From the NCBI GenBank assembly GCA_002105175.1, contig MCGE01000016.1, positions 441,501 to 505,500 on the forward strand: a stretch of DNA of 64,000 bases. Direction: 5' to 3'. Source of the stretch: Absidia repens (Eukaryota; Mucoromycota; Mucoromycetes; Mucorales; Cunninghamellaceae). Positions within the stretch are counted from its first letter, which is position 1. The number at the start of each line of letters is the position of its first letter. The notes beneath the pieces were generated by a model. That model was not told the origin of the DNA and made no database searches. It saw only the letters and a program-made list of their open reading frames with translations. Shown here piece by piece: positions 1-64,000 of the stretch. Made by a program: the position numbers and the translations under genes.

Positions 1-1970
1 CTACACTAAAAGTCCATTCAAACTCACAGGCAGTGTGCCAGCTGGATTTCAAAATATGGGCGTTCCGAAATTCGACACATCTATGTTATCTCAAGTACTA
101 CCTAATTTGGTTGGTGTAGTGGTGTTACAAATCATGGAACATTGCTCCATTGCAACCAGTCTGGGAAAAGTCACAGACTATAAAAGTAAGTCAGGAAAAA
201 AAACACATGCGGGGTACAGAAAATAAAAATGAACTCAAATTATTCTTTTTTTTACACAAATTGGAAATAGTCAACGTCAATCAAGAAATTGCCTCGATCG
301 GTCTTTCCAATATTTTTGGCTCTTTCTTCGGTGCTTATCCAATGACCGGTGGTTTTTGTCGCACAGCTCTTATGTCCAAGTCCGGTTGCAGAACACCTTT
401 GACCAATGTGCTTGTGGGTGCAATTGTTGTCCTTACCATGTACTGTTTTACGCCTGCTCTCCTTTATATCCCCGTAGCGGCTATCGGTGCGATTGTGTGT
501 CATGCCGTGACTGACCTCATCACGGGGCCAAAAGTGTGGGTCAAGTTCTGGAACACAAATCCTTCGGAATTGCTCATCTTTGCCGCCGCTTACTTGATAG
601 CTCTATTTACAAGAATTGATATCAGCGTTTATGTACCGGTGGCCATCTCTATTGTCGTCCAGCTTTATCGTATGTCTAGACCCAAGTATGCTTTCCTTGG
701 ACGTCTTGACTTGAAGATGGGTGATACCAAGGACCAGCAACAAAATTTACCTTTGGCCAATACTAGAAAGCATGGTGGTGATGATGATGAAAAACAACAG
801 CACGTGCTACCTATGAACCTTACACCATCGCAAACTATGTTTTTCCCTTTGGCTGATCCTGTCCTCCAAGGTCGTGTCCGTCCTATTGCCCCTGGCATTG
901 TCTGCTTCCAGCCTCGCGAAGATTTGGTGTTTGAAAATGTGAACTATCTTTATGCCAAGCTGATGGATGAAGTCAAGAAACAAACAAGACGTGGGATCCC
1001 CTTGTCCGATGATGTTGGCAGAAGACCATGGAACGATGCTGGCGGCGCCGGAGAAATGAAAGGAAAGGAAAAGCCTCTTTTGTCCTCAATTATCTTCGAT
1101 TTGTCTGGTGTACATGTGATGGACTACACAGCTATGGAATCGCTTGCCGAATTGTCACGCATGGTGGATCGCTATTGTGGCAGCCCTATACCTTGGTATA
1201 TTGTTGTTGGCTCATCAGAAATGGTACGACATGCTCTCTTGTATGCTGGGTTCGGACGCCAACAACGCAAAAAAATTCCTCGTGGTATCTTCACCTTCCA
1301 CAATGATATCAAGAAGAAAAAGCACAACAACAAAACTAGTAACCACAAGGCAACTACTACAATTACTACCGTGAAGACATCGGTGCCACCTACTACTATT
1401 GGAAAACAAGTGTGTCCTCATATGCATGATTTGGAAAACAACGACAAAAAGGAATATATTTCAACCATGACTATCGAAGACGTGACTGATCGTCGTCACC
1501 ACCACCACCAACAACAACAGCCAGCAACAGCTGCAGCAGCAACCACAACAGTGACATCACCCAACACACCTTCAGCGACACATGATTCACCTGCGCCAGT
1601 TTTACCTGAAGAAGATTTTGAAAAAGCCAAGTCTTTCTCGACGGTCTCGTCCGATCAATTCGATGAATACCCACCCTGGTGCTATTGCCAAGATGACGAT
1701 GATGATGATAACGACGAAAATGATTATGATGATAATGGCCACGATCATAATGTCAATGGCATGCGCGACATCAACACTATCACGGAACTCAGCGGTCCTA
1801 TTGCTTGTATCCGCGATCGATACCCTTACTTCTTCCTCTCGTTACATGATGCTGCCTGTGCTGCTTTGCGTAATGCCGATTCTTCTTCGTCTCAACATAC
1901 TCAATCGCCCACGGCATCTGACATCAAGCGAAATGAATCTGTCACGATTGAGATGGCTAGCCATCAATGA
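1..1970 (+). CDS. SulP/SLC26-type sulfate transporter, 3' part
   Basis: Membrane anion transporter, probably sulfate uptake at the plasma membrane; the gene runs in from the left edge, so its start is missing. Coding is join(1..185,271..1970): frame +2 at the edge, GT at 186, AG at 270, and the split codon restores DYKINVNQEIASIGLSN. The window begins in the membrane domain (PFKLTGSVPAGFQNMG), continues through the family signature GSFFGAYPMTGGFCRTAL and further hydrophobic helices, then a cytoplasmic STAS domain around SSIIFDLSGVHVMDYTAMES. A long linker with His, Gln and Asp runs separates the STAS strands from the final segment (GPIACIRDRYPYFFLSLHDA), as in fungal sulfate permeases. About 628 residues are visible. 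The family is certain; the exact substrate is inferred. The Asp/His-rich insert is unusually long. Confidence 0.93.
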
Positions 1971-2534
1971 AACTCCTATCTTGCTTTCCTTTTATTCTTT
2001 TATCTATGCTTGTTTTTTAGTTATTTTGTTATTTTTATTTTTATATTATTATTTTTTTATTTGGTAGAATGGGCCTTTTTAGGCGCTTTTTTAGATTACT
2101 ATATTTTATATCTTATATATTGTTGTTTGTACATACCAATTATTATTATTTTTATATGTTATTGTTTTTTCTTTTCTTTTTGGAAACCACTTCTTATGTG
2201 AATGTATATAGTTTACCACATTTATTTACATATCTCCTTTTTATTTTATTTTTTTGATTTGAAGATTCTAAGGTCTTCTTATATATACAATAAACTATCT
2301 TATTATTTATCTATATGTCTCTTGTATTAGTATATACCTTTGTGGTTGAATCTGGGTGTACGATATTTTTATTTTTATTAAGATGATAAACTATTTCTCA
2401 GGCTGTGGGACAAATCATATAACTTTCATAATGTGGTATTAGAGTTATGTAATAGTAAACTGTTCGGTGGACACTACATTTGGTGGGGTTCCCAACATGA
2501 AGATATCTAAAATAGAAATAGATGGGTAACATGG
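1971..2534. other. AT-rich intergenic between convergent genes
   Basis: T-rich 3' flank of the transporter with several AATAAA-like sites (for example near 2289), then unremarkable sequence up to the stop codon of the minus-strand Kre9-like gene. I see no further gene. Confidence 0.6.
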
Positions 2535-2924
2535 CTATGATAATGTCGATGACAATTTTCGTGTATATTTACAATCATTACTACTGGGCCAACTTGATGG
2601 AATTGTCCAGGCATATGTTCCATTTGCTTTGGCGTCAACGTTTGTAGCGATGACACTAATGGGTTGAGGAGCTGGTGATGTACCATGACAGATTTGAATT
2701 TGAGAAATCACATCTACTTGCGGGTTGAGCCTAAAATTTCCAAAATAAGAAAAATCACAATGCCTTTTTATTTATTTTTTTCTGACATCATACCAAGAGA
2801 TGACAATTCTTTGCCCTGCAGAGTAAGCAGTATTTTTCAATGGTGCCGTGATGGTGGCGAGGGGAATATGCTGCGCATACGCTAAGTAAGTGAAAAATGT
2901 GATCAGCGCGCTCAAGATCATCAT
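2535..2924 (-). CDS. Small secreted Kre9/Knh1-domain (Ser/Thr-rich GPI-anchor family) protein
   Basis: Predicted cell-wall protein with the N-terminal beta-sandwich shared by Kre9/Knh1 and Ser-Thr-rich GPI-anchored proteins. Coding is complement(join(2535..2730,2794..2924)), 108 residues. It starts at MMILSALITFFTYLAYAQ, a clear signal peptide ending in AYAQ, followed by family features: ITAPLKNTAYSAGQRIVISW, the intron (GTATGA to TTTTAG, phase 2), then ICHGTSPAPQPISVIATNVD and TYAWTIPSSWPSSNDC. The splice restores the conserved ISW tryptophan. The expected last strand (a Y-S-P-x-F-type end) is absent. A plausible continuation (YTKIVID) lies in another frame just before the stop, so the 3' end may be frameshifted, or this may be a short variant. 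No GPI signal is seen. The domain call is fairly sure; whether the gene is functional is open. Confidence 0.6.
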
Positions 2925-3589
2925 GTTTATTCTTTTCAATAAAAAAAAGAGAAGGGACAACTGGAAAAAAAGGAAAAATAAAGGATATGTTTTAAATTGT
3001 GTTTTTTCTATTAAAACTATCATCATCATCATCATCGTCATCGCCACTGTCGTCATGATCATCAGCCGCCATAGTTATCCTCGGTTAGACTGAATAAGCT
3101 AGAGACAATTATCCTCTTTATTTTGGTCACTGGGTCAAGCAATGCTATGCACCTCATCATGTTCATGGTTGTTTTCAACTTGTGTAACAGTGCTATTTTG
3201 TCGCCCCATAAATGTTGCTTCCCTCCACTACCAAACTAATATAATAAAAAGAAAAAAGAATCGTAACTTGCACTTCAACTCAGTAACTGTCGCTTCTCAA
3301 CTCGAGAGTAAAAGGGCAGAGAATGCTATCTCACTGACAACGTAAAGCATTGACTTTTTTTTTTTTTTTTTTGTGTATGTAGTCATTTTGAGAGGACGAG
3401 GCGATTTCTCAAGTCTCTACAATTTTAAAGGGGATCTTTTTGGAGTGGAATGGGAATATCTGAGCACTGAAAGAGGACAGTAGCTCGATTATTATTTGCA
3501 AGTTTTTGACCAGTGCCCTATACCTCTATTTTTTCACACACAAACACATCCCCATTCAACAAGACAATTCAACAAGACAAATAAACGTA

Positions 3590-3800
3590 TGAGACAGAGA
3601 AAAACAAGTCATGTTTAATTCAAATATAGATACAAACTATGACAACTAACACTGAGCTAAGCTAATGACACTACGCTAAATGAAGGCTAATCTACTGGAG
3701 GTTGGAAATCCTACATCCAAAATGAAAGGGTTTCCCCATGATGTTTGTATTGCACTTCTCAAAATGCCCCTGATTTAAGTTCTAACCACTAATCCAAGTT
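3590..3800 (+). repeat. Dispersed GGGTTTCCCC repeat, truncated copy
   Basis: Contains the 18-bp core TGAAAGGGTTTCCCCATG at 3723-3740, preceded by the conserved block with ATATAGATACAAACTATG and followed by a diverged version of the usual tail. It is one of eight copies of the core in this window. Boundaries are approximate. Confidence 0.6.
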
Positions 3801-3843
3801 CACCAATTGTCTCAATGAGGAAACCAATGAAGTTGATGTTCTG

Positions 3844-3878
<35 letters not shown>

Positions 3879-3984
3879 GGGAAAGAAAGCATGAACGACG
3901 GGTGCGACAAAAATTAAATTTATGGCAGGCGGAGTACAAATAAAGTCAGTCATCCATTTTTTTTCCTGCGCATACCACTGTAAG

Positions 3985-4192
3985 CAACTGACGATGCGCT
4001 TAGCACGGCAGTTGGGCCCCAAGGGACTGCCCACCAAAGTGCGAAATAGTGGAGGCTCTAATCCCTTCACTATTTCTATTTTTTTTTAGCACACAAAAGA
4101 AACACATTGCCAACGCGCTGAGCACGACGGTTGGGCCCCTAGTGGCTGCCCATCATAGTGGGAAATGGTGGAGGCTCTAATCCTATCCCATC
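3985..4192. repeat. Pair of ~75-bp tRNA-promoter-like (SINE-like) repeats
   Basis: Two diverged direct copies, about 3993-4068 and 4114-4186. Both contain GCGCTTAGCACGGCAGTTGG-type sequence (second copy GCGCTGAGCACGACGGTTGG), a central TGCCCA block and end with GGTGGAGGCTCTAATCC. The first part resembles a Pol III A box and GGCTCTAATCC resembles a B box at roughly tRNA-like spacing. The first copy is followed by a T-run. No cloverleaf folds convincingly. Resemblance to a tRNA-derived SINE is inference. Confidence 0.35.
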
Positions 4193-4278
4193 AAAACCCC
4201 ACTCTTTAATAAAGAAAAACTGTGAACAATAAATCGCAAGGTTTCCAAAAGCTCCAGAGGAGCGCCAGAGTGTTTATT

Positions 4279-4893
4279 ATATGCTAAATTCTACATCTAA
4301 TCCCAATACTACCATCATAACTAAATTAAAAACGAAAAAAAACCACAGGTAATAAAAAAATGTACATGAATATAGTTTCTTTATTGAATAAACGCCAGAT
4401 GATAAAAAGAGTATATAAAAAAATATAAAATGATATATAAAAAAGCAACATATAAGCAGATATAAAAAAATAAAAGAAGTATATACAATCAACTAATCAT
4501 CTTCGTCCAATGAAACAAGCGGCACTTCCTTATTCGACAGTTTTTCGGTGTAAAAACGATGGTTGGAGACGACGAGGTGTTTTTGTTGTTGTTTTGTTCC
4601 GATAATGGCGGCCGTACCATAGCATTGTATTCACCCTTGAATTGTTGTTTGCCCAGGTCACGCTTCACATCAGAGGTCATATCAGCCAAGAAGTTCTGTT
4701 TCATCCAATAGAATTTTGTTGGTATACGAAGCAGTATGACACTTTCGAATGCTTTTCTTACCTTTAACATAAACAAAGCTTTAATTGTATCCCTGAATTA
4801 ATCCATCTGGTTTATATTTGTTGGGAGAATCAGTGCAGCCCGAAGGCTAGGTATTTACCCATTGTTCTTGAATTGTAACTGATACAAGTATTA
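4279..4893 (-). pseudogene. Inverted partial duplicate of the 3' end of the orphan gene
   Basis: Reverse-complement copy of about 8043-8653: most of exon 10, the last intron (retained, so copied at DNA level), exon 11 and the 3' flank of the gene at 6046-8441. On the minus strand FMLKVRKAF, LADMTSDVKRDLGKQQFKGE and the NNNKNTSSSP tail are recognisable. The end differs: KNCRIRKCRLF replaces KNCRIKEVPLV because of a small indel. It has no upstream exons or start, so it is not a gene by itself. With the real 3' end it forms a ~0.6-kb inverted repeat around a ~3.1-kb spacer. Confidence 0.85.
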
Positions 4894-4899
4894 CCTTGA

Positions 4900-5600
4900 A
4901 ATAGTCATATACCATAGCAAGAATACAGCATACGCTACTAATGATAGTCTATACGAGTACAATGTAAGTCATATAGCAACCATCGGGCCTATCGTTTTCA
5001 CTGGGGACGCCAAACAAGCTACTACCAGCGCTGAATCAGGGTTGATAGATTCCCTTGCCGTAACATAAACAAGTTTTTGATGTAAATGCAGTATACGCTA
5101 CTAATGATAGTCTATACAAGTACAATGTAAGTCATATAGCAACCATGGATCCTATCACTTTCACTCAGGGCGCCAACAGGCTACTATTACAAGCTGGATC
5201 AGGTCACAATAGTTCCTTCACTGCATCTACATCGTTCCCTTTAGTTACAACCTATTCTAGAGCAATTCTCTCTCCCCCCCAAAAAAAAGAAAGTATCAGA
5301 CAATGGTCATAATAATCATCAATACAATAGTTTTTGTATTACCTTGAAATAGTCAAATACCATAGCAAGAATACAGCATACGCTACTAATGATAGTCTAT
5401 ACGAGTACAATGTAAGTCATATAGCAACCATGGGTCCTACCATTTTCACTTGGAACGCCAAACAAGCTACTACCAGCGCTGAATCAGGGCTGATAGATTC
5501 CCTTGCCGTAACATAAACATGTTTTGATGTAAATGCAGTATACGCTACTAATGATAATCTATACAAGCACAATGTAAGTCATATAGCAACTCCTTTCACT
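4900..5600. repeat. Imperfect tandem repeats upstream of the orphan gene
   Basis: Four copies of a core reading CAGTATACGCTACTAATGAT followed by AGTCTATACGAGTACAATG and TCATATAGCAACCA start near 4925, 5087, 5373 and 5537. Copies one and three are longer and share a further block ending TTCCCTTGCCGTAACATAAAC. A short open frame across copy three (5334-5516) is part of the repeat, not a recognised gene. The array fills most of the space before the orphan gene's promoter. Confidence 0.75.
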
Positions 5601-6045
5601 TCGGAAAGAAAGTAACCAGTGGTGATAAACAAAACGTAAGGAGCATATATTGAATAGCCGCTTATATAGTCACAATCGCAAATATTCGAATTTGAAATTA
5701 ATTCCGCTCCTTCAATTTTTTTCCTCTCTTACCACTCTATATTTTTTTTATTTTTCTTCCTAAGTTTTATACATTATCATCCTACTCTATTTTACGCCAT
5801 CTACATAAATTTATATATTCACTGCTATATTGTTTCTGGTATGTGTTTTTGTCCTCAAAGGGTTTTTTAAATACTAATAAACAATTTTTCCTGTGAATGT
5901 AGGCAGTAAATTTATCTCCAATTGAAAGTCAGAACAAGTATCTTACAAAATTGAGCGGGATGTGGAAAAGAAATAAAGTGTTGTGTGTGGAATAATCATG
6001 CGCGTTCATTTTTTTTTTCTCACATTCCTTCTCTCCTCTCTAACA

Positions 6046-8441
6046 ATGTTTTATTCCGGTTATGAAGGTAAAAAAAAAAAAAAAAAAGGCTATGGTATTG
6101 ATAATGTTTAACGCTTTGTTATATTATTTATAGAACTGAAAAAGTATGTTGAAGACAGTGACACGCCAACTTTCGAAGGCTTTTTGCGCAAACACGTTGA
6201 TTCTATTGCCCTTTGGTCCCTAGAAGATCCAACAGACTCCTGTCGGGTACTCCATGGAAGATGGATTAAACGATTTGATCAAGTCATGTCAGACGTCAGT
6301 GAAGGAAAGAAGTAAGTAGAAAAAACTAACACTTGTATGTGAAGTTCACCTTTTATTTCTTTTAGATCTACCTACCGTACCACCAAACGTCGAAAACTGA
6401 ATGAATTAGCTTGGAGCCTGGTTGTAAAGAAGATGAAATCATATGTAAGTATTGAAGTGCATTTGTGATACTTTTGTAAGCAGACGTTCATTGTATATTT
6501 GCTCTTACCTCTTCTATTGTAGGAAAATGTGCAACATACGTATGAAATCGAAGCAGGGAAGTTGTTAGTATCAGCAGCGCCATCGGTCTCAAAAAGTGTT
6601 TCAAGTCTTTTCACTTCTTCTGAACCGAACGAACAGCTTGAACTGAACGAACAACCTGAACTGAACGAACAACCTGAACTGAGCGAACAACCTGAACTGA
6701 GCGAGCAACCTGAACTGAACGAACAACCTGAACTGAACAAACAACCTGAACAACCTAAATTGGCCGAAGAAACTGGAACTCTTGGTGATATTACATTCTC
6801 TTCCATGTACAAATTTGGGGTCAAGAAGGTAAGCGGGATTTAAAGAACAAGGTATATGTTGTTGTCATGTCTTAACGCTTTTTTTATAGTTTCAAGGAAA
6901 TTTGGTAGAAGATGATTATGTGAAAATCCTATCAATGAAGACCAATGGTGATACTGTTGACGATCGAATCAAGAACTATATGATCAAACTATTGTGCAAA
7001 CAGAGCTTATGTTCAGTGGAACAAGAAAATTTAAAGTAAGAATAAAAAATTGGATACAAAAACTCACTCGTTATCATTCTGTGTAGGTTATTATTGTCAA
7101 AGGTGATCAATCTTATGAATCCTGATATATATGCTGCAATCGAACTAGTATTATCGGGAGAGCAACTTCAGCGCCTCCAAAGCAACAACCTCCCAATAGT
7201 TGATAATAGTCTGGACCAAGCTAGCTCGACCCTGTTGGATGAAGTACTTGACGATCAGTAAGTTGTTTCAAATCATATGTTGAAATAGGATATACATTGA
7301 CTTAATACTATTATCATTTTTTAGTGCGACAAATCTGAAAAATTTACGGCTGAAAATACAGCATGAAAAAATCCGACTGATTCAAAGTGGTGACATGGAC
7401 AGTGATAGCTATAAGCTATTACGTGTGATTGAAGATGCGTAAGCCCTTCGTTGATTATCAATGCGATGTTTTACTACTACTAATCTCTTTTTTTTTAGGA
7501 CCGACACTTTTGGTGACAAACTGGATGAGGCCTCAGAACTGACATTCTACTGGAAATTTGCAAAATTATTGCATATTATACTCAAGGATCTGGATATAAA
7601 CATGGCGGAGTAAGTATCAGTATACGACTTGATATATATTAAAAACTTAAACTCTTCTTCTTACCATATTCACATAGCGGGGAAACGATTTCAAGCGCTA
7701 CGAAATTGGCGATGGAACACAATGAAACACTATATGGATGCGATGCAACTACATCATTTGGACGCAAAATTCATCTTCTTCTGAAAATTGATGACCCCAC
7801 AACCATTGAACTCTCGTCGAATGAATGGAAGAACAAGAAGACTATACGCATGGCTCTGAAACAACAAAGCAAAAATTTGCGCACCAACTGTACCATCCTC
7901 AACAAGCTTCATGTTATCTCTGATTCAAAAATCACCAAACTTATGGCCATGGATTTTGTAGGTAAGGACACACAACATTATACAAAAAAGAAGCTAACTC
8001 GGGGGTTATATATATATATATATGTATATAGGCACGACCGGTTACTTGTATCAGTTAGAATTCAAGAACAACGTGTACATACCTAGCCTTCTGTCTTCAC
8101 TGATTCTCCCAACAAATATAAATCAGATGGATCAATTCAAGGATACAATCAAAGCTTTGTTTATGTTAAAGGTAAGAAAAGCATTCGAAGATGTCATATT
8201 GTTTCGTATACCCATAATATTCTGTTGAATGAAATAGAACTTCTTGGCTGATATGACCTCTGATGTGAAGCGTGACCTGGGTAAACAACAATTCAAGGGT
8301 GAATACAATGCTATGGTACGACCACCATTATCGGAACAAAACAACAACAAAAACACCTCATCGTCTCCAACTATCTTTTTTACACCGAAAAACTGTCGAA
8401 TCAAGGAAGTGCCGCTTGTTTCATTGGACGAAGATGATTAG
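6046..8441 (+). CDS. Orphan 584-aa protein with hexapeptide repeats, 11 exons
   Basis: Not recognised. Coding is join(6046..6067,6134..6311,6366..6444,6523..6828,6890..7035,7087..7257,7325..7438,7499..7609,7678..7961,8032..8171,8238..8441); all junctions are GT-AG, phases match and the lengths sum to 1755 nt. The N-terminus (MFYSGYEELKKYVEDSDTPT) leads to a basic RTTKRRKLNE stretch that could be a nuclear signal. Exon 4 holds seven imperfect copies of a hexapeptide of type NEQPEL. The middle is helical and charged (KIQHEKIRLIQSGDMDSDSY), followed by an apparently globular region with a conserved-looking LADMTSDVKRDLGKQQF and an Asn/Ser-rich tail ending DEDD. No catalytic motif, membrane segment or signal peptide is visible. 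The 3' end is duplicated in inverted orientation at 4279-4893. The model is well supported; the function is unknown. Confidence 0.75.
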
Positions 8442-10471
8442 TTGATTGTATATACTTCTTTTATTTTTTATATCTGCTTATATGTTGCTTTTTTATATAT
8501 CATTTTATATTTTTTTATATACTCTTTTTATCATCTGGCGTTTATTCAATAAAGAAACTATATTCATGTACATTTTTTTATTATCTGTGGTTTTTTTTTC
8601 GTTTTTAATTTAGTTATGATGGTAGTATTAGAATTAGATATAGAATTTAGCATACGCTTTTTTTCATTCCGCTATATAATAAAGCAAAGATCGCATCTCC
8701 CTAGTAAAAAAAAAAAAAAGTTGACTTCGTCTAATTTTTTAAGTTTAGATACTGTACTGTACAGTACGGTGGCAACTGATTTGACGACAAGTCCAAACTA
8801 AAAGGGCGACACGTTGGTCAAAAAATCCCGACATTTGTTTTCTGAAAATCCGACATCTGTTCCTTGCAGGTGCGACACTGATTTCAAAATGTGCGATAAG
8901 TAATGCCGGAAGCACTGTAGTGACGCATCCGCCATTTTGATAGTTTTTGCTTTATTTTTATTTTCTTCTTTATTATACATACGCAGGATAGTTAATAAAA
9001 AGATATATTGGGACATAGACAATGTGTCAATATTACACTAAAGGCGAGGGATTTATTGAACAAGTGATCTATTTGAGACAAAATGAGGGAAAATAATGAA
9101 ATATGAAGAATTGACAACATTAATCTAATGAGACAAAAGTAAAAACAATCTAATACCCTTTGCCTCTACAGTAAGCAGCATGAGAAATATTAAAGGGGTA
9201 TCTTTTATTGAAATGTAAGAATGGTCAGATCAACAATGGATCTAAAGGGGCAATGGTAAAAAGTGATATAACGCACAAGACATGAAAGAAAATAATCTAG
9301 CATTTTTCATTGAACCAAGTAAAAAGATACATGTTTTATTGATATATAGATACAAAATATGGATAAAGTATCACTAGACTAAATTAATGGAGATCCCAAA
9401 AGGCCAACTATAGTTCTAAATCTTGGAATCCAAAATGAAAGGGTTTCCCCATGCATCTTGTAATCCCTGAGCTGAAACCCCTTCTAAACTAGACCTGATA
9501 CAATTATAGGTCCAAAATAACCCCGTACAATTTGAATGGTGAAGAAATAATAAAGTGATCAAAAAGAAAGAGAGTAGAAATAATAAAATACGCGGGAGAG
9601 AGAAAATAAAATATTTCACGTGGGCGGGATTTGAAATATATATATATTGGTCCAGTTGATGGGTGGGTTTGTCACAGGGAACTCTGACAATATCTTTAGT
9701 GAAATAGTACAATATCTGTTGCCGTCGTTCCTCTCGACTCGTGAGGAAACTACAACAAATATTCAAAGCCATTTGGCTCTATCTTCTGCCAGTAAGATTC
9801 CTGTTGTACACCATTTGCTCCATTTCCCAATTCATCATACACAAAAAAGGTGACCCCTTCCTTCTATCACCTACCTATGACAGGCTTTGAGTTAGTCAGT
9901 CATCAATTTCGTAAAAAAAAATTATCTAACGTAGGTGAATTTTTATCATTAATAGATGTATATACATACTTATATCATTTAAGACCAGAACCGATGAAAT
10001 GAGTCCTTCAGGGGGGCTTATTATTTAAGTCTGATAGCCAGGATCACGGTCAACATATTCAGTAGCATCATATAAATGATATGCTTTCCAGACGGCTGTA
10101 GAATTTATGGTGATTTTGGTCTAGCTTATATTCCCTAATTTTTGCATCAATTACTTTCATTGTACGCCTACTTTATTATCGTTTTTTATATATAGCCATA
10201 GTATTATAGGCAGTTTTCAATTTATATTTATTTAATACAGGATGCTATACGTTTCATCATTCAACCATCGCCGTATCAAATACATCATATATTAGTGCAT
10301 TATCAAGCATGATCCCAATTCACACCACATACATATACACATACACATAGAAATACACATGCGAACAAAAACCAGAATCAAAAAATAATAAAAATGTAAT
10401 AATGTAATAGTATAACAAATGGGATCCTTTATTAAAAGTAACTGTACAAATTCTAAATAAAATGAAATAAC
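8442..10471. other. Long intergenic region carrying a dispersed repeat
   Basis: From 8442 to about 8653 is the 3' flank shared with the inverted duplicate. A dispersed GGGTTTCCCC repeat lies at about 9060-9640 (separate entry). The rest (8660-9050, 9650-10471) is AT-rich with no gene I can support. Confidence 0.55.
9060..9640 (+). repeat. Dispersed GGGTTTCCCC repeat, long copy
   Basis: Core TGAAAGGGTTTCCCCATG at 9436-9453. Shared with the copies near 44.0 and 52.7 kb are an upstream TTTTCATTGAA block, ATAGATACAAAATATG, a GGAGATCCCAAAAGGCC-type block, the downstream CCCTGAGCTGAAACCCCTTC and a terminal CACGTGGGCGGGATTTGAAA box. No open frame of note; no clear terminal inverted repeats or target duplication. 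Boundaries are approximate. Confidence 0.7.
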
Positions 10472-10868
10472 CTATTTCTTCTTGTTGGAAGCACGTTTGC
10501 CTTGACCTAGAAAAATTAAAGGAAGTGCGTCTCAGTATTTCAAGCCTAAAAATCAGCAAAGCATCGAAAATTGTATGTTTACCTTTCTTGGGGGCACCTT
10601 TTCCACGTCTCTTTCGTCGATTGATTTCATCCAAACGGGCCTTTTCGTCCATATCTACTAAACCAAGGTCAGGATAAAGCGCCTTGAGATCACGAAAGTG
10701 GATCAAAGGTGTGGGATTGTATTGAACCATTGAAGGACCCAATAAACGTTGTCGTAAAATTTTGTTGCCTGTTCGTGCCGCTGTGGGATTGTGAACAGTT
10801 CCGAATATTTTGCTGGTGAGTTGTGCTAATTGTGTCAATCGTGCTGCTGAGGGAACTTGGGTCGCCAT
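10472..10868 (-). CDS. RSM27: Mitochondrial small-subunit ribosomal protein mS33 (Rsm27 family)
   Basis: Component of the mitochondrial 37S/28S ribosomal subunit. Coding is complement(join(10472..10506,10583..10868)), 106 residues, in line with the family. Recognisable features are LTSKIFGTVHNPTAARTGNK, the LLGPSMVQYNP segment, LIHFRDLKALYP and the C-terminal basic RRKRRGKGAPKKG, completed after the intron by QGKRASNKKK. The start was chosen at MATQVPSAARL, which has no long extension. The first ~20 residues are suitable for mitochondrial import but not a strong presequence. It is transcribed divergently from the PDCD7 homologue with only 134 bp between start codons, so the two probably share a promoter. 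Confidence 0.88.
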
Positions 10869-11002
10869 GTTTGTAAATGATTTTTTATCGAGGTTTGCAG
10901 TGCAACAAAGAAAAGAAAAATAGTAAAAAAACAAAGCCTAGCGGTCGAAAAAAATAGATAATTCAAATTCAGAAAAAATTTGGGGAAAATTTTCCTTTTG
11001 CC
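10869..11002. promoter_or_regulatory. Shared divergent promoter, mS33 / PDCD7 homologue
   Basis: Only 134 bp separate the two opposite start codons. The stretch is A/T-rich with no obvious TATA box; it contains GCCTAGCGGTCG near 10936-10947. Bidirectional function is inferred from spacing. Confidence 0.5.
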
Positions 11003-12268
<1,266 letters not shown>

Positions 12269-12503
12269 ATATATTTGTAGCTATTTTATATCTTCTTATA
12301 TATACATGTATCTACCTCATACCCTTCTCATACACAATTTATCTATCAAATCATTAAAGCTGACCCCTTTTTGACATTTTGGCGGTATTTGAACCTTGTG
12401 ACAGTGGAAACACGAACTGATTTTTTTTTTTCAGGACGTGTCTCAATATTTTTTTTTTCTTTTTGTTTTCTTTCTTCATATCTTGAACTTTAGTCTCTCT
12501 ATC

Positions 12504-15383
<2,880 letters not shown>

Positions 15384-15769
15384 TCCCCCACCCCTCACGA
15401 TTTTACCCGTTTCTACCCTATTTTACTACTTTTTATGCAATATTCTGGCGCATTCAATTTTGGAATTTGCCCATCACTGCTCCCCCTCCCCACCCTTTTT
15501 TTTTTTTGACCCCATCCGTTTACTCGTACACAAACCACCCACCCTCATTTATGTAGATATTCAAAATATATATAGTTTTATCTATTTTTTTTTATAATAA
15601 ACGTTTTTTTTATTCTATTATACGATATGATACTGTCTATTTTTTCTGTGTCAATAAGGGGATCTATAGAAAATGATGATAATACTACAGTGGATGAATG
15701 ATGATAGAGAAACAAAGATAACGGGGATAAATATTAGGAAGACAATACTATGATGTAAAGAGGGATATT
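15384..15769. other. 3' flanks of convergent MCM7 and hydrolase genes
   Basis: C-rich then T-rich 3' untranslated sequence with AATAAA-type signals near 15595. No further gene seen. Confidence 0.6.
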
Positions 15770-17346
15770 CTAAGCTAAGCCTTTTTCGTGTTCTATAGAC
15801 TCCACGGTTTTGGCAACATCATCTGGGTCAATCACTTGTGGGGTTGTTGAAACATCATCAGTCAAAAGGCGTCGGTCATGGGCTTGAAACACAGCAGTGA
15901 TGAATTCAATCAGGGGTATGTTCATCCAGCGAGAGGGTTGTCTAAAGTGTTCAAACCAGCCAATGTGTCCTATATATGAGATAAATGTTAGTCAAGATGG
16001 TCTCATTTCTCAGGCAAGTATGTTTGATAGATTTACCTCCATGGGGCGTGAGAGCAAGGATGACATTTGGATTGGATTGGACTTGTTCGATAGGCAGGCA
16101 TTGATAGTTGGCAATCGGATCGTCCAAAGCATTCAGGCACAAGAGAGGAATCTTGACATGTTCAATCTTCCGCGATGAACTTGCATCAAAATAGTAGTGG
16201 TGTGTCGAGTCATAACCAAACATTCTCCTTGTAAAGGCTTCGTCAAATTCGCGCAGTGTTGTCACGGCCATCACATTGTCCTTGTCAATACGTTCATTCG
16301 TCTGCAATATCTCTTCATGTCTATCAATGGGGTGAGGTTTTAAAAGAAAGAAAAATAATATGATGATTAGCTTGTAAGTGACGCCACCGATATAACTTAC
16401 AATTTGAATACGTTTTTCAAGTTGGTTGCCATGCCTGCAGAATACACATTTTTACTGAAGGTGCCACTTTCGAGGCAGTCCATAGACCTATATAGTGAAA
16501 GGCAGTGGGTTAGTACATCATCATCATCGATCTATCTTACGCTTTGTAGATTAGTTATAGTATTACCTGACAAAGTCAAAAGGATTAGCAACAGAAATAG
16601 CCGCAGTCAATGGGGTGCGATCGCCTTCTTCACCAAGATATTTGACCAAAATGTTGGCACCTAACGAAAACCCAATAGCAATCAACGGTGTTCCAGGTTT
16701 CAGCTGTTTTTGAATTCGCTTCAGGGCAACACGGACATCTTCTGTATAAGCACCACAAAATAACTGAGATGTCTTTAATTCACTTTTTCCACATCCACGA
16801 TTATTGATCACCACACTTTGATAGTTGAAAGGAGTTGCTGTTACCTAAAAATAGTAAGCATGTATTTAAAAGAAGGGATATTTAATACATAATATATTCT
16901 ACAATTGTGTAAAGAGGGAGGGGAGAGGAGAGGATGATACTTACGACTTCCAAGATACCACGGATATAACTTTCATGGCTTCCACCTGTGAGTCCATGCA
17001 TACAAACCAAGGTAGGTGTATCCAGCAACCCGTCGTCTTGAGCATCCGTTGAATTAGCCGCAGGCAAGGCAGGGAACCAATCTAGTGCCACCTGACCACC
17101 ATCTTTCATCCCCAAATATTCTCTTTGATATAGAATGTCATCCATGCTAGGTGTACCTTTGTAGTAGGCGGCATAACCAGTTTGTAAGTGACCATTGAAA
17201 AGGTAGGGTGTTGCATGGAAAGAGGCTTCAGGACCATATAAATGAGGACATTTTTGTTGAATGAATTCTGTCAAGGAAACAAGAGTGGTTTCGTTCAATG
17301 GTACTTTTACTGTTTCTTTGTGATGAATGAGTTGTACTTTTGTCAT
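15770..17346 (-). CDS. Alpha/beta hydrolase, ABHD1/3 / yeast Eht1-Eeb1 (YheT) family
   Basis: Probable lipid or medium-chain-ester hydrolase/acyltransferase. Coding is complement(join(15770..15969,16037..16320,16401..16487,16567..16844,16945..17346)), 416 residues, typical of the family. Features: ATPYLFNGHLQTGYAAYY (family N-terminal motif), CMHGLTGGSHESYIR (oxyanion hole), VVINNRGCGKSE, nucleophile elbow GFSLGANILVKYLG (Ser near residue 194), LCLNALDDPI (acid residue) and HGGHIGWFEH (catalytic His), so the Ser-Asp-His triad is complete. No strong signal peptide; fungal relatives are often linked to lipid droplets or membranes. Its start lies ~150 bp from the start of the divergent DUF3020 gene. 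Confidence 0.9.
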
Positions 17347-17499
17347 TTTATTGACTTCACAAAAAAATAAATAAAAGGAAAAAGAAAAAAGTAATTTTTG
17401 CTCCGATAAGCAATTTTTTTTTCCTTTTTTTTTTTTTTTTTTTTTTTTGGCCAATTTCTTTCTTCTCACTGCGTGGGCTCAATCGTCTCCATTGGAAGC
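17347..17499. promoter_or_regulatory. Divergent promoter, hydrolase / DUF3020 gene
   Basis: About 150 bp between opposite start codons, containing a 24-bp T tract at 17425-17448 that would exclude nucleosomes. A shared promoter is inferred from spacing. Confidence 0.45.
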
Positions 17500-19624
17500 A
17501 TGTCGCGCTCACCGGTTTCTCCGTCTTCAACAACTGATGTGAATAAAACCTCTGAGCACCAAGCAACTAGTGATCATTATACAGCTGAAGGCGATTTGGA
17601 GATTCTTGCAATGAACAAAATTACTTCACCGCTGTCGATTCCATCCATCGTCACGAAAGCGGCTCCTCGATCTCCAGATCTATCACACAATTCAAGCACC
17701 CCGATTACAGCAATGATAAAACTGGAATCAAACGACATTGGCGAAACCAATTCTATGGATACAACGAATACGGCCACCATTCTCCCATATATTCCTATCG
17801 CTTCGACTTTCATACCCGGCGTTGATGACAATAGTAGTATGGCGGACACACTTTTACGAACAGGTGCAAATACATCAGCTCCCAATATCACCGACTCAGC
17901 AACCCCTATGGATACGAAAATTACAAGAATGGCGCTTATGGACATCAGCCAATTTGATATGTCTACTATTCAAGGGGTACCTCGCTTTGACTTTATTCAG
18001 GCACACGAAGCTATTACACAAACGGATTCAATTTTACCATCTACCTCGGCTTGTCCTGTACAACAACAACTGCCTGCTACTATTCCGATTGAAAATATTG
18101 ACGACAAGGCTGAGACTCAACTTCAACAGCATGCTGTACTGGTTGCTGAAAAGCTTCGAAAAGAAATATATCATCAAAAGGTAAGGTTGTTTTTTGTTTT
18201 TGTTTTTCTGTGGGCATCTAAACAATTCTTCTGTGTTTTCCACCTTTACTAGATCAAAAATGACAACCGTGAACGGAAAAAGCGATGGCGTGAACAAAAT
18301 GAAGAAAGAAGTAAGTAAAAGAAACTTGAAGTTGATATATATTAAATATTGATCACTTACATTCCGTTATTCACTGATAGACAAAAACAATGATCTACGG
18401 TGCAGGGTGAACAAGCGTGCATACAAATTATTTGGAAAGGAAGACAGCGAGCAAAAGCAACGATGGGCCGAGGAAGAATTCGTGAAACGGCAGTGTAGAC
18501 GCAAGGACAAAGAACGACGACGCACTGTGATGGACGACGCGGTATCATCAACCACACACTCACCTTCTGTGTCCTCAGCTTCGAAGAAAAAAACCCTACC
18601 ACGTAGAATTGGATCACATGCTACTCCGGAACATCTACCAGCATTACAAGAGGTCTACAAGTCAGTACTGTTCAACGATATGAAATCATTTCCCCCTGCA
18701 ATGATACGCAAACTTATGCAAGAAATGCAACTACTAGAAACACCTGCTGTTAAGTTTGAATTCAATCAAGAACATGCTTTACCTCAACTTGCCGATTTCT
18801 TACACCAGCTTCAGCAACTTTTATTAAAATCATCAAATACCCTATCAACACAGGTGGTTTCCCCATCAGTATCTCCTGCCATCAAATCTGGAACACTTCT
18901 ATCAGCGCCAACATCGACAATCGCACCAATCAATGAATCAGTGGAAGCGTCAAAGAGATCGTCCACAGGAAACAGCCTATCAGAAGAAATGATGAATTTT
19001 TCGGTACCAACAAGGATCTCACAGTCAGTTTTGGAAGTTCAGTCAACAAAAACAACAGCATCATTATCTGGTCCCCCATCATCGAATACTGATACAATGA
19101 TTTGTGAACCGTCAATGCAACAGTCAGTAACACAACAAGAATCCCTGTCAACGGAATCTGATGAGCTACACGGAAATAGTGGAGCACCAATAAATCAAAC
19201 AACGACATCAATGACAGAAAAATCCCTTGGGACCCTAGATGCAACCATACCAACGTCAACGACACACTACCTATCGGACCGATCGTTTGATAAATGTTTA
19301 TCTGGTCTTCTTATAAAAACACTCCAACAAACGACATTACTTTATCAGGAAAATTCGGCAAGTGTGGCAGCACCGTTAACAACACCAGTAACAACAGAAT
19401 ATAATGGAGCACATAAATATCAACACCTTCTACGACCATACTCATTGAATGCAATCATGACATTGAGGAAAATAAATACAGGTAAGACGAAGGAAACGCA
19501 TATTAGCTTGGTACCTAGGAAAATGAAGGAAAAAGGGAAAAACAAGGGATATGGAGCTACTGAACTCACTGCGGTTTTATCTATTATGAATAGAATGGAC
19601 AAAGCAATAATGGATTATGACTAG
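17500..19624 (+). CDS. DUF3020-domain nuclear protein, probable transcriptional regulator
   Basis: Coding is join(17500..18180,18253..18310,18381..19624), 660 residues; an in-frame ATG at 17473 would add 9. The central block is the fungal DUF3020 domain: IKNDNRERKKRWREQNEERN, then NKNNDLRCRVNKRAYKLFG and KQRWAEEEFVKRQCRRKDKE, about residues 228-300, built across three exons. The rest is Ser/Thr/Pro-rich and apparently disordered, with a possibly helical segment (LPALQEVYKSVLFNDMKSFP). The domain is highly basic and suits DNA or RNA binding, but its biochemical role is not established. No zinc finger or true leucine zipper is visible. Phases match at both introns; the gene is intact. Confidence 0.85.
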
Positions 19625-20559
19625 TCAACCCTGTCTTGGTATACCCACTTTGGAATTATGACGCTTTTGGCTGATGCGTATCACACTCACACATTTTGGC
19701 CAACTTGGCCATCATTTAGATTAGCTTTTATTACTCCCTTTTGAATAGTAGTAGCTAGTTTTAGTTATTTCAGTTTATTATCTTCATTTACAATAAATGC
19801 TCTGGGTTTGCCGCTCCGATAGAATCAATGAAAGGCATATTGAAGTTGATACATTTTGTCAACGAAAGATTCAATTGATGTATATTTTTTCAAAGATTCC
19901 CCAATCAGATAATAGATGAAGATATTGTATGGGTCATCTTTTTACACCCCCCCCTCCTCCCCGTTCATACGAGTATTCACAAATACAACATGTCTACTAT
20001 GAGTATTTCTTTTCCACAATACAACACTACTATATCCTACAAAAAGCAATATAATACGTACCCTACAAAAACAACACAGCACATACCCTGCAATAGATAA
20101 ACAACACATATCCCTCAAAGAATAATATATTCAGCACAAAAACAACACACGTATTCCACAAAAAACAATGCACACAAATATTCTTTCAAATGTGATTTTA
20201 CTTTATTGCAGTGATATGATAAAATAGACAGTAATAGTAAAATAAAAGACAATATATAATAACATATAAGAGATGAAGAGGATACTAAAATGAAGGGGCA
20301 TAAGATGATACGAATGATGTGCACACTGAAATAACGGGAATTAAGTTCACTAATTTAAAGAGGGAATGATGATGAGCACTAAAGTAAACAATAAAAATCC
20401 AATAGACGGAAGAGAAGGAAAGAGAGGGATTTTATAACAGAAGAAAAAAAAGAAAAAAAGAAGTGTGCGGTTTTTAAATTCTATGCTATGAGAATAACAT
20501 AATATAGAATAACATTGTATAAAATCAGTAAACTTTTGTAATTTTGATTGTGATGTCCC
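19625..20559. other. Intergenic region, no gene
   Basis: 3' flank of the DUF3020 gene, then A-rich sequence with short CAACAC-type repetition near 20030-20160 and a C-run at 19947-19961. I see no coding region. Confidence 0.55.
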
Positions 20560-20729
20560 TTACAAGAATTCGAGCTCACGCTCCATATCCTCAAAATCAT
20601 CATCTTCAATTGTGACTCGATCATTGACATTGGTGCTGCTGCTTCCTTTAGTCATGATGTAGCTGCCCTCGCTTCTACTTCTTTTGCTCTTGTTTTTGTT
20701 GCTGCTGTTGCTGGTCCCTTTTTTTGCTA
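20560..20729 (-). pseudogene. Last exon of a truncated gene, acidic C-terminus
   Basis: On the minus strand a possible splice acceptor (CAAACAG) at about 20730 opens a continuous frame of ~56 residues: Ser/Asn/Lys-rich (SNKNKSKRSRSEGSYIM), then TNVNDRVTIEDDDFEDMERE ending LEFL-stop. It reads like a genuine, conserved acidic tail, but all upstream coding sequence is missing: a solo LTR starts a few bases upstream (20735-21067), followed by other repeats. Either upstream exons were lost when the repeat block formed, or a huge repeat-filled intron lies here. Family unknown. Confidence 0.4.
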
Positions 20730-20734
20730 CTGTT

Positions 20735-20973
20735 TGTTATATTTATTAAATAAATGGGACTTGTTATCAAGTATTGTGGAACTTTTGGATGATTTTTTAT
20801 TTCTATTCAAATGTATTGTCTTATATTAATGTGATTGTATGTTTGCATGTAAAAATAGGACTGCTGAATATGATAGGAATTTGTGTAGTGGGAGATTCGG
20901 GGTCTGAACTACGTATTATGGAATGATCGTATGTGCATGAACTAAGGAATATGAATAACTGTATGGATAAATA

Positions 20974-21020
<47 letters not shown>

Positions 21021-21067
21021 AGATATATGGTAGATGGAATGATAGGTAAATGTGTTGGTATACAACA
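20735..21067 (-). mobile_element. Solo LTR, family A, copy 1
   Basis: On the minus strand it starts TGTTGTATACCAACACATT and ends AATATAACA, the TG...CA ends of the other family A copies (22173, 25328, 34587). It contains an AT dinucleotide run (about 20978-21015). No matching target duplication. The outer flank past 21067 (GACATCTTATCAATT) is the same as next to the copy at 34587, so the two belong to one duplicated, inverted segment. Confidence 0.8.
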
Positions 21068-22102
21068 GACATCTTATCAATTAAATAAAAACCATATCAA
21101 TTGTATCACTTATTTTACTTTTGTCCCTTATTTTACAACCATTTCACAGAATTATTGAAATTTTAGTGGCGTGGCGGGCACTTTTGGCGTGAGTAAGGGG
21201 GGATATTGGGAGCATTGTGCAATCAATTGTATGAGAGATGGATGGTTTGTTTGGTGGCAAAAAAGATTGTATAATATTTCTAAAGATGCATGGAAAATTT
21301 GAAGTTGAACGGTTTCGTAGTTCGTTTATATAAAGCGAAGACGAGTATATTGCAGGTTAATTGGATTTTGCAGGCTGTAAAGCCAGATGGGTGTGAATTC
21401 AACCGCCGCCGCCGGCAGTCTGGATTGTTGATCCAAAAAAAAAATGGGAGCGCAAATCCAAAAAAAAAAAAAAAAAAGACAAGTCAACGGGAATGAGCCA
21501 ACATCTGCTCACAGTTTTTGGCTCATTGTGGACCTGGTGGTTTTGGCTTTCTGTTTAGAAATAGTTTAGAAGGGTTTTAGAAAAGGGATTTCAAGAAGCA
21601 TGGGGAAACCCTTTCATTTTGATTGTAGAATCTTGGGGAAATGTCTTGATTAGCTTAGTACATGTAGATGTCTCTTTCCTTCAATAAAACATATATCTGC
21701 TTCCTTAAACCTTGTTTTTGTTTGAAATAAATGTTTGTTTAAGCTTCATTAGAAGTTTGGAGATCGCCATTTATAGAGATCCCTTTTAGAAATCCCTTTT
21801 TTATCGTACATCGTTCCTTATTCTACACCATTCATCTAGATTAGCATCTCTCTCAGCTACTATTAGAGATCCCCTATTTTTACATCTTCTTTCCTTTTAG
21901 TATAGTATTGACTATTATGATTCAATAAAAGCTTTTTTATTTTGCAATGAACAATGGATGGCAAAGCCATTCTACTGTGGTAGACTAATCTGCATACTAA
22001 TGAACATACTATTATACTGTTCTACATACTATTCTTGTTTGGTAGTGTATCCCTATAGTGTGGTGATCTATTTCCAAACCAATTTCGTACGGTAAATGCC
22101 TC

Positions 22103-22870
22103 TGTGAAATAACGTATATAAAGAAAAAAATAAAAAAAATAAAAAGTAGAAAATAAAAAGTGGGACGGTTAGTGTTATATTATAGAATAAAATAGGACTT
22201 GTTATCAAGTATTGTGAAACTTTTGGATAATTCTTTATTTCTATTCAAATGTATTGTCTTATTTATACTGATGTGATGGTATGTGGTTATGTAAAAATAG
22301 GGGTGATGAATATGATAGGAATTTGTGTAGTGTGTGATTCGGGGTCTGAATTACGTATTATGGAATGATCGCATATGCATGAACTAAGGTATAGGAATAA
22401 GTGTATAGATAAATATGAATATGTATATATGAAAAGGTATATGGTAGATGGAATGATAGGTGAATGTGTTGGTATACAACAGTTAGAATTAAGTGAGATT
22501 CTTGTATATGGTTTTTATTAATAAAAATGTCACTCTTTATATACTATATCTTATGTTTCATTAGAAATAGATATTACATGGGTTTATTGTTATTATTATT
22601 TTTTATCATGATCATTATTTTTATTATGATCGTATGATGTTCTGATATTAGGTGTATGGTGATATGATTGATGTTATTGCAAGGGTATTTTATTTTCTTT
22701 TATTCTATTTTATGGGACCTAATGATTTCATGAAGTGAATCATTATTTTCTTTTCTTCTATCACAATGTTGCGTGATTATTTATTTTTATCATGCAGTGT
22801 TCCTAATCGGAATTTCAATTTCTTCAGGAACAGCTTTTATTTTTATGCCATCATTTTTCATGATGCGACA
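22103..22870. mobile_element. Solo LTR, family C, with perfect TSD and a nested LTR
   Basis: Begins TGTGAAATAACG and ends CATGATGCGACA, bounded by the 5-bp duplication GCCTC at 22098-22102 and 22871-22875. The sister repeat near 25130 has the uninterrupted sequence (GTAGAGGCATTTACC on its plus strand), that is, the empty site. Without the nested family A LTR (and its duplication) the element is about 454 bp. TG...CA ends and a 5-bp target duplication fit an LTR retrotransposon; no internal coding part remains. Confidence 0.8.
22173..22481 (-). mobile_element. Solo LTR, family A, copy 2, with perfect TSD
   Basis: 309 bp. Read on the minus strand it has TGTTGTATACC and ATATAACA ends. Flanked by direct duplications GTTAG (22168-22172 and 22482-22486). 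Nested inside the family C solo LTR, so it inserted later. Confidence 0.92.
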
Positions 22871-23076
22871 GCCTCTACATGCTATAATGTTGTAAGCAAT
22901 ACTGAAGCATAGAGGCTTGTTATTATGGCTGTAGGCTTTCCCTCCTTTGGGTTTGTTTGTTGACGGGTCTCCCGATTTTTTGTGGTGGGATTGAAAATCG
23001 AAGCCCGCTCCGCCTGAATTGTTTTTCAAGCGGCATCCCCAATTTTCTCTCTCTCTTTCCCTTTCTCTTTTTTTCT

Positions 23077-23880
23077 GTCGTATTCCTGGTTCCCGATTAA
23101 CAACATTTACAGTATGTCAAATTATCTATATCATCATCATTTGCCATCATCCACACATATCAGGCACGCGGTAACCCTGAAATGGATGGAAGATAATAAA
23201 AAGACAAGCGTAAAATAAGTGATACAATTGATATGGTCTTTATTTAATTGATAAAATGTCAAGTCTTTTTATAATAAAATGAAGATATTTGTGGCTGTGG
23301 ATGGGAGCTTGATAACGGTGTATTTGAGACTACGGATAATTGAGGCTGTGTGCTATCTGATGTGTTGAATGACAAGTGTGAGAATAAGTGGGGAATTCAG
23401 GGGTAAAAAATAGAGTGAAGAGATAAGTCGGATATACAAATGATGATGGCATAGATGCTTTTGATGTAAATATTGCTAAGCAGGAACCAGGAATACGACA
23501 AACCCATTGCGTCCCAACAATTGTACCTTGTCACTCTCCAGCATATCCTTATACTGGCTATGTTTCACTTGGTCTACAATCAAGATCAAAGATCAATCAT
23601 CTATCTATTCCATAATACACTATTTTATTCCCTCATCTTGAACTCTACCAATAGTCCATTATTACTATATCTACAATCATCTATCATCATAAATTTATTA
23701 TTCCAACATCCGCTTCCCCTAACTTTTACTATAAAAACCCACTGTCATTTTATTCAATAAAAACCATATCAATTGTATCACTTATTTTACTATTGTTTTA
23801 TTTTATAACAATCATTTTAATTGTATCACTTGTTTACTTTAGTCCCTTATTATTACAACAATTTCAGGCTCCCAATTTTG
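23077..23880. repeat. Rearranged fragments of family B LTR
   Basis: Sequences related to the chromovirus LTR appear in pieces: TGTCGTATTCCTGGTT forward at about 23077-23190, an inverted piece at about 23205-23262, an inverted end near 23483-23500 (AACCAGGAATACGACA) and a diverged forward copy at about 23505-23870, ending with AATAAAAACCATATCAATTG. No open frame or intact duplication. Confidence 0.6.
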
Positions 23881-24228
23881 TAGCCATGAAATATGTTTTG
23901 AAAATTGCCTAAATATAATTTTATATTGATAAAATGATAGAGAATACTCACAAGACCATTTCTACCAATGCTGTTTTTCTCTCGCCTTTTTGCTTCCTTC
24001 CTCATCACAACAATCCTCACCATTCAACTTGGATCTGTAGAATAGTATACATTAGAATGCCTCATTCTTCATTCATGAATAAAACCTTTTTATTAAAATA
24101 TCGCCAAACTTAAGTCACTAAACTAAAGGGAGGGGAATGAAGGGATCTCGGGAGCACTCGAGGGATCTTGAGGGATGTCGTGAAAAAAAGAGAGATACAG
24201 TAGTTCCTTTTCCAAAAAGAAATACCTG

Positions 24229-24410
24229 CTCCACAACCTCCCCCCACAAAAAAATGCCTCCCCCCACAACCCCCCAAAAATTATACCTCCCCAACAACCC
24301 CAAAAAATTATACCTCCACCCACAACCCCCCAAAAAATGGCTCCCCCCCCACAACCCCCAAAAAAACGTACCTCCCCCATAAGAACCCCAAAAAAATACC
24401 GCCCAAAAAA
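24229..24410. repeat. C-rich / G-rich minisatellite
   Basis: Tandem imperfect units of type CCTCCCCCCACAACCCCC followed by AAAAAATTATA, repeated about seven times. The minus strand is a series of G-runs (GGGGGG, GGGG) at short spacing. It starts after an apparently unique stretch and ends in an A-rich tail. Confidence 0.8.
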
Positions 24411-24489
24411 GTCTGGTTTATTTGAGCCAAAACCAAAATCAGTAGGTTCAACTAATCAAAAGGCCTGAAGAAGGAATGATGTATAAAAA

Positions 24490-24645
24490 AGGGATCTCTA
24501 CGATGGATACGTATGTAAGAGGGATTTCTAAGAGGGATCTGTAAGAGGGATCTCTAAGCGGGATTTCAGAGGGGGGGGGATTTCTAAGAGGGATTTCTAA
24601 GAGGGATTTCTAAGAGGAATTTTAAGAGAGATTTCTATGAGGGAT
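24490..24645. repeat. GAGGGATTTCTAA minisatellite
   Basis: About ten imperfect copies of a 13-bp unit AAGAGGGATTTCT (variants with GATCTCT, GATCTGT, and one with a GGGGGGGG run). Single copies of the same motif occur in repeat R, so the array probably grew from it. Confidence 0.8.
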
Positions 24646-24649
24646 TTGC

Positions 24650-26336
24650 AAACTTTTAACGACGTTTAAACACACGTCATTGAAGTAAAGACAAGTTTTA
24701 TTGAAGCAAAGACGAATTTTATTGAAGCAGAGACATGTTTTATTAAAGGAAAAAGACAAACGAAGCTAATCACGACACCTCCGAAATCCTAGAATCAAAA
24801 TGAAAGGGTTTCCCCATGCATGTTGCGATCCCTTTTCTGAAGCCCTTCTAAACTAGTCCTAACAGAAAGCCAAGGTCACCAGCTCCACAACGAGCCAAAA
24901 ACAATGGAAGAAAAAATGATTTTTTAAAAAAAAGTGAAAGAAACAGAAAGAGAGAGAGAAAATGAGGGATGCCGCTTGAAAAATAATTCCGGCTAAGCGG
25001 GCTTTGATTTTCAATCCCATCACGAAAAATCGGGAGACCCGTCAACAAACAAACCCAAAGGAGGGAAAGCCTACAGCCATAATAACAAGCCTCTATGCTT
25101 CAGTATTGCTTACAACATTATAGCATGTAGAGGCATTTACCGTACGAAATTGGTTTGGAAATAGATCACCACACTATAGGGATACACTACCAAACAAGAA
25201 TAGTATGTAGAACAGTATAATAGTATGTTCATTAGTATGCAGATTAGTCTACCACAGTAGAATGGCTTTGCCATTCATTGTTCATTGCAAAATAAAAAAG
25301 CTTTTATTGAATCATAATAGTCAATACTGTTGTATACCAACACATTCACCTATCATTCCATCTACCATATACCTTTTCATATATACATATTCATATTTAT
25401 CTATACACTTATTCCTATACCTTAGTTCATGCATATGCGATCATTCCATAATACGTAATTCAGACCCCGAATCACACACTACACAAATTCCTATCATATT
25501 CATCACCCCTATTTTTACATAACCACATACCATCACATCAGTATAAATAAGACAATACATTTGAATAGAAATAAAGAATCATCCAAAAGTTTCACAATAC
25601 TTGATAACAAGTCTTATTTTATTCTATAATATAACAAATACTATACTAAAAGGAAAGAAGATGTAAAAATAGGGGGTCGCTAATAGTAGCTGAGAGAGAT
25701 GCTAATCTAGATGAATGGTGTAGAATAAGGAACGATGTACGATAAAAAGGGATTTCTAAAAGGGATCTCTATAAAAAGGGATCTCCAAACTTCTAATGAA
25801 GCTTAAACAAACATTTATTTCAAACAAAGACAAGGTTTAATGAAGCCGAGATATGTTTTATTGAAGAAAAGAGACATCTACATGTACTAAGCTAATCAAG
25901 ACATTTCCCCAAGATTCTAGAATCAAAATGAAAGGGTTTCCCCATGCTCCTTGAAATCCCTTTTCAAAAACCTTTCTAAACTATTTCTAAACAGAAAACC
26001 AAAGCCACCAGGTCCACAATGAGCCAAAAACAGTGAACAGATGTTGGCTCATTCCCGTTGACTTGTCTTTTTTTTTGGATTTGCGCTCCCATTTTTTTTT
26101 TGGATCAACAATCCAGACTGCCGGCGGCGGCGGTTGAATTCACACCCATCTGGCTTTACAGCCTGCAAAATCCAATTAACCTGCAATATTTTCTTCTTCG
26201 CTTTATATAAAACGAACTACGAAACCGTTCAACTTCAAATTTTCCATGCATCTTTAGAAATATTATACAATCATTTTTTGCCACCAAACCAACCATCCAT
26301 CTCTCATACAATTAATTGCACAATGCTCTAAAGTTT
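24650..26336 (+). repeat. Composite repeat R, copy 2, interrupted by LTR A
   Basis: Contains two dispersed-repeat cores (24801-24818 and 25929-25946), each preceded by TTTTATTGAA blocks, and the CCGGCGGCGGCGGTTG motif. A family A LTR (25328-25636) is inserted at an AATAC site. The segment 24957-25136 matches the reverse complement of 22871-23062, and the rest matches copies 1 and 3. Non-coding as far as I can see. Confidence 0.75.
25328..25636 (+). mobile_element. Solo LTR, family A, copy 3, with perfect TSD
   Basis: 309 bp, TGTTGTATACC to ATATAACA, flanked by AATAC at 25323-25327 and 25637-25641. The empty site (GTCAATACTATACT) is seen at about 27957-27970 and, inverted, near 21900-21915. 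Confidence 0.93.
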
Positions 26337-26400
26337 ACGCCTATAAGCTCCCAGCTAAAGCTTACAGCCATAATAACCACCTCTACATTATTGCCCAGTA

Positions 26401-27118
26401 GAAATATTGTACATTTTATATGCTACTTGAAGTGGAAATATTGTACTTTTTATATACTACTTGAAGTGGAAATATTGCACTTTTTATATGCTACCTGAAG
26501 TGGAAATATTGTACTTTTAATATACTACTTGAAGTGGAAATATTGTACATTTTATATACTACCTGAAGTGGAAATATTGTACTTTTTATATACTACTTGA
26601 AGTGGAAATATTGTACTTTTTATATACTACTTGAAGTGGAAATATTGTACATTTTATATACTACCTGAAGTGGAAATATTGTACTTTTTATATACTACTT
26701 GAAGTGGAAATATTGTACTTTTTATATACTACTTGAAGTGGAAATATTGTACTTTTTATATGCTACCTGAAGTGGAAATATTGTACTTTTTATATACTAC
26801 TTGAAGTGGAAATATTGCACTTTTTATATGCTACCTGAAGTGGAAATATTGTACTTTTAATATACTACTTGAAGTGGAAATATTGTACATTTTATATACT
26901 ACCTGAAGTGGAAATATTGTACTTTTATATACTACTTGAAGTGGAAATATTGCACTTTTTATATGCTACCTGAAGTGGAAATATTGTACTTTTTATATAC
27001 TACTTGAAGTGGAAATATTGTACTTTTTATATACTACTGGAAGTGGAAATATTGTACATTTTATATACTACCTGAAGTGGAAATATTGTACTTTTTATAT
27101 ACTACTTGAAGTGGAAAT
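26401..27118 (+). repeat. 34-bp satellite array, about 21 units
   Basis: Head-to-tail units of 34 bp: GGAAATATTGTACTTTTTAT followed by ATACTACTTGAAGT. Variants alternate (ACATTTT or ACTTTTT, TACTTG or TACCTG, ATACT or ATGCT) in a partly regular higher-order pattern. There are no unique spacers, so it is not a CRISPR array. A short open frame over the first units is a by-product. The array is cut at 27118 by a solo LTR and resumes at 27417. Confidence 0.95.
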
Positions 27119-27416
27119 TGTCGTATTTGTCATCTGTCACTAATCATTTCCCACACTATCACACTTGTCATTCCTATACAGGTATAACACACAGCCTCGA
27201 GTATCCACTACTTAGGCATATACACTTATATCTATAGATAACCAACTTCCCATAGCCTCAAATTACCATTCTTCGACCATATCCACAGCCACAACTAGCA
27301 CAGCCTTCTTTTTCCCATTTTATTATAAAAACCCTTCCTCATTTTATTCAATAAAAACCATATCTGTTATATCACTTATTTTTTATAACGTCTTCTATTA
27401 TTTATCAAATATTACA
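27119..27416 (+). mobile_element. Solo LTR (B-related) inserted in the satellite, with TSD
   Basis: 298 bp, starts TGTCGTATTTG and ends CAAATATTACA; contains AATAAAAACCATAT as in family B LTRs. The 5-bp duplication GAAAT flanks it (27114-27118 and 27417-27421), and joining the flanks restores the satellite phase (GGAAATATTG). Confidence 0.9.
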
Positions 27417-27575
27417 GAAATATTGTACTTTTTATATACTACTTGAAGTGGAAATATTGTACATTTTATATACTACCTGAAGTGGAAATATTGTACTTTT
27501 TATATGCTACCTGAAGTGGAAATATTGTACTTTTTATATACTACTTGAAGTGGAAATATTGTACTTTTATATGCT
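27417..27575 (+). repeat. 34-bp satellite, continuation (~4.7 units)
   Basis: Same unit as the array at 26401, separated from it by the LTR insertion. Ends where unique sequence begins near 27576. Confidence 0.93.
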
Positions 27576-27839
27576 CAACCACACACATACTTGGACATCC
27601 ACGTTTGCTTGCATCCGCTTTCTAGTCACATACTCCTTCTACTCATACCATTTTCCCCCCCCCATCCAATATCCCCATACACACACAGAAATACCCCGCC
27701 ATACCGCTAAAAAAACATGGAAATCCGCTAAAAAAGCGCCGGGGAGCCTTCCAAAAGTAGTAATACCTGCTATAGGCTTTCCAAACCAATAAATAAATAA
27801 TAATAAAAAAACCCCCATCAAACACAGACAGTGTACCGC
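27576..27839. other. Unique-looking spacer inside the repeat block
   Basis: About 260 bp with C-runs and CACACA; overlapping frames exist on both strands but none resembles a protein. Confidence 0.45.
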
Positions 27840-28582
27840 AATAGAATAGCCTATCACAGTAGAATAGTATGTACAATAGCCTGTCACAGTAGAATAGCTT
27901 TGCCATTCCATTGTTCATTGCAAAATAAAAAAGCTTTTATTGAATAATGATACGTAGTCAATACTATACTAAAAGGAAAGAAGATGTAAAAATAGGCGGC
28001 CGCTAATAGTAGCTGAAAGAGATGCTAAACTTGATGAATGGTGTAGAAGAAGGAACGATGTACGATAAAAAAGTGATTTCTAAAAGGGATCTCTATAAAT
28101 GGCGATCTCCAAACTTCTAATGAAGCTTAAACAAACATTTATTTCAAACAAAAACAAGGTTTAAGGAAGCAGATATATGTTTTATTGAAGAAAAGAGACA
28201 TATACATGTACTAAGCTAATCAAGACATTTCCCCAAGATTCTACAATCAAAATGAAAGGGTTTCCCCATGCTTCTTGAAATCCCTTTTCTAAAACCCTTC
28301 TAAACTATTTCTAAACAGAAAGCCAAAACCACCAGGTCCACAATGAGCCAAAAACTGTGAACAGATGTTGGCTCATTCCCGTTGACTTGTCTTTTTTTTT
28401 TTTTTTTTTGGATTTGCGCTCCCATTTTTTTTTTGGATCAATAATCCAGACTGCCGGCGGCGGCGGTTGAATTCACACCCATCTGGCTTTACAGCCTGCA
28501 AAATCCAATTAACCTGCAATATACTCGTCTTCGCTTTATATAAAACGAACTACGAAACCGTTCAACTTCAAATTTTCCATGC
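27840..28582 (+). repeat. Composite repeat R, copy 3, left part
   Basis: Matches copies 1 and 2, with the dispersed core at 28253-28270 and the GCCGGCGGCGGCGGTTG motif. Interrupted at CATGC (28578-28582) by the chromovirus; continues at 34362. Confidence 0.8.
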
Positions 28583-28988
28583 TGTCGTATTCCTGGTTCC
28601 TGATTAGTAATATTTATGTCAAAATATCCATACCATCATTATTTGTCATCATCCACACATATCAGGTACGCGGCTACTCATCGCGTCCCAACAATTGTAC
28701 CTTGTCACTACCCAGCATATCCTTACACTGGCTATGTTTCACTTGGTCTACAATCAAGATCAAAGGTTACTCATCTATCTATTCCATAATACACTATTTT
28801 ATTCCCTCATCTCGAACTCTACCAATAATCCATTATCATCTACAATCATTTATCATCATAGAAATTTATTATTACAACATCCGCTTCTCTAGCTTTTACT
28901 ATAAAAACCCACTGTCATTTTATTCAATAAAAAACCATATCAATTGTATCACTTATTTACTCTTGTCTTTATTTTTACAAACATTTCA
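28583..28988 (+). repeat. 5' LTR of the chromovirus (family B)
   Basis: 406 bp, TGTCGTATTCC to ACAAACATTTCA. Contains ACTATAAAAACCC (probable TATA box, about 28900) and ATTCAATAAAAAACC (probable polyadenylation signal) about 30 bp later. The sequence following it (T-run, AAGTGAATACTC) is not an obvious tRNA primer-binding site. Confidence 0.93.
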
Positions 28989-29049
28989 TTTTTTTAAGTG
29001 AATACTCATTTTTATTTATTTATCCAAACTCTATCTTTTTCTCTCTGCC

Positions 29050-29781
29050 ATGTCCAACTTTAACGAATTTGTCTCTGCTGCTGAAGGTGAAGCTATTATG
29101 CAAGGTGTTGCTGCTGTCTCGTCCTCCCCTGCTGCTCCTTCCTCTGCTCCTGCTCTCACCGATCTCCAAGATGAAGACATTGTCATGACCTCTTCTGCCG
29201 ATTCCAAACATGCACCAAAGCCCAGTCTTCAGGAAAAGTTGGCAGAACTCCGCTCCGAAGCCAAGGAATTGTCCATCTTTTTCACCTTCATGGATTTTGA
29301 TGACCCTGCATACAACCAAACCAAAACCAAGCTGGATTTATATGCCGACAAGATCAAGACCTTGGAAAAACATTTTGTCAACTTGGATCAAGAAGCTGTG
29401 AACCCTCGTATTCTTGGTTCCATCCCAATCTTCCAATTGCCCTCTCACGCCAAGGTGAACCATAATTTGATTGTTTTTGACTCTGTGGCCTCCTTTATAC
29501 GCAAGTTTGAAAAGGTAATGGATCTTTACAAGTTGGACCTCAACACCCACTGGAAATCTTACTTGTCCTACGCCATGGCTGGTGAAGACGTGGACATCTG
29601 GTTCTCTGGCCAACTCAAATCATTTAATGGTACCTGGTCTGAAGCGAAAAACCATTCTGGAAGATGCATTCAGCGTCAAGGATCGTCTTATTACCAGCAC
29701 TTTGGACTTCTTCTCTGTCACCATGAATGCCAAGGAATCGGTAGCCGACTTTGGATTGCGGTTCAAGAATCTTGCCCATGA
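29050..29781 (+). CDS. Chromovirus gag, N-terminal part (frame-shifted)
   Basis: Starts MSNFNEFVSAAEGEA; Ala/Ser-rich, then a capsid-like helical region (LAELRSEAKELSIFF, FIRKFEKVMDLYKLDLNTHW). The real capsid sequence leaves this frame around 29650 (WSEAK at GCGAAAAACC) and continues one base later in the pol frame as TILEDAFSVKDRLITSTLDF. The residues after the shift point in this frame (NHSGRCIQRQ...) are noise. It is either a programmed +1 shift in the A5 run or a one-base insertion. Confidence 0.8.
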   Translation: MSNFNEFVSAAEGEAIMQGVAAVSSSPAAPSSAPALTDLQDEDIVMTSSADSKHAPKPSLQEKLAELRSEAKELSIFFTFMDFDDPAYNQTKTKLDLYADKIKTLEKHFVNLDQEAVNPRILGSIPIFQLPSHAKVNHNLIVFDSVASFIRKFEKVMDLYKLDLNTHWKSYLSYAMAGEDVDIWFSGQLKSFNGTWSEAKNHSGRCIQRQGSSYYQHFGLLLCHHECQGIGSRLWIAVQESCP

Positions 29782-32700
29782 AGCTCAGTGGTCCGACGAC
29801 AAAACCAGTGCCATGCTGTGTCTCCGTGCTCTTCCTCGTGTCCTTCAAGGCAATGTGCTTGGCTCCTTCCACGGAAACTCTTCCCCCGGTGATCTTCCTG
29901 CTACAGCATCTGAAGTCTTGAAGATTGCTAACAAGGTCAGCCGCCAAAAGCGCTCCTTCGGTGATGATGGTGATGATGATGTGGTCCCCCACAAGAAAAA
30001 GAACTCTTCGGGACGTCATAACAAGAATCTCTACTGCAGCCATCACGGCTCTGGCTCCAACCATTCGTCCGCCGAATGCCGCCAACTGAAAACCAACAAC
30101 AGCAACAACAGCAACAACAACCGTCGTACCGGTTTCTCTTCTGCTTCCTCTTCTTCTGCTTCCTCCTCTTCTTCTGCTTCCTCCTCCTTCCCTTCCTCTG
30201 CCAGCACCATCCGCAACCCTTGCTATCATTGCAAGAATGTCACTTGGTCCCCGCAACATGACAAGGAATGCCCCGTGAAGCAAGCCAAACTGGCAAGAAA
30301 ACCTTTTGTTCGTTCTCTCCGTTTGCCTCTGGCCAACCATCCTGCTGACTCTGCCCTTGTGGATTTAAATGAATCCATGGAAGCCATACGAGTGCAAGCT
30401 CACGATGACTCTATGACAGGTAACACACCTAAAAAATACATCAATGCAATCACACAATCATCTAATACAAATTTTGTTTTCCCTCTTTTGCTACAGAGTA
30501 AACAAGCCATGGCTTTACTAGACACCGGCGCAGATATATCAGTGATTAGCATAGATTTTTTAAAAAATAATAATATTTTATTTAATAAAACAGATCATGA
30601 TTCTATCCCTAAAACTACTCTACATCTAGTTGGAAAAAATAACACTATACTAAGTTACGGCAAAACACATCCTGTTCAAATTGAATTCAACAATGTATCT
30701 AGATCACATTCCTTCGAAGTACTAGATCTTGCTGATGGCCTTGATTGCTACATCGGTAATGACTTGCTTGACAAATTCGGAGTGATGATCAGTAACTTGC
30801 CACACACTTGGCCAAATCATGATTTGCATACACCAAAAGAAAATCACCATGTTGATAATCCACCTGTTCCTAATGATTCACCGGCTGGTACCCTACAGGA
30901 AAGAGAAAACTTCCTACAGCTGATTAAACCATACACAGAAAAAAATCAACAGATTCCGATTACCTCTTTTTGTCCACTAGAAGAATCCATCATCAGATTG
31001 GATACACCTACTTTGACTACAGAGCGTACAAATCATCGACAATATCCTATCGCTATAAAGATGCAGCCGTTGGTGGATGAAGCTGTTGCACAATGGTTGA
31101 AGGATGGCACAGTCGTTGAAGCCCCAGTCAATACCACATGGAATAGTCCATTGACTTTGGCACCTAAGAAAGATGAAAAAGGATTAGTATCTGGCTATCG
31201 ACCCTGTCTCGACCCACGCCATATCAATAAACATCTAAAAGATGACATTTTTCCTTTACCTTTAATCAAAGATATCTTCGAAGGTATGCATGGTGCCACC
31301 GTGTTCACCACATTGGACTTGAAAAGTGCATTCCATCGTTTTAAAATTCATCCAGATGACCAACATAAGACAACCTTCACACATAGAGGACGTCAATACA
31401 TGTTCCAAGGAGCACCCTTCGGTCTAAAACCATTGTCAGCAAAATTTCAACGAGTCATGAATACTATATTCAAGCATTTACCGTTTATCCATACATTTGT
31501 TGATGATGTCGTCGTCTATTCCCCAGATATGAAGTCGCACATCGCACATGTCTGCACAGCCATAGAACGGTTAACAGAAGCCAACCTAATCTTGAATCCA
31601 AAGAAATGTCATTGGGCACAAACTGCAGTATATCTACTTGGTTTTTGCGTGTCTGACAAAGGCTATGATCTTGATCCCCGAAAGGTTTGCAATGTATTGG
31701 AATGGAAACGTCCGACATCTGGTAAAGGTGTTCAGCAATTTCTTGGTATCGTCAACTATTTCCGTAGCCATCTTCCTAATGTCGCTGCCTTGACCGCACC
31801 ATTGGATGCTTTGCGCTATGCTGATGCTATCACAGAAAAAGAATGGACATCAGTTCATGATCAACATTTCCACATGATTAAACAACAATTACAAAGTAAT
31901 ACACTTTTGCACTTCCCTGATCCAGACCAACCATTCTACGTTGCCACAGATGCATCCAATTACGGAATAGGTGCTGCCTTATACCAAATCATTAACGGCA
32001 AGGAACGTTTCCTCGGATACATGGCACGATCACTGTCGCCATCGGAACGTAACTACAGCACAAATAAAAGGGAATTATTAGCAATCGTTTTCGCCCTCAA
32101 AAAATTCCATAAATATCTATGGGGCACTCCATTCACACTCTACACGGACCATCGTGCACTTACTTACATTCATACCCAAAAACAAGCTTCACCAATGATG
32201 ATCAACTGGCTGGATACCATTCTGGACTATTCGTTCACTATCATCCATAAGCCTGGCGACTTGAATATCTTTCCTGATCTCCTTTCACGTCTGGCAACAC
32301 CGTTCAAAGAGATCCCGGGGGGTAAGCTTGCACCGCAATACAAAAATAAAAATAGTACATCAAGGGTAACGTCCAACGGTTCCAGCAACCAAAGAGTTCC
32401 ACATAGCGTAGTCAGATCGAATCACCACATTCGCGCTATACAGTCAATGATGGATGACTATTTCACACCTCCACTTGAAGAACAGAAGTCGATCCTGCAA
32501 AGAATACACAAATTTGGACACTTCGGAGCAGAAGCTATCGTAAAGGCAGCACACAATGAAGGATTGAGTTGGACAAACCTAAAGAAAGAAGCATTAGAAA
32601 TCGTCCAACAATGCACCGCTTGCCAGCAATACAACATCGCAAAGAAAGGATACAATCCACTTCGTCCAATATACGCCTACTTACCAGGTGAACATTGGTC

Positions 32701-33805
32701 AATCGACTTGACAGGACCCTTTACAGTTTCACTAAAAGGAAATACATATCTGTTAGTCATGGTAGATGTTTGCACACGCTTCGTTATACTCAGAGCATTA
32801 CCTGATAAAAAATCTGACACCATCATACATACACTCATCCAGGTATTCGGTGACTTTGGCTATCCTAGCATCATACAATCGGATAATGGTACCGAATTCA
32901 AGAATCAGTTCTTCGAAAAGTTGCATAAAGCTATGGGAATTGATCGTCGATTTTCCACACCATATCATCCAAGAGGCAATGGACTTGCTGAAAGATACGT
33001 ACAAACAGCCAAACAATTGTTAAACAAAGAAAAACAAGGCACTAGAAAAGATTGGGATTGGTACGTACCAAATGTACAGTTAGCTATAAATCACAAGGTT
33101 TCACCACGCCTTCAAACACCACCCTTCACACTCATGTTCGCCAGACACATGACTACGCCATATGTACTTACAAAAGACCACGCCGATAACACCATCAAAA
33201 GACCAATGACATACGATGAGTTAATAGAACGTCTCGACTACATGGCCAATATAGTGTTTCCAGCCATTCGAGAAAAGACTGATAATGCTGTACAAAATCA
33301 AAAGGACGTCTTTGACAGAACGCATAGAATCGTAGACTTTCCAATCGGCAGTTACGTCGTGGTGAAGCTACCTACAAGAGCAAATAAATTAGCACCCGTA
33401 TATGACGGTCCATATGAAGTCATGCAAAAAACAACACAAGGTAATTACCTTCTAAAAGACATGGCTGGCGACCTAACATCACGAAACTATGTACCATCTG
33501 AGTTGAAGGCAATTTCGCAAGATGAAAGCAACGTCGATGCTGAAGTATATGAAGTCAAAGACATAGTAGATCACAAGGGTACACCCAGACATCGTCAATA
33601 CATGGTACGCTGGAAAGGTTATTCAGATGAACATAACCAATGGGTAAAAGCACAGGATATCAACGCACAGGATGCTATAGACAAATACTGGGAAAATAGA
33701 GAAAACATAAAAAAAAGTGAAGAAGCGCTAAATAAACAAATGCCGCCACAGAAAAGAAAAAAGTATGCCGACCAAAAATACAAGTCAAACAAAAGACGAA
33801 ATTAA
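29582..33805 (+). CDS. Chromovirus gag C-terminus and pol polyprotein
   Basis: Open for 1,407 codons; the first ~25 codons are upstream of the frame switch and probably untranslated in this frame. In order: end of capsid; cysteine/histidine knuckles YCSHHGSGSNHSSAEC and CYHCKNVTWSPQHDKEC; aspartic protease LLDTGADISVIS (about residue 312); reverse transcriptase with TTLDLKSAFHRFKI (about 577) and FVDDVVVYS (about 638); RNase H with YVATDASNYGIGAALYQ (about 786); integrase with H-H-CTAC zinc site (about 977-1014), catalytic SIDLTGPF, QSDNGTEFKN and NGLAERYVQTAK; GPY/F-like APVYDGPYEV; and a C-terminal chromodomain (VYEVKDIVDHK, QYMVRWKGYSDEHNQW, about 1322-1365). All catalytic residues are present. 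The chromodomain likely directs insertion to heterochromatin, matching its location in a repeat nest. Confidence 0.95.
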   Translation: MKTWTSGSLANSNHLMVPGLKRKTILEDAFSVKDRLITSTLDFFSVTMNAKESVADFGLRFKNLAHEAQWSDDKTSAMLCLRALPRVLQGNVLGSFHGNSSPGDLPATASEVLKIANKVSRQKRSFGDDGDDDVVPHKKKNSSGRHNKNLYCSHHGSGSNHSSAECRQLKTNNSNNSNNNRRTGFSSASSSSASSSSSASSSFPSSASTIRNPCYHCKNVTWSPQHDKECPVKQAKLARKPFVRSLRLPLANHPADSALVDLNESMEAIRVQAHDDSMTGNTPKKYINAITQSSNTNFVFPLLLQSKQAMALLDTGADISVISIDFLKNNNILFNKTDHDSIPKTTLHLVGKNNTILSYGKTHPVQIEFNNVSRSHSFEVLDLADGLDCYIGNDLLDKFGVMISNLPHTWPNHDLHTPKENHHVDNPPVPNDSPAGTLQERENFLQLIKPYTEKNQQIPITSFCPLEESIIRLDTPTLTTERTNHRQYPIAIKMQPLVDEAVAQWLKDGTVVEAPVNTTWNSPLTLAPKKDEKGLVSGYRPCLDPRHINKHLKDDIFPLPLIKDIFEGMHGATVFTTLDLKSAFHRFKIHPDDQHKTTFTHRGRQYMFQGAPFGLKPLSAKFQRVMNTIFKHLPFIHTFVDDVVVYSPDMKSHIAHVCTAIERLTEANLILNPKKCHWAQTAVYLLGFCVSDKGYDLDPRKVCNVLEWKRPTSGKGVQQFLGIVNYFRSHLPNVAALTAPLDALRYADAITEKEWTSVHDQHFHMIKQQLQSNTLLHFPDPDQPFYVATDASNYGIGAALYQIINGKERFLGYMARSLSPSERNYSTNKRELLAIVFALKKFHKYLWGTPFTLYTDHRALTYIHTQKQASPMMINWLDTILDYSFTIIHKPGDLNIFPDLLSRLATPFKEIPGGKLAPQYKNKNSTSRVTSNGSSNQRVPHSVVRSNHHIRAIQSMMDDYFTPPLEEQKSILQRIHKFGHFGAEAIVKAAHNEGLSWTNLKKEALEIVQQCTACQQYNIAKKGYNPLRPIYAYLPGEHWSIDLTGPFTVSLKGNTYLLVMVDVCTRFVILRALPDKKSDTIIHTLIQVFGDFGYPSIIQSDNGTEFKNQFFEKLHKAMGIDRRFSTPYHPRGNGLAERYVQTAKQLLNKEKQGTRKDWDWYVPNVQLAINHKVSPRLQTPPFTLMFARHMTTPYVLTKDHADNTIKRPMTYDELIERLDYMANIVFPAIREKTDNAVQNQKDVFDRTHRIVDFPIGSYVVVKLPTRANKLAPVYDGPYEVMQKTTQGNYLLKDMAGDLTSRNYVPSELKAISQDESNVDAEVYEVKDIVDHKGTPRHRQYMVRWKGYSDEHNQWVKAQDINAQDAIDKYWENRENIKKSEEALNKQMPPQKRKKYADQKYKSNKRRN

Positions 33806-33955
33806 ACTTCCGCCAGAAGGCGCAAAGAAAAAAAAAAAAAAAAAAAAAAATGCATACTATTTTTCCTTTCTTCCTTCCTTTCTTCATTCCTCCATCTCTA
33901 TACACCATGAATACCTAACTCAAACAAGCGGTCTCAAGAACCTGGAAGAGGGTTA

Positions 33956-34361
33956 TGTCGTATTCCTGGTTCCTGATTAGTAATATTTATGTCAAAATAT
34001 CCATACCATCATTATTTGTCATCATCCACACATATCAGGTACGCGGCTACTCATCGCGTCCCAACAATTGTACCTTGTCACTACCCAGCATATCCTTACA
34101 CTGGCTATGTTTCACTTGGTCTACAATCAAGATCAAAGGTTACTCATCTATCTATTCCATAATACACTATTTTATTCCCTCATCTCGAACTCTACCAATA
34201 ATCCATTATCATCTACAATCATTTATCATCATAGAAATTTATTATTACAACATCCGCTTCTCTAGCTTTTACTATAAAAACCCACTGTCATTTTATTCAA
34301 TAAAAAACCATATCAATTGTATCACTTATTTACTCTTGTCTTTATTTTTACAAACATTTCA
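33956..34361 (+). repeat. 3' LTR of the chromovirus (family B)
   Basis: 406 bp, same length and, by eye, same sequence as the 5' LTR, preceded by GGAAGAGGG and followed by the CATGC duplication. Confidence 0.95.
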
Positions 34362-34586
34362 CATGCATCTTTAGAAATATTATACAATCTTTTTTGCCAC
34401 CAAACAAACCATCCATCTCTCATACAATTGATTGCACAATGCTCCCAATATCCCCCCTTACTCACGCCAAAAGTGCCCGCCACGCCACTAAAATTTCAAT
34501 AATTCTGTGAAATGGTTGTAAAATAAGGGACAAAAGTAAAATAAGTGATACAATTGATATGGTTTTTATTTAATTGATAAGATGTC
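34362..34586 (+). repeat. Composite repeat R, copy 3, right part, plus LTR B remnant
   Basis: Resumes repeat R after the chromovirus (CATGCATCTTTAGAAATATT) to about 34495, followed by an inverted remnant of family B LTR (AAGTGATACAATTGATATGG). The mirror image lies at 21068-21290. Confidence 0.8.
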
Positions 34587-34633
34587 TGTTGTATACCAAC
34601 ACATTTACCTATCATTCCATCTACCATATATCT

Positions 34634-34674
<41 letters not shown>

Positions 34675-34917
34675 TATTTATCCATACAGTTATTCATATT
34701 CCTTAGTTCATGCACATACGATCATTCCATAATACGTAGTTCAGACCCCGAATCTCCCACTACACAAATTCCTATCATATTCATCACCCCTATTTTTGCA
34801 TGCCCACATACCATCACATCAGTATAAATAAGGCAATACATTTGAATAGAAATAAAGAATTATCCAAAAGTTTCACAATGCTTGATAACAAGTCCCATTC
34901 CATTCGATAATATAACA
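34587..34917 (+). mobile_element. Solo LTR, family A, copy 4
   Basis: TGTTGTATACC to TATAACA, with an AT dinucleotide run. No matching 5-bp duplication (ATGTC versus CTATT). Together with the preceding LTR B remnant and repeat R it is the inverted counterpart of 20735-21290, so the absence of a duplication probably reflects duplication of the whole segment. Confidence 0.85.
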
Positions 34918-34942
34918 CTATTTATATAGTTTCTTTGCAAAG

Positions 34943-35240
34943 GTGATATTTTATGTTGAAGTGGTAAACTCTGAGCGAATTCATATGCTAGCGGCTGTGC
35001 AGACTCTCAGAGGTGGAATCCATGGAAGACGCATTGATGGATATTTATTTCCGTTTTGGGCGCATCAACAAGGTCATCATGCACGGGCGCTATTTGTTAA
35101 TGTTGCAAAAATCATTAGTATTGTTGGAATGGTCACTGACGAAAACAAGCTACATATTAAGCATGTCGTCCTCCCCAACACAACATCTGGGATAACAAAT
35201 TACTCTTATCATCTTCCTCACAGTAGACCGATGATTCAAT
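34943..35240 (+). pseudogene. Possible gene fragment, OB-fold/RPA2-like
   Basis: An open frame includes GRRIDGYLFPFWAHQQ and KIISIVGMVTDENKLHIKHV, followed by ITNYSYHL. The order loosely recalls replication protein A subunit 2 (a G-R-I-D strand, a V-G strand, then a strand before a T-x-Y-N-E-type loop). There is no start, no matching downstream coding, and a T-rich frame after it. The resemblance is weak; it may be a decayed retro-copy or coincidence. Confidence 0.25.
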
Positions 35241-35469
35241 CCCCGCCATTATTTTTTATTTATTTATTTTATTCTCATTTTTTATGTTCCTTCTCCTTCC
35301 TTTTGCTTTTTTTATTTTTATCATCACCCTAGCCAACATGAATTTCTTGTAAGTTTTTTTTTTTTTTTTTGTTTTTGTTTTTTGATAATAGTTGGACTAA
35401 ATACTGTATACATTTATCTTTTGTTTATTGAATAGGTAACTGCTATGAACCATTCCAACTGATGATGTT

Positions 35470-35960
35470 TGTTTGCCTCATTTCTTCATCTCTGTTTACA
35501 TCCCGGTAAGCATCTGAATGTAGACCCCCTCCAAAAAAAAAAGGCATTCTCACTTATCACTTCTGCCTTGTTATCCTTTAGAGCTGTACAATGCTCTTGT
35601 CTTCCTTTTCGTCTCTGTTTACATCCCGGTAAGCAACTGAATGTAGACCCCCTCCAAAAAAAAAAGGTATTTCCACTTATCACTTCTGCCTTTTTATCCT
35701 TTAGAGCTGTACAATGCTCTTGTCTTCCTCTTCGTCTCTGTTTACATCCCGGTAAGCAACTGAATGTAAACCCCCTCCAAAAAAAAAAAAAGGCATTCTC
35801 ATTTATCACTTCTGCCTTTTTATCCTTTAGAGCTGTGCAATGCTCTTGTCTTCCTTTTCGTCTCTGTTTACATCCCGGTAAGCAACTGAATGACAACCCG
35901 CCCCAAAAAAAGGCATTCTCACTTATCACTTGTCTTTTTATCCTTTAGAGGTGCACATTG
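35470..35960 (+). repeat. Tandem array of four intron-like 123-126-bp units
   Basis: TCCCGGTAAGC recurs at 35501, 35624, 35747 and 35873. Each unit runs CCG-GTAAGCAACTGAATG, a C-rich/A-run middle, CACTTATCACTTCTGCC, TTTTTATCCTTTAG, then AGCTGTACAATGCTCTTGTC and TTCCTTTTCGTCTCTGTTTA. So each has a consensus 5' splice site, a polypyrimidine tract with TTTAG, and a 47-bp exon-like part. Because the period is mostly 123 bp, frames stay open on both strands (plus 35469-35948, minus 35486-35929); neither has known similarity. Confidence 0.85.
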
Positions 35961-36075
35961 CTTTAGTCTTTTGTGAAGAATAACTAGAAGGTAAGAAAAC
36001 TGAGTGGTGAAACATTGTTACGTGTTGCTTTTTCACACATACTAATTTTTCATACCCTTTTTCTCCATAGACCAA

Positions 36076-36113
<38 letters not shown>

Positions 36114-36505
36114 GTAGATATGACTTGGTTCCCTTGTACAACATTACAAATATTTCCCAAGATGTAAGGTAATTGCACAAACAAAGCATTGCCTTCTACA
36201 AAACAGTACACTCATACTATTCTCTTATGACACTATTTCCTCAGCTTCATACTGAATGATGTGGCTACGTACGAGGTGATAATGGCCTATCTTTGCTTCT
36301 GTTGGAGGAAGCTCCTTCAGAAGCTATTTAGTAGTATGTAGTATGTAGTATGTAGTATAGTTGGTATTAGTTGTATATTATTATTATTATTATTATTATT
36401 TGTTTGTAGTATTGGTAGTATTATTATCATTACTATTACATTTGAATAAAAAAAGCTCTGTTTGTTGACCCAATTACAGTATATAAATGTATAGAAGCTA
36501 TAATA
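35961..36505. other. Low-complexity intergenic region
   Basis: T-tract at 36078-36110, GTAGTAT repeats at about 36331-36360 and a TTA-repeat at about 36377-36402. No gene seen. Confidence 0.6.
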
Positions 36506-36703
36506 TTGACGTCAAGAAGTATGTGTTTCAATAAATCATCGTATCGGTCCGTATATCTCCCTGTATTGTCCAATCGCATTGTCGATTATGCGAAAAATAT
36601 AGACGACGAACAACCAAAGTTTTTTGGTTACGTTGATTCAATCGTTGATGAAGAATTGGGCGCTTTTAAACACCGCCATTGGACGTTTTATATATCTTCT
36701 TGA
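36506..36703 (+). CDS. Small hypothetical ORF, possible gene fragment
   Basis: 65 codons, MTSRSMCFNKSSYRSVYLPV, with a charged, protein-like middle (NIDDEQPKFFGYVDSIVDEE) and GAFKHRHWTFYISS end. GC content is higher than its surroundings, suggesting a real or formerly real exon. Family not recognised. It ends 17 bp before the tRNA gene. Confidence 0.3.
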   Translation: MTSRSMCFNKSSYRSVYLPVLSNRIVDYAKNIDDEQPKFFGYVDSIVDEELGAFKHRHWTFYISS

Positions 36704-36719
36704 TTTCAAAAATATACCA

Positions 36720-36790
36720 TCCCATATGGTCTAGTGGCTAGGATCCGGCGCTTTCACCGCCGTGGCCGGGGTTCGATTCCCCGTGTGGGA
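36720..36790 (+). tRNA. tRNA-Glu (anticodon UUC)
   Basis: 71 nt folding as a standard cloverleaf: acceptor TCCCATA / TGTGGGA (with T-G and A-T pairs), D-arm GTCTAGTGGCTAGGAT with A-box match, anticodon stem CGGCG-CTTTCAC-CGCCG with anticodon TTC, T-arm CGGGG-TTCGATT-CCCCG (B box). No intron. A T5 run at 36797-36801 serves as Pol III terminator. An LTR retrotransposon begins 57 bp downstream. Confidence 0.96.
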
Positions 36791-36847
36791 AGATCACTTT
36801 TTGTGTCAAACATATTTTTGTTGCTTTTTTTTTGGCTTTGTTAGGAC

Positions 36848-37611
36848 TGTTGCGGCTAAATTTGTGATTTTAGTCCAACTGGATTGTGTTTTTGTAGGTT
36901 TTTTTATGTTTTTCTGGGTTGAATAGGATGTCTTGAGTGATCCTTTGGTGTAGCTTTGATCGTTTAGAGCTTTGAAAATAAATTTGTTCCTTCGGCGGAA
37001 TTTGAAATATCTTGTTCCTGAATTGGACAAAAATAGAATTGATAGTAGTGAGCACCAGAACTTTTGTAGATAAAGTCCAACTGTAGAGAAAGTTTATAAA
37101 AAATAAACTTGAAAGAGTAAAAAAAATAAAAAATAAAAGTATTGACCTTTGTTGGTTCAATAAAAATAAGTGTATAACACACAGTAAAAAAATAAAAAAG
37201 GACTTGTAGTCACAAAAAATAAAAGAAAGTTTCTATATAGACGATAGAAACAAAATAAAAATAAGACAGTGATTTGGTGGTTAAAAAACCTTTGTACTGA
37301 ATTTTATAAAAAAGGTTGAGATAATAATATAATAAAAATTAACTAAAGAAAAGAGAATTGGCGGGGGAAAGGTGGGGTATTTATACTAAAAAATAAAGTG
37401 GCGGCGAGTGGGTGTCATGTACCTGACAAGTGTTATGTGCATGACAAGTGTTATGTGCATGACAAGTGTTATGTGCATGATAGGTGTTATGTACGTGACA
37501 GAGGTAGTAATTTGATGAGAAGATAATATATATGAAAGAACCAATAAAAATAAGATAATAAAAAAAGGAAAGGCGGCAGCAAGGAAATCGTCGGTGGTCG
37601 TCTGCATGACA
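36848..37611 (-). repeat. 3' LTR of the integrase-less element
   Basis: 764 bp. Contains four tandem copies of a 20-bp unit (GACAAGTGTTATGTGCAT) near 37425-37500 and the 13-mer GTAGTGAGCACCA (37045-37057 on plus) that recurs beside the 5' LTR. Confidence 0.93.
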
Positions 37612-37744
37612 TCCTCGGGCCCGGAGAAAGCTGGACCTCCAGCGTCTAGTTGCATCCAATCGTCCTTGTCGTTGCATGGTTGGTTGAAGAGAAATTAATG
37701 GTTTTTTTTTTTTTTTTTTTTGAGGTGGTTAAATTGAGGATCGA

Positions 37745-40669
37745 TCAGTATCCCAGACGTGATAGGAAATCAGCGGCTTCCTGTTTTCGTCCATTTCGAT
37801 ACTTAATTTCAAAGTCATATTCAGCCAAGTATTGGATCCATCTTGCTACAATGCCAGATACTTTGGGTGATTGTACCAACCATCGTAAAGGTGAGTGGTC
37901 TGATATGACAGTGAATTTTTTGCCAAGTAAATAAGGTCTGAATAGTTGCAGGCTCCATACTAGGGCGAGACATTCCAATTTAGTAGCACCGTAGTTTTGT
38001 TCACTGTTTTTTAATCCGCGACTTGCATAAATCACAGGGTGTTCTTTGCCATCGTCGTCTAGCTGCGATAAGATGGTACCAATTCCTTTTTGAGAGGCGT
38101 CGCACACAATAATAAAGGGTTTCGAAAAATCAGCACGTCGAAGTATAGGTGCTTGTGTTAATTTTTGTTTCAAAAGGTTAAAGGCATCGGTTGCTTTTTG
38201 GTTCCAGGTAATATTTTTTGTCGTCTTGGTTTGTTCATGTAACGGTCTTGCAATGGCAGCAAAGTTTTTTATGAATCTCCGATAGTAAGAGGCCAATCCA
38301 ATAAAGCCCCTGATTTGTTTAAGGGTTTTAGGCGGTGGGAATTCCTGAATTTTTTTTATTTTTTCTTCATCCGTCTTTATTCCATTTTTTGTTATCACGT
38401 AGCCCAAAAATTTCAGTTCGTCTTTGAAGAATACGCACTTGTCGATGTTGAATAATAATCCTCCTTGTCGTGCACACATGAATACTTGTCGTAGATCCCG
38501 TATGTGTTGTATATAAGTTTTGGAATGGATGTTTAGGTCGTCAATGTAGGCAACAAGGCACTTGTTTAGTAAAGGACCAAAGCATAGGTCTATTAGGCGT
38601 TGAAAGGTAGCAGGACTATTTACTAACCCCATAGGCAGCATTTCGTATTGGTAGGTTCCAAACTTTGTTACGAATCCAGTTAATTCTTTGGTTTCTTCTT
38701 TCAATGGTACTTGGTGGAAACCAGAACGTAGGTCTAGTGCTGTGAATATTCTTGAACTGCCTAGTTCATCAATCAAGTCGTCAATTTTTGGCAAAGGGTA
38801 AGCGTCAACTTTGGTTAAAGCGTTTAGTTTGCGATAGTCAACAACCATTCGGTAATCACCATTCTTCTTCTTGACTAATATTATAGGTGCGGTATACGGT
38901 GTGCTTGCTGGTTTGATGATTCCCAGGTCACATAATCGGTCGAGCTCTTGCTTCAAGTATTCTTGCTCCACGGGTGCCATTCGGTATGGTCTATGTCGGA
39001 TAGGTGGTGCATTTTCTTTCAGGATAATTTCATGTTCCAGTAGTGTGGTCTTGCCCATTCTGTCATTGTGCCAGTCAAATACATCTTGGAATTCTGTAAG
39101 TAGATGTATAAAGGACTTGCGTATATCAGGCGGTACATCTCCTAACTGTAGTTTTTCTTCCTTTGTAGGGTCCAATTCTTGTGATGGTTGTATAGTGTCG
39201 TCGTCTTTTATCTCCATCTGTGCTAATTCGTATCCTGTGGATTGTTCGTCGTCTTCTTCTATTTCAAACTTTGTCATTCGATGCGCAATGATAGTGTTCG
39301 GTGGGTAACTTTTGTCGTTGTCCGTTATGTTGATATCTATGAACTGATTGTCTTTCAAATATTTCTCATAGGTGACATCTGGTTGCATGTGGATGATAGT
39401 TGGTAGAGCGTTATCATTGGGTGTATTTAAATCAACGGTGCACATGGTGTATGGTGGAAGGGTGAATCCATTTTCTTTGGTACTGATGGTTACTTCGGTG
39501 TCCGATACATGGTTTATTCGGAAAGCGTAGTCTTGGTCTTCAGCAGGTGTGATTTGACACAATTCTTGATCTTCATCGTCTTTGTCGTCGTGTTCCCATT
39601 CTTCTTCTTCTGTTTCTTCATCGGTGATTTCATCTTCATCACTTGTATCTTGATCGTCCACTATTGGTGTTGGTTTGACAGGGATTGGTTGACTTGGTGG
39701 TGGATTCTCTTCTTCATAGATAACGTGGGATGCTTTCAAGGTAACCGGCTTTGATGATGCTTTGATGTATGTGATAGGAATAATCATCTTCTTGTGTTTA
39801 TAGGTTACAGTTAGTGTTCCCATTTTGATGTTGATAATGGCTTGTGCATGATTCAACCAATCGATTCCTAGGATTAGGTGAGATGGGCATTGTGGCAGTA
39901 CTTCCATGTTAGTGGGTATACTAATGCCTTCGGTTATTTTGATAGGGACATCAAGGACTATTCCAAGGGTAGGTTGTCTGGTTCCATTACCAAGGGTGAA
40001 TACATTGGTAGATGGGGTATCGATTTCCATTCCCAGCATCTTCAACATGGTTCTTGACATACATGATTTGGCGGCACCACAATCTATCAAGGCTTTGATT
40101 TTTCTGTCCCCAATATATACTTCAGCATATGCGGCAGTTGTCACAACTTCTCCTTCTTCCATGGCGTTCAATGTTATAGGCGGCTTTCTTCTTTTGGGTC
40201 GACAGACATCACGTAGCTGTTTCTTTAGGTATGGTGATGCTTCGAGTAGATCTCCAACTTCAATATCGGCTTTACGGGTAAGGACATCGTCAGCGATACT
40301 ATATTTAATAGCGGGATGTGTAGGTACTGATCTTTGTTTCTTTTCAACCGTTTCTTGTGTAGGAATATTTTGTTGTGGTGGTTGTGTTGATGAGGATGGT
40401 GTGTCTTCCAATCCATTGGTTCTTCTTTTCTTTGCTGATTTTGGATCATGTAGGACATCAGGTGATCTGTCTTTTCTGGTAGCAACGTAGAAATCTATAT
40501 CTTCTTCATCATCTTCTTCTTCTTCTAATAAAAGGTTAGTATGTTTATTTTTATCTTTATACTTGTTTCGAATATCCATGGTGGTTAGGTTATGGGTTTG
40601 TTGTTGAGTATTGTTTTTGTTATCTTTATGTGGTTGGTTATGTGTGGATTTGTTAGGCGGGTTTTCCAA
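37745..40669 (-). CDS. Retrotransposon pol: protease, reverse transcriptase, RNase H (no integrase)
   Basis: 974 codons. The N-terminal ~140 residues are charged and disordered (LLLEEEEDDEEDIDFYV). Then a retropepsin-like domain with ALIDCGAAKSCMS (D-C-G in place of D-T-G, about residue 195) and HLILGIDWL; a Ty3/Gypsy reverse transcriptase with RMVVDYRKLNALT, RIFTALDLRSGFHQVPL and the catalytic AYIDDLNIHS; then RNase H with IIVCDASQKGIGTILSQ and VISDHSPLRWL. It ends EAADFLSRLGY, exactly where other Gypsy polyproteins lead into integrase. The frame is intact. The Cys after the catalytic Asp is unusual but seen in some retropepsins. The start is uncertain: gag ends 27 bp upstream in another frame. 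Confidence 0.93.
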   Translation of the reverse strand: MENPPNKSTHNQPHKDNKNNTQQQTHNLTTMDIRNKYKDKNKHTNLLLEEEEDDEEDIDFYVATRKDRSPDVLHDPKSAKKRRTNGLEDTPSSSTQPPQQNIPTQETVEKKQRSVPTHPAIKYSIADDVLTRKADIEVGDLLEASPYLKKQLRDVCRPKRRKPPITLNAMEEGEVVTTAAYAEVYIGDRKIKALIDCGAAKSCMSRTMLKMLGMEIDTPSTNVFTLGNGTRQPTLGIVLDVPIKITEGISIPTNMEVLPQCPSHLILGIDWLNHAQAIINIKMGTLTVTYKHKKMIIPITYIKASSKPVTLKASHVIYEEENPPPSQPIPVKPTPIVDDQDTSDEDEITDEETEEEEWEHDDKDDEDQELCQITPAEDQDYAFRINHVSDTEVTISTKENGFTLPPYTMCTVDLNTPNDNALPTIIHMQPDVTYEKYLKDNQFIDINITDNDKSYPPNTIIAHRMTKFEIEEDDEQSTGYELAQMEIKDDDTIQPSQELDPTKEEKLQLGDVPPDIRKSFIHLLTEFQDVFDWHNDRMGKTTLLEHEIILKENAPPIRHRPYRMAPVEQEYLKQELDRLCDLGIIKPASTPYTAPIILVKKKNGDYRMVVDYRKLNALTKVDAYPLPKIDDLIDELGSSRIFTALDLRSGFHQVPLKEETKELTGFVTKFGTYQYEMLPMGLVNSPATFQRLIDLCFGPLLNKCLVAYIDDLNIHSKTYIQHIRDLRQVFMCARQGGLLFNIDKCVFFKDELKFLGYVITKNGIKTDEEKIKKIQEFPPPKTLKQIRGFIGLASYYRRFIKNFAAIARPLHEQTKTTKNITWNQKATDAFNLLKQKLTQAPILRRADFSKPFIIVCDASQKGIGTILSQLDDDGKEHPVIYASRGLKNSEQNYGATKLECLALVWSLQLFRPYLLGKKFTVISDHSPLRWLVQSPKVSGIVARWIQYLAEYDFEIKYRNGRKQEAADFLSRLGY

Positions 40670-40695
40670 CTGACCATCAACTGCAGTTGCCCGTG

Positions 40696-41763
40696 CTAGT
40701 TTTTTGACTGATGATTTTGTTGAGTGGGTTGTTGTGTTTGATGTTGTTGGTATTGTGGATTGTGTTGATACTGTTGATTGTTGTATGAGCGTCGGTTATT
40801 GTAATTGGGACGGCGGTTTTGATTCATGGGGGGTGATGGATGATAACCATCGTAGTCACCGTAGTTAGGATCAAAGACGGGGTCTTGATTTTGGTTATTG
40901 TAATTGCGTTGGCCATTATTGTGATGATACGAGTTTTGATTATAATGTGGGGCATTGTATTGTCGGGTTTGATGACGTGGGTTATTGTATCGAGGGTTGT
41001 GTGGTTGGTTGTATGTCCCATTTTGATTTTTTGAGAAGTTATTGAATTCTTCTTTGATGATACTTCTGATGGATTTTTGTATATCTTTCATGTCCAGTGG
41101 GTTTGTTGAAGTGATAGCGTTCAAACTGGGTGAGTTTGTAGCGGTTTGATAGGGAGACATTTGAATGGTATCTGCGGGATGAGCAATACGTCGTGGGTGG
41201 AAGGGATTGTCAGCCATTGTAACCTGTTGAGGGTTATGTGCAGTCCAATAACCTTCGGCGGCTTTGAGCCATGCGTCAATGTCTTTACAGCCAAGTGATA
41301 TGCAGTGTTGTTGTATGATAGGATGTACTCCTGCACGGAATCGGCTTTGGATCATTGATTCGGAATCAATTTCGGCAAGTTCAGCAGCTTCAAACAGTCT
41401 TGCGTAAAATGTTCTTGGATGTTCGTCAATACCTTGTACCATGTTGTTGAAGGCATACTCATATGTTTGTATGAGTTCAGGGGTGATATATTGGTCCATT
41501 AATTTTTTCATGACTTCGGAGTATGAAAGTGGGTCTTTTGTTTTTTTTAGCAATTTGTTTACAAAAGTCCTAGCAGCGTGGTACAATTGTGTCTTGAGTA
41601 TAATCAGCTTGCGATCTTCATCATTGATGTTTGAGAGTGCAAAGTAGTTATCCAGTGTTTGTTTAAAATTTCTGAAGTCTTCTCCTTCGAATCCAGAAAA
41701 GGGCATTAGCTTCATTTTCGGTTGGTAGATAGGTCCGTTGGCCAACACAGTTTGTTCGTTCAT
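40696..41763 (-). CDS. Retrotransposon gag of the integrase-less element
   Basis: 355 codons, starting MNEQTVLANGPIYQPKMKLM. The first half is a retrotransposon gag capsid (FSGFEGEDFRNFKQTLDNYF, TFVNKLLKKTKD, TPELIQTYEYAFNNMVQG, RTFYARLFEAAELAEI). The second half is Asn/Gln/Tyr/His-rich (NQNSYHHNNGQRNYNNQ) and has no CCHC zinc knuckle, so nucleic-acid binding may depend on the low-complexity tail. Pol starts 27 nt downstream of the stop in a different frame, so reinitiation, bypass or a separate message is needed for pol. Confidence 0.9.
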   Translation of the reverse strand: MNEQTVLANGPIYQPKMKLMPFSGFEGEDFRNFKQTLDNYFALSNINDEDRKLIILKTQLYHAARTFVNKLLKKTKDPLSYSEVMKKLMDQYITPELIQTYEYAFNNMVQGIDEHPRTFYARLFEAAELAEIDSESMIQSRFRAGVHPIIQQHCISLGCKDIDAWLKAAEGYWTAHNPQQVTMADNPFHPRRIAHPADTIQMSPYQTATNSPSLNAITSTNPLDMKDIQKSIRSIIKEEFNNFSKNQNGTYNQPHNPRYNNPRHQTRQYNAPHYNQNSYHHNNGQRNYNNQNQDPVFDPNYGDYDGYHPSPPMNQNRRPNYNNRRSYNNQQYQHNPQYQQHQTQQPTQQNHQSKN

Positions 41764-41950
41764 CTTGTTTTGGTTTCCAATTTGTATTTTTGAAAGTTTT
41801 GATAAATATTTCGGAGGTAGGGTTTGTAAGTGTGGACGTTGCGTCTTGAAATCTTGGCAGAGTTTACTTGAGTTTGAGGTTATTAAAAGTTTTGAGTGAT
41901 GTTTCTTTGGAAATTTTTGAGTAGATCACCCCTGTAGTGAGCACCAAATA

Positions 41951-42714
41951 TGTTGCGGCTAAATTTGTGATTTTAGTCCAACTGGATTGTGTTTTTGTAG
42001 GTTTTTTTATGTTTTTCTGGGTTGAATAGGATGTCTTGAGTGATCCTTTGGTGTAGCTTTGATCGTTTAGAGCTTTGAAAATAAATTTGTTCCTTCGGCG
42101 GAATTTGAAATATCTTGTTCCTGAATTGGACAAAAATAGAATTGATAGTAGTGAGCACCAGAACTTTTGTAGATAAAGTCCAACTGTAGAGAAAGTTTAT
42201 AAAAAATAAACTTGAAAGAGTAAAAAAAATAAAAAATAAAAGTATTGACCTTTGTTGGTTCAATAAAAATAAGTGTATAACACACAGTAAAAAAATAAAA
42301 AAGGACTTGTAGTCACAAAAAATAAAAGAAAGTTTCTATATAGACGATAGAAACAAAATAAAAATAAGACAGTGATTTGGTGGTTAAAAAACCTTTGTAC
42401 TGAATTTTATAAAAAAGGTTGAGATAATAATATAATAAAAATTAACTAAAGAAAAGAGAATTGGCGGGGGAAAGGTGGGGTATTTATACTAAAAAATAAA
42501 GTGGCGGCGAGTGGGTGTCATGTACCTGACAAGTGTTATGTGCATGACAAGTGTTATGTGCATGACAAGTGTTATGTGCATGATAGGTGTTATGTACGTG
42601 ACAGAGGTAGTAATTTGATGAGAAGATAATATATATGAAAGAACCAATAAAAATAAGATAATAAAAAAAGGAAAGGCGGCAGCAAGGAAATCGTCGGTGG
42701 TCGTCTGCATGACA
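41951..42714 (-). repeat. 5' LTR of the integrase-less element
   Basis: 764 bp, same length and by eye the same sequence as the 3' LTR. The inner boundary is TGTTGCGG (plus strand) next to GAGCACCAAATA. Confidence 0.93.
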
Positions 42715-42831
42715 GGACTAATTTTGGTTGGTTTTGTAGATTTGTATACCTTCTACGAGGACTGTGCAACGAGTTCATCATTCCTCCTGTAGCGCCGACG
42801 TTTATATTAAGCCCTACCAGTTGTTGGGAAA

Positions 42832-43543
42832 TGTTATGGCTAAAATGGGTGTGAAGCTTGTAACCGAGTAGTGTTTTTGTAAGTTTTTATGTTTTTTTTA
42901 GGTTGAATAGGATGTCTTGAGTTATCCTTTAGTATGGCTTTTGATTGTTTAGAGCTTGGAAAATAAGTTTGCGGAATGTGAAATATTTTGTTCCTTATTT
43001 GGACAAAAGTAGAATTGATGGTAGTGAGCACCAGAACTTTTGTAGATAAAGTCCAACTGTAGAGAAAGTTTATAAAAAATAAACTTGGATGAGTAAAACA
43101 AAATAAAAAGAATAGTATTGAAGTTTGTTGGTTCAATAAAAATATAGTGTATAACACACAATAAAAAAATAAAGACTTGTTGTCAAAAATAAAAGGAGGT
43201 TTCTATAATCCAAAAGAAACAGTAGATAATTTGAAGGTGTAATAACCTTTGTACCAAGTTTTATTTGATATATTGAGAAAACTGATAAAAAACTAAAGAA
43301 AAAAAAAAGTGGGATATTTATACTAAAAAAAATAGAGAAAGTGGTCGGAGGCGAGGTGTGGAGGAGGCAGGAGTGATTCGAGACATGGTGTAATTCAAGG
43401 TCATCAAGGGTGGTCCAGAGGCATTTTTAGTCGCTATGATAGCAAAGGCATCTGCAGGCTCAATGTTGCTGGGAGCAGCCTCAGGCTGATCCTCGACAAT
43501 ATCAAATACGATAATTTCAATTTCAACGCTCACTAGCCATAAC
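42832..43543 (-). mobile_element. Diverged solo LTR-like element related to the neighbouring LTRs
   Basis: Starts TGTTATGGCTAAAATGG and shares with the 764-bp LTRs GTGTTTTTGTA, GTTGAATAGGATGTCTTGAG, GTAGTGAGCACCAGAAC and TTTTGTAGATAAAGTCC. It ends near TAGCCATAACG, an inverted copy of its first 10 bases. The last ~200 bp are unrelated to the intact LTRs. No clear target duplication. It lies 118 bp beyond the intact element. A minus-strand frame at 43318-43533 is probably chance. Confidence 0.7.
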
Positions 43544-44812
43544 GTTGTCCGATAATGTCATCAGAAGGGGTCATAAATACTGGTTATATACAGTAAAAAC
43601 AATAAAATCGCCTACCACAATACCCAGCCCGGGTGGAACCCATGCCAGCAATACACAGAAAAACTGCACTACAGGGTATCTATCGAGGGTTGTATGAAGG
43701 AAAAATTTTGGGTGTTTAAAAAATATACAGCACTAATCTAAAGGAACAATTATAAAAATGGATCTAATATACTGTAAAAGGCAGATAAGACAAGAAAAGG
43801 CTATAAATGGACATTTTTATTGAATTATAACAATTGTCTTACTAATCTAAAGGAGTGATGGTAAAGAGGGATCGATCTATTGCACAAGACATGAGAGAAA
43901 TTTATAGGCCATTTTTCATTAAAGAATGTAAAAGGAAACATATTTTATTTAGATGTATATACAAGCTAACACTATACTAATTAAATGAAGACTCCAAAAA
44001 GCCATCTAACGGTGCTCAGACCGTAGATCCAACATGAAAGGGTTTCCCCATGCATGTTGTAATCCCTGAGCTGAAAACCATTCTAAACTAGTCCTGGTAC
44101 AATTCTAGGTCCAAAATATCCCCAAAAAAAATTACAATTGAGATGAAAGAAGCTAAAAAAAAAGAAAGAAAAAAAAAGAAAGGCGCCAAAAAAAAAAAAA
44201 AAAAAATCATGTGTGCGGGGTTGAAACTTTTTCTGCTACCTCTCTCTGAATGATATTGGCCATTTCCCTGACCTCCTTCATTTCGATGTAAAAAAAAACA
44301 AACAATAAAGCACACACACAAAAGGTTCCAAAATACTGCCGTCTTGCTAATTGTAGCATGGATACACACATCATAATAACGATAATGCCCACAATAACGA
44401 CGCAGTTTCATTTTCCTGTTGATATCATTCTTGTCAATCGTGTAATGTGATATAATAAGATATATTTCCTGCTGCTAAAGTAGTATCATTACCCATTGCC
44501 CCCACCTTGTTGCTATGCATCTTTTTTTTTTTTTTTCTCAGAAAGTATAATGTCATTTGTCCCCATCATTGATAAATGTATAGCATAAAAAGAATGGGTT
44601 TTTATTGATAAATTAAAAAATTTACATTGTGTTGTAGAAGGATAAACTAATAATAATAACGATTAATAATAATAGTAACTAAAAAGAAAAAAAAAGGGAT
44701 GACGTCTATGTATAATACGAAAAATAATGGAATGAGATGTTGTGTGTGTGTGTGTATAATGGTGCGAGTATGTGTAATATAGACAAATAATAACTAAAAA
44801 AAAAGGGGGGAT
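43544..44812. other. Intergenic region with a dispersed repeat
   Basis: Besides the dispersed repeat at about 43740-44240 (separate entry) it contains A-runs, a T-run at 44521-44537, a GT-repeat near 44741-44755, and no supported gene. The Lys/Phe-rich minus-strand frame 44088-44411 is homopolymer-driven. Confidence 0.55.
43740..44240 (+). repeat. Dispersed GGGTTTCCCC repeat, long copy
   Basis: Core TGAAAGGGTTTCCCCATG at 44035-44052 followed by CATGTTGTAATCCCTGAGCT; preceded by TTTTTCATTAAAGAATGTAA and a TTTATTTAGATGTATATAC block, and ending near GTGTGCGGGGTTGAAA, as in the copies at 9 and 52 kb. No open frame. Boundaries approximate. Confidence 0.7.
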
Positions 44813-45691
44813 TCAAAGAATGATACACTTCTTTTTGAGTTTGTCCTTCTTGTCCTTGTGTCCAGGCTTGGCTGTTGATTGTTGTTGTTGTTGCTGCTGC
44901 TGCTGTTGCTGTCCAGCATCACCTGGGCCCTGTGAAGCCTTGACTGGTTCAGTTGTTGTTGACACTGGTTCGTTTTTCGTTGGTGCGGTAGGTGCAGCAG
45001 TGCCAGGAGCAGGTGAAGTCACTGTCGTTTTGTTTTCAGGCGAGGTTGTCGTGATTCCAGGAGCAGCGCCTTTCGTCGTCTGATCCGCTGTATCCTTAGA
45101 AATGCCGTCACTACCCTTGTTGGTGGATTGAACTGCTTCTGGTGCTGGGGCTGCCGAGGGATTTTTTGCTGCTTGTGCCTCTGATGTCTTTGTTGCCGCT
45201 GATCCTGCTACTATGCCTCCAGCTGATCCTGCTGTCCCAGTTGCTGCCGCCGTCGGTTTGCCATTGCCACTGGTCGTACCTGTAGTTTTGGCGTTGGTGG
45301 CAGTATTGTTCTTGATGATTCCTTGTGCGTTGAGAGAATGAGAAGCAACTACCGATGCAATAGCGGAAGTCACACCGGCACCTGCAGCTGCCGTAGCCAC
45401 ACCTCCAGTGGTTGGTTGTTTCGCGGGAAGTTGCTGTTGCTGTTGCTTTGTTGCTGTTGTTGTTTTCGTGGCATCCGTGGGAGTGATATTATTCTTGACT
45501 ATGCTTTGTAAATCTAAACAATGAGATGCGACGACGGAATCAATAGCTGCTTTGACAGCAGGAGAATCGGTAGGTGACACGTTGCTTACAGTGGCAGTAG
45601 AGGCGGGTGGTGGAGGGGTGGATGCTGAGGATTCAGCTGCTTTCTTTTTTTTGTTGGCGTTGTTTTTATTCTTCTTTGATCGAGGAGGCAT
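44813..45691 (-). CDS. Low-complexity protein with internal duplication and CaaX prenylation box
   Basis: Single exon, 292 residues. The N-terminus is Lys-rich (MPPRSKKNKNNANKKKKAAE) and the rest is Ala/Thr/Pro/Ser/Gln-rich. Two copies of a ~23-residue amphipathic segment stand out: AAIDSVVASHCLDLQSIVKN (about residues 49-68) and SAIASVVASHSLNAQGIIKN (about 109-128). The C-terminus is a Gln run, then polybasic KPGHKDKKDKLKKK and CIIL. Cys-aliphatic-aliphatic-Leu after a basic stretch is a classic geranylgeranylation site with membrane-targeting polybasic region, as in Rho-type GTPases, but there is no GTPase domain. Predicted to be a peripheral membrane protein; function unknown. The sequence bias makes homology search weak. 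Confidence 0.7.
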   Translation of the reverse strand: MPPRSKKNKNNANKKKKAAESSASTPPPPASTATVSNVSPTDSPAVKAAIDSVVASHCLDLQSIVKNNITPTDATKTTTATKQQQQQLPAKQPTTGGVATAAAGAGVTSAIASVVASHSLNAQGIIKNNTATNAKTTGTTSGNGKPTAAATGTAGSAGGIVAGSAATKTSEAQAAKNPSAAPAPEAVQSTNKGSDGISKDTADQTTKGAAPGITTTSPENKTTVTSPAPGTAAPTAPTKNEPVSTTTEPVKASQGPGDAGQQQQQQQQQQQSTAKPGHKDKKDKLKKKCIIL

Positions 45692-46143
45692 GTTGTTTTT
45701 CTTAAAATAAAAATGAGATTGAGAGAAAAAGAAAAAAATAAATAAATAAATAAATAATCGAACGAGTCTATTTTTATATTTCCGAGCGTCATATTTTATT
45801 TTTGCATGAAAAACCCCGATACCGTGACCCTTTTCTTTATCATTGGATATATTTCATCCATTTTTAAACATGTACAGTACCATTGCACTGTAGTATTTTA
45901 TCTTCATAGAAGAACTATTAGGCTCCGCAATTTTAACCGGCGATACAGTGTCAGTGTGTCATATATTAACACAAGGATTTTTATTAAAAGTCTAGATTCA
46001 TTTCTTAGCGTGATGTTTGAAGGATTGAATCAAATTGTCTTGGAAAATCAAACACGATAGAATGACTAAGGTGCCTAGAGTTATGGTATGACGCGAATTC
46101 ATGTTAATACGGTCTTGTTTTTTATTAAAAAAAGAAATAGCAC
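45692..46143. other. Intergenic region
   Basis: About 450 bp upstream of the CaaX gene and downstream of the adenylate kinase gene. An 84-codon plus-strand frame (45806-46060) has no recognisable similarity; I do not call it. Confidence 0.5.
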
Positions 46144-48109
46144 TTACTCTTCCAAAGTAATATTTCCAGTAGCCAAGTCGACTTGTTTTGGAACCATGGT
46201 GATTTGGTCATTTCTGCTAACTTGAAATCCCTTTTCTGATAATACATCCACCACCATATTCATGAAGCGTTGATCACTGATCTGCCTATGATGTATGTAA
46301 AAATTTTAGCTTGTATTCTTTCAATCGCCGAATTTTGTTGACAGGTTCTTTTTTTTTTTTTTTTTTCTTACATACTTCATAGGAATAGAGAGACGCCCAG
46401 GACAAGAATGTTCAAGTAATTGGGGTAAAATATGGAGATCAATGTACTGGATAGCTTTTTGCAATGTTGCAGGTTCTGTTTCATGATAATAGTCAAGTCT
46501 TCCAATGAGACTCTGAAAAAAAAAAAAAACTGTCAAGTCAATACTATTTTTAGATTTTTTTTTTTTTGATCAAGGACTTATTTTGCTTACCTGCTGATGA
46601 TGAAGTCCGACTTTTTTAGCGGTTGGAATATGGGCCAAGGTATCGTAAAGATCTATATCCAATTCGAACGACGCTTGGTAATCTAATTCTTTTAATATGG
46701 ATTTTAATACTTGTTGCGAGTTTCCAGATGCGTCAATTAAGTCTAATAAAGAGTAATGTTAACATCAATCATCATTGTACTGTACAATACTGTATTATTT
46801 GATTGACTTACGAAAAGGAAATGAGTGCGCCAATTGCAAGAGAGAATCATAATTCGATTGAAATGTTCTATACCGTTCACGGATCAGCTTGATATATATA
46901 TATATATATTAGTCTAGCTTTCATAACAATTCCAAAAAAATAAATATAAATAAAAATTACCACTTCGTCGGAGTCTGTGACTCGTTCATGCCAAAGTTCC
47001 CCTTGACCTGTCAATCTGACATGCTGATTATGTTGTCGAATTTTAAAGCCACGAGCCAGTTGCCGATGAATAGACGTTTCCTCATCAATATATAAAACAC
47101 AAATCCTAAAGCTTGGTCGACTAAAAAAGAAAAAAAAAATTAAGAGTTAAAAATTGAAGAACAGTAATAATGAACGTATGATAGACTTACGGAAATTGTG
47201 CGCCATATTGTAGTCGAAGATCAGTCCATTTTTCGTAAAATAAACTCAACACTTCAGCCTGGATTTGTGTCCGAGGAAAGCCGTCAATAAGCACTCCGGT
47301 TTCTGGGTGAGGGGATTGAATGATAGCATGTAACATGAGTTCAACAACATGTGCATCAGATATTAGGAGTCCTTGATCCTTCAATTTTCGACATTCAGGC
47401 GATTGAAGAAGATCGGACACCCCAATAGGTAAATTTTTAATTCCACGAGAATGCAGAATTGAAGGGGTGTGAGTACCTTTGCCAGCACTAAAAAAAAAAA
47501 ATAAGGAAATGCTTAATAAGACTATATTTCATCATTTTCTACTCAGATATTAAAAAATCGGTCATGTTCTTTACCCTGGAGCACCCATCAAAAAGAATAA
47601 TTCTCGAGGAAGTCTAATATTTTGAATCCCATAGTATTGTTCGATTTTTTTCCATACTTGTTGAAAAATAAGTTTGGCTTTGAATGCATCCACGTATCTT
47701 CAGAGAGAAAAAAAAAAAAAAAAAAAAGTCAGACGTGGAGTGTAAATATGATTCTTCCTTTTATGTAATGTACCTGAAATTTGATTCTATGTCTTCGTCT
47801 GTATTTGTGTCAAGTTGAGCAACTAGATCATACATGTAAAAAAAAAAAAAAAAAGTCAAGTGGAGTTAGACATGAAAATAATCACTGAAATTAAATACTG
47901 TACTTACAGCCTGCATGAGATTGTCGTGCCAAGGAATTGGTTGCATATGGTCGTTTTCGGTCATGAAAAGTAGTTCGACCTACTAATTTTCGTCGTTGAT
48001 AGCTTATTGTTCCTTGAATCATCATCTTACTGCTATTGATAGATGTTCTTTCCAGGAAAGGATGCTTGATGATGTGTGAAATGGAATGACAGGAGCGTAA
48101 GGTAAACAT
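46144..48109 (-). CDS. Adenylate-kinase-family protein with C-terminal extension, probably mitochondrial
   Basis: Nucleoside monophosphate kinase. Coding is complement(join(46144..46285,46376..46512,46591..46742,46812..46887,46961..47120,47191..47487,47575..47697,47774..47822,47908..48109)), nine exons, 445 residues; lengths and phases close exactly. The first ~67 residues are basic and Ser/Thr-rich (FTLRSCHSISHIIKHPFLER, HDRKRPYATNSLARQS), fitting a mitochondrial presequence. The kinase core has WKKIEQYYGIQNIRLPREL, P-loop GAPGAGKGT (about residues 122-130, split by an intron), LPIGVSDLL and VLIDGFPRTQIQ (about 190-200), and QHNQHVRLTGQGELWHERVT in place of a zinc lid. After the core come ~150 residues (LQKAIQYIDLHILPQLLEH, FMNMVVDVLSEKGFQV) not found in short Adk1/Adk2. 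Closest in plan to the long adenylate kinases of plants and some fungi. Substrate specificity is inferred. Confidence 0.85.
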
Positions 48110-48962
48110 ATTTGATGTAGATATGCGGTAATAGTGTGGAGAAAAGGACGGTGAGCAATAAAAATATTTTGTTTTATTTTTTTACTCGATTTTATAGAGA
48201 ATCATGCTTTTATACGTTTTTTGCAATATTTCTTATCGGTACCTGCCGGAGAACGATTTGGTTGGTGAAGTGGATCATGGAACGAATCAAGTTACCAAAA
48301 AGGGTTATCTTTTTATGTATACAAGGAAGAATTTAAGATATTTCGATATCATGTGCCAGAAGTGAGGTATCTTTACTCATAGTTATAATCCGACCAACAC
48401 TTCACTTCATTAATATCATTCATGCTGTATATTTTATTTTATTTTAGCAACTTCTTCATTCAGTAATCCATTCACATCTGTATATGTCACTCGTAAATAT
48501 TTATCCACGCAATTTCATATATTTTGGGAAATTTCATTTTCTTATTTTTATTTAAATATGTAGTGTTATATTTCGCCAATTTATGCTATTTATATTAACG
48601 TCACATAGATAGAATTATCAAGCAATTGGTGGTTGGATGCGGCTAGTGTACAGGCTGATACATATTTCTAGTGAGTTTGAATTTTCTGGGGCGTGAGGAA
48701 TACGGGAGGGGGTTGGAAGCGGGTCCAAATTGGGTAGACTTTTTGTTGTATCTATAATATGAAACGGAACACTATGATACCCAGCATCACCAAGGTAGGA
48801 CACATAGGCATATATCATACACGCATCCACAATTTTTTTTTCTCTCTAATTTTATAAAATCCCCGACGTCATTTCTCTTTCACTTTTTTTTTTTTTTTTT
48901 TAAATTCTATAATAAACTGTATTCTCAATTCCAAGGAATCTCAGCGGTGTAAGAACTTTAGA
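48110..48962. other. Intergenic region, no gene
   Basis: Upstream of the adenylate kinase gene. AT-rich with a T-tract at 48884-48901. Short frames on both strands lack support. Confidence 0.55.
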
Positions 48963-49728
48963 ATGAACATCAGGTGGTTGCTTGTATTAAACATAGTTTT
49001 ACTTTTTTTAGGCCTACATACCGAAACTCAAGCAGCCAAGACCATGACAGACAAGCCCAATTTTATCAACTTGAAAACGATGCATCGTTGGCACTGATCA
49101 AGGCACACGAAACAATGAATAAGCCAGCTACTATGTTCTAGACATATTGTTTGCGGATATCTATTGAATGGTGTAGGAAGATGTCACGGATTTGTATACT
49201 TCAGTAAGTACAAAATACTGGAGTTTTTAGACTTGGGCTAATTTCGCCTCCTTATTCTCGCGGATTATAGAGCTTTTATTATTCTCAATGGAGTCAACGG
49301 CAAAGAATTCACTCAGCACAACACAACTCTTTACTCTGTGGTACAGAAACTGACCAATGAAACAACAACTAGAACCCAATCCCAATTTTCTGGTGATGAT
49401 ATTTTGGTACCATTTGTTTGCCCTGTATAGATATTTGCTTGCGCCTTACACCTTGCCTACCCAAATCTACTATCACCAGCGATGAAGCACCCTTCAACTG
49501 CGGTACTGAAGCAACACAACAACATTCATATGACTGCTGCTGGTGCTTGCTGCGATTACAACGATGGCCTATAAGCCAACAGCGCTTGAATTCAAATCAA
49601 TTCTCCCTGCTGGGTTATTTTGATCCTGTGACCTCTGGCAACAACAAGAAATATGAAATCACAGCAGTGATGTCAAAGATGAATTTGGCTTCTCAATTGG
49701 TAGAAATAGTTTTTCTTTCTGTTTATTA
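48963..49728 (+). pseudogene. Decayed gene for a small secreted protein
   Basis: Opens with a convincing signal peptide (MNIRWLLVLNIVLLFLGLHT then ETQA) but the frame stops after ~44 codons at TGGCACTGA. Coding-like pieces follow in different frames: a possible intron 49203-49268 (GTAAGT...TTATAG), AFIILNGVNGKEFTQHNTTL, QFSGDDILVPF, and a last piece with YFDPVTSGNNKKYEITAVMS. Cys-rich CCWC appears late. I cannot join these into one frame with standard introns, so it looks like a relic of a secreted protein. Family unrecognised. Confidence 0.4.
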
Positions 49729-49798
49729 ATGTAGTTCAGTATTTTGTTAGTTAGTAGCTAGGCCATATCAATGGACCTGGTTGATTAGTTTTTCATAG

Positions 49799-49834
<36 letters not shown>

Positions 49835-49894
49835 CTGGACCAATCAATAAAAACTGTCTGACTCGGGAACTCAAAAAATTTTTCTCTGGGGGAC

Positions 49895-49903
49895 TATATA
49901 AAT
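49895..49903 (+). promoter_or_regulatory. TATA box of TEF1
   Basis: TATATAAAT about 30 bp upstream of a pyrimidine-rich stretch (CTCTTTTTTGTTCTTTCCTC, 49921-49940) where transcription probably starts, as expected for a highly expressed translation gene. A 33-bp T tract at 49801-49833 sits just upstream. Confidence 0.6.
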
Positions 49904-49961
49904 CTTTAGTAGGTCGCGGACCTCTTTTTTGTTCTTTCCTCTCTTCATTTTTTATTATCAG

Positions 49962-50046
49962 GTATGTACCCATCCATTTATCCATCCATCCATCCATCAC
50001 ATCAACTTCCTAACATGATACTCATCCATCTTCTTCTTTCATATAG
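49962..50046 (+). other. 5'-UTR intron of TEF1
   Basis: CAG-GTATGT at 49959-49967 and CATATAG ending at 50046, two bases before the start codon. A leader intron next to the ATG is common in fungal TEF1 genes. Inferred from the splice sites; no transcript data. Confidence 0.6.
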
Positions 50047-50048
50047 CC

Positions 50049-51670
50049 ATGGGTAAAGAAAAGACTCACGTTAACGTCGTCGTCATTGGTCACGTCGATT
50101 CCGTAAGTATTTTAAAAAAGTGTTTTATGTTATTAGCATAATCAATTTGTTTCTAATCCAAACAACTTTTTTTTTTTTTCGAATAGGGTAAATCCACCAC
50201 CACTGGTCACTTGATCTACAAGTGTGGCGGTATTGATAAGCGTACCATCGAAAAGTTCGAAAAGGAAGCTGCTGAACTCGGTAAGGGTTCCTTCAAGTAC
50301 GCTTGGGTTTTGGATAAGCTCAAGGCCGAACGTGAACGTGGTATCACCATCGATATTGCTCTCTGGAAGTTCGAAACCCCCAAGTACCACGTCACCGTCA
50401 TTGACGCTCCTGGCCATCGTGATTTCATCAAGAACATGATTACTGGTACTTCTCAAGCCGATTGCGGTATTCTTATCATTGCTGCTGGTACTGGTGAATT
50501 CGAAGTAAGTAGTCACTCATGGGACAGAACAAAAAAAAGGATCCATTTATTCACATTGTATGATTTTTGTTGTAATAGGCTGGTATCTCCAAGGATGGTC
50601 AAACCCGTGAACACGCTTTGTTGGCTTTCACCCTCGGTGTCCGTCAATTGATTGTTGCCATTAACAAGATGGATTCCACCAAGTGGTCCGAACAACGTTT
50701 CAACGAAATCATCAAGGAAGTTTCTGGTTTCATCAAGAAGATCGGTTTCAACCCCAAGTCTGTCCCCTTCGTCCCCATCTCTGGCTGGCACGGTGACAAC
50801 ATGTTGGACGAATCCACCAACATGCCCTGGTACAAGGGATGGAACAAGGAAACCAAGGCTGGTGCCAAGTCTGGTAAGACTCTCTTGGATGCCATTGATG
50901 CCATTGACCCCCCTCAACGTCCCTCCGACAAGCCCCTCCGTCTCCCTCTTCAAGATGTGTACAAGATCGGTGGTATCGGTACTGTGCCCGTCGGTCGTGT
51001 CGAAACTGGTGTTATCAAGGCTGGTATGGTCGTCACCTTCGCTCCCGCTAACGTGACCACTGAAGTCAAGTCCGTCGAAATGCATCACGAACAATTGGTT
51101 GAAGGTCTCCCCGGTGACAACGTCGGTTTCAACGTCAAGAACGTTTCCGTCAAGGATATCCGTCGTGGTAACGTCTGTTCCGACTCCAAGAACGACCCTG
51201 CTAAGGAATCTGGTTCCTTCACTGCCCAAGTCATTGTCCTTAACCACCCTGGTCAAATCGGTGCTGGTTACGCTCCTGTCTTGGATTGTCACACTGCTCA
51301 CATTGCCTGTAAGTTCGCCGAATTGTTGGAAAAGATCGATCGTCGTTCCGGTAAGAAGCTCGAAGATGCTCCTAAGGTAAGTCTGAATTCATTTTTTTTA
51401 TATCATTTTTGTGCCTCTTTTCTCACCTCTTTTACTGTATCTTTCTCTTCACCCAAAAATTAGTTCGTTAAGAGCGGTGACTCTGCTATCGTTAAGATGA
51501 TCCCCTCCAAGCCCATGTGTGTTGAAGCTTACACTGACTACCCTCCTCTTGGTCGTTTCGCTGTCCGTGATATGCGTCAAACCGTTGCTGTCGGTGTCAT
51601 CAAGGCTGTCGAAAAGGTTGACAAGGCTGGTAAGGTCACCAAGGCTGCTGCCAAGGCTGGCAAGAAATAA
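50049..51670 (+). CDS. TEF1: Translation elongation factor EF-1 alpha
   Basis: GTPase delivering aminoacyl-tRNA to the ribosome. Coding is join(50049..50102,50187..50504,50579..51376,51464..51670), 458 residues, the normal length. G1 GHVDSGKST is split by intron 1 after VDS; then [17 protein letters not shown] (switch I), [12 protein letters not shown] (G3), NKMDSTKW (G4), domains II ([20 protein letters not shown]) and III ([20 protein letters not shown]), and the basic tail ending KAGKK. Codon use is strongly biased (GGT, GTC, AAG, TCC/TCT), unlike the neighbours, as expected for a very highly expressed gene. No disruption. Confidence 0.98.
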
Positions 51671-53936
51671 ATTATCCCCTCCATTTAGTCTAGTTTAGTT
51701 GTTATTACTATTAGTTTACAGGTGTGATCATTCATTTTTTTTAAAAAAATATTCTTTTTTGTCATAATAAAAACACCATTAATATCTACATTTGCCTTTG
51801 TATTATGTGTTGTTACTTTTATGCTGTGGTTATGACGTTTGTGACTTGAAAATATTGAACCACTTGCCACGGACTAAAATGGCTTGTAATTGGGAATTTT
51901 TTTTTCTGGAAAAAATATAATAATGGAGCGGATATGTAGTACAGTATACTCTGAACTGTGGTGGTTATGCTGGCGACAGGGATAATGATTGATATAAATG
52001 GTAAAGCGTTTATGGGGTCATGTTTAATATTACATGACTTGCAGCTGTTTATTAATCAGTCGCTAGGTATCAGGGGGGGGGATAGAACAAATAGTCATAG
52101 TTAAGTTAGAAAACACTGTCAAATGTTCTATAGCAGTTGGAACACCCATAGCGCGAACTAGATTCATATATATGATTGGTTGAGCATGAATATACTGTGT
52201 ACGGGAGCTGTAGTAGTCATAGTGCGTGAATTAGAAAGTAAGTGTTTGGTAGAGCACTCACAAAACAGTTATAATAGCGTCATTATTCACTATACGATGG
52301 ATCAGAGACGGTTAAGAAAAATACATATTTTATTGAAACATATTGATAGATAGACTTAAGACGAGGAGTATATTATAAGAAGCGATTTGCTGGAAGGATC
52401 TATTGGAAGCGTATGAGAGAGGCTAATGAGATTTGAAGAATGACAAGACTAATCTAAAAAAGCTTTTTTAAAATGAGAGCTAATATACTATAGTAGGCAC
52501 GAGAGGGACTAAATGAATGTCTTTTATTGAAGCACAACAACAGGCAACTGTAATCAAAAGAAGACGATGGTAGAGGAAAAGGGGATCTATTACACAAGAA
52601 TTGAGAGAGAGACTATTGGGACACTTTTCATTGAAAGATGCAAAAAAGATACATAATTTATTCAAATATAGATACAAACTATGTGCAAACTAACTCTAAG
52701 TTAAGCTGATGGAGCTTCAAAAAGCCAACTAATGGTGGTTCTAAATCCTGAATCCAAAATGAAAGGGTTTCCCCATGCATGTTGTAATCCCTGAGCTGAA
52801 ACCCCTTCTAAACTAGTCCTGACGCTATTCTAAGCCCAATATAACCATATAGAAGTTAAATGGTGAAGAAAAAATAAAGGAGAAAAAAAAAAAAATCAAC
52901 AAGAAAGAGAGGCGAAAAAATAAAAAGGCGGAGAGAGAGAAAATAAGTATTTCACGTGGACGGCATTTGAAATTCCTTTGTGGTCTTTGCCGTGCGCTTT
53001 TTTTTTTTTTTTTTTTTTTCACAGCAACATACCGTACCCTGCCCCATCTACCCACACTCATCTCCTAATCACCTCATGTCTGGATTTCTGCAACAGTACC
53101 ATCATTATACCAGTTTGGTTTAGTTGTCATAGGTTGTAGTTACGTCAGAATAAAATATGTCATATCTTTTTGTCTTTACACGTCTCTCATACATTTAATT
53201 TGTCTTGTTGAGTGGATATAATACTATGCAGGGGTTGCGCGTGTAAAAAAAAAGGTGCTTTATGTGTGCTGAACAAATCAGTGAGGTATACATCGATCAA
53301 TCGTCGTGTCTACTGTATTAGGTTTCTAAATATAGGCGTAATGCGTGATTTTAGTCTTTTATGACAGGGAAAGGTGGAAAAGATGAAATGCACCATGTTA
53401 TCAACCTGTTTTTTTTTTTTATATGAGTGAAAATGACAATTATTTGCGACTTCGTCGTACTATCAATTGCAAGCGAATGTTCAGTATGCTTTTGAGTAAT
53501 ACTATATTTGTAGAACGAGTTCATAAATTTCAAAAACTCTGCATAATGAGCGGGCTTATCAAGATCCACATAAGAAAAACGCTTTTCGTCCACACTTTGC
53601 TTCACAAAAATACATGATAAGAGACAATAGGTCCTGTTCATTACATTAAAAATGCCATGGTGAATGGGAGATTACAGAAAACCCCTGCTTTTGGATTTGG
53701 GTGCACACACTACTGCGGGCTTTTTTTTTTTTTTAATCTATTAAAAAACCTAGCCGGAAGGATTGCAGCGGATGTCGGGCTAGACTCTCACAGGTGGCCA
53801 CACGATAGTGCCTGTTTTCAAACTAAACAATACTCCGCTCGCTAAAAATAAACAACAGCAGCAGCAGCCAGCAAATACGTACTACATACTGTAGTTTTTC
53901 TCTACACACACAAATATACACCACCTCTCTCCCGCT
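51671..53936. other. Long intergenic region with a dispersed repeat
   Basis: TEF1 3' flank (AATAAA near 51766), then AT-rich sequence; the dispersed repeat at about 52320-52975 is listed separately. A minus-strand frame at 53351-53641 contains a protein-like piece (DEKRFSYVDLDKPAHYAEFL) that may be a gene remnant, but no start, splice pattern or family is evident. Upstream of 53937 there is a C/A-rich stretch probably belonging to the next promoter. Confidence 0.5.
52320..52975 (+). repeat. Dispersed GGGTTTCCCC repeat, longest copy
   Basis: Core TGAAAGGGTTTCCCCATG at 52760-52777, followed by CATGTTGTAATCCCTGAGCT and GAAACCCCTTCTAAACTAGT. Upstream are several TTTTATTGAA blocks and ATAGATACAAACTATG; it ends with TTTCACGTGGACGGCATTTG. 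Compared with the 9-kb copy the order of blocks is the same throughout, so the element is about 0.6 kb. No coding frame. Confidence 0.72.
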
Positions 53937-55164
53937 ATGAACGAAAACGACGACAGTTCGATGCGGTCTGTGGACTCACTATCGAATGACAACCACGAAA
54001 ATGTTGCGACCGCTGAAGAACACAAACCATCGCCGAGGCCCAGCGTCAGCAGCAATAGCAGCAGTAGTCGACTCTCTCTTCAGCCAGTTAAGAAGTCATG
54101 CGAAGGCTGTGGCCGGGCCATGGAAGATGATAAGGATTGCATATTCGGTCTTTATACGAATCGCTGGAAATACACAAGCAGCTAGTGGAACAAAGTCAAC
54201 GTGAACGAGAAGAAGCTGCCGAGCAAGAACGGGTTTCGCGATTGCGATTGGAAGAGCAAGCCAGCGGGTCATGGATCTGGAACGTACACATCACCAACTC
54301 ACGCATGACTTACAGGCGAAACGCAACGAGTATCAGCGGATGGAATCGAATTTTTATGCGCACATGGCGGCGATCCGTGCTACCGATGATGATCTGTCGA
54401 CGATCCGACCTGAATTGGGCCATGTGTTTAGCCAGGTCAGCAATTTGTGTATGAGTCTACGAAGCAAGATGGACCGTGATGCTGGTCATGACTTTGTACT
54501 GGCGCAATGGCCTAACGACGAATGGATTCGGCGCCAATGGCTGCATTCTGATACTGATGATAACAACAATGATGTCGAAAACTCCCTCCGTACGCCATCA
54601 TCACAACAACTGGAACCTGCCATCATTACTTTATTCATTGAAACTCATGTGGCCCGCATACTGATTGAACGCATCCTAAAACAACCTATTCATCTTGGTG
54701 CATCGATCAATGCAGCATTTGCGGAATTAGATACATGGATGACGGCTCGGGACAAAAAACCATGGGCTATACGACTTCGACAACAACTGGCCGCATTGAT
54801 TGCCAAGTCCCCCCAAGACGACGAAACCGACGCCATCCGCACCGCACAACAGGCCCTTGTAGATGATCTCGTTGCTACCCTTGAACCCCTCTATCCTTCT
54901 ATGCAGCGCCCCACCGTCGAAAAAAAATTGCTGACCTTGGTCCAACGCACCTGCCGCCTAGCTACTGCTATCCACGGTCAAGATATCGATATCCACACCT
55001 TGCCTATCCAGGAAGGCGCCGCCTCCTTTGATCCTGACCTCATGCACCCCGTCAATAAAGGCAAGCCCGAAGGTACAGTTTTCCTAGTGATCACTCCCCC
55101 TTTTGTCGTTTCTGGCGATGACGATCTTGCTTTTGTGGTCCCTGCCAAAGTCCTGTGTCTATAG
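53937..55164 (+). CDS. Coiled-coil protein with CEGCG motif, two frameshifts
   Basis: Not recognised. Reads MNENDDSSMRSVDSLSNDNH, then Ser-rich, SLQPVKKSCEGCGRAMEDDKD, then coiled coil continuing in a second frame (SLYESLEIHKQLVEQSQRER to RLRLEEQ) and a third frame (VMDLERTHHQLTHDLQAKRN to the stop at 55164, about 300 residues). The frame changes at about 54135 and 54260; each is repaired conceptually by one missing base, and there is no room for introns. The C-terminal part looks globular and helical (FIETHVARILIERILKQPI, PWAIRLRQQLAALIAK, LLTLVQRTCRLATAIHG) and ends VPAKVLCL. No catalytic motif or membrane segment. Either a pseudogene or, given other one-base breaks nearby, assembly errors in a real gene of roughly 410 residues. 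Confidence 0.65.
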
Positions 55165-55396
55165 TCAAAAAATACTCATTATTATCATCATCATATCCAA
55201 AATATCAAATAATAAAAACATGCATTTTTATTGAAAAAAAAAAACAAAAAAAAACAAAAACAAAACAAGATAATGCTACGTGGAGTGAGGAAGGGGTGAA
55301 TAATAAAATAGTATGCTAAGGGGGTGGTGGTGGTGGTGGGGAAGAAACGAGATGGTGTGTATATTCAGCTGTAGAGGAATGAGTGGGTAATACCAG
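55165..55396. other. Short region between convergent genes
   Basis: A-rich 3' flanks and a GGTGGT repeat near 55321-55338. Nothing else seen. Confidence 0.6.
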
Positions 55397-58302
55397 CTAT
55401 GAAGTAGATGAATCCATCGAGCTTTGCAGCACAATATCCAGATCTTCGGTTGCTTGTCTTCTTAACACATTTTCCAGTACCTCTTTTTTTTCCTTGTCGC
55501 TCTTGTGCCAAAAAAAAAAAAAAAAAAAAAAAAAGAGATAAGTTTTAAGAAATCAATTTAGCTTAAATGAAGGTCTCCTTACCTCTATCCGTTCCAAGGC
55601 ACGGGTGATCATATTGTCCCGTCGAATCAATAGTTGCTCAGCTTGTGCCAATTCTTCCAAAGATTGTGCATAGAGTTCATCCAGTTGCTGTGCTCGCCCA
55701 CGTTCCGTTTCCAATTGCCGATCGCGATCTTCCAATTCATGATGCAGTTCTTGATTCAACTTCGTTAGTAGTCGTGTGGCCTTGTCCAATCTTTTGCCAC
55801 TGATTTTTGACTATTTTTGAGCAAAAAAAAAAAAAAAAAAAAAAGGAGGGATTAAGCGCTTATATGGGAGCGAAAGAGAGAATGTAGGAATGCTGATCTT
55901 ACATCAGGATTTTGGCATTGATCTAATAAAGACGTCAAGAGTTCGTTGCGTTTCCGTACAGTATCCAAGGTTTGTTGTAGTAAGTGCTGAGATTTCATGG
56001 CGTCGTTCAGAGCTTGATTGGCAGCATATCGATCCCGTTTCAATCGATCCTCCGCTTCCTTGAGATGACTTTGTAACGACTGAACTTGTACTTCAAGGTC
56101 CTATTGAGTACATATATAAAGATCAGCCATTCATAGTATATTTGCCATGTCGTCTTTTTTTTTTTTCTTCCTTACTTGACTTGATTCAGTTGGGGTATTG
56201 GGGGACGCCAATTGCATGTAGTGATCCAATTGTTGTTTCTGATGTTGTACAGTAGTCAAGGCATCAGCCAGCTGGTCCTCTAAATCCTTGATGTCTTCCT
56301 GACCAAGTTGCTTTTCGCGTTGAGCAGCGTCGGTTTGGGCGTCCAAGTGACCTTCGAGCGAGGCGATCCGCACATCACGTTCCCGGATAGATTGTTCGAC
56401 TTGGTTGAATTTGACCTCGAGAAGCTGCAAATCGTCGTCGTAGCGTTGCTTCGCGTCTTGTTGCTCTTGTGTGTGCGCTGCCTCCAGTTGCGCTTCCTGT
56501 TCCTGCCAATGTATAGTGAGCTCCTGTTGTTGTTCACTGTACCACTGTCGTAAGCGTGCTGTCTCGTCTTCCCATGATAGATCTTTGTCTTCCAGTTGCT
56601 TTTGAAGGGCTTCCGCATGTCGCACCACCTTTTCCATTTCCTCCTCCAGCAGCTCCATATCCTGTTCGCGTTGATCCAGTAGTTGTTGTGTTGTTTCATG
56701 GAGTTGTTGCGCTTCATCCCTTTCCTTTTCCAGTTCATGTCGTCGTTGATCATCATCCTCTTGTCGATGCTGGTGGTCGTGATCCATTTGCAAAAGCAGT
56801 TCGTCATAATCTATGCATTTCTTTTCCAGCGCCTTTTTCGTCTCGGCAGTCCGTCGTTTCCAATCTTCCACTTCGTTTGCTGCATGTCGCACTTGTGATT
56901 GAAGGTCTCGGTTGCGTTTCCTTGTCTGAGCCAAATTTTCTTCCATGTCGATCCAGTCTCTTCGTTCTAATGCTGATGATGATGCTATGGTGGTTTGATG
57001 ATGTTGTATGGTATCTTTGAGGTGGGCAATGGTTTCATTTTGCTCTTGAATAGTTTGTTTTGCCTGTGCCCAACTTTTCTTGTATCTCTCCAATAAATCC
57101 TTGTTGCTGTTGTTGCTGTTGATGTTGCTGCTGTTGTTGTTCGAAGAAGATGATGAGGCTAGTGATTGTTGCTGGTGCTGTGATGAGGATGAGGACGACG
57201 ACGAGGAGGTAGATGATGAAGATAATGACTTGACGACATTATTATTGTTGTTGGTACCTAATCGCTGAGAGCACACGAGTCGTAATCTTGCATTTTCCAT
57301 TCGTTGCTCAGAAACCAGTTTTTGTAGTTGATCATTTTCCAGTCTAAATGCATCAGCTGAAGTCAGGGCGTTTTCGTATTCCAGTTGTTCCTCTTCTGAC
57401 ATGCCGTGTGGTCGAGTACATTGTTGCTGCTGTTGCACCATGGCCATTGCTTGATTCAATTCCAATATCATATTCTTATACTTCTTCAATTCTTGCCCAA
57501 GCGTGTGTATTTTCACCTTGAGATCAATGTTTTCTCGAATCGCCAGGTCGTTTTGGTCAGGTGATAGCTCATCTAGTCGTTTTTCAAGGTAAAAAATCTT
57601 CATTTTCAGGCCAAAATTTTCCTTATTCAATGTATCTATCGTCTATATAAAATAGGGGAAGTGATCAATATGTGAGTTCAGAAATGATAGTGGGAAAGTT
57701 ACCTTTTCCTGATCTTTTAGAGCTAGTGTAGTTGACCGTCGGTTCATAGAAGCTGCAGCAGTTGCACCTGATGTTGTGACAGGCTTTGCCACTGGAGTAG
57801 CCAAGTGGGAGGTATCAATAATAGCAGGTGGTTCAGTTTTCTTGTCAGTGTAGGGTTGCTTTGTTGTCGCCGGTAAAGAAGAAGGAGAAGTAGCCAGTTC
57901 ATTCAAATCAAGTCCATTAAAAGACGGCATACTTTCGTCAAAAAGAAGGCGTTCGTTTCCTTTTTGTTGGTATAAATCAGATGTCAAAGTGTAGTTATTG
58001 CTGGGAACGGGGGACGGTGCTTGTCGTTGTTCCAAGGTCACAGGTGAGCCAGTGGTGATCCAGTCAGAAAAAGATGTTTCCAAGAATTGCTGATCCATAT
58101 TGTTCCTGTCGTCATTATCGTCGGTAATGTGTATATTTTCCTGTTGCTGTTGTTGATTTTGATTCCTTGATGGCGACGGCGAATGGGTATGGATGTCATC
58201 CAATAGGGAAATCTGAGTATAAGGTTCGGATACAACAGATGCATTCATCACAACACTTTCTGAGCCACTATGTTTTCCATGTTCAAGATGGGCCATGCAC
58301 AA
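55397..58302 (-). CDS. CM1-domain coiled-coil protein, spindle pole/microtubule organiser
   Basis: Coding is complement(join(55397..55501,55583..55810,55903..56100,56176..57642,57703..58302)), 865 residues, all phases matching; an alternative start is MAHLEHGKHS two codons in. After a disordered ~190-residue N-terminus comes a centrosomin motif 1 (CM1): ALKDQEKTIDTLNKENFGLK then MKIFYLEKRLDEL, about residues 193-230. CM1 binds and activates the gamma-tubulin ring complex in centrosomin, CDK5RAP2 and fungal Mto1, Pcp1 and Spc110. Nearly everything after it is coiled coil (for example EDWKRRTAETKKALEKKCID), broken by a Ser/Asn-rich linker near residues 335-375. No obvious PACT calmodulin-binding end, so I cannot say whether it acts at the spindle pole body (Pcp1-like) or cytoplasmic sites (Mto1-like). 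Confidence 0.85.
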
Positions 58303-58602
58303 GGTTTTGAGTCAATAAAAAAAGAGATAAAGAGATAAAAGTGATACAGATGAGGGGATGAGGAGAGATGGATAAAAATAATAACAATAATAAAAAAGAA
58401 GGGGGGAGGGGAGTGGGGTTGAAGAGAAGAGAAAAAAAAAAAAGGAAAAAGAAAGAAAAATAGGCGGGAATGGAAAAACAGGTGTTTCCTTTTTAGAGTA
58501 GAAGTTTGCATGGTGATTATAAGTAAAAAAAACAACCAACCGATTCCTTTTTTTTTTTATTGACAAATACAAAATTTTCAAAAAAGGGAGGGGAAGGGGG
58601 AA
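58303..58602. other. Promoter/3'-flank region
   Basis: About 300 bp, purine-rich on the plus strand, between the start of the CM1 gene and the end of the SRPK gene. Frames here on the minus strand are Phe/Ser low-complexity noise. Confidence 0.5.
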
Positions 58603-60757
<2,155 letters not shown>

Positions 60758-61106
60758 GATAAAGCGACGAGATCGATGAAATGACTAGAAAGAAGCACCC
60801 ATGGTCATGTTTAGTGTTTTTTATTCACGTCTTTCCTTTTTGTTTCACAATAACTTACCTGATAATAGTTCCAAAACACAACCTGTATCAAAAGATCTTG
60901 AATGGTTAGAAATAAAAAAAGCGCACACACAAAAAAAAAAAAAAAAAAAAAAGAAGAGCAGAAGTAACCAAGCACCAACAAAAAACTTTCGCCATCGGAC
61001 TTTGAATGACAAAATGACCAAAGGAGCTTCTTCTACCTATCCCTCTAAATCATTGGTTTTTATTACTCTTAAAAAAAACAAAAAAAAACTACACTATTAT
61101 ACTAAA
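60758..61106. other. Upstream region of SRPK with leader-intron signals
   Basis: On the minus strand CAG-GTAAGT near 60858 and TTTCTAG near 60785 would remove an intron just before the SRPK start; the joined exon stays open but need not be coding. The rest is A-rich (A-tract 60931-60951). Confidence 0.45.
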
Positions 61107-62538
61107 CTAATCTACTGTAATAATCGAGAAGGGTACTTGAACTAGTCTACTAGGCCGACCGGGCTTGCCTACAATCATCCCATTTTCACTAGTGGCGCCA
61201 AAGACTTGATGTTTACTACTATGGCTGTTGCTGATATTTGTCGTCTTTGCTAGTCCCATCGCATCAATTGTATGGTCCAAATCCACTACACCAAATACCA
61301 TAGAATGATCTATAAGCATTTTTTTTAATAAAACAAAAATAAAAATCAGTAAAAACCCATCGATATCTTGTCCTTCCTTTCTTACCATTGCAGGAATTCA
61401 AAAGGTCGCGGGGTTCAAGTGCTCCCTCGGTCACCGCCTTGCGTTTCATGAACTGCACCTTTTGGCCGACATGGAGATCCAAAGTGGTATCCACAGCCAT
61501 GTTTCCACGTGACGGATCGCCACTGGTGATACGCGCCACCACTGAGTCTTCATGTTGATTATCCGATTGCATGCTGAGATAAAATGCTTCGTCCTTAGCC
61601 ACTTTACCTTGATGAATCAAATCCAGTAATCGTCGTGTGGCTCCTTGGTCATCCAAATCCAAAATGATATTTCCCCGCGCACGAGTTATTTCAAACGTTG
61701 AGCCCAAAGGTTCCAGATCAGGATGCCGTACTGTCACCTGAGATATCAGTGAGGTGGAAGACTGGTAGGCAGCAAAACCGATCATGCCAGCATGCATAAT
61801 CTGGCCCTGATAAAAGAAGGTATATGGTTCCCCAGTAACAAACGGCGTCGACGCACCAATGATACCGAGTTTGGGCGTAGTCGGATAAACTTGGTCCAAA
61901 GAGTGCAAGACTTGGTCGGGCTCATGGTCGCTGGCCATCAAAATAAACGACGGTTGTTGTTGGTTCTTGCTGCTGCTGTCGGTGGAGTCATCGTTATCAA
62001 GTACATGAACGTGTTGTTGAGGAGGTCGACTGATAGTTTGAAAGGAGTCCCATCCAAGCGTATCCAGGGTATTGTCTTCATACTTGAATCGGTCAAAATC
62101 ATGCACTTGGCCCCATCGTCCCACTGAGATACTACGGGCTTTTTGTCGCTGAGGGCTGTCAAATACTTGGAATGGCTGAATGTGTTCATCGTACCCCACA
62201 AGGAGATTCACCCCATGTCCATCGCTACCGTCATCACCTGTGCTTGCTGTGCGATCCACGATACATCCCATCACACTCGTTGTGTTGTTATTCCCCCATC
62301 GATGTGTCAAGTCTTTGATCGCAGCTGTATAGTCATCCCCTTGAAATGATTTCGAGATCAAGGCAAAACACACGGTTGGTGAAGGTTGGCCTTTTTTGTT
62401 GTCCAAAGGAAGGTCGGCAAGACACTGATCGATACATGCTTTCAATGTAGGTGCTGTACTACTAACTCGAGTCCATAAAGATCGTTGTGAAGTGATTGAC
62501 CCAGCTTGTCGAAGGAACCGGCGAGTCAATAGAGTCAT
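61107..62538 (-). CDS. FIST-domain protein, probably mitochondrial
   Basis: Coding is complement(join(61107..61309,61386..62538)), 451 residues. FIST domains (FIST_N plus FIST_C) are predicted small-ligand sensors found in bacteria and, attached to F-boxes, in eukaryotes. Evidence: SVMGCIVD (an anchor of FIST_N), FILMASDHEPDQVLHSLDQV, KLGIIGASTPFVTGEPYTFF, the FIST_C-type GSTFEITRARGNIILDLDDQ, EAFYLSMQ and, after the intron, VFGVVDLDHTIDAM. There is no F-box; instead the N-terminus is basic and Ser/Thr-rich (TLLTRRFLRQAGSITSQRSL), a good mitochondrial presequence. The intron is phase 1 and the frame is intact. Confidence 0.75.
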
Positions 62539-62769
62539 TGTTGTTTGATAATGTAAGAATATAGAGGGAAAGGGAAAAAATAGGCCGCAGGTCCGTGATT
62601 AAAAATTGCAAACCAGGGGAGTCACAACCGCAACCCCGTCCCACAAAATAAAAATAAAAAAAATTCAAAAAGTCAAAAAAGAAAAAAAATCGAAGAAGCC
62701 CGTCAGATTTTATTGATAAAGAATAAGTAAATAAAAAGATAAATAAAGAGATAATAAAGTGAAGGATGT
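62539..62769. promoter_or_regulatory. Region between FIST gene start and chitinase end
   Basis: About 230 bp, the promoter of the FIST gene. It contains ATAGGCCGCAGGTCCG and GGGGAGTCACAACCG, GC-richer than the surroundings, but no motif I can name with confidence. Confidence 0.4.
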
Positions 62770-63935
62770 TTAGCATTTGCTAACAACAGTCCATACACCG
62801 GATGAGCTTCCAGGAGTTTCACCCAAAGTCCACCAGTTGGCCTTATATATTGTGTTGTTGTAAACGACTTGGTCACCAGCGGTGTACGTAGCAGAGCTAG
62901 ACCATGCTTTCACAGACCCACAACCAGAACCGCCGGAGGTAGAAGTAGAGGTGGCAGCCGAAGTCGTAGTAGCAGTAGGCTTGTTGGTAGGTGGAGCCGA
63001 GGTAGTAGTCGTAGCAGGTGGTGCAGCAGAGGTAGTGGTTGATCCGCCGCCGCCGCCGGTACCCGTCAAAATCTTGGCTGCCACGTCCAACAGTTCACCA
63101 TTATCTTCATCAACGGACCAGACCATGATACCACCGAGGTTCTTGCTAAGGGCATAATCAGTCTTGATACCAATAGACACAGGGTCATCATAAGAAATAT
63201 AGGTTTTGCTGGTGGGATTGAATAACCAAGGAGTTTGAGTCACATTGTCCCAGCGACGAATCCAAGGCGAGGATGCAGTGGTAGGAGTACTAAGCACACC
63301 TTGGGATCGCAAGTTGCCATAGCGCCATACACCAGAAACTCCGCCAGGGTCCTTGGAGCAATAAGGATCTTGCCAGTATGCATCGAACGAGTCACCCATT
63401 GGTGGCGAACCAGCACGTTGAGGTTGGTATTGGTTTGTATTTGACATATCCACAGTAGCAGCTAGAATGAAAATAAGAATAAAAAGTGAGCGTGAGGAGG
63501 ATTGTTAAAGAAAAAGAGAGAGACTTACTTGCAGAGCGGCCATAAAAGGCAACACCGGGGACAATCTTGGAGGCAGGCACACCGGCTTTCATCCATGTAT
63601 CGATCGAAGCGACAAAACTATCAGCATCACCCAACCCAGGCTCGAAATTGAATGGAGAATTGGGTCCTGAGGTTTCATTCCATGCACCATTGATATCATA
63701 AGTCATCAAATTGAAGCGATCAATCACTTTGACGTAATCAGACACGTCGTCCATGTTACCATCGGGGTCTTGAAGGTACGCACATGGCATGCAATCGTGA
63801 TATCCTTGCGAGCCGAAGGGAAAGCCGAGTCCAGGGCAGCACGTAATTCTTGCAACAATACCAAGTAGTTCTTATAGTCATTGGCCAAATCCATGGAATT
63901 ACATCCTGCACCTACAGCCCCAGGATATTCCCAAT
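62770..63935 (-). CDS. GH18 chitinase with C-terminal CBM5/12, 3' part, one frameshift
   Basis: Secreted chitin hydrolase; the 5' part lies beyond the right edge. Exons, minus strand: 63935..63529 and 63461..62770; a further intron begins upstream of 63935 (ACGTAG acceptor). The visible part starts inside the catalytic D-x-x-D-x-D-x-E motif at DWEYPG, continues with KDITIACHVRTFKTP, RFNLMTYDINGAWNETSGPN, KIVPGVAFYGRS, and LGGIMVWSVDEDNGELL closing the barrel. A Thr/Ser/Ala/Pro linker (TTTTSAPPTNKPTATTTSA) leads to a CBM5/12 domain: VKAWSSSATYTAGDQVVYNN, TIYKANWWTLGETPG, GVWTVVSKC. The frame shifts by one missing base near 63766, between VRTFKTP and DGNMDDVSDYV. Otherwise intact. Confidence 0.9.
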
Positions 63936-64000
63936 CTACGTTCACACAAAAAAAAAAAAAGCGGGAGTGTGTTAATCCTCTTGTCCCTTTTACTCTACTT

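What the first reader, a model, noticed from the sequence alone, without database searches (positions are those of the whole stretch)
36848..42714. Recently moved LTR retrotransposon that encodes no integrase
The element has matching 764-bp LTRs, intact gag and an intact 974-codon protease-RT-RNase H frame, and a GGAC duplication at both ends, all signs of recent insertion. Yet pol stops right after RNase H and 133 bp remain before the LTR. Gag also lacks a zinc knuckle, and the protease has D-C-G. It must borrow an integrase (for example from the chromovirus in this window), or integrate another way. A coding-complete but integrase-free element would be an unusual lineage.
Basis: partly seen in the sequence, partly recalled or inferred. 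Interest (0 to 1): 0.78.

Follow-up and report, generated by a model that had tools for sequence, protein, structure and literature searches.

The report
Integrase-deleted fungal retrotransposon beside a tRNA
This jumping DNA element in a soil fungus keeps everything it needs to copy itself except the enzyme that inserts copies, and it very probably borrows that enzyme from close relatives, which encode it as a separate gene and aim it just downstream of tRNA genes.

Summary
The window (Absidia repens, inferred) holds a young Ty3/Gypsy-type element: identical 764-bp LTRs, 4-bp TSD, intact gag and PR-RT-RH, A-AAA-AAC frameshift site. Pol ending right after RNase H is a trait of its Mucorales clade (59 of 120 listed homologues), not a defect of this copy. 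Complete relatives encode integrase as a separate ~443-aa ORF about 150-280 bp further on, with a conserved, well-placed AUG, behind a poly(A) tract in 23 of 23 spacers read; a fourth small ORF follows. The window copy lost integrase and most of ORF4. Of 30 copies examined, 13 have and 13 lack integrase. Two integrase-less subfamilies share deletion junctions (5 of 6 and 5 of 5 copies exactly), so they multiplied after the loss, RT-RH still under purifying selection. Copies of both kinds insert antiparallel, 19-240 bp downstream of tRNA or U6 genes where such a gene was found. So sister elements very probably supply integrase in trans; the window's chromovirus (5-bp TSD) is not the donor. Independent translation of integrase, and loss before insertion in this very copy, are inferred.

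The parts
41951..42714 (-). 5' LTR (764 bp; TGTCATG...GCCGCAACA in element sense)
   Evidence: 764/764 identical to the other LTR
36848..37611 (-). 3' LTR (764 bp), the end nearest the tRNA gene
   Evidence: also 764/764 identical to the LTR C1:384178-384941 of a sister copy
36844..36847 (.). target-site duplication GGAC, left copy
42715..42718 (.). target-site duplication GGAC, right copy
41928..41946 (-). primer binding site, 19 nt complementary to the 3' end of tRNA-Ile(AAT) plus CCA, 4 nt after the LTR
   Evidence: sequence; LTR end plus PBS core found 28 times in 27 of the 30 loci L009-L038; tRNA-Ile gene read in L071
40696..41763 (-). gag, 355 aa, no zinc knuckle, N/Q/R/Y-rich tail
   Evidence: (weak Retrotrans_gag, below cut-off)
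40699..40705 (-). -1 ribosomal frameshift heptamer A AAA AAC just before the gag stop
37745..40795 (-). pol open frame: protease, RT, RNase H; stops at ...DFLSRLGY*; no integrase
37702..37721 (-). A20 tract, read as the fusion of two poly(A) tracts of the sister copy, left by the deletion
   Evidence: comparison with sister copy L010
37612..37701 (-). remnant of the leader and tail of the deleted ORF4 and the stretch next to the LTR
   Evidence: my reading
36720..36791 (+). tRNA-Glu(TTC) gene, the likely target; element is antiparallel, 56 bp downstream
36839..36847 (-). 9-bp end of an older related LTR into which the element inserted (counting the target duplication)
42871..43330 (-). rest of that older LTR (78% to LTR positions 39-546)
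   Evidence: C8:484371-484830

Best explanation
A young, non-autonomous member of a Mucorales Ty3/Gypsy clade whose Pol is split: Gag and PR-RT-RH are made by a -1 frameshift and end after RNase H, while integrase is a separate ORF further 3'. This copy has lost the integrase ORF and most of ORF4 by deletion, the last step apparently between two poly(A) tracts. It can still make particles and cDNA with its own proteins (inferred from intact frames). Integrase from sister elements acts in trans on its LTR ends, makes a 4-bp duplication and places it tens to about two hundred bp downstream of a Pol III gene, here 56 bp from a tRNA-Glu. Shown: anatomy, split architecture, targeting, shared deletion junctions in two sister subfamilies, selection on RT-RH. 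Inferred: trans supply of the integrase protein, independent translation of integrase from its own AUG, and that this particular copy lost integrase before rather than after inserting.
For: Open 443-aa integrase ORFs (H2C2 and rve; best PDB match Ty3 7q5b, E 5.8e-24) follow pol in many copies. 59 of 120 listed RT-RH homologues (of 2381 found) end in SR[LI]G[YNHR] directly after RNase H, and the integrase start methionine aligns in 5 of 5 own-genome and 16 of 19 homologous integrases compared. Census: 13 with, 13 without, 4 unassigned of 30 loci. Six copies share one integrase relic, five of them the exact junction; five copies of the ~75% family share another junction exactly. RT-RH dN/dS 0.07-0.12 in that five-copy family (4 copies compared), like integrase-bearing copies. 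4-bp TSDs in the window copy, the integrase-less sister at C1 and an integrase-bearing copy at C45. Placement downstream of tRNA/U6 in both classes; 61 genome hits at 54 distinct B-box-like places for B-box followed by LTR end, 0 for the reversed LTR end at 45-75 bp, backward controls 0. Sister C1:384178 shares the LTR and the 3' remnant.
Against: The window copy's own deletion is not shared base for base by any other copy read: C1 keeps 456 bp more, so its last deletion could have happened in place after insertion, or integrase could have been lost twice. In the pol tree C1 groups with an integrase-bearing copy (L026, 100/100) and the window copy with another integrase-less copy (L028, weakly), so 3' ends and pol have different histories. 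Not every copy faces a Pol III gene: no tRNA was found within about 1.5 kb of the integrase-bearing C45 copy nor in the 801 bp read beside the C38 copy (L075). 19 of 23 pol-integrase spacers hold at least one upstream ATG, which argues against simple reinitiation at the integrase AUG. No expression or transposition data. Only three TSD pairs were read.
Confidence: 0.8

Rival explanations
1. Dead remnant: an integrase-bearing copy inserted recently and then lost integrase in place, for example by slippage between poly(A) tracts; nothing is borrowed.
For: The last deletion falls exactly between two poly(A) tracts, an easy in-place event, and is seen in this copy only.
Against: The sister copy with the same LTR also lacks integrase; two other integrase-less subfamilies share junctions over 6 and 5 dispersed copies and keep RT-RH under selection, so integrase-less elements do transpose in this genome.
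Confidence: 0.2
2. A true integrase-free lineage that inserts by another route (homologous recombination or another recombinase).
For: The element and several subfamilies encode no complete integrase.
Against: 4-bp TSDs in the two integrase-less copies read on both sides, TG...CA ends, and placement downstream of Pol III genes like integrase-bearing sisters; insertion 9 bp inside a diverged older LTR with a duplication, not a homologous exchange; an integrase-bearing sister with identical LTRs lives in the same genome (C45).
Confidence: 0.03
3. Integrase is borrowed from the chromovirus at 28583-34361 in the same window.
For: It has a long open pol frame with an H2C2 match and LTRs identical over 406 bp.
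Against: It made a 5-bp duplication (CATGC) and its LTR start differs (TGTCGTATT); its integrase region is 23% identical to the family's.
Confidence: 0.02
4. In complete relatives integrase is after all made as part of Pol, by splicing, stop-codon readthrough or slippage at the poly(A) tract, so 'split Pol' is only apparent.
For: In some copies the integrase frame is open up to the pol stop (L014, L017); poly(A) tracts are slippery; upstream ATGs lie in 19 of 23 spacers.
Against: The pol-integrase frame relation is 0, 1 or 2, also between near-identical copies with open integrase; the integrase AUG is conserved and has A at -3 and G at +4 in 19 of 19 copies; between poly(A) and AUG, YAG acceptor candidates are not at one place and are absent in L026 and L011.
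Confidence: 0.2

Closest known systems
Ty3 of Saccharomyces cerevisiae (Metaviridae)
   Same: PR-RT-RH then integrase in order, Pol III-gene targeting; its integrase is the closest solved structure by sequence (7q5b)
   Different: Ty3 integrase is part of Pol and Ty3 inserts upstream of the tRNA start (review PMC5911963, passages; partly recalled); here it is a separate ORF and insertion is downstream
Skipper-2 of dictyostelids
   Same: LTR element of the Ty3/Gypsy kind inserting downstream of tRNA genes (8-23 bp to about 140 bp; PMC5911963 and PMC5006619, passages)
   Different: Skipper-2 is a chromovirus with a diverged chromodomain and integrase in ORF2; no chromodomain was found in the one family integrase scanned and integrase is a separate ORF
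Non-autonomous LTR derivatives (LARD, TRIM, BARE2 type; recalled)
   Same: move with proteins supplied by a relative
   Different: those lack Gag and/or all coding (recalled); here Gag, PR, RT and RH are intact and under selection and only integrase and ORF4 are missing
Rhizopus Ty3/Gypsy elements (PMC3248453: the most successful R. oryzae element is Ty3/Gypsy and clusters with nothing else; passages)
   Same: Rhizopus proteins in the homologue lists have the same split: Pol ending SRLGY and separate ~448-aa integrase
   Different: the passages seen do not mention the split or tRNA targeting; whether these proteins are that element was not tested

Membership tests
Ty3/Gypsy (Metaviridae) LTR retrotransposon | LTRs with TG...CA ends, short TSD, tRNA primer site | tested here: met
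Ty3/Gypsy (Metaviridae) LTR retrotransposon | PR-RT-RH order with integrase 3' of RNase H | tested here: met
   met for the family; integrase absent from the window copy itself
Ty3/Gypsy (Metaviridae) LTR retrotransposon | integrase encoded within the pol frame | tested here: not met
   separate ORF, varying frame, own AUG
Chromovirus | chromodomain at the integrase C terminus | tested here: not met
   Pfam scan of one 443-aa family integrase (L013) finds only H2C2 and core-domain models
tRNA-targeting retrotransposon, downstream type | insertions clustered downstream of Pol III genes | tested here: met
   two integrase-bearing copies without such a gene in the flank read
Non-autonomous element mobilised in trans | copies sharing a coding deletion at different sites | tested here: inconclusive
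   met for two sister subfamilies; for the window copy only the LTR and the 3' remnant are shared with C1
Non-autonomous element mobilised in trans | transposition depends on a relative's protein | not testable with these tools
   needs expression and transposition data
LARD/TRIM | no coding capacity | tested here: not met
   gag and PR-RT-RH intact

The most novel reading that the evidence does not exclude
A clade of fungal LTR retrotransposons has turned integrase into a freestanding protein, translated from its own AUG behind a poly(A) tract (poly(A)-driven internal entry), so that integrase became a shared good: elements repeatedly discard it, keep Gag and RT under selection, and spread as obligate integrase parasites downstream of Pol III genes.
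Probability: 0.42. Interest if true: 0.8.

Novelty: new variant of a known kind. Interest (0 to 1): 0.62.

Why it matters
Integrase is normally delivered to the particle as part of Gag-Pol. A clade in which it is a separate ORF, with several integrase-less lineages living beside it, makes it testable how integrase reaches the cDNA and how selfish elements exploit each other. It would also be a fungal LTR family inserting downstream of tRNA and U6 genes; the 2018 review whose passages I read knew downstream insertion only from dictyostelids. The poly(A) tracts before both 3' ORFs suggest a compact polycistronic design.

Tried and rejected
Integrase hidden in the window copy: no integrase domain in pol or gag, and no H2C2 or family-integrase match at this element in six-frame searches of the genome. 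Chromovirus as donor: rejected on TSD length and LTR ends. Splicing or fixed frameshifting of integrase to pol: disfavoured, not excluded. ORF4 function: Pfam nothing convincing, the two homologues found are both from Absidia repens, AlphaFold model of no use (mean pLDDT 41). Paper searches returned no paper; two listed two each, none on the point in what I saw (PMC7928374 and PMC5911963 by passages, the other two by listing only). One script failed on a wrong blast option and was repeated; one printed far too much and was cut. Rows left out: 18 of 120 listed homologues from the protein tree (short coverage, or 31 or more residues after RNase H without being in my list of integrase-bearing proteins); loci L024 and L030 (pol end not reached), L032 and L036 (too little flank) from the integrase count; 40 of the 111 integrase hits were not counted (P0192-P0231). 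Changed on re-checking: number of tree rows, junction sharing (5 of 6), distance range, and two odds lowered slightly for the copies without a Pol III neighbour and the upstream ATGs.

Full report
OBSERVATION. The element is as described. LTRs 36848-37611 and 41951-42714 are identical (764/764) and flanked by GGAC. gag (355 aa) and PR-RT-RH (974 codons by the tool's start; open frame 40795-37745) are intact; Pfam finds protease, RT and RNase H only. A heptamer A AAA AAC in the gag frame at 40705-40699 explains gag-pol expression by -1 frameshift (that this motif works so is general knowledge). Primer site: 19 nt matching tRNA-Ile(AAT).

THE FAMILY HAS INTEGRASE, BUT NOT IN POL. A search of the window's own genome (47.4 Mb; Absidia repens by inference: an ORF4 homologue named Absidia repens lies on a contig of 2,241,197 bp, the length of G000 contig C34) gave 47 pol matches (a lower bound). 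In many copies an integrase ORF (H2C2 plus rve) follows the pol stop; in 23 spacers measured its AUG lies 146-279 bp further on. It is 443 aa in the copies first read; the nearest solved structure is Ty3 integrase. 59 of 120 listed homologues (2381 found), among them Absidia glauca, Rhizopus and Parasitella entries, end in SR[LI]G[YNHR] right after RNase H. Of the first 71 of 111 integrase hits, 43 are 430-450 aa long. The start methionine aligns at the same column in 5 of 5 own-genome and 16 of 19 homologous integrases that I put into one alignment; one starts 5 residues later and two are truncated. In an RT-RH tree of 102 of the 120 proteins plus the window's own, the label 'ends within 30 aa of RNase H' (73 rows) against 'integrase in the same protein' (30 rows) needs only 2 changes, one fused row (P0074) lying on the split side (quick method, long branches present). 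So the early stop is an old clade trait. A second family in this genome seems split too (pol frames of 862-955 aa with integrase frames of 442-503 aa).

HOW INTEGRASE MAY BE MADE. All 23 pol-integrase spacers examined hold an A-run of 18-88 and no T-run of 8 or more; so do all 12 integrase-ORF4 spacers (longest A-run 14-44; the spacer boundary was misplaced in one, L007). Many of these copies are near-identical, so they stand for only a handful of lineages. Outside its elements the window has 18 A-runs and 17 T-runs of 11 or more, so the strand bias is not a genome habit. The frame between pol and integrase is 0, 1 or 2, also between near-identical copies with open integrase. The integrase AUG has A at -3 and G at +4 in 19 of 19 copies; between poly(A) and AUG, YAG acceptor candidates are not at one place and are absent in L026 and L011. 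Against a simple scheme: 19 of 23 spacers contain one to five upstream ATGs. Independent initiation by internal entry is my reading; A-rich entry sites are known in fungi (PMC4678720, passages). No expression data support it yet.

WHAT THE WINDOW COPY LOST. The sister at C1:384178-390478 has the same LTR (764/764; its other LTR lacks one 18-bp unit), TSD CGGC, and also no integrase. Its post-pol region is 456 bp longer than the window's and contains two poly(A) tracts; the window copy equals it with everything between the tracts removed. In my reading of the C1 sequence the integrase start is fused to the integrase end. In the pol tree C1 pairs with L026, which has integrase (100/100), and the window copy with L028, which does not (94/84), so the 3' module and pol have different histories. 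Hence a shared integrase loss is likely but not proven for these two.

INTEGRASE-LESS COPIES MULTIPLY. Of 30 pol loci, 13 carry integrase (some with frame breaks), 13 do not, 4 could not be assigned. Six of the 13 (L012, L019, L020, L021, L023, L028) share one relic, an insertion after codon ~31; five of them share the deletion junction near codon 66 exactly, L019 differs there, and L012 has a longer insertion. Five of the ~75%-identical family (L027, L029, L035, L037, L038) share another relic of 52-54 codons ending at the same base. On the pol tree integrase status needs 6 changes, at least 4 forced by well-supported branches. RT-RH dN/dS (600 C-terminal codons) is 0.07-0.12 in the five-copy family (4 of 5 compared), 0.05-0.09 among four integrase-less copies of the main family, and 0.05-0.10 among six integrase-bearing ones, save one pair at 0.27 with 15 differences. 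Two more copies with open pol frames (C23:1241310, C51:54444) have no integrase match downstream, but their DNA was not read.

TARGETING. The window copy and the C1 sister both start 56 bp downstream of a tRNA gene (Glu, Arg), each 9 bp inside an older LTR end. Of 8 integrase-bearing copies whose outer flank was fetched, 6 face a tRNA, 1 a U6 gene, and 1 (L075) only further LTR-like sequence; the ninth, at C45, has no tRNA within about 1.5 kb on either side and lies next to another element. Integrase-less copies L019, L027, L037 and L038 face tRNAs too; the C1 sister is itself inserted in the LTR end of integrase-less L012; the outer flanks of the rest were not read. The copies' own LTR starts lie 19-240 bp from the tRNA end, older LTR ends 37-113 bp, all in the antiparallel sense. 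Genome-wide, B-box then LTR end at 14-44, 45-75 and 76-106 bp gave 3, 27 and 31 hits, 54 distinct B-box-like places; reversed LTR end at 45-75: 0; LTR end upstream at 70-100: 1, at a place that is also a downstream hit on the other strand; backward controls 0 in all five searches. That every B-box is a real tRNA was not checked. The short LTR ends stacked between tRNA and element look like layers of successive insertions. Known LTR elements downstream of tRNA genes are the dictyostelid Skipper-2 (PMC5911963 and PMC5006619, passages).

DONOR. An integrase-bearing sister with identical LTRs (829/829) and 4-bp TSD exists at C45:1535439-1543522, though its own integrase has a frame break; other copies have open 443-aa integrase. 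The window chromovirus made a 5-bp TSD and has another LTR start. Sister integrase in trans is therefore the likely route.

NOVELTY. Searches for a split integrase, integrase-less LTR elements, Mucorales elements with tRNA targeting, or downstream/U6 targeting gave no paper describing this in what I saw: passages of PMC5911963, PMC3248453, PMC7928374, PMC11943222 and PMC5006619, listings for the rest. The library lacks most subscription journals. I rate it a new variant of a known kind.

Noticed in passing
L077 (G000:C34:1514300-1514900): An integrase-bearing copy sits about 40 bp downstream of a U6 snRNA gene (Rfam RF00026), so the target may be Pol III genes in general, not only tRNA genes.
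   Followed up: yes
between tRNA genes and elements in L071, L072, L073, L074, L076, L078: Stacks of short LTR ends (TGTTACGGCTA...) that look like a layered record of successive insertions behind one tRNA gene.
   Followed up: partly
L007 2251-2817 (-) and the ends of L043-L067: A fourth ORF (189 aa in L007) between integrase and the 3' LTR, running into the LTR, also preceded by a poly(A) tract; no known domain; the two homologues found are from Absidia repens.
   Followed up: partly
G000 C3:836454-839682, C18:169243-172217, C26:121546-124520 and others: A more distant Gypsy family of this genome also seems to have pol (862-955 aa frames) and integrase (442-503 aa frames) in separate frames.
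   Followed up: partly
post-pol regions of L010, L011, L012, L026: Repeats of TTGGTGCTCA, the start of the tRNA-Ile primer site, in the spacer and inside the LTR; possibly traces of internal priming or template switching.
   Followed up: no
L032, L036: Integrase start of one subfamily joined to the spacer motif of another at GATGCGACC, a sign of template switching between co-packaged RNAs.
   Followed up: no
window 28583-34361 (+): Chromovirus-like element with LTRs identical over 406 bp, TSD CATGC and a 1428-aa frame holding an H2C2 match; chromodomain not tested; looks young.
   Followed up: partly
proteins P0135, P0139-P0144 (Rhizopus arrhizus, R. microsporus and unnamed): Integrase proteins of 714-722 aa, about 270 aa longer than the rest, perhaps fused to an ORF4-like part.
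   Followed up: no
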